26,538 nucleotides of DNA from an uncultured Desulfobulbaceae bacterium (GTDB lineage Bacteria; Desulfobacterota; Desulfobulbia; Desulfobulbales; BM004), in assembly GCA_947258675.1 (NCBI GenBank), contig CAMYJP010000063.1:1-26538 (forward strand), written 5' to 3'. The notes beneath the pieces are model-generated. The model worked only from the letters and a program-made list of their open reading frames with translations. It was not told the DNA's origin and did no database searches. The position numbers and the translations under genes are program-made. Shown here piece after piece: positions 1-26,538 of this stretch. How positions within the stretch are numbered: the stretch's first letter is position 1; each line of letters opens with the position of its first letter.

Positions 1-352
1 CCAGTAAATTTAACAGCGCCTCTTGTTCACCAGTTATAATTTTGATTTCTACCTGTAATGTATTCTGCGCTGAAAGAAGAAAGTCATCGCTGTTGCTGGC
101 TGATCTTAATGCGGCTGTGCCGCAGGCACGAACTGCTTCAGGTTGCAATTTTTTTAAAATTTCATTAAAAGAACGCAGCGCTATAATGGCGCGTTGCATA
201 GCTTCAGGAGTCAAGGTGCCTGTAACAGCAAGTTTTTCACAAAGTCTTACAGTGCAAAGTTTTTTTTCAATAACAAGGATTTGGCCGTCAACAATTTCCG
301 CTGCTAGTATCCGGAAACTATTGGAACCGATATCAATTCCAGCTGCCCTCAT
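1..352 (-). CDS. Ppx/GppA family phosphatase, N-terminal part (runs off the window)
   Basis: Reading the minus strand from the ATG at 352 to the window edge gives about 117 residues with no stop. The protein opens with MRAAGIDIGSNSFRILAAEI, the phosphate-binding signature of the ASKHA-fold exopolyphosphatase/guanosine pentaphosphatase family, and continues with ACGTAALRSASN and ITGEQEA, the next two blocks of that family. These enzymes remove terminal phosphate from polyphosphate or convert pppGpp to ppGpp in the cytoplasm. A purine-rich AAGGAT lies about 9 bases before the ATG. The gene is divergent from the yciO-like gene, with only 75 bp between the two starts. Ppx and GppA cannot be told apart from the N-terminus. 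The family call is firm. Confidence 0.9.
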   Translation of the reverse strand, partial: MRAAGIDIGSNSFRILAAEIVDGQILVIEKKLCTVRLCEKLAVTGTLTPEAMQRAIIALRSFNEILKKLQPEAVRACGTAALRSASNSDDFLLSAQNTLQVEIKIITGEQEALLNLL

Positions 353-427
353 AGATTATTATCCTTACATAAAAGAAAGACAGTGCCGATTTTATTTAAT
401 CTACTCAAGCATTAATAGATAAGATAT

Positions 428-1039
428 ATGATAATTTCAATCAATCCAGATAATCCACAGCCCCGTCTTATCAACCAAGTTGCTGAAATGCTCAGAAACG
501 GCGCTGTTATTTGTTATCCAACCGATACGGTATATGGAATCGGATGTGATATATATAACCAAAAAGCGATTAAACGAATATTTCAGATTAAGAGAAGACC
601 GAAAAACAAACCGTTCAGCTTTATATGTTCAAGCCTCAAAAACGTCAATCATTATGGGTATATTTCGAATATGGCGTATCGACTTATGAGAAAAAATCTG
701 CCGGGGCCCTATACCTTTGTTTTGCCTGCTTCGAAGTTAGTTCCAAAAATAATGATCACTAAACAGAAAACGGTAGGTATACGTGTACCGGAAAACAATA
801 TCTGCCTATCGCTGGTAAAGGAATTGGGAAACCCGATCCTTACAACCAGCGCTATCCTCGAAACTGATGGTGCACCTCTTTCAGAAGCCTATGAGTTTGA
901 AGATCAGATAGGAAAACAGGTAGACCTTATAATCGATGGTGGTTTGATTTATCCTGATCCATCCACAATTATTTCACTGGTAGGTGATAACCCAGAAGTA
1001 CTCAGGAAAGGAAAGGGAGATTCCAGCCGGTTTATTTAG
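428..1039 (+). CDS. yciO: YciO-type Sua5/YciO/YrdC family protein
   Basis: The 203-residue protein belongs to the YrdC fold that binds ATP and threonylcarbamate. PTDTVYGIG (residues 31-39) and KRRPKNKPFS (55-64) are the usual nucleotide-binding blocks. The motif that in TsaC/Sua5 reads S-x-N reads S141-A-I143 here, so the conserved Asn is missing. The N-terminus, with INPDNPQ.RLINQ, and the C-terminus, with KQVDLIIDGG, resemble my recollection of E. coli YciO more than TsaC. True TsaC/Sua5 makes threonylcarbamoyl-AMP for tRNA t6A37; YciO-type paralogues do not generally replace it. A role in t6A synthesis should therefore not be assumed. The gene stands alone and converges on the short IHF-like gene 55 bp away. 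Confidence 0.85.
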   Translation: MIISINPDNPQPRLINQVAEMLRNGAVICYPTDTVYGIGCDIYNQKAIKRIFQIKRRPKNKPFSFICSSLKNVNHYGYISNMAYRLMRKNLPGPYTFVLPASKLVPKIMITKQKTVGIRVPENNICLSLVKELGNPILTTSAILETDGAPLSEAYEFEDQIGKQVDLIIDGGLIYPDPSTIISLVGDNPEVLRKGKGDSSRFI

Positions 1040-1094
1040 CTAATTATGGCAAGGGAATCTAATTCCCCTGAGACAGGCTTCGGTCTATTTTGAA

Positions 1095-1280
1095 CTATTT
1101 ATCAATGTCTTTTCTCTGTCTGACTGAAAAACTACCGAAACCGCGAATCTCTATTCTTTGCCCTTTATTCAGGGCATCGGCCATAGTCTCGAGGATAATT
1201 TCAATCGCTTGTCTTAAGTCTTTTTTAAGGTAACCGTTCAGGTTACCTGCAACGTTATCAACCAGATTTCTTTTTAGCAT
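1095..1280 (-). CDS. Short HU/IHF family DNA-binding protein lacking the C-terminal arm
   Basis: The 61-residue protein has the N-terminal helical dimerisation part of HU/IHF and the strand motif RIEIRGFGSFSVRQRK (residues 42-57), then ends after KDIDK. Family members are usually 90-100 residues. The missing part is the long beta-ribbon that grips the minor groove and the C-terminal helix (the GRNPKTG...KRVPFFKPGKEL region). No reading frame in the 55 bp before yciO restores it, so this looks like a genuine 3' loss rather than a single-base frameshift. A ribosome site (AAGGGA) precedes the ATG. It is the third gene of an rpsA-sppA-IHF run, 30 bp after sppA; in E. coli ihfB also follows rpsA. 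It could still dimerise with a full-length partner and act as a modulator, or be a remnant. Confidence 0.8.
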   Translation of the reverse strand: MLKRNLVDNVAGNLNGYLKKDLRQAIEIILETMADALNKGQRIEIRGFGSFSVRQRKDIDK

Positions 1281-1310
1281 TATTATTTCCCTTGATTTCA
1301 GTAAGGTATG

Positions 1311-2222
1311 TTACATCGGCCCTGTCCATTCGTATGCCAAAACAGGGAAGTACTGTAAAATGTTGTTAAACAGGTTCTTACGCGACTCAGTGGTCAATAT
1401 TTTAAGCAAGGAATAACGTTTCTCCTCGGGGTAAATCAAATGTGGATCATCAGTATCAAGTCCTGTGAGTTCAGCGGCTCGGGTAATTGCATCGGTAAGG
1501 TTGCCCAGTTCGTCTATAAGTCCTTCGTTTAAAGCCTGTTCGCCTGAAAAAATCCTGCCATCAGCCAAAGCTGCGACTTTTTCTTCAGGAAGTTCACGAC
1601 TTTCAACTACCGCCCTTATGAATTGATTGTGGACATTGTCAATCAGGTTTTGGACCAGTTCACGTTCCTCTGCCGTCATGGATCTGTCAACTGCACCGAT
1701 ATCCTTCATCAGGCCACTTTTTACCACTTCACTTTTGTAGCCAATTTTATTAAATAATTCCTGTAGGTTGGTAAACTTTATAATAACACCCATGCTGCCG
1801 GTCAGCGTTCCTGGACTGGCCACGATTCGTTCCGCTCCAAGTGCCGCATAATAGCCACCGGAAGCCCCAACTGAACCCAAAGAAGCGATTACGGGCTTGA
1901 CAGTGTTGGTTCTCTTCACTTCTGTATATATTTCCTGTGATGCTCCTACTGCCCCTCCAGGACTATCTATCCGTAAAATAATTGCTTTGATCGCAGGATT
2001 TTTTCTGAAATCACTGAGGGTTGCGAGGGTATCATCTGGAGTAACAATTACACCCTTGAGTTCTATGAGACCGATTCCTTCTTTTTTAATGAACAACTCA
2101 GTAGCTTGACGATCGGTGATGACAGAAGAAATTAGCAGGGACACCCCGGCCCAGAACAGGAGGGTTATCCCTGCCAAAATTATTAATCCCATCAGGAAGG
2201 GATGCTTTTGACGGAAACTCAT
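1311..2222 (-). CDS. sppA: Signal peptide peptidase SppA (short 36K-type)
   Basis: This 303-residue inner-membrane serine protease degrades cleaved signal peptides. One N-terminal membrane segment (about residues 9-33) is followed by a ClpP/crotonase-fold domain. The substrate-strand block ILRIDSPGG (82-90) and the nucleophile block GSVGASGGYY with Ser121 are intact. Lys173 in KSGLMKD lies 52 residues further on, the same distance as the Ser147/Lys199 dyad of Bacillus subtilis SppA. Length fits the short SppA form, not the duplicated 67K E. coli form. It lies between rpsA (42 bp upstream) and the IHF-like gene and is probably co-transcribed with them. A perfect 7-bp hairpin (2236-2242 with 2247-2253) sits in the rpsA-sppA spacer and may affect processing. 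Confidence 0.93.
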   Translation of the reverse strand: MSFRQKHPFLMGLIILAGITLLFWAGVSLLISSVITDRQATELFIKKEGIGLIELKGVIVTPDDTLATLSDFRKNPAIKAIILRIDSPGGAVGASQEIYTEVKRTNTVKPVIASLGSVGASGGYYAALGAERIVASPGTLTGSMGVIIKFTNLQELFNKIGYKSEVVKSGLMKDIGAVDRSMTAEERELVQNLIDNVHNQFIRAVVESRELPEEKVAALADGRIFSGEQALNEGLIDELGNLTDAITRAAELTGLDTDDPHLIYPEEKRYSLLKILTTESRKNLFNNILQYFPVLAYEWTGPM

Positions 2223-2264
2223 TATGATATGCCATTTCCATCTGACGATGGAAGGAATGCTAAT

Positions 2265-4262
2265 CTAATCTTTATTTTCTTCTGCATCTGAACCATCGCT
2301 GGCATTTTCTTCAGTTGAAGCTTTTTCAACTGCTTCTACTGAATTAGCTTCAGCAACAGGTTCTTCGGTTTCCAAAACAGACTCTTCAGTTTCCATCTCT
2401 GTTGCTGAAGTCTCAACTGAAGTCTCGACATCAGCCTCTTCATCTTTTGGCTCTAATGCCTCTTGGGCAGTATCTTCTATTGCCGATTCTGCTGAAGCAA
2501 CTTCTTCAGTAGGAGTTTCTTCCTCATCCGACTGCTCTTTGAGTTCTTTGCTCTCCATCTCTTCTTTGATCAAGTCACCGATGGTTGCTGGCCCTGCCGC
2601 AGCTTTTTTCTTGAAATCTTCCAGGGAGCCCTGCTCACCCCCTTCTTCAAGGGCCTTTATTGAAAGGCCAATTTTGCGATCCTTAGTTGACACATTAATG
2701 ACCATAACTTCTATGGAGTCACCGACATTATATTTGCCAACTGGGGTGCTGACTTTTTCTTTACTTATCTCTGAAACGTGGACAAGTCCCTCAACCCCTT
2801 CCTCTAATTGTACAAAGACACCAAAGTCGGTGACGTTAGTAATCTTTCCTTCAACAGTGGTCCCGAGGGGGTATTTGTTTAAGGCTTCCTGCCAGGGATC
2901 TGGCTCAAGCTGCTTTACGCCCAGTGAAAAGCGTTCATTTTCACGATCAATTTTCAGCACCACTGCCTGGATGGTCTCGCCTTTGGCATATTTTTCCGTA
3001 GGATGTTTTATTCTTTCTGTCCAGGAAAGATCGGAAACATGAATCAGGCCGTCAATTCCTTCTTCTATACCTATGAAGATACCAAAGTCGGTAATATTTT
3101 TAATCTTACCTTCAATAATGGAACCGACAGGATAAGTCTCAGTAACAAGATCCCAGGGATTGGTCTGGAGTTGCTTCATTCCAAGAGAGATGCGCTTGGT
3201 TTCTTTTTCAATGTTCAGGACCATTACTTCGACTTCGTCCCCAACAGAAACAAGCTTGGACGGATGCCGCGGCTTTTTGGACCAGGACATTTCAGATATA
3301 TGGATTAACCCTTCTACTCCTTCTTCAACTTCAACAAATACGCCATAATCGGTGATACTTACAACCTTGCCAACAGTTTTTGAACCGATGGGATAGCGCT
3401 CCATAACCGTTTCCCAAGGATCATCTTTCAGTTGCTTGACGCCAAGGGAAACTCTGTCAGAATCGCGGTCATATTTAAGTATTTTGACTTCAATATCATC
3501 GCCGACCTTATACAGTTTGGAAGGATGTGATACACGTCCCCAGGATAGATCGGTAATGTGGCAAAGGCCGTCCATGCCGCCGAGATCAATGAACAGGCCG
3601 TAATCTGTAATATTGGTTACCGTCCCCGTAACTTTCTGGTTTTCTTCCAGGGATGACCGCATGTCTTGTCGTTTCTGGGTGCGTTCAAGTTCCAGAATGG
3701 CTCGGCGGGAAATAACGACATTGTTTCTTTTCCGGTTGAACTTGAGAATTTTGAAATCAAACGTTTGACCGATCAATGCATCAAGGTCTTTTACCGGCCT
3801 TAGGTCGATTTGTGAATAAGGGAGAAAGGCGGGAACTCCAATGTCTACAGACATGCCACCTTTAACTCTGCTTTCTATCTTTCCTTCAATCGTGCCGTCA
3901 TCAGTCTGAATTTTAGCAATTTCCTCCCAAACTTTAATACCTATTGCTTTTTCTCTTGAAAGCTGCAGCCCTCCTTCATCCTGTCTTTTCTCAACAAAGA
4001 CTTCGAAGGTGTCTCCTATGTTAATTTCCGACAGTTCACCATCGGCGGTGAATTCGGAAACAGGAATATAGCTTTCTGCCTTGTCTCCGATATCTATTAA
4101 GACGTGGTCATCGACAAGGCTGACAACTGTGCCCATAAGCACGTCACCAACCTTGCTAACCGTCTTGTTTTCTTCCATTTCAAAAAGTTCAGCGAAGCTC
4201 ATTTCGTCGGGATTTAGGCCGCCAGCTTCAGAGGCGGGTTGTTGTAATTTTTCGTCAGTCAT
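2265..4262 (-). CDS. rpsA: 30S ribosomal protein S1 with long acidic C-terminal tail
   Basis: The 665-residue protein carries six S1 RNA-binding repeats at about residues 37-103, 121-187, 207-277, 292-364, 379-451 and 466-540. Repeats 3 to 6 are the most alike, with blocks such as ITDYG.F, GL.HI.D.SW and HPSKL..VGD. Repeats 1 and 2 are the divergent ribosome-binding ones. S1 docks on the 30S subunit and helps recruit structured mRNAs. E. coli S1 has 557 residues; the extra length here is a Glu/Thr/Ala-rich, low-complexity acidic tail from about residue 565 to the end, ending DAEENKD. The start has AAGGT about 10 bases upstream. It heads the rpsA-sppA-IHF operon. Confidence 0.97.
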   Translation of the reverse strand: MTDEKLQQPASEAGGLNPDEMSFAELFEMEENKTVSKVGDVLMGTVVSLVDDHVLIDIGDKAESYIPVSEFTADGELSEINIGDTFEVFVEKRQDEGGLQLSREKAIGIKVWEEIAKIQTDDGTIEGKIESRVKGGMSVDIGVPAFLPYSQIDLRPVKDLDALIGQTFDFKILKFNRKRNNVVISRRAILELERTQKRQDMRSSLEENQKVTGTVTNITDYGLFIDLGGMDGLCHITDLSWGRVSHPSKLYKVGDDIEVKILKYDRDSDRVSLGVKQLKDDPWETVMERYPIGSKTVGKVVSITDYGVFVEVEEGVEGLIHISEMSWSKKPRHPSKLVSVGDEVEVMVLNIEKETKRISLGMKQLQTNPWDLVTETYPVGSIIEGKIKNITDFGIFIGIEEGIDGLIHVSDLSWTERIKHPTEKYAKGETIQAVVLKIDRENERFSLGVKQLEPDPWQEALNKYPLGTTVEGKITNVTDFGVFVQLEEGVEGLVHVSEISKEKVSTPVGKYNVGDSIEVMVINVSTKDRKIGLSIKALEEGGEQGSLEDFKKKAAAGPATIGDLIKEEMESKELKEQSDEEETPTEEVASAESAIEDTAQEALEPKDEEADVETSVETSATEMETEESVLETEEPVAEANSVEAVEKASTEENASDGSDAEENKD

Positions 4263-4642
4263 TTACTTTTTTACCTTTTAAGTTAGTTAGTTGCTTGATT
4301 GCCTTTAGTTTCTGATTGAAAATGCTGGTGCAAAGTTAAAATTTACTTATATACCAAACGTTTCCAGCAAATACAAGAGTTTCTTACTCTCCTGCAACTT
4401 AAACATCCTCTTATACCTAAGAACATGAAAGCCTTTGATTTTATAATGTTTTTTCGGAAAGTTGTGCAATAGTCAATCGTAGGGAGTTTGGTCGAAGGAG
4501 TCCACGGTAATTATGTGAGTGCAAAAGGTTGGTGGTTCAGACTATAAAAGCTCATTGTATCCTGACGGGTCATGGACTATACTGCTCTCCCCTTTTATCG
4601 CCACGGCTATTATAAATAGTGCTTAACAGGAGGTTGTGCAAT
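4263..4642. other. Divergent intergenic region between rpsA and the dehydrogenase gene
   Basis: These 380 bp hold no credible gene. Besides the candidate rpsA promoter, I see a plus-strand promoter, TTGTAT (4555-4560), 17 bp, TATACT (4578-4583), about 60 bp before the dehydrogenase ATG, and an AGGAGG ribosome site at 4628-4633. The middle part (about 4400-4540) is AT-rich, without a clear repeat, terminator or riboswitch. Confidence 0.5.
4348..4376 (-). promoter_or_regulatory. Candidate sigma-70 promoter for rpsA
   Basis: On the minus strand TTGTAT (4376-4371) and TATATA (4353-4348) are separated by 17 bp, about 85 bp before the rpsA ATG. The -35 box matches the consensus only in part. The same TTGTAT-17-bp pattern occurs in the candidate promoter of the divergent dehydrogenase gene. 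Confidence 0.4.
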
Positions 4643-5674
4643 ATGCGTGTGGCAATGTATTACAATAACCGTGATATCAGAGTGGTAAATCAGCCGGAAC
4701 CAGCCATTAAGGCAGGAGAAATTCTGGTCAAAATTTTTGCTAGCGGAATTTGTGGAAGCGATGTAATGGAATGGTACCGTTTGGACAAGGTACCACTTGT
4801 GCTTGGACATGAAATTGCCGGAGAAGTGGCTGCTGTTGGCCCCGAAGTAAAGGAATTTCAGGTTGGAGATCGAATTGCTGCGACCCATCATGTACCATGT
4901 TTTACTTGTCACTACTGTCTGAACGGTCACGAGACAGCTTGTAATACACTACAGAAAAAAACCAGTTTTGACCCGGGCGGCTTCTGTGAATTTGCTAGGC
5001 TGCCTTCGATAAATGTCCAACGGGGTACATGGAAACTCTCGGAAGCCATTAGCTTTGACGAGGCCACATTTGTTGAACCCCTTGCCTGTGTGATAAGGGG
5101 GCAGCGGCGTGCGGGTATTCAGCCTGGCAAGAGTGTCCTTGTGTTGGGGTGTGGAATATCCGGAATTCTTCATATCCATCTTGCTGCTGTCACAGGGGCC
5201 GGGCTTATAGTTGCTACTGACATAAACGATTATCGGCTTTCAGCAGCAAAGCGTCTCGGAGCAGATGAAATTCTGAGGGCTGATCAAGATGTTCCGGCTT
5301 TTTTTGAAAAGATAAACAACGGTAGCAAGGCTGATGTGGTAATAGTTTGCACTTCTGCAACTAAAGTATTTGAACAGGCAATGAGCTCGGTTGCCCGCGG
5401 TGGTTCTATTTTACTGTTTGCCCCTACGAATCCGGGAATAACCATACCAGTCTCCATCAATGAGTTGTTTTGGAGAAGAGATGTTACTATGACTACAACC
5501 TATGCCGGAAGCCCTGCTGACTGCGTAACAGCGCTAGAGTTGATACAAAGGAAAAGGCTCAACTTAAGTGAAATGATCACCCATTCCTTTGGCCTCGAAA
5601 ATGTGACTGAAGGGTTTCGTCTTGTAGCTGAGGCATCCGAGTCTTTAAAGGTTATAATCAGGCCACAGGAATAA
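4643..5674 (+). CDS. Zinc-dependent medium-chain alcohol/polyol dehydrogenase
   Basis: The start is taken at ATG 4643 because AGGAGG (4628-4633) lies 9 bp before it and would fall inside the longer reading frame opened by GTG 4619. The 343-residue protein has catalytic zinc ligands Cys37 (GICGSD), His56 (GHE) and probably Glu145 (FVEP), and the full structural zinc set Cys86, Cys89, Cys92 and Cys100. The Rossmann motif G169-x-G171-x-x-G174 is followed by Asp193 at the end of strand 2, which favours NAD over NADP. It is closest in pattern to the threonine/sorbitol dehydrogenase branch, but the substrate cannot be read from sequence. It precedes an LsrF-like aldolase by 88 bp, so the two probably act on related phosphorylated sugars or diketones. 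Confidence 0.88.
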   Translation: MRVAMYYNNRDIRVVNQPEPAIKAGEILVKIFASGICGSDVMEWYRLDKVPLVLGHEIAGEVAAVGPEVKEFQVGDRIAATHHVPCFTCHYCLNGHETACNTLQKKTSFDPGGFCEFARLPSINVQRGTWKLSEAISFDEATFVEPLACVIRGQRRAGIQPGKSVLVLGCGISGILHIHLAAVTGAGLIVATDINDYRLSAAKRLGADEILRADQDVPAFFEKINNGSKADVVIVCTSATKVFEQAMSSVARGGSILLFAPTNPGITIPVSINELFWRRDVTMTTTYAGSPADCVTALELIQRKRLNLSEMITHSFGLENVTEGFRLVAEASESLKVIIRPQE

Positions 5675-5762
5675 AGGTGAATTCAAATTTTTCGGGAAGA
5701 TCAAGATTACAGAACAAATATGGAATTGCTTCTAGAAAGAAAAAACAATAAGGAGGTATAAA

Positions 5763-6641
5763 ATGCCTGAAGAGGATAAAGAAGGAAAGGATTTTTGCCT
5801 GGAAGTACCGGTAAAAAACAACGGCTTTTTTCTAAAAGGCTCGAACTCGCTTGATTGGGGAATGAAGAACAGGTTGGCACGGATATTCAATCCGGAATCT
5901 GGCCGAACAGTTATGCTGGCCATTGATCACGGGTATTTTCAAGGACCAACAACCGGATTGGAGCGAATCGATGTTAAAATCCTGCCATTTGCACCCTTTG
6001 CCGATACCCTGATGCTCACGCGCGGCATTCTCCGTTCACAGGTTCCTCCTTCATATACCAAGAGCATTGTTTTGCGGGCTAGCGGCGGCCCAAGCATTTT
6101 AAAAGAACTTTCCAACGAGCAGATAGCGATGGATATGGAAGATGCTTTGCGCCTTAATGCCTGTGCGCTAGCTGTACAGGTTTTTATCGGTGGTGAATAC
6201 GAAACCCAGTCCGTGCATAATATGACCAGGTTGATAGATATGGGAATGCGATATGGTATGCCGGTTCTTGCAGTTACCGCAGTAGGCAAGGACATGGCTC
6301 GTGATGCAAGATATTTTCGCCTGGCATGCAGAATCTGTGCAGAGCTTGGGGCCGCATATGTGAAAACATATTATATCCCAGATGGTTTTGAGACAGTGAC
6401 GGCTAGCTGTCCGGTTCCCATTGTCATGGCAGGCGGAAAGAAAATTCCTGAAATCGATGCGCTTACAATGGCTTATAATGCTGTTCAACAGGGTGCATCC
6501 GGTGTGGATATGGGGCGTAATATTTTCCAGTCTGAATCACCCGAGGCAATGATTCGGGCGGTGGGTGCAGTTGTCCATGAAGATCTTACACCTCAGCAGG
6601 CGCATGAAATGTATCTGGATTTGAAGAGCAAACCTGGGTAA
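5763..6641 (+). CDS. LsrF-like class I (DeoC/FbaB superfamily) aldolase/thiolase
   Basis: The 292-residue protein aligns by eye along its whole length with my recollection of E. coli Lsr[33 protein letters not shown] (residues 51-70), KTYY and [14 protein letters not shown]. Lys201 in KTYY sits where LsrF has its Schiff-base Lys203. LsrF transfers an acetyl group from a phosphorylated AI-2 breakdown product to CoA. No lsrK, lsrR or AI-2 transporter gene lies in the window, so AI-2 processing is not shown; a different phosphorylated ketose or diketone is equally possible. A strong ribosome site, AAGGAGG, precedes the ATG. The dehydrogenase 88 bp upstream is probably in the same transcript. Confidence 0.88.
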
Positions 6642-6710
6642 ATATCCGAGAAAATGACGGACCTGGCCTAGCAGTGACTTTTTAAAGGAATCCTTTGTAG
6701 GCGGATATTT
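6640..6710. terminator. Inverted repeat between convergent genes, probable bidirectional terminator
   Basis: AAATATCCG (6640-6648) is perfectly complementary to CGGATATTT (6702-6710). A smaller hairpin, AAAGG-AAT-CCTTT, lies inside the loop. It starts at the aldolase stop codon and ends just before the stop of the convergent gene. It lacks a long T run, so the terminator role is inferred from position. Confidence 0.4.
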
Positions 6711-6719
6711 GGTAGGGGA

Positions 6720-7442
6720 TCATGCAGGTAACTCATCCAGAAAACGATCGCCATGGAGTTTATATGCTTTTTCTACCAGTTTCTTCAATTGTTTTCGTAT
6801 ATTAGGCAGTGGAATAAGGGGGGGGATTGTCGGTAAGAACTGTTCAACGGGTTCAGGAGGCTCTAGGCGCATTTTTTTATCAAAAGAATCGGTGAGCCCA
6901 GCTTCAATACATCTCGGTAAACTTTCATCGGATCCGCATGCATCCAAATTGCGGAGAAATCCCATAATATTGCCGATATCATTTTTTTTATAGAACAGTT
7001 TTATCTCTGCATCAATAGTATCATAGCTTTCTTGGAGTTCTAAAAGGCTTTCCCGATACTGTTCAACATGAATTACCAGACGTTCATAGCAATCCATGAG
7101 AAGGTTTTTAAAACGTCCTGATTTGGTGAGACCTTTCTTGGGGATTTTATCAAAAACCCTATCCCTGATAGTTGGCGATTCGGTGAGATAAGGATCGTAG
7201 TATAATTTCTCTTCCCAGCCGGTGAGATTGATAAATTCCTGGATCAGATTCTCATCCTGCAGAAGAATGTAAATACGGACAAGCTCAAAGCATATTCTCT
7301 TTTCAAGGATCCGCGAGTGTTGCTTGACCTTTTCCTTCAAATCCAGCTTATCTTCTTCTATAAGCTTGCGAAACCCAAAATATCGATCTGCTATTTCTTT
7401 TTTGATTTCATATGCCAGGGCTTTTTCGATTGTTGGTTCCAT
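6720..7442 (-). CDS. Uncharacterised helical protein
   Basis: The 240-residue protein has no motif I can tie to a known activity. It is rich in Lys, Glu and Leu, predicted mostly helical, without signal peptide or membrane segment, and so probably cytoplasmic. The N-terminal half (LAYEIKKEIADRYFGFRKLI, ILEKRICFELVRIYILL) looks like packed amphipathic helices. Near residues 195-210 is a Pro-rich linker (EPPEPVEQFLPTIPPLIPLP) before a final basic helix. I have the impression of similar hypothetical proteins in other Desulfobacteraceae but cannot verify it. It is monocistronic, convergent with the aldolase and divergent from dnaG. The ribosome site is weak (AGAGAAA before the ATG). Confidence 0.75.
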   Translation of the reverse strand: MEPTIEKALAYEIKKEIADRYFGFRKLIEEDKLDLKEKVKQHSRILEKRICFELVRIYILLQDENLIQEFINLTGWEEKLYYDPYLTESPTIRDRVFDKIPKKGLTKSGRFKNLLMDCYERLVIHVEQYRESLLELQESYDTIDAEIKLFYKKNDIGNIMGFLRNLDACGSDESLPRCIEAGLTDSFDKKMRLEPPEPVEQFLPTIPPLIPLPNIRKQLKKLVEKAYKLHGDRFLDELPA

Positions 7443-7890
7443 GCATTTTTTCTCTGGTATTAGAGAAGGTTGAAGGAGTATATGTGTTTCTGTTCCAACA
7501 GCGTTATAAGTTCAATTTTGAAAAAAACTACCATGCCAGTAAAGCCTTTTTTCTTGACTCAAAAAGTGGGCTCATTATGCTATTCTGGTATTTGCTGACA
7601 ATCTGCTTTAGATATACTTCGACCGCCTTTGTGAAAAGTGACTATCATCCGGGCAGTTAGTGAAGAATTCCGGTTTGCTTACTCTTCTTTTTTCGATTCG
7701 TTTCAGCATACCATACAACCGGGGTATTTTAAATACACCTTTCAGCATATTGGTATTTCTCTTTGTCATGTAAAGCGGTTATTTTAAACAGGATCAACTG
7801 AATCGAGTTTCTGCTGTTTCTGAAATATTAGAGACACTTGCACTATAGCATTTAAGAAGCAGTGGTTAAATTATTTGTGGGATACATTTT
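7443..7890. other. Long divergent intergenic region upstream of dnaG
   Basis: These 448 bp hold no convincing gene; a short plus-strand open frame here has no ribosome site or recognisable protein. A plausible plus-strand promoter is TTGACT (7554-7559), 16 bp, TATGCT (7576-7581), about 310 bp before the dnaG ATG, which would give dnaG a long leader. I see no tRNA, riboswitch or strong terminator in it. Confidence 0.4.
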
Positions 7891-9717
7891 ATGGTTGCTT
7901 CACGATATCAACAGAATACGGCGCGTACAGTTAAAGAGGCAGCTCAGATTGTAGATATTATAGGTGAGTGTGTTGCCCTTAAGCGGGCTGGAGTTAACCT
8001 GAAAGGATTATGCCCATTTCACGCTGAAAAAACCCCATCCTTTATTGTAAGTCCGGAGCGTCAAACTTTTCATTGCTTTGGTTGCGGTGAAGGTGGTGAC
8101 GTATTCAATTTTATCATGCTTTATTATCGGCTGAGTTTTCCAGAAGCTCTTAAGCAGCTAGCTGAGCGTTACCACATCCAGCTGCCGGAGACCAATTTTT
8201 CAAAAGGCGATACGGCCAGGTCCAAAACGCGACAAAAACTATTTTACATCAATGAAAAGGCAGCAACTGTTTATCATAAGTTTCTTCTGCAGGATCCTTC
8301 AGCGGAAAAGGCACGAGTATATTTGATAGATAGGGGCATTACAAAAGAAATCACTAAACAATATATGCTTGGCTATGCACCCGACCAATGGGATTTTCTG
8401 ATAAAAAAAAGTTTGCAGTATTCCATAAAGGTTCAGGACATGGATGAGGCCGGTCTGGTAATCAAAAAGGACCGGGGAGGGTATTATGATCGTTTTCGTA
8501 ATAGAATCCTATTTCCCATTCATGACTTAACAGGAAAGGTATCTGGTTTTGGCGGTCGTATTCTTGGCCAGGGTGAACCGAAATATTTGAACTCTCCCGA
8601 AACGCCTATTTATAATAAAAGTCGTACATTATTCGGGCTTTATCATCATCGAGACAACATCCGGCAGACTAAACGCGCGGTGCTTGTTGAAGGGAATTTT
8701 GATCTCATTTCACTGGCTATGCATGGTATCAGCTATGTAGCCGCTCCCCTTGGTACTGCTGTTACTGCAGCACAGATCCGCATTTTAAAGGGGTATGCCG
8801 ACGAAGTAATCTTGCTGTTTGACGGTGACTCAGCAGGTTTGAAAGCGGCACTTCGGGCGGTGCCAATCTTCCTTGCCGAACAAGTTCATGCACGGGTTGC
8901 GGTTCTACCTTCAGGACACGATCCAGATACGTACATTAGAGAATACGGCAAAGAAAGACTTGAAGAATTCCTGGAGAAATCTCTTCCTTTACCAGAATTT
9001 GTTTTCGATCGATTAGTGGAAATGCATGGCACCTCACTAGAAGGAAAAGGAAGAATTCTTAAAGAGATTCAGCCGATCATACAGGCAATTGAGAATAATC
9101 CTTTGCAGCGCTCAGTGCTGGTTTCTCAGTTCAGCGAGCGTTTGGATTTAGATCCTAAACAGGTTTTAGAAGGTTTTGAGGCTGTAACCCGTCAGAACAG
9201 CAGACTAAAGAAACCCGGTAACATTGAAAAAAAAGATGTTTCAGGAAATAATTTTGCTTTACCTCGACAGCAAAGACAGCTACTTGAATTTCTAATCCTA
9301 CATCCTACCTATCTGGAACGGTTTATTGAAGCCGGCATTGAAGATGTTCTTGTCGACCCATTTGCAAGTACAATAATAGATAACTTAAAAGGTCTTTTTG
9401 CGGCTGAAAAAAACATTGGGCCGGAAATGCTGCTTGATGTCCTTACTGAAGGACCTGAACGGTCGTTTGTCTCCAAACTGCTGATATCATCGCAAGTACA
9501 TACTGATGCGGACCAGGAAAGTATGGACGAACAAATGGCTGCCGAACAGCTTAACTGGATAAAAAGAGCACGGCTTGAAAAAGAACTTGAAGGATTGACG
9601 CTTGAAATTACTCAGGCTTGTAATGATAAGAACGAAGCGCTGCAGCTTGAGTTGAGCCTGAAAAAAATAGCTCTGAATAGGGCCTTGAAGAGCGCTGATA
9701 AAGGTGACCGTGATTGA
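7891..9717 (+). CDS. dnaG: DNA primase DnaG
   Basis: The 608-residue primase synthesises RNA primers at the replication fork. The N-terminal zinc ribbon has Cys41, His44, Cys62 and Cys65 (CPFH...HCFGCG), followed by the RNA-polymerase domain with RFRNRILFPI (201-210). The TOPRIM catalytic residues are Glu267 in VEGNFD and the Asp311/Asp313 pair in DGDSAG. A C-terminal helicase-binding region spans roughly 430-608. The first residues differ from the usual MA..IP start of DnaG and there is no strong ribosome site, so the true start could be slightly different. The last codons overlap the start of dprA; rpoD, the common neighbour of dnaG, is absent. Confidence 0.97.
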   Translation: MVASRYQQNTARTVKEAAQIVDIIGECVALKRAGVNLKGLCPFHAEKTPSFIVSPERQTFHCFGCGEGGDVFNFIMLYYRLSFPEALKQLAERYHIQLPETNFSKGDTARSKTRQKLFYINEKAATVYHKFLLQDPSAEKARVYLIDRGITKEITKQYMLGYAPDQWDFLIKKSLQYSIKVQDMDEAGLVIKKDRGGYYDRFRNRILFPIHDLTGKVSGFGGRILGQGEPKYLNSPETPIYNKSRTLFGLYHHRDNIRQTKRAVLVEGNFDLISLAMHGISYVAAPLGTAVTAAQIRILKGYADEVILLFDGDSAGLKAALRAVPIFLAEQVHARVAVLPSGHDPDTYIREYGKERLEEFLEKSLPLPEFVFDRLVEMHGTSLEGKGRILKEIQPIIQAIENNPLQRSVLVSQFSERLDLDPKQVLEGFEAVTRQNSRLKKPGNIEKKDVSGNNFALPRQQRQLLEFLILHPTYLERFIEAGIEDVLVDPFASTIIDNLKGLFAAEKNIGPEMLLDVLTEGPERSFVSKLLISSQVHTDADQESMDEQMAAEQLNWIKRARLEKELEGLTLEITQACNDKNEALQLELSLKKIALNRALKSADKGDRD

Positions 9718-10850
9718 GCACATATAATCAGTATCTGCAAGAGTGGCTCATGCTGCATCTGGCACCGGGCCTAGGCCCCGGCTCTTGCCTTCGGTTAGTC
9801 GAACATTTTGGATGCCCCGGCAAGGTATTAGAGGCTGATGCTGCCGAGTTGGGCCGTGTCTCTGGTCTGCGCCGTGATGCCTTTAATACTCTTGTTATGC
9901 TGGATCATAAAGCCATAGCAGAGAAAGCAAAAGATGAGGTCAGGAAAGCAAGGGAAAATGGTTCTTATATAATTACCTTAGATGATAATGAATATCCCTC
10001 AATGCTTCGGATGATACATCAACCTCCCCTGGTTCTTTATGTGAAAGGCTCGATCGAGGTACTTCATTCCCCGTCTTTGGGAGTGGTCGGATCGAGAGCC
10101 GCCACAAGTTATGGAAAAGGTGTTGCTGGTCAGATGGCTTACAATTTGGTCCGTCAGGGTATAACAGTTGTCAGCGGCCTTGCACTTGGTGTTGATGCTG
10201 AAGCACATCGTGGAGCAATTAATGGAGGAGGAAAAACAATTGGTGTGCTGGGATGCGGTCTGGATATTGTATATCCTCAAGGAAATAAGAAATTATTTGA
10301 GAAAATTCCGGGAACAGGCGCCATTATCAGCGAATACCCTTTCGGTTCCAAACCGGATGCATTCAGGTTTCCTGCCCGTAACAGGATAATTAGCGGTCTG
10401 TCAATGGGAGTACTTATTGTCGAAGCCTCCGGTCGCTCCGGCTCTTTGATTACTGCAAATCATGCACTGGAACAAGGTCGAGAAGTGTTTGCCATCCCTG
10501 GACGGGTAGATTCCGTTAAGAGTGCAGGCACCCACCGTCTTCTCCAGCAGGGGGCTAAACTTGTTCACTCGATCAACGATATAATGGAAGAATTACCCAA
10601 TGACATGCTACCCGTCTCAAACTTTATTAACAATGAAAAGGCCAGAAAAGACAAAAAGGCTCTACCCACGATTAAATTGAGTTCCACTGAAGAAACGCTT
10701 TATTCCTGTCTTGAAATATATCCAGCAAATATTGATGAAATAATTCACTGCACAAACCTTCCTGCCCAAAAAGTTAACGAGCTTCTTCTTCTACTTGAAT
10801 TAAAGGGATTAGTAGAAGCATTGCCCGGTAAATGCTTCAAGAGAATATAG
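9714..10850 (+). CDS. dprA: DNA-processing protein DprA (Smf)
   Basis: The 378-residue protein loads RecA on incoming single-stranded DNA during transformation. It begins at TTG 9714, overlapping the dnaG stop by 4 bp (TTGA), so the two are translationally coupled. An N-terminal helix-hairpin-helix/SAM-like part (about 1-70) is followed by the extended Rossmann domain with the diagnostic blocks GSRAATSYG, SGLALGVDAEAH, FPARNRIISGLS and SGSLITANHALEQGREVFAIPG. A C-terminal winged helix (about 315-378) completes the usual domain set. All conserved blocks are intact. DprA also occurs in non-competent bacteria, so competence is not implied. Confidence 0.96.
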   Translation: MSTYNQYLQEWLMLHLAPGLGPGSCLRLVEHFGCPGKVLEADAAELGRVSGLRRDAFNTLVMLDHKAIAEKAKDEVRKARENGSYIITLDDNEYPSMLRMIHQPPLVLYVKGSIEVLHSPSLGVVGSRAATSYGKGVAGQMAYNLVRQGITVVSGLALGVDAEAHRGAINGGGKTIGVLGCGLDIVYPQGNKKLFEKIPGTGAIISEYPFGSKPDAFRFPARNRIISGLSMGVLIVEASGRSGSLITANHALEQGREVFAIPGRVDSVKSAGTHRLLQQGAKLVHSINDIMEELPNDMLPVSNFINNEKARKDKKALPTIKLSSTEETLYSCLEIYPANIDEIIHCTNLPAQKVNELLLLLELKGLVEALPGKCFKRI

Positions 10851-10856
10851 TGAGTG

Positions 10857-10990
10857 TCCATCCGGAAACGCTTTTCTTGCGGATGGTTACAATTGATTGT
10901 TTCCGGATGGAAATTAGTTAGTTCCTATCCGGAAAGTAATTCCATTCCGGATGGTGGAACTAGTTGTTTCTAATTCAGAAACCAGTTAGT
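10857..10990. repeat. Cluster of alternating CCATCCGGAAA/TTTCCGGATGG inverted repeats
   Basis: The motif TTTCCGGATGG or its complement appears five times in alternating orientation in about 100 bp: 10858-10869, 10880-10886 (short), 10899-10910, 10926-10935 and 10944-10954. The outer pair is a perfect 13-bp inverted repeat (10857-10869 with 10899-10911), and the short internal copy can pair with the same left arm instead. A second hairpin pairs 10921-10925 plus 10927-10934 with 10945-10952 plus 10956-10960. A third (10959-10971 with 10977-10990, one bulge) shares bases 10959-10960 with the second. The region lies between dprA and speA. It could be a dprA terminator, a REP/MITE-like element or a switchable leader of speA. 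Confidence 0.65.
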
Positions 10991-11107
10991 CCCACAGCAA
11001 ATACACTTTCCTTATACTGGCAAGAAAATTGATGTATAGCGACCAGAATATCATCAGGTTGCAAGAGGGATTACCGCAAATTAGTGCTCCTGAGCAAGTG
11101 TAACTAT

Positions 11108-13042
11108 ATGAAAGGGAAAAACAAGTTGAATAAAAACGCCTTTGAACGCTGGACGATTGAAAACTCCCAGGATTTATATGGGATTCAGAATTGGGGGGCT
11201 GGCTACTTTGATATAAGCAAGAAAGGTCATGTAGTCATTACCCCGTTTCCTGGGAATAAAACTGTGGCTATCAGCCTGATGAATATCATTTCAGGAATTA
11301 ATGAACGTGGATTGAACATGCCTGTTCTGCTCCGAATTCAAAACGTTCTGGACTCCCAGTTAACGCTTCTGCACAACAGCTTCAATTCCGCAATTAACGA
11401 GTTTGGATATCAGGGAAAATTCAGGGGAGTGTACCCGATTAAAGTAAACCAACAGCAGCAGGTTCTTGAAGAGGTTGCCCAGTTTGGTTCCCGCTATCAT
11501 CATGGATTCGAAGCCGGCAGCAAAGCGGAGCTGATAGCCGCCTTGTCACAACTGCAAGATGAAGAAGCGTGCCTAGTTTGCAATGGCTATAAAGATGAAG
11601 AGTTTGTCGATCTGGGGCTTTATGCTTGTAAAATGGGATACAAATGTTTTTTTGTCATTGAATCGCCAACAGAGCTTCAATTAATCCTTGAACGGGGTGA
11701 AAAGCATAGCATCAGACCAATGATCGGTGTAAGGGCAAAACTGTCAAGCAAGGCAGGGGGCCACTGGACCGAGTCAGGAGGTGACAAGTCAATTTTCGGG
11801 TTAAACTCAACCCAGATAATTGATGTAGTGGATAAATTGAAAGAAAAAGGAATGCTGGACTGTTTACAGCTACTCCACTACCATCTCGGTTCACAGATTC
11901 CCAATATAAGGGATATCAGGGCTGCCGCTTTGGAGGCTTGCCGGATATACACGGAATTGGTGGATGAAGGGGCGGCCATGGGATATCTTGATCTTGGAGG
12001 AGGATTAGCAGTTGATTATGACGGGTCTCATACGAACTATACAAACAGCCGGAATTATTCCACAGATGAATATTGTGCCGATGTCATTGAGACCATTATA
12101 GCTACCCTTGAAGGCAAAGATATCGAGCATCCAACAATAATTACCGAGTCGGGTCGAGCGACGGTGGCTTACTATTCAGTATTGCTTTTCAATATTCTGG
12201 ATGTGAGCCGATTTGATACAATGCCGATCCCGGAATCGCTGCCATTAGACACGCCCGATGTTATTGGTAACATGCTGGAGGTGCTTAAGGTTTTATCCAT
12301 TAGAAATCTGCAGGAGTGTTTGAATGATGCTATTTATTATCGGGATCAAATCCATCAGCTTTTTAAGCATGGCAATATTTCTCTGCGGCAGAGATCACTG
12401 GGTGAGTCCATTTTCTGGGATGTTGTCCAGAACATAGCCGCTTTAGTCAAAGAGCTGAAGCACGTTCCTCCTGATCTTGCCGATATCGAATCTGCCCTGT
12501 CAGATACATATTACGGCAACTTCAGTGTATTTCAGTCTCTGCCTGATGCCTGGGCCATTGGTCATCTATTCCCTGTTATGCCGATACACCGTTTAAAAGA
12601 AGAGCCTCTAAGACAGGCGATTCTTGCAGATATAACCTGTGACTGCGATGGCAAGATAGACCGGTTTATAGATCTACATGGTGATCGAAAATCTCTACCT
12701 TTGCATGAGTTGAAAGATTCTGAAGAGTATTACCTCGGTGCTTTTCTGGTTGGAGCATACCAGGAAACCCTTGGTGACCTTCATAATCTGTTCGGAGATA
12801 CCAATGTAGTAACAATTCGGATTACCGAAGAAGGTGATTATGATCTGGTGCGGGAAATTGAAGGAGATTCTGTCGCAGATGTGCTTTCTTATGTGGAGTT
12901 TGATCCTAAATCCATGGTAGTTCAATTTCGAGAAAAAGCTGAACAGGCAGTTCGCAAAGGCAGAATTGCTGCCAGGGAAAGGCGAAAAATCATGAAGGCG
13001 TTTGAGGCAGGCCTTCGGGGGTATACGTATTATGAGAAATAA
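11108..13042 (+). CDS. speA: Biosynthetic arginine decarboxylase SpeA
   Basis: The 644-residue PLP enzyme (fold III) decarboxylates arginine to agmatine. PIKVNQ carries the PLP lysine, Lys112; the blocks GFEAGSKAEL, HYHLGSQIPNI, DLGGGLAVDYDGS, TESGRA and LHGDRKSLPL are all as in SpeA. Length is close to E. coli SpeA (658). The reading frame is open from GTG 11084; I choose ATG 11108. TTG 11126, 9 bp after AAAGGG, is also plausible and gives a start like MNKNAFERW. It opens a run of polyamine genes on the same strand, with CASDH following after 222 bp. Expression may be influenced by the inverted repeats just upstream. Confidence 0.96.
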   Translation: MKGKNKLNKNAFERWTIENSQDLYGIQNWGAGYFDISKKGHVVITPFPGNKTVAISLMNIISGINERGLNMPVLLRIQNVLDSQLTLLHNSFNSAINEFGYQGKFRGVYPIKVNQQQQVLEEVAQFGSRYHHGFEAGSKAELIAALSQLQDEEACLVCNGYKDEEFVDLGLYACKMGYKCFFVIESPTELQLILERGEKHSIRPMIGVRAKLSSKAGGHWTESGGDKSIFGLNSTQIIDVVDKLKEKGMLDCLQLLHYHLGSQIPNIRDIRAAALEACRIYTELVDEGAAMGYLDLGGGLAVDYDGSHTNYTNSRNYSTDEYCADVIETIIATLEGKDIEHPTIITESGRATVAYYSVLLFNILDVSRFDTMPIPESLPLDTPDVIGNMLEVLKVLSIRNLQECLNDAIYYRDQIHQLFKHGNISLRQRSLGESIFWDVVQNIAALVKELKHVPPDLADIESALSDTYYGNFSVFQSLPDAWAIGHLFPVMPIHRLKEEPLRQAILADITCDCDGKIDRFIDLHGDRKSLPLHELKDSEEYYLGAFLVGAYQETLGDLHNLFGDTNVVTIRITEEGDYDLVREIEGDSVADVLSYVEFDPKSMVVQFREKAEQAVRKGRIAARERRKIMKAFEAGLRGYTYYEK

Positions 13043-13048
13043 TACGTA
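13024..13048 (+). terminator. Hairpin across the speA stop codon
   Basis: A perfect 10-bp stem (13024-13033 with 13039-13048) and a 5-base loop include the speA TAA at 13040-13042. There is no T run, so it may be a weak terminator or an mRNA-stabilising end. Confidence 0.4.
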
Positions 13049-13264
13049 ATGACTTCGTACAAAGTGGCCAGGTATTGTATTAGGTTAGATTATTTTATAA
13101 AAATTGTGTTCTATAAGGTTGTCATTATTCAGTATTTTCGTATTCTGTATGTGAATTCTTTCGAAGTTTCAATTAAGTCGTTATATGCATAGCCACATCA
13201 AATAAACGTCTTTTGCAAACTTGAATGCACGATTCATTATAAATAGACACGGGAAAAGAAAATC

Positions 13265-14455
13265 ATGTCTAGAGTTTTAATTATAGGTGCCGGTGGGGTC
13301 GGCCATGGGGTCGGCCAGGTTGTTGCCCATAAATGTTCCCAGGTGCCGGAAGTATTTACCGACATCTGTCTTGCCAGCCGAACGCCTGCCAAATGTGACA
13401 TGATAGCGACCCAACTGCAAAAAAATATACGAACTGCCCGTGTGAATGCGGACAATGTTCCTGAACTGGTGTCGCTGATTAATGATTTCAAGCCTGATTT
13501 GGTTATTAATGTAGCCCTTCCCTATCAGGATCTACATATTATGGACGCTTGTCTGGAAACCGGAGTTGATTATCTTGACACGGCAAACTATGAGCCCCCG
13601 GATGAGGCGAGATTCTGCTATAAGTGGCAGTGGGATTATGATCAACGCTTTAAGGAAAAGGGAATAATGGCTTTACTGGGAAGCGGCTTTGATCCTGGAG
13701 TTACAAATGTCTTCTGTGCTTGGGCTGAGAAAAATCACTTCGACGAAATTCACGAAATCGATATCATCGACTGTAATGCTGGCGATCACGGTCAGCCGTT
13801 TGCCACCAATTTTAATCCGGAAATAAATATCAGAGAAGTAACCGCAAAAGGGAGATATTATGACAATGGTGCCTGGTTGGAAACCGAACCATTGTCAGTT
13901 TCAAAAGTTTTTGATTTTCCTGAATCCATCGGGCCACGGAAAATATATCTTATGTATCATGAAGAATTGGAATCACTTACAAAGAATATAAAGGGGATAA
14001 AGAAAGCCCGATTCTGGATGACATTTTCTGATAATTATCTGAAGCATCTGCAGGTGTTGGAAAATGTGGGAATGACCAGGATCGATCCGGTACTGTATAA
14101 TGGAAGAGAAATTGTGCCACTGAAGTTTTTAAAAGCCCTTTTGCCGGATCCTGCATCTCTAGGTCCGGTTACCAAGGGCAAAACCTGCATAGGTTGTATG
14201 ATAAAGGGCATCAAAGGCGGCAAAGAAAAGAATTATTATGTCTACAATATCTGCGATCATGAAAGTTGTTATCGTGAAGTACAATCGCAGGCCATCTCTT
14301 ACACAACCGGTGTTCCGGCAATGATTGGCGGACTTTTGATGCTTACACAAGTCTGGAAAGGGCAAGGGGTGTTTAATATGGAACAACTGGACCCGACCCC
14401 TTTCATGGAAGAACTCAAGCAACATGGACTTCCGTGGACAGAGGTTATTCTGTGA
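13265..14455 (+). CDS. Carboxy(nor)spermidine dehydrogenase/synthase (saccharopine dehydrogenase-like)
   Basis: The 396-residue protein has an N-terminal Rossmann motif (IGAGGVGHGV, residues 6-15), then LASRTPAKC, VALPYQDLHIMDACLETGVDYLDTANYE and LGSGFDPGVTNVFCA, the pattern of the LYS9-like CASDH family. CASDH condenses aspartate semialdehyde with putrescine (or diaminopropane) and reduces the imine with NADPH to carboxyspermidine (or carboxynorspermidine). It overlaps nspC, the next enzyme, by 4 bp, and speA and the agmatinase flank the pair. The putrescine supply makes carboxyspermidine the likely product. The family also contains saccharopine dehydrogenases, but the neighbours decide the call. 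Confidence 0.92.
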   Translation: MSRVLIIGAGGVGHGVGQVVAHKCSQVPEVFTDICLASRTPAKCDMIATQLQKNIRTARVNADNVPELVSLINDFKPDLVINVALPYQDLHIMDACLETGVDYLDTANYEPPDEARFCYKWQWDYDQRFKEKGIMALLGSGFDPGVTNVFCAWAEKNHFDEIHEIDIIDCNAGDHGQPFATNFNPEINIREVTAKGRYYDNGAWLETEPLSVSKVFDFPESIGPRKIYLMYHEELESLTKNIKGIKKARFWMTFSDNYLKHLQVLENVGMTRIDPVLYNGREIVPLKFLKALLPDPASLGPVTKGKTCIGCMIKGIKGGKEKNYYVYNICDHESCYREVQSQAISYTTGVPAMIGGLLMLTQVWKGQGVFNMEQLDPTPFMEELKQHGLPWTEVIL

Positions 14456-15591
14456 GTCTGAACCTTGATCAGGTGCCAACCCCCTGTTTTGTGATAGATG
14501 AAGAGGCAGTTAAAAGAAATCTGCATATACTTGCCCAGGTAAAAAAGCGGACCGGCTGCCGAATTCTACTGGCTTTAAAAGCATTTTCCATGTTCAGTTT
14601 GTTCCCTCTAATAGGAAAGACGCTGGACGGAGTCTGTGCGAGTTCCTCCCATGAAGCCAGGTTGGGAAGGGAGGAATTCGGTGGTGAAGTCCATGTTTTT
14701 GCTGCGGCATATAGCGAACAAGATATAAAAGAGCTTATTTCCACTGCCGATTATCTTCTGTTCAATTCTTTTTCCCAATGGAAATGCTTCCGGCCTTTAG
14801 TAACAGGGGCCAACCGTGCATTATCCTGTGGCATCCGCGTCAATCCCGAGCAGTCCGAAGCACCGGTTGCACTCTATGACCCATGCTGTCCCGGGTCAAG
14901 GCTTGGGGTTAAAAAGAAAAACTTTATTGAGAGAGAATTGACGGGTATTTCAGGCCTTCATTTTCACACTCTCTGTGAACAGAATGCTGATGCCCTTGCC
15001 AGGACATTGAATGCTTTTGAGGAAAACTTCGGCGGGTATCTTGACCAATTTGACTGGGTAAATTTCGGGGGCGGTCATCACATTACCAGACCTGACTATG
15101 ATTTGGATCTTCTTTGCGAATTGATTTTATATTTTAAAGAGAAATACAATATCACAGTGTATCTAGAACCCGGTGAAGCCGTTGTTCTGAACTCTGGTAT
15201 CCTGGTTGCTTCGGTGCTTGACATTATAGATGTCGACATCAAAACAGCCATTCTAGATACCTCAGCTGCCGCCCATATGCCGGACGTGCTTGAAATGCCG
15301 TACCGACCTGATGTGCAAGGTGCAGATCAACCAGGAGCGTTCCCAAACACTTACAGGCTAGCAGGCCATTCCTGCCTGGCTGGTGATGTTATGGGAGAGT
15401 ATTCATTCCAAAATCCACTCACTCCAGGCGATAAAGTGGCTTTCTTGGATATGGCCCATTATACCATGGTAAAAACGACCACTTTCAATGGGTTACAATT
15501 GCCGGCAATTGCTGTTTACCGGGAAAAGGATGACCATTTGGAGGTTATACGTAGGTTCGGGTATGAAGATTTTAAAACCAGGCTTTCATGA
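14452..15591 (+). CDS. nspC: Carboxynorspermidine/carboxyspermidine decarboxylase NspC
   Basis: I place the start at GTG 14452, which overlaps the CASDH stop (GTGA) and has GAGG about 7 bp upstream; the frame is open further 5'. The 379-residue PLP decarboxylase (fold III, alanine-racemase-like) has its PLP lysine at Lys43 (LALKAFSMF), then ASSSHEARLG, FNSFSQW, RVNPE, FHTLCEQ, WVNFGGGHHIT and EPGEAVV. The C-terminal AGHSCLAGDVMGEY provides the active-site Cys and Asp expected of NspC. It makes spermidine from carboxyspermidine. It is translationally coupled to CASDH and precedes agmatinase by 34 bp. Confidence 0.95.
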   Translation: MSLNLDQVPTPCFVIDEEAVKRNLHILAQVKKRTGCRILLALKAFSMFSLFPLIGKTLDGVCASSSHEARLGREEFGGEVHVFAAAYSEQDIKELISTADYLLFNSFSQWKCFRPLVTGANRALSCGIRVNPEQSEAPVALYDPCCPGSRLGVKKKNFIERELTGISGLHFHTLCEQNADALARTLNAFEENFGGYLDQFDWVNFGGGHHITRPDYDLDLLCELILYFKEKYNITVYLEPGEAVVLNSGILVASVLDIIDVDIKTAILDTSAAAHMPDVLEMPYRPDVQGADQPGAFPNTYRLAGHSCLAGDVMGEYSFQNPLTPGDKVAFLDMAHYTMVKTTTFNGLQLPAIAVYREKDDHLEVIRRFGYEDFKTRLS

Positions 15592-15625
15592 TGGAGCAAA
15601 GGCTGGAGGAGATGTAATTACAGGT

Positions 15626-16498
15626 ATGAATAAGGAGAGATATGTAAGTTTTCTGGAGTCGGAGTTAAAGTCAAAATCAAAGGAAGATTCTCTCTTCCAT
15701 ATAATTCCTGCCCCTTACGAAGCAAGCGTTTCCTATGGAAAAGGCGCTGCGAAAGGTCCATCAGCAATCCTTGAGGCATCGCAACACTTAGAATTATTTG
15801 ATGGGGTCAGCATACCCGCGGAGCATGGCATCTATACACATCATCCTATAGCTTGTCACGGCAAGCCGGAAAAGATTTTACAGGAGTTAGCAAGCTGTGT
15901 TTCTCAAATACTGGTTTTGAATAAAATACCGATAGTATTGGGCGGTGAACATACTGTGACCCTCGGTGCTTTGCAGGCAATAAAAAAAGAGTATAAAAGG
16001 TTCGGGGTGATTCAATTCGATGCCCACGCTGATTTACGGAATACATATGAAGGAAACCCATTCAGCCATGCATGTGTGATGCAACGTATACTGGACCTGG
16101 GTCTGCCTGTTTATCAAATTGGCGTGAGAAGCCTATCCAATGAGGAAGCTGTTCTGAGAAGTGAAAAAAAAATAGGCCATCTTGATGCGGTAACCATATT
16201 TTCGCAAAGCATACCGGAGACAATACTACCTGATGATTTTCCCTCAGATATATATATCACAATTGATGTGGACGTGTTCGATCCATCCTTAATCCCCTCC
16301 ACCGGCACACCTGAACCTGGCGGTCTAAACTGGTATCAGACAATGCAGCTTCTGACTGCCATAATTTGTGGCAGAAATGTAATTGGGTTTGACATTGTGG
16401 AACTGGCACCCATTTCTCAAATGCATGCTCCTGACTATACAATAGCCCGGCTTCTTTATAATTTTCTAGGAGTGATTACCAGGAATTTCGGGGATTAA
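15626..16498 (+). CDS. speB: Agmatinase SpeB (ureohydrolase family)
   Basis: Manganese ureohydrolase turning agmatine into putrescine and urea. The frame is open well inside nspC; I choose ATG 15626, since the family begins about 25 residues before the IPAPYEASVSYG block, with GGAGGA at 15605-15610 as a rather distant ribosome site. ATG 15563, overlapping nspC, is the alternative. The 290-residue form keeps the metal ligands: His109 in GGEHT, Asp132/His134/Asp136 in FDAHADLR, and Asp214/Asp216 in IDVDVFDP. STGTPEPGG and GFDIVELAP follow as expected. With speA it completes arginine to putrescine, the substrate of CASDH. Confidence 0.94.
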   Translation: MNKERYVSFLESELKSKSKEDSLFHIIPAPYEASVSYGKGAAKGPSAILEASQHLELFDGVSIPAEHGIYTHHPIACHGKPEKILQELASCVSQILVLNKIPIVLGGEHTVTLGALQAIKKEYKRFGVIQFDAHADLRNTYEGNPFSHACVMQRILDLGLPVYQIGVRSLSNEEAVLRSEKKIGHLDAVTIFSQSIPETILPDDFPSDIYITIDVDVFDPSLIPSTGTPEPGGLNWYQTMQLLTAIICGRNVIGFDIVELAPISQMHAPDYTIARLLYNFLGVITRNFGD

Positions 16499-16520
16499 TT
16501 GTCTGGGATGAAATTATATT

Positions 16521-17675
16521 ATGAATCGTAATATAGCTATTTTAAGTATTTGCCAAGCTTTCGGTATGGCTGGAGCCCCAGTAATTGTTCTGTTGGGTGG
16601 TATTATCGGTGCTGAGCTTTCTCCCAACCCTTCCTGGGTAACGCTGCCAATTGCCGTGATGGTAATCGGCGGTGCTGTATTCAGTGTTCCTGCCGCCCTT
16701 TTTATGCAGAAAGTAGGCAGGAGAACCGGGTTTATTGTCGGTTCATGTATTGCTGCCATTTCTTCATTTGGAGCAGGATATGCCATCGCATCCTCCAGTT
16801 TTGCACTCTTCTGCCTTTCGACTTTAGGGATTGGTGGGAATATGGCCTTTGTCCAGCAATACCGATTTGCGGCAGCGGAAAGCGTCGATAAAGCCCATGT
16901 TGGAAGAGCTGTTTCATTTGTGCTGGTTGGTGGAATCTTTGCCGCCTTTCTGGGCCCAGAACTTGCGAAGATTTTTAAGGATAGCCTAAAATATGGGTCC
17001 TATAGCGGATCTTTTGCTGCGCTGACGCTGGTTTTTATTTTAAACGGCTTTGTTCTGTCTTTCCTTCGTGTTCCGCCGATCAATGGTTCTGTTTCAGGCA
17101 ACCAAAGGCCGCTAAAAAAAATAATTTCACAAAAAATATTTTTCGCGGCGGTCATGGCAGGATTGGTTGCATATGGTGTCATGACCTTTATTATGACTGC
17201 AACCCCAGTAAGTATGCATGTGCTTGAAGGTTTCTCTTTAAGTGAGACTAAATGGGTAATTCAGAGCCATATAATGGCAATGTTTATCCCATCGCTTTTC
17301 AGTGGTGCACTGATTGATCGTTTTGGTTTACTTAGAATAATGATTGCCGGTGTCTTTCTTATGGCCCTCTGTGCAGGTATTACATTAATTAACCGACATT
17401 TTATCCATTATTGGGGTGGATTGGTGCTACTTGGAGTAGGCTGGAATTTTTTATTTGTGGGAGGGACGACGTTGCTTACCAGAACTTACAACTCTGCTGA
17501 GCGCTTCAAGGTTCAGGCAATTAATGATGTTTCAATCTATGGTTTTCAGGCCGCAGCCTCACTTTCTGCAGGTGCAGTAATATTCCGATATGGTTGGGAA
17601 ACGGTAAATATCATCGCTTTGCCACTATTGTTTATTATGCTGGTTGTGCTTCTGCGCATACGGCGCTTTTTATAA
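16521..17675 (+). CDS. MFS transporter, substrate unknown
   Basis: This 384-residue protein is almost wholly hydrophobic, with about 12 predicted membrane helices. A short loop, MQKVGRRTG (about residues 63-71), resembles the MFS loop between helices 2 and 3; a similar GALIDRFG stretch follows helix 8, consistent with the 6+6 repeat. It starts 22 bp after agmatinase on the same strand and is likely co-transcribed with the polyamine enzymes. This suggests, but does not prove, export or import of a polyamine or precursor. No substrate-specific motif is recognised. It converges on the selenoprotein gene, with 60 bp between the stops. Confidence 0.85.
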   Translation: MNRNIAILSICQAFGMAGAPVIVLLGGIIGAELSPNPSWVTLPIAVMVIGGAVFSVPAALFMQKVGRRTGFIVGSCIAAISSFGAGYAIASSSFALFCLSTLGIGGNMAFVQQYRFAAAESVDKAHVGRAVSFVLVGGIFAAFLGPELAKIFKDSLKYGSYSGSFAALTLVFILNGFVLSFLRVPPINGSVSGNQRPLKKIISQKIFFAAVMAGLVAYGVMTFIMTATPVSMHVLEGFSLSETKWVIQSHIMAMFIPSLFSGALIDRFGLLRIMIAGVFLMALCAGITLINRHFIHYWGGLVLLGVGWNFLFVGGTTLLTRTYNSAERFKVQAINDVSIYGFQAAASLSAGAVIFRYGWETVNIIALPLLFIMLVVLLRIRRFL

Positions 17676-17735
17676 AAGAAACAGTCATCTGTGCCCCAAG
17701 GATATTCCAAATTGTTTGTCTGGAACATTTAATAA

Positions 17736-18200
17736 TTATTTCGTCACGACACTAGGCCAATTTTTGTCAGCCTGAAGGATATTTGCTTCCATTTCCTTTT
17801 CCCACATGGCCTGTATTTTTTTGTTAAGATTGAGAAATAGTTTCCCTTCGACAATCTTCCATGATTGGGGATCAATATCAGCCGTGGTCCCACGACTTAC
17901 AGCGTATGCTCAGTAACCTCCGTATTTTGGGATGTATTTGTCAGGGTTTGCTATGAACAGATCGCGGTTCTCCGAACTTGCAAACAGCCATCTTGCTCCT
18001 TGCCAGTCATGAGAATATATTTCTTTTCCTTCTTTTGGCCCTCCGTTTGTAAAATAGGCAACCGGGTCATATCCTTTTATGGCTACCCCATTAGAATCAA
18101 CATTGATCAGTGATGTATGGCCTGAGCAGGAAGAGAGGAAAAGCGAAATTGAAAGAAGAATAAATACCGGTTTGCACATTCTGTTAAATGTTTGTTTCAT
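17736..18200 (-). CDS. YHS-domain lipoprotein with in-frame TGA read as selenocysteine
   Basis: From ATG 18200 the frame reads 96 residues to a TGA at 17912-17910, then continues open for 57 residues to TAA at 17738-17736. The part before the TGA has a lipoprotein signal (LSSC, Cys25) and a YHS domain (IKGYDPVAYF, WQGARWLFASSENRDLF, NPDKYIPKYGGY). The part after it (AYAVSRGTTADIDPQSWKIV, LFLNLNKKIQAMWEKE) is the known C-terminal half of the same family, which has Cys or Sec right after YGGY. A hairpin fitting the bacterial SECIS rules follows the TGA. The product would be a 154-residue envelope-attached selenoprotein with Sec97. Function is unknown; YHS domains are linked to metal or redox roles. 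An annotation ending at the TGA would lose a third of the protein. Confidence 0.88.
17880..17912 (-). promoter_or_regulatory. Candidate bacterial SECIS element (with Sec UGA codon)
   Basis: After the UGA (17912-17910) come 12 bases, then a 7-bp stem AGUCGUG (17897-17891) pairing with CACGGCU (17886-17880, one G-U pair), with apical loop GGAC. The loop starts 19 nt after the UGA and has G in its first two positions. Both match the published bSECIS consensus (loop 16-37 nt from UGA, conserved G early in the loop). It lies inside the coding region, as bacterial SECIS elements do, and would bind SelB with Sec-tRNA. Confidence 0.75.
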
Positions 18201-18280
18201 TATTCAACCCTCTGGTAGAATGTTTTTAGTGTCATCATTCATTCTATTGACATTTAAATGGACTCTTAAGTAATTATCTA

Positions 18281-18305
18281 GATCAAAATAATATATAATT
18301 TGATC
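18281..18305. promoter_or_regulatory. Palindromic operator-like site
   Basis: GATCAAA (18281-18287) and TTTGATC (18299-18305) form a perfect 7-bp inverted repeat around an AT-only 11-bp centre. A second pair, TGGACT (18259-18264) and AGTCCA (18310-18315), lies outside it. The site is in the 270-bp gap between the divergent selenoprotein and FHA genes, 81 bp and 166 bp from their starts. It could be the operator of a dimeric regulator acting on either or both; no regulator gene is adjacent. Confidence 0.4.
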
Positions 18306-18470
18306 ATGAAGTCCACTAAAGGCTAGTGTGTAGATAAAGAGTATTGGTTGTTGAGCCTGTTTTATTCCGATTTCACAGGATGGTATTGATTTATATTTTA
18401 GCTGACAGCACAAGTATTATATATTACTTCTTTTTATGCTCATTATTAAATAAAAAATCACGGGAACATC

Positions 18471-19658
18471 ATGACAGACCTGTTTTTAAGAAGGGTTGGT
18501 ACTGGCCAAGAGTATAAAGTAACAGATAGGATTACAATTGGTCGATACAGAGACAATGACATTGTGTTAGAATCCAAGCAGGTCTCCAGATATCATTGTA
18601 CTGTAAATAAAGATGGTAATGAAATAATTGTCAGGGATCTCAATTCTTCAAACGGCATATTGATAAATGGTAAGCAAGTAAAGGACACTCAGGTCTCAAC
18701 AGGTGATAATCTACAAATTGGCACAGAAAAATTTATTTTTACAACTTCTGAAGAAAAAAAAGAGAAGAGACCTGGCAGGCAACGATTTAAAAGCATAATA
18801 ATGGATCCTTTTTTCAGAAAAAAAATCTCTGGAATAAAAATTATTTCGGAGAAAGATCCTACCCAAACCTATTATTTCAAGTCTAATTCAGTGCATACAA
18901 TTGGCCGGCTTTCGTTCTGCAGCATCCCAATCAATGACCTCTATGTATCCAGAAACAATACTACAATTGAAGTTAGAGAACATCATGTTGCAATATCAGA
19001 TACGAATAGCAAAAATGGGACATACTTAAATAAGAAACGTATTCTTCGTGAAGAGTTGAAAGAAGGTGATTCAATCAATATTGCCGGACGTTTCAACTTC
19101 ACAGTCAGTTTTGAATATGAAAGCAAGAAAAGTCTACGCACTGTTAAAGACGTTGAGAATTTTTGTTTTTTTGATGTTCTTCATGAGTTGGATACCTTAC
19201 ATGATTTATTTAAATCTAAATTTAATCTGCAGGTTTTACTGGAAGTAGAGCGGCAGGCACAAATTTTCTGTAATGAATTGGAGAATGTCTCGTCTTCCAA
19301 ACTCAAGGGTACAGTTCTTTGCGATGAACTGAAAAAATTCCTGAGGCTATTGTCCGGCGCGCAAATAATAGTTGATTATGGCTACCAGAATAGCGATGAA
19401 AGTGAAAATGACCTTTCACAGGCCGTGAGTCCTGAGGTGTTGAACCATCTTGAGTCTATGCTCCTGCAGAGATTCAATCATCAGATTTTATATTTTGAGG
19501 CAGGGTTTTTGGAAATTCCGAATGATGCTGAAATAAATGGTTTTTTAATAAGTTTTGACAAGGAATTCAGCCTTCTTCTCCTTGGAGTGCCGCTGGAAAA
19601 TATTTTATACCTCGTATATGCATCAATGTGGTTATCTCGAATACGGTCTACCATATGA
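18471..19658 (+). CDS. Tandem FHA-domain protein heading a Pel-like cluster
   Basis: This 395-residue cytoplasmic protein has two phosphothreonine-binding FHA domains. FHA1 (about residues 5-92) keeps the core residues: GR at 24-25, SRYH at 39-42 and SSNG at 59-62. FHA2 (about 122-215) has GR at 145-146 and NSKNG at 179-183, but its S-x-x-H motif reads SRNN (160-163), so phosphopeptide binding may be weakened. The last 170 residues are unrecognised, partly helical and end in a hydrophobic helix; a GAF-like fold is possible. The stop overlaps the start of the pelD-like gene by 4 bp (ATGA), so the two are translationally coupled. It may link the Pel inner-membrane complex to Ser/Thr phosphorylation. 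No kinase gene lies in the window. Confidence 0.9.
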   Translation: MTDLFLRRVGTGQEYKVTDRITIGRYRDNDIVLESKQVSRYHCTVNKDGNEIIVRDLNSSNGILINGKQVKDTQVSTGDNLQIGTEKFIFTTSEEKKEKRPGRQRFKSIIMDPFFRKKISGIKIISEKDPTQTYYFKSNSVHTIGRLSFCSIPINDLYVSRNNTTIEVREHHVAISDTNSKNGTYLNKKRILREELKEGDSINIAGRFNFTVSFEYESKKSLRTVKDVENFCFFDVLHELDTLHDLFKSKFNLQVLLEVERQAQIFCNELENVSSSKLKGTVLCDELKKFLRLLSGAQIIVDYGYQNSDESENDLSQAVSPEVLNHLESMLLQRFNHQILYFEAGFLEIPNDAEINGFLISFDKEFSLLLLGVPLENILYLVYASMWLSRIRSTI

Positions 19659-20659
19659 ACCGGCAGTTCAGTTTTATAATTGAAACAGTAGCCTTTTTAT
19701 CATGTATCCTTCTTGTTGGATATGTGCAGGGAAATACTGCATATATTGGTTACAATTTGCATCCATTTTATGTTGTTATCCTCTTAATAACAATGCGTTA
19801 TGGATATGTGAAGGGTTTATATTCATCTCTGATTGCAGGAGGATTGTATTTATTTTTTTATTTTATCAGCGTGGATAAAACTTTCTTGGCAGGTATCCGG
19901 GAGCATGGATATTTCCCTATTGCTTTTGTTGCTTTTGGTATGTTCGTTGGTTTGCTGGCAGAGTTGGACAAAAAGAAGATTAGTAGTTTGGGTGGAACTA
20001 TAGCTAAATTGAATGAGAGATTGTCTCGCAGAGAAGAAGAAACACTACAGATTTTATCCATTAACGCTCATCTCTCAGATCAGCTGGCAACTTCAGAAAA
20101 GACTTTCAATATACTGTTTCAGCAGACAAAAAATTTTTACAGTGAAGATATTGTGCAGGCTTACAAAGCCGCATATACAATTCTTAAGCAAACGATTAAG
20201 GCTACCAAAGCTTATTGCTTTTCAATTGAGGGAAATGATTTCAGGCTTGTATGTCCAATGGAGAATGAAGGGGATGGGCAGGTTTTTCTTAGGAATAATA
20301 GAGAGAAGATTGAGGAAATAAGAAAAAAACATGAGTGCATCCGGATTGAGACATTGGGCGATGATGAAATTTCCGACATGACGCCGGTTCTTTTAGGCCC
20401 TATTATTCATTACGATACAGATACTATTTATGGGTTATTGGCAATCGAGGAAATAGACTTTCTCGATTACAATGAAAACACCTTTCTTACATTCAAAAAC
20501 CTTTGCAAATGGTTAGGTGACATCCTCTATTTTAGAACAAACCAGCTAGCTCCAATAACACCTTCTGCAAAGCTGGACATAAAATTTAACTTCCTTGTTG
20601 AATATGGAGCCCCCAGGGCAACAATTCATAAGATTGTGGAAGATTGCCTACTAAATTAA
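19655..20659 (+). CDS. PelD-like membrane protein with GAF domain, no GGDEF domain
   Basis: I start at ATG 19655, overlapping the FHA stop; the frame opens earlier, inside the FHA gene. The 334-residue protein has three to four membrane segments (about 6-24, 36-52, 55-72 and 86-103), a short coiled coil (104-148, ELDKKKISSLGG, NERLSRREEETL) and a GAF-like domain (about 150-295). The order matches PelD, the inner-membrane scaffold of the Pel synthase. Pseudomonas PelD (455 residues) has a further degenerate GGDEF domain whose R-x-x-D site binds c-di-GMP; here the protein stops about 40 residues after the GAF domain, with no such site. The call rests on architecture and on pelE and pelF downstream, not on clear sequence identity. 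Confidence 0.75.
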   Translation: MNRQFSFIIETVAFLSCILLVGYVQGNTAYIGYNLHPFYVVILLITMRYGYVKGLYSSLIAGGLYLFFYFISVDKTFLAGIREHGYFPIAFVAFGMFVGLLAELDKKKISSLGGTIAKLNERLSRREEETLQILSINAHLSDQLATSEKTFNILFQQTKNFYSEDIVQAYKAAYTILKQTIKATKAYCFSIEGNDFRLVCPMENEGDGQVFLRNNREKIEEIRKKHECIRIETLGDDEISDMTPVLLGPIIHYDTDTIYGLLAIEEIDFLDYNENTFLTFKNLCKWLGDILYFRTNQLAPITPSAKLDIKFNFLVEYGAPRATIHKIVEDCLLN

Positions 20660-20687
20660 TTATTTGTTCTCCAAAGGAAATCGAGAA

Positions 20688-21728
20688 ATGGATAAAGGAA
20701 GACGCACGTTTTTTATTCTGCTTTTTATCATCGGCCTCCTTGATCTTTGCCTGTGGGGTGTCATTATTGTCGAACCCGGTTTCGTTATTTCTCCTTCCAT
20801 ATTTCTACTCTATCGGTTTGTTTTTATTGCATCTCTGTTTTTTATTATACTGTACAAGTCAGACTTACACATCCTGCATACTTTTTGGGTAGCATTGCTT
20901 TTTGCATTTTTCAGTGTTTTTGTTCTGTTAGGCATGTTTATACTGTATAGAAAACATGAGGAATATAATTTTCAGACCGGTCTGCTCTATCATATCGACA
21001 AGGAAGAAGGTGAGAATATAGAAGAACTCGAGAACTTGAAAACACTTTTTAACCTTGAAGAGTTACGCAGAGTCGCACCGTTAGTGGACGGGATGACATC
21101 AGAGAGCAAAGATGACAGAGTAGCAGCAATTCAGGCAATGGAGCAGATTACCGATTCTGTCCGTATAAGGGATGCATTGCTGTATGCCAGAAAAGATCCT
21201 CACAAAGAAGTTCAATATTTTGCAAATGATGCACTTAAGAAAATTAATGATGCATACATGGAGAAAATAAAGCATTTTCAAAATGTTATAAACAACACCT
21301 CTGATCCTCCTCAGGAGAAATATATTGAACTTGCTGATTGTTATGCTGCAGTAGCAAAAGCAGGTATAGATCATCCTGTTCTGTTGAAATTTTATTTCCA
21401 GGAGGCCATAAATTATTATCAGTATGTCCTTGATAATTTGAATATGCAAAATAATGTAATGGATCATGGTTTATCGATCTGGAATAATGTCCTACCTAAA
21501 TTAATATCAGCATTGTATTACAATGGGGACTATGAGTCGTGTTTGGATTATTGTGAGATAGCTTTAAAAGAGGAGGATTTAAGACCTCTATGTGGTCTAT
21601 ATAAGGCGAGATGTCTCTTTAAGATGAAGAAATTATCAAGTCTCAAGAATTTTGCTCGTGAAACAGAAGATTTGAGAATTACTTCAATCGATAACTTTTT
21701 GGCTTTAACAGAATTACCTCATGGATGA
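20688..21728 (+). CDS. PelE-like membrane protein with HEAT/TPR-like repeats
   Basis: ATG 20688 is chosen because AAAGGAAA lies about 8 bp upstream; the frame itself opens at TTG 20664. The 346-residue protein has membrane segments near residues 8-28, 36-55 and 63-87. A helical repeat region follows: one HEAT-like unit (MEQITDSVRIRDALLYARKD) and TPR-like helices to the end (KYIELADCYAAVAKAG, YYNGDYESCLDYCEIALKEE). PelE in Pseudomonas is likewise an inner-membrane protein with cytoplasmic TPRs that joins PelD and PelF. The gene is 28 bp after the pelD-like gene and overlaps pelF by 8 bp. The position and topology support the call more than residue matches do. Confidence 0.72.
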   Translation: MDKGRRTFFILLFIIGLLDLCLWGVIIVEPGFVISPSIFLLYRFVFIASLFFIILYKSDLHILHTFWVALLFAFFSVFVLLGMFILYRKHEEYNFQTGLLYHIDKEEGENIEELENLKTLFNLEELRRVAPLVDGMTSESKDDRVAAIQAMEQITDSVRIRDALLYARKDPHKEVQYFANDALKKINDAYMEKIKHFQNVINNTSDPPQEKYIELADCYAAVAKAGIDHPVLLKFYFQEAINYYQYVLDNLNMQNNVMDHGLSIWNNVLPKLISALYYNGDYESCLDYCEIALKEEDLRPLCGLYKARCLFKMKKLSSLKNFARETEDLRITSIDNFLALTELPHG

Positions 21729-23175
21729 TGTCTGTTTTATTCTGGAGGGTACATATCCGTTCGTAAAAGGTGGTGTTTCTTCATGGACCCATCAACTTAT
21801 CGAAGCTCTTCCGGATATGTCTTTTTCCCTCGTAACTCTTTCACCTACTGTCGGCCCACCAAAAAAGTACAACTATCCGGTTCCTGACAACATTACAACG
21901 TTGGTTGAATGTTTTCTTTATAATGTGAACATTACTAAACAACCTTGTCCCCATGAAAAAGACAAAGTTTTTTTCTGGGAGTCTTTCTCACGCTTCCTTG
22001 AAGGTGAGGGAGGTAGCTATCTGCCTCATTTTGAAAAAATGGTATCGCTGTTGACAGATCCGGCCTTGAGGGCTGTTAACAGCCATGATGTAATTTATTC
22101 TAAAGAGTCACAGCAGTTGGTAGAAGCTTTATATGATTCAGCAAAAAGTACCTGTCCCTTCTTTGATTTTTTTTGGACATGGCGTTCCATGCTCATTGTA
22201 TTCCTGCAGGCACTTAACGTAGAAATACCTCCGGCCAGAGTGTATCATTCTGTTTGTACAGGGTATGCCGGTCTTGTGGCCGCAGTTGCAAAAATCAAAA
22301 ACAATCGCCCTTTAATATTGACAGAGCACGGGATATACACCAAGGAAAGGCAGATTGAAATAAATCAGGCAGATTGGATACCCCACAAAGAGCGCAGCAG
22401 GGTTTACATTGACACATCTCAAGGGGCAATCAAAGACTTGTGGCTAGACAATTTTATGCGCTTGGGGCAATTGACTTATGAGAGTTCTGATATCATCCTT
22501 ACCTTGTATTCAGGTAACAAAGAATTGGAAGTTGAATTTGGCGCAGATCCTGAAAAAATTGAAATAATTCCAAATGGTGTTGAATTGGAAAAGTACTCAC
22601 CGCAGCGTATTCTGATTCAGAAAAGGCTTAATGGACTAGACCCTCAGAGAGATATACGCAGAATCGGTCTTGTAGGCAGAGTAGTTCCTATAAAGGATAT
22701 TAAAATGTTTATCAAGGTGAGTAAAATTGTCTCAAACATTATGCCGAATGCATTGTTTCAGGTTATCGGTCCGACGGAAGAGGACGAGGAATACCTGCAA
22801 GAATGCCTGGATTTGATCGAATTATTGGGAGTTAAATCCAACTGTGAACTCACAGGTCCCCAGGATCTGGTCCGGGAAAAGACCTATGCCATACTGGACA
22901 TTATGGCCTTGACCAGTATCAGTGAAGGGCAACCACTTACCATGCTCGAGGCACTCTGTGTGGGTGTGCCTTGTGTGGCAACAGATGTAGGTTCATGTGG
23001 TGAGTTAATTAATGGGCGCACTGAAAAGGATCGCGCACTTGGTTCATGTGGATATGTTGTTTCAATAGGGAATGCCGAAGAGTTTGCCCAGGCATGTCTT
23101 TCAATTTTACAAAATCTCGAACTGCACAAGACAAAATCTCGAACTGCACAAGACAATGGTGGAAAATGGTTATAA
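21721..23175 (+). CDS. pelF: PelF-like GT4 glycosyltransferase, 3' end frameshifted
   Basis: The protein opens with CFILEGTYPFVKGGVSSW (residues 5-22), a hallmark of PelF, the cytosolic glycosyltransferase that polymerises the Pel polysaccharide. The GT4 catalytic half carries GLVGRVVPIKDIKMFI, the nucleotide-sugar residues SEGQPLTMLEAL, and GVPCVATDVGSCGELI. The frame ends after 484 residues with KSRTAQDNGGKWL, which is an artefact of a 22-bp tandem duplication at 23109-23152. Removing one copy restores a 500-residue protein ending at TGA 23243-23245, with MVENGYKRIDTYYRQDDIV and KELYMKY, the expected PelF C-terminus. As read here, about 29 native residues are replaced by 13 foreign ones, which may or may not inactivate the enzyme. 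pelG does not follow. Confidence 0.9.
   Translation: MDDVCFILEGTYPFVKGGVSSWTHQLIEALPDMSFSLVTLSPTVGPPKKYNYPVPDNITTLVECFLYNVNITKQPCPHEKDKVFFWESFSRFLEGEGGSYLPHFEKMVSLLTDPALRAVNSHDVIYSKESQQLVEALYDSAKSTCPFFDFFWTWRSMLIVFLQALNVEIPPARVYHSVCTGYAGLVAAVAKIKNNRPLILTEHGIYTKERQIEINQADWIPHKERSRVYIDTSQGAIKDLWLDNFMRLGQLTYESSDIILTLYSGNKELEVEFGADPEKIEIIPNGVELEKYSPQRILIQKRLNGLDPQRDIRRIGLVGRVVPIKDIKMFIKVSKIVSNIMPNALFQVIGPTEEDEEYLQECLDLIELLGVKSNCELTGPQDLVREKTYAILDIMALTSISEGQPLTMLEALCVGVPCVATDVGSCGELINGRTEKDRALGSCGYVVSIGNAEEFAQACLSILQNLELHKTKSRTAQDNGGKWL
23109..23152 (+). repeat. 22-bp perfect tandem duplication in pelF
   Basis: Two identical 22-bp copies lie head to tail, 23109-23130 and 23131-23152; the match runs 4 bases further. 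Each begins ACAAAATCTCGAAC. Because 22 is not a multiple of 3, the extra copy shifts the frame by one base. The single-copy version restores the conserved PelF end. Confidence 0.97.
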
Positions 23176-23249
23176 ACGCATTGACACCTATTACCGGCAG
23201 GATGATATTGTAAGGCAGTATAAGGAATTGTACATGAAATATTGATGAA

Positions 23250-23347
23250 CTCGCAAAAAGTGACAATTGAGAGCATTTACCTTCGTATTTTCAATAAATT
23301 ACAAGGTGTATCGGCGCCGGCGAGCAGTTTTTGCGAGGCTGACAAAG
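23250..23347. repeat. Short inverted-repeat (MITE-like) element after pelF
   Basis: CTCGCAAAAA (23250-23259) and TTTTTGCGAG (23338-23347) are perfect 10-bp inverted ends of a 98-bp stretch without a gene. It begins 5 bp after the restored pelF stop, where pelG would be expected. The size and ends suggest a non-autonomous mobile or dispersed repeat, but no target-site duplication is visible and there is only this copy in the window. Confidence 0.45.
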
Positions 23348-23407
23348 ATTCAGGTGTAAAAACTCAGTTTAGATTTAATATGATGGTTGAAGATAAACAG
23401 TAAGAGT

Positions 23408-23441
23408 CATAAAAATCAGATGGTGTTAGCTGATTTTTATG
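23408..23441. terminator. Strong hairpin terminator
   Basis: CATAAAAATCAG (23408-23419) pairs perfectly with CTGATTTTTATG (23430-23441) around a 10-base loop. The A and T tracts in the arms make it usable in both directions. It would end the FHA-pel transcript. Confidence 0.65.
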
Positions 23442-23576
23442 TCTGTTTGAAAACTACAAGGGAAAACAGCAGCACCGAAAGTCAGATTTGGTAACCTGCA
23501 CGTAACAAATACTGTTTTCTCTTTTTATATTGAGTAGTTCCCTGCCCCGAACCCGAACCGTTCAAGTGATGCTCCC

Positions 23577-23924
23577 ATGAAAAAATTGGCCCCTCTGACA
23601 CTATGTTTGTTTCTCACAGGCTGTGCCGCACACTCAGGCGTTGTCCCGATTGGCCAAGATATATTCATGATTTCTCTGGGGGATGCTACAGGTTTTTCTG
23701 GTTTAGACACGCTGAAGACTGATGCTTCCCAAGAGGCAAATCAATATTGCATCAGCCAAAATAAGAATATTCATATTGTTAATACGACTGAATCCTCACC
23801 GCCTTATATTTTGGGCAACTTTCCAAGAGTAAAAATTCAGTTTATGTGTTTAGAGAAAACAGGTGCTGAGTTAACACGTCCTAATACGGGAAAGTCGTCT
23901 GACACAGTAATAGAAGTCAGGTAA
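23577..23924 (+). CDS. Small predicted lipoprotein
   Basis: The 115-residue protein has a lipoprotein signal ending LTGC (Cys16), so it should be anchored in the envelope. The mature part has GFSGLDTLKTDASQEANQYC, then TESSPPYILGNFPRVKIQFMC. This pattern, with two conserved cysteines and a central PPYILGNFP, recalls a widespread family of small proteobacterial lipoproteins of unknown function. There is no clear ribosome site before the ATG. It stands alone between the pel terminator and the diguanylate cyclase, and its role cannot be deduced from its neighbours. Confidence 0.75.
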   Translation: MKKLAPLTLCLFLTGCAAHSGVVPIGQDIFMISLGDATGFSGLDTLKTDASQEANQYCISQNKNIHIVNTTESSPPYILGNFPRVKIQFMCLEKTGAELTRPNTGKSSDTVIEVR

Positions 23925-24166
23925 AGATACGCATTGCACACCTGATAGATAATCGCCTGGTTACAGAATTTAAGGTTTTGGCATGCCAAGTTATGCTTTC
24001 AGAAAACGAAAAATTAGAGGAAATATAATGACTTCTGGTCGATCGTAAAATCTTGCTAAAACCAGCGTGAGAAGGAACGTGTGATAGATTGATGCCGTAA
24101 CAACCAAGGGATCACGCAAATGATAAGTGTTGAGGGCGTTTCTATTTTACCCCAGAGGTTCTCGCA

Positions 24167-24319
24167 ATGAACAAAAAACCAACTTATGAAGAACTGGAGC
24201 AAAGGATAAATGAGTTAGAGAAAAGTGGTCTTAAACTTCATTATCTTGAAGGGGAGTTACGGGAGAGTAGAAACCGATACCAAAGAAACGGGAGAGTAGA
24301 AACCGATACCAAAGAATGA
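24167..24319 (+). pseudogene. 5' fragment of the frameshifted PAS-GGDEF gene
   Basis: ATG 24167, with AGAGG about 10 bp upstream, opens the original frame: MNKKPTYEELEQRINELEKS, a coiled-coil leader common on PAS sensor proteins, then LRESRNRYQR. The 29-bp duplication shifts it, and it ends at TGA 24317-24319 after 50 residues. With one copy removed it reads directly into RMIEAVTSY of the downstream frame. The TGA overlaps ATG 24316 (ATGA), so ribosomes ending here could restart on the rest of the protein. Confidence 0.85.
24259..24316 (+). repeat. 29-bp perfect tandem duplication
   Basis: Copies at 24259-24287 and 24288-24316 are identical, each starting ACGGGAGAGTAGAAACC. Since 29 is not a multiple of 3, the duplication breaks the frame of the PAS-GGDEF gene. 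Confidence 0.97.
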
Positions 24320-25167
24320 TTGAGGCAGTTACTAGTTACATTTTTTCGGTAAAGGTCGAAAAGTCGAATCCAGTTGAAACAATCCACAGACCTCCTTGCG
24401 AGGCTGTTACTGGTTACACCACGGAAGATTTTAGCATGAATCCCTATCTGTGGATTGAAATGGTTCCTGTTGAGGATCATCAGATCGTTAATGATCAGGC
24501 GGCGTGCATTTTATCGGGCGGCAAACCTCAGGCCATTGAGCATCGTATAAGGAAAAAAGACGGAACAATACGATGGGTAAGCAATACGCCGGTTCCTCAT
24601 TATGACACCCAAGATAATCTCATCTCATATGACGGTTTAATTCTCGACATCACCGAACGTAAACAGCTGGAGGAGAAACTGCTTGCAGCATCAATTACTG
24701 ATCATCTCACGGGCCTTCACAACAGACGGGGGCTTTTCATACTCGGTGACAACCTGTTAAAGATATTCAAAAGGCAGAACAAGGGACTTATTTTGCTTTA
24801 TGTCGACATTGATGGCTTAAAGACGATTAATGATCAATTGGGGCACCAAGAAGGAGACAAGGCTATAGTCGATTGTGCAAATATACTCAAAGGAAATTAT
24901 CGGGAGTCCGATATTATTGCCCGTATTGGCGGTGATGAATTCGTTGTTTTTCCTGCAGGAACTAAAGGCGATAACACCGAGACCATCATCTCTCGGCTGC
25001 AGAAAGCGGTAGAGTCTTTTAACTCCAAGAATAAAAGGACCTACAAATTGACTATTAGCTGCGGACTCGCTATATGCAGCCCCGAATCTAATTGCTCTAT
25101 TGGTGAGTTACTAGATCAAGGGGACAAATCGATGTACGAACAGAAAAGGCAAAAACGGAAAGTCTAG
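24316..25167 (+). CDS. PAS-GGDEF diguanylate cyclase (main part; 5' end displaced by duplication)
   Basis: The 283-residue frame from ATG 24316 has a PAS domain with PAC motif (about 1-115: GYTTEDFSMNPYLWIEMV, EHRIRKKDGTIRWV, GLILDITERKQLEE) and a full GGDEF domain (about 120-283). The active site GGDEF is exact, and RESD five residues before it is the inhibitory I-site, so the domain should make c-di-GMP and be feedback-limited. DHLTGLHNRRG and DIDGLKTINDQLGHQEGD are the usual substrate and metal blocks. The original protein began at 24167 with a coiled-coil leader now out of frame. Expression from 24316 by translational coupling is possible. No membrane segment is present. Confidence 0.88.
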   Translation: MIEAVTSYIFSVKVEKSNPVETIHRPPCEAVTGYTTEDFSMNPYLWIEMVPVEDHQIVNDQAACILSGGKPQAIEHRIRKKDGTIRWVSNTPVPHYDTQDNLISYDGLILDITERKQLEEKLLAASITDHLTGLHNRRGLFILGDNLLKIFKRQNKGLILLYVDIDGLKTINDQLGHQEGDKAIVDCANILKGNYRESDIIARIGGDEFVVFPAGTKGDNTETIISRLQKAVESFNSKNKRTYKLTISCGLAICSPESNCSIGELLDQGDKSMYEQKRQKRKV

Positions 25168-25475
25168 ATCAAGTAAGTAAGAGAGGGCAAGACCGTACTG
25201 CACTGCCGCTATGCGCTCCCTCATATAATGCTAGGCTTAGGCTGCGAGATGCACAATGCGGCTTGGTTTTTCTGCATCTGATCGTTGAAATTACTTGGGA
25301 CTTTCGCAGATTGTGAGATAAAGATGAACATCATAAACCTGACAGAAAACCGGAAGGTTGCAAAATTATCGGTTTTGGCAAGCAACTATACTGTGTTTAT
25401 GCCGAAAAATGTTGTGTGCATTGATAAAGTGTTAAATTGCCTTATATGAAAAAAACACCTAAGGAGGATACCACC
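25168..25475. other. Gene-free region before the flavodoxin gene
   Basis: About 308 bp with no convincing gene. A 41-codon open frame (25324-25449) begins MNIINLTENRKV and could be a remnant or a leader peptide, but has no good ribosome site. The end of the stretch supplies the AAGGAGG of the flavodoxin gene. I see no clear terminator or riboswitch. Confidence 0.4.
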
Positions 25476-25916
25476 ATGAAAAACGTACTGATCGGATACT
25501 ATAGCCGCACAGGGAGTACTGAGGAAATGGCAAAATATCTTGCTGAAGGTATTCGTATCAGCGGGAACAACGTTGATTTAAAAAAAATATCTGAGATCAA
25601 AAGTGAAAAGGATATGGATGGTTATGACGGTTTTATCTTTGGCTGTCCGACATATCATAAGGATATCACAGAGAACTTTAAAACGTTTCTTTTTTTAGCC
25701 CAAAAGGGCAGCCTTGCCGGCAAACTGGGTGGTGCTTTTGGTTCTTATACTCACAGCGGCGAATCACCGGGCATAATTTTTGACACTATGGAGCACGTAT
25801 ACAAGATGAGGATGACCGATTTAGGTCCATTCGGCCTTAAGGAGAGTATGATAAAATCAGCGGAAGGCAAGAAAGCTTGCCAGGATTATGGTCGTGATTT
25901 TGGGGGCAGACTTTGA
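25476..25916 (+). CDS. Flavodoxin family protein
   Basis: ATG 25476 is chosen because AAGGAGG (25461-25467) lies 8 bp before it; the frame itself opens at 25437. The 146-residue protein is a single flavodoxin fold: VLIGYYSRTGSTEEMA (residues 4-19) is the FMN phosphate loop, DGFIFGCPTYH (about 51-61) the first isoalloxazine loop, and GGAFGSYTHSGES the later strand and loop. It would act as a low-potential cytoplasmic electron carrier or FMN-dependent reductase. It stands alone. An inverted repeat (TGAATTCC at 25932-25939 with GGAATTCA at 25970-25977) lies just downstream and may serve in termination. Confidence 0.9.
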   Translation: MKNVLIGYYSRTGSTEEMAKYLAEGIRISGNNVDLKKISEIKSEKDMDGYDGFIFGCPTYHKDITENFKTFLFLAQKGSLAGKLGGAFGSYTHSGESPGIIFDTMEHVYKMRMTDLGPFGLKESMIKSAEGKKACQDYGRDFGGRL

Positions 25917-26178
25917 GCCTATTATACTTAATGAATTCCTTTCTTTTTTTATAGATGTGCATGCTTCTTGGAATTCAAAATAACTGCTTAGCTCGACCCA
26001 GGAAATCATTTCTGAACAAGATAGCCAGCACGAAGGGCGGATGAATTTCCTGAGCTGGAGATGTCCAGATGTTGGTAAGTTATTGAGCCCACGAGACAAC
26101 TCGTTTAGATATAAAATATATTAGAAGTCAAACAAAGAATCTGACTTTGTCCCCGTTCGCTAAATTATTGTTTTGATC

Positions 26179-26538
26179 ATGAAATGGAAAAAATATTATT
26201 CTCTGCTTTTGTTTTTTTTCATGTGTTCGTCAGCTTTGGCACAGGAAAACACCGATCCTACGTCTATTACAAATAATAATCTCTCAAATGTTGAATCTTT
26301 GGCTGTTTCTGGCGATGAAACTCCATGGTCAATCATAAGTGATTCAGAGGGAATAAAAATATACAGAAAGGAAATCCCTGGCAGTGAAGTTTTTCCCCTG
26401 AAAGGGGTTACGATTCTTAATGCGCCAATCCTCAAGGTCTTGACCTTGATGCTCGATGATGACAGAGCACCCGAATGGATCGATCTATTAGCAGAAATAA
26501 AGTTGATAAAAACCTATTCGGATAGACGGTTTACTCTG
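26179..26538 (+). CDS. Exported START-domain lipid-binding protein, N-terminal part
   Basis: The frame opens at ATG 26179 and runs off the window after 120 residues. It begins with a signal peptide (MKWKKYYSLLLFFFMCSSALA, cleavage likely after Ala21). From about residue 51 the mature part matches the start of a START (StAR-related) domain: WSIISDSEGIKIYRKEIPGS, then LKGVTILNAPILKVLTLMLD and a DDRAPEWIDLL block. Bacterial secreted START proteins are thought to bind a hydrophobic ligand in the periplasm; the ligand is unknown. There is no strong ribosome site. Confidence 0.8.
   Translation, partial: MKWKKYYSLLLFFFMCSSALAQENTDPTSITNNNLSNVESLAVSGDETPWSIISDSEGIKIYRKEIPGSEVFPLKGVTILNAPILKVLTLMLDDDRAPEWIDLLAEIKLIKTYSDRRFTL

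Follow-up and report, generated by a model that had tools for sequence, protein, structure and literature searches.

A further member of the YHS (seleno)protein family NF041384 with a probable selenocysteine at residue 97, from a bacterium related to Desulfobulbaceae

A YHS selenoprotein is said to have been reported first in a 2007 paper on Olavius. The YHS selenoprotein is listed in a table of the marine metagenome selenoproteome published in 2008 (PMC2398784) and in a table from 2022 (PMC9312934), and a table of a 2026 review gives the family NF041384 as GxU (PMC13188914). In the literature searched, which covers few subscription papers, this review was the only paper found to name NF041384, and no functional study of the family was found there.

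We analysed a stretch of 26,538 nucleotides, referred to here as the window, in which an initial annotation had pointed to a selenocysteine (Sec)-containing YHS lipoprotein hidden behind an in-frame TGA. This sequence observation, at 17736-18200 on the minus strand, was confirmed. The Sec reading is strongly supported by the comparisons described below, whereas its novelty is not, as both the family and its Sec form are already catalogued; the word "undescribed" is not supported, since NCBIfam already names NF041384 a YHS domain-containing (seleno)protein. Translation with TGA as U from the ATG at 18200 contained only one in-frame TGA, directly after YGGY, and it is this codon that interrupts the frame, as had been described; according to the list of open reading frames, an ordinary call does stop the protein at 96 aa. 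The 57 codons 3' of the TGA were rightly taken for the C-terminal half of the family, as the NF041384 profile matched residues 39-149 on both sides of the TGA with 163.1 bits (cut-off 70). A Pfam search of the C-terminal half gave no match. The reading as an envelope lipoprotein agrees with an L-S-S-C motif, read by eye at residues 22-25, and the lipobox column 25 is Cys in 90 of the 119 listed homologues. The parts of the gene are collected in Table 1. The truncated gene call is thereby corrected, and a clean example is added to a little-studied selenoprotein family.

Table 1. Positions in the window of the YHS gene and its parts, with the basis of each assignment
Feature	Position	Strand	Basis
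Predicted complete selenoprotein gene, 154 residues, Sec at 97, stop TAA 17738-17736	17736..18200	-	translation with TGA=U
In-frame TGA, predicted selenocysteine codon, residue 97	17910..17912	-	position count and homologue comparison
bSECIS hairpin, stem 17897-17891 / 17886-17880, loop GGAC 17890-17887	17880..17897	-	folding and published rule
Downstream half, residues 98-154, dropped by ordinary gene call	17739..17909	-	conserved, purifying selection
Pfam YHS match, residues 53-92	17925..18044	-	26 bits, below gathering score 30.3
Probable lipoprotein signal peptide, residues 1-25, lipobox L-S-S-C	18126..18200	-	by eye
Shine-Dalgarno-like AGAGGG, 7 nt 5' of ATG	18208..18213	-	by eye

According to the bSECIS rule as given in the 2026 review, the loop has 3-9 nt with a G in its first two positions, the stem has 4-16 bp, the spacing is 16-37 nt and the energy is at most -7.5 kcal/mol (PMC13188914). 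It was scored here in a strict version, in which a contiguous stem is required. Folding gave the hairpin AGUCGUG-GGAC-CACGGCU with seven pairs, one of them G-U. The 7-bp hairpin with a GGAC loop that had been proposed is thus present, but it does not start 19 nt past the UGA: the stem begins after 12 nt, and it is the loop that begins after 19 nt. With a stem of 7, the loop GGAC, a spacing of 19 and -8.2 kcal/mol, the hairpin fits the bSECIS rule, as had also been claimed.

We then considered what could be expected by chance within the window. The folded 52-nt stretch is of ordinary stability (z -0.37; 68 of 200 shuffles fold as well). The bSECIS rule was satisfied by 13 of the 1074 TGA triplets of the window, or 1.2% (both strands, any frame, the gene's own TGA included), and by 244 of 17652 sampled positions. 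At the composition of the window, a run of 57 open codons past a stop would arise by chance in about 3% of cases. Ten TGA triplets are preceded by 60 or more open codons and followed by 40 or more, and by eye only the one at 17912-17910 continues a known family. A scan of the whole window with Rfam gave no family at gathering score, and a tRNA search of it found none. Chance is excluded by the comparison of homologues, that is, by the hairpin in TGA versus Cys genes and by the share of the family among the loci found by a DNA pattern.

A protein search found 2043 proteins at E 0.001 or better, of which 120 were listed, including the window's own truncated product; with this product left out, the homologue counts refer to 119 listed of the 2043. 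Cys or Sec had been expected at residue 97, and the alignment bore this out: 115 of the 119 listed homologues have Cys there and the other four have Trp. All 119 run past YGGY, and none ends at the TGA site. In genome contigs, the DNA pattern YGGY-TGA-A[YF]A was found in 27 stretches, 23 of which are TGA genes of the NF041384 family, while four (L002, L016, L022, L026) are unrelated. In 22 of these 23 loci the frame has no second stop before the point where the family usually ends, and the remaining one, L019, is open to the end of the fetched stretch. Their record titles name Desulfobulbaceae, Desulfobacterales, Deltaproteobacteria and Nitrospirae/Nitrospiraceae/Thermodesulfovibrionia, together with one Betaproteobacteria and the Olavius-associated Delta 1. 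No relatives of the YHS gene were found in the viral contigs scanned. A TGH pattern run over 395 genomes of the phylum gave only 2 hits, so the family model was used instead. In the class of G004, whose locus L005 bears the title Thermodesulfovibrionia, the family cut-off was exceeded in 32 of 230 genomes; TGA occurred in 10 matches, spread over 9 genomes. A TGA copy and a stop-free copy are present together in three genomes (G007, G020 and G808).

To compare the Sec and Cys forms, 83 gene records covering position 97 were reduced to 68 that are unique over 60 nt by removing identical 60-mers. Codon 97 was TGA in 28 of them, TGT in 23 and TGC in 17. The bSECIS rule was satisfied by 21 of the 28 unique TGA genes and by none of the 40 unique Cys genes. 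The seven TGA genes outside the strict rule (L078, L024, L021, L019, L027, L018 and L020) miss it, as seen by eye, because one mismatch breaks a similar stem. Comparison of 25 of the 28 TGA genes (L001, L048 and L049 left out) distinguished two sub-types, SRG, which includes the window gene, and AMG/ALG, in which the stem is shifted by one and the loop start is kept. Covariation in the main register of the SRG sub-type (register A) alone was weak. Residues 102-104 read SRG in 18 of the 28 TGA genes versus 3 of the 40 Cys genes, whereas SQ was present in none of the TGA genes versus 14 of the Cys genes (both by eye), and from this contrast it seems that the hairpin shapes the protein sequence too. 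Taken together, the 28 TGA and 40 Cys genes tie the hairpin to the TGA form. We also noticed that L048 (in G220) and L049 (in G218) represent a distinct YHS sub-family with the TGA after YGGY followed by ARNLATAG, and that their hairpin differs, with a spacing of 25 and the loop AGGT.

Selection on the two sides of the TGA was estimated between the window gene and the eight nearest distinct relatives among those listed (six TGA and two TGY, left from 14 rows in which six pairs were duplicates), with codons 102-107 left out. Past the TGA, pN ranged from 0.22 to 0.28, and ahead of it from 0.22 to 0.27; for pS, which is saturated or nearly so, the ranges were 0.73-1.09 and 0.62-0.89. Purifying selection is equally strong past the TGA, which indicates that the downstream part is translated and kept. 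Within the hairpin, the four- and sixfold codons 102-105 are almost fixed in 24 TGA genes (S102 AGC in 15/16, R103 CGT in 15/16, G104 GGG in 22/23, S105 TCC in 13/13), while most other such codons vary, with three or four codons each at A98, A100, V101 and A107. Some bias was seen outside the hairpin too (A40 GCC in 20/24 and, at twofold positions, Y96 TAC in 23/24 and F73 TTT in 21/24). These results bear on one alternative: the TGA might be an ordinary stop, an error of sequencing or the mark of a pseudogene, in which case the protein has 96 residues and the rest is a remnant. The standard code does end the frame at this TGA, and TGA terminates 7 of the 20 window ORFs examined (38 listed) and hence is a working stop in the organism. 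However, selection on the codons after the TGA equals that before it, 23 other loci have retained this TGA, 22 of them with the frame open to the family end, and the synonymous fixation within the hairpin argues against a remnant, so that we consider this alternative very improbable.

The machinery for Sec insertion was looked for in relatives from the window's order, which we call Desulfobulbales. In a sample of 242 genomes of this order, a family member over the cut-off was present in 26, with 10 one-TGA matches in 9 genomes. Seven of these nine carry a window-like TGA gene (G002, G005, G006, G008, G010, G012 and G018); all seven have selA, selB and selD, selA being partial in G010 and G012, and tRNA-Sec was over the Rfam gathering score in four of them (G005, G006, G008 and G018). 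The best selD match in each of the seven contains one in-frame TGA, as is expected for a Sec-containing SelD. In G218 and G220, which hold the distinct sub-family, selB was not over its cut-off, and tRNA-Sec was present in G218 and absent in G220. Across the 21 genomes with TGA genes found by the pattern, selB was over the cut-off in 16 and tRNA-Sec was detected in 9; G007 and G011 had neither selB over the cut-off nor tRNA-Sec over the score, despite their TGA gene. As selB was also found in 13 of 16 genomes with the Cys form only, selB alone is no marker of Sec use here.

It could be argued that a selC-like tRNA-Cys with a UCA anticodon inserts cysteine at the UGA, which would yield the Cys form. 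Such selC* tRNA-Cys, some of them with a UCA anticodon, are reported from Nitrospirae, Thermodesulfobacteria and Proteobacteria in PMC7609411, and the Nitrospirota genomes with a TGA gene (G003, G004, G007, G009, G011, G014 and G020) showed no tRNA-Sec over the Rfam score. The relatives from the same order as the window, in contrast, have selA, selB and selD in seven of seven cases and a clear tRNA-Sec in four, and cysteine reading is in our opinion just as improbable as a plain stop. Five of the Nitrospirota genomes (G003, G004, G009, G014 and G020) have selB over its cut-off together with the TGA-YHS gene, with tRNA-Sec not over the RF01852 score, and ARAGORN did not find tRNA-Sec near selB in G003 and G020. 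A divergent tRNA-Sec in these Nitrospirota genomes is possible, and a Nitrospirae lineage in which selC overlaps selB is mentioned in PMC8124441. The least probable alternative, a UGA that encodes tryptophan (in a code such as table 4), could appeal to the four listed homologues with Trp at 97, which are protein records only and whose Trp may itself go back to a TGA translated with a different code, but Cys is the family residue at this position, and in the 20 window ORFs examined TGA acts as a stop in seven while TGG is present in 17.

The locus is thus, with very high probability as judged from comparative sequence data, a true selenoprotein gene, one that belongs to the YHS (seleno)protein family NF041384 and has Sec at residue 97. 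SelB carrying Sec-tRNA would bind the hairpin just past the UGA and insert selenocysteine at 97, a step that has comparative support. The product would be a pre-protein of 154 residues, which would be exported and, to judge from the lipobox, probably lipidated at Cys25. The bacterium with this gene would be related to Desulfobulbaceae.

The best predicted model of the protein is confident from residue 31, with a mean pLDDT of 89.3 (80.0 to 67.3 for the other four models). The fold alignment comprised the window protein and 63 of the 119 homologues, all of these with Cys at 97. In the model, residue 97 lies immediately before a short helix, 98-102. Cysteine occurs in the protein only as Cys9, within the signal peptide, and as Cys25 of the lipobox, so the mature chain would have just the lipidated Cys25 and Sec97, and Sec97 would lack a partner in the chain. 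This favours a redox centre with one Sec or a metal ligand, and the redox or metal function that had been suggested for the protein seems plausible. Most likely, Sec97 acts as a single selenol centre, which would react with an oxidant or an external thiol and then be restored by a different reductant; the main alternative, and our second choice, is that Sec97 may serve as a ligand of a metal or metalloid. The classical set of metal-binding YHS/TRASH ligands (Asp/Cys and three Cys) was not found, as only D45 is kept. An internal repeat was also considered and rejected, because hhalign of the two halves aligned only four residues common to both cuts.

The history of the gene was examined next to that of its host. 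The DnaG encoded in the window is nearest to genomes of one order, at 55-58% identity, and in the same order G018, G008, G006 and G005 hold the loci L023, L010, L007 and L006, titled Desulfobulbaceae. In a tree of 64 rows, seven changes between Sec and Cys were counted, at least three of them forced by well-supported branches, and Sec was clustered (0 of 500 shuffles were as low). The window gene pairs with L074 (from G003, titled Nitrospiraceae) with support 96/94 and not with the Desulfobulbales group; both members of the pair sit on fairly long end branches (0.58 and 0.28), and the tree leaves the wider fork unsettled. The nearest YHS copies, L074, L070 and L077, come from genomes titled Nitrospiraceae or Thermodesulfovibrionia. 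Set against a DnaG near Desulfobulbaceae, this placement of the YHS gene hints at a possible transfer between phyla. The repeated exchange of Sec and Cys, together with the tie between hairpin and TGA, makes the family a fair test case of why anaerobe envelope proteins keep selenium. As a separate observation, the DnaG matches in at least eight genomes of the same order (G080, G120, G155, G063, G085, G116, G128 and G069) each contain one in-frame TAG, which may reflect use of the pyrrolysine code, an error or an end effect.

The YHS gene is a single gene, flanked by a convergent MFS-like gene on one side and a divergent FHA gene on the other. An operon context was rejected: among the 12 largest neighbour clusters listed, the biggest cover five (L003, L007, L012, L014 and L023) or four of the 23 TGA loci, apart from one of 15, which proved to be the YHS gene read in its antisense frame. 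Ten neighbours from the window were compared by tblastn at E 1e-6 with the loci collected up to that point, and none had a match; three plasmid-borne Cys relatives had, by eye, no named neighbour in common. Elsewhere in the window, a polyamine cluster at 11084-16498 contains arginine decarboxylase, carboxynorspermidine decarboxylase and agmatinase, with a carboxynorspermidine synthase-like gene that is below its cut-off. A PelF-type glycosyltransferase at 21721-23175, over its cut-off, is possibly part of an exopolysaccharide locus.

Among the known systems, the window gene is closest to NF041384 itself, with which it shares the match on both sides of the TGA and the Sec/Cys in the GxU/GxC motif; no difference other than in sequence was found, and the gene is a further TGA member that the ordinary ORF call cuts. 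The YHS domain protein (OS) in the table of PMC2398784 is of the same family by name, and OS probably stands for Olavius symbiont. The genome of the Olavius-associated Delta 1 carries a TGA copy, L021, of the AMG/ALG sub-type with a shifted hairpin off the strict rule, in contrast to the SRG sub-type of the window gene. The copper-sensing YHS domain of the Mycobacterium phlei adenylyl cyclase, as described in PMC4626032, shares the name, and its first ligand, Asp, corresponds by eye to D45 of the window protein. Its three Cys ligands have no counterpart: with the ligand spacing given in PMC4626032, the expected places are by eye occupied by A48, A74 and N78, whereas the single Cys/Sec of the window protein, at 97, lies outside the Pfam YHS match. 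The window gene is thus a well-supported further example rather than a new discovery, as selenoproteins had been catalogued in its family before.
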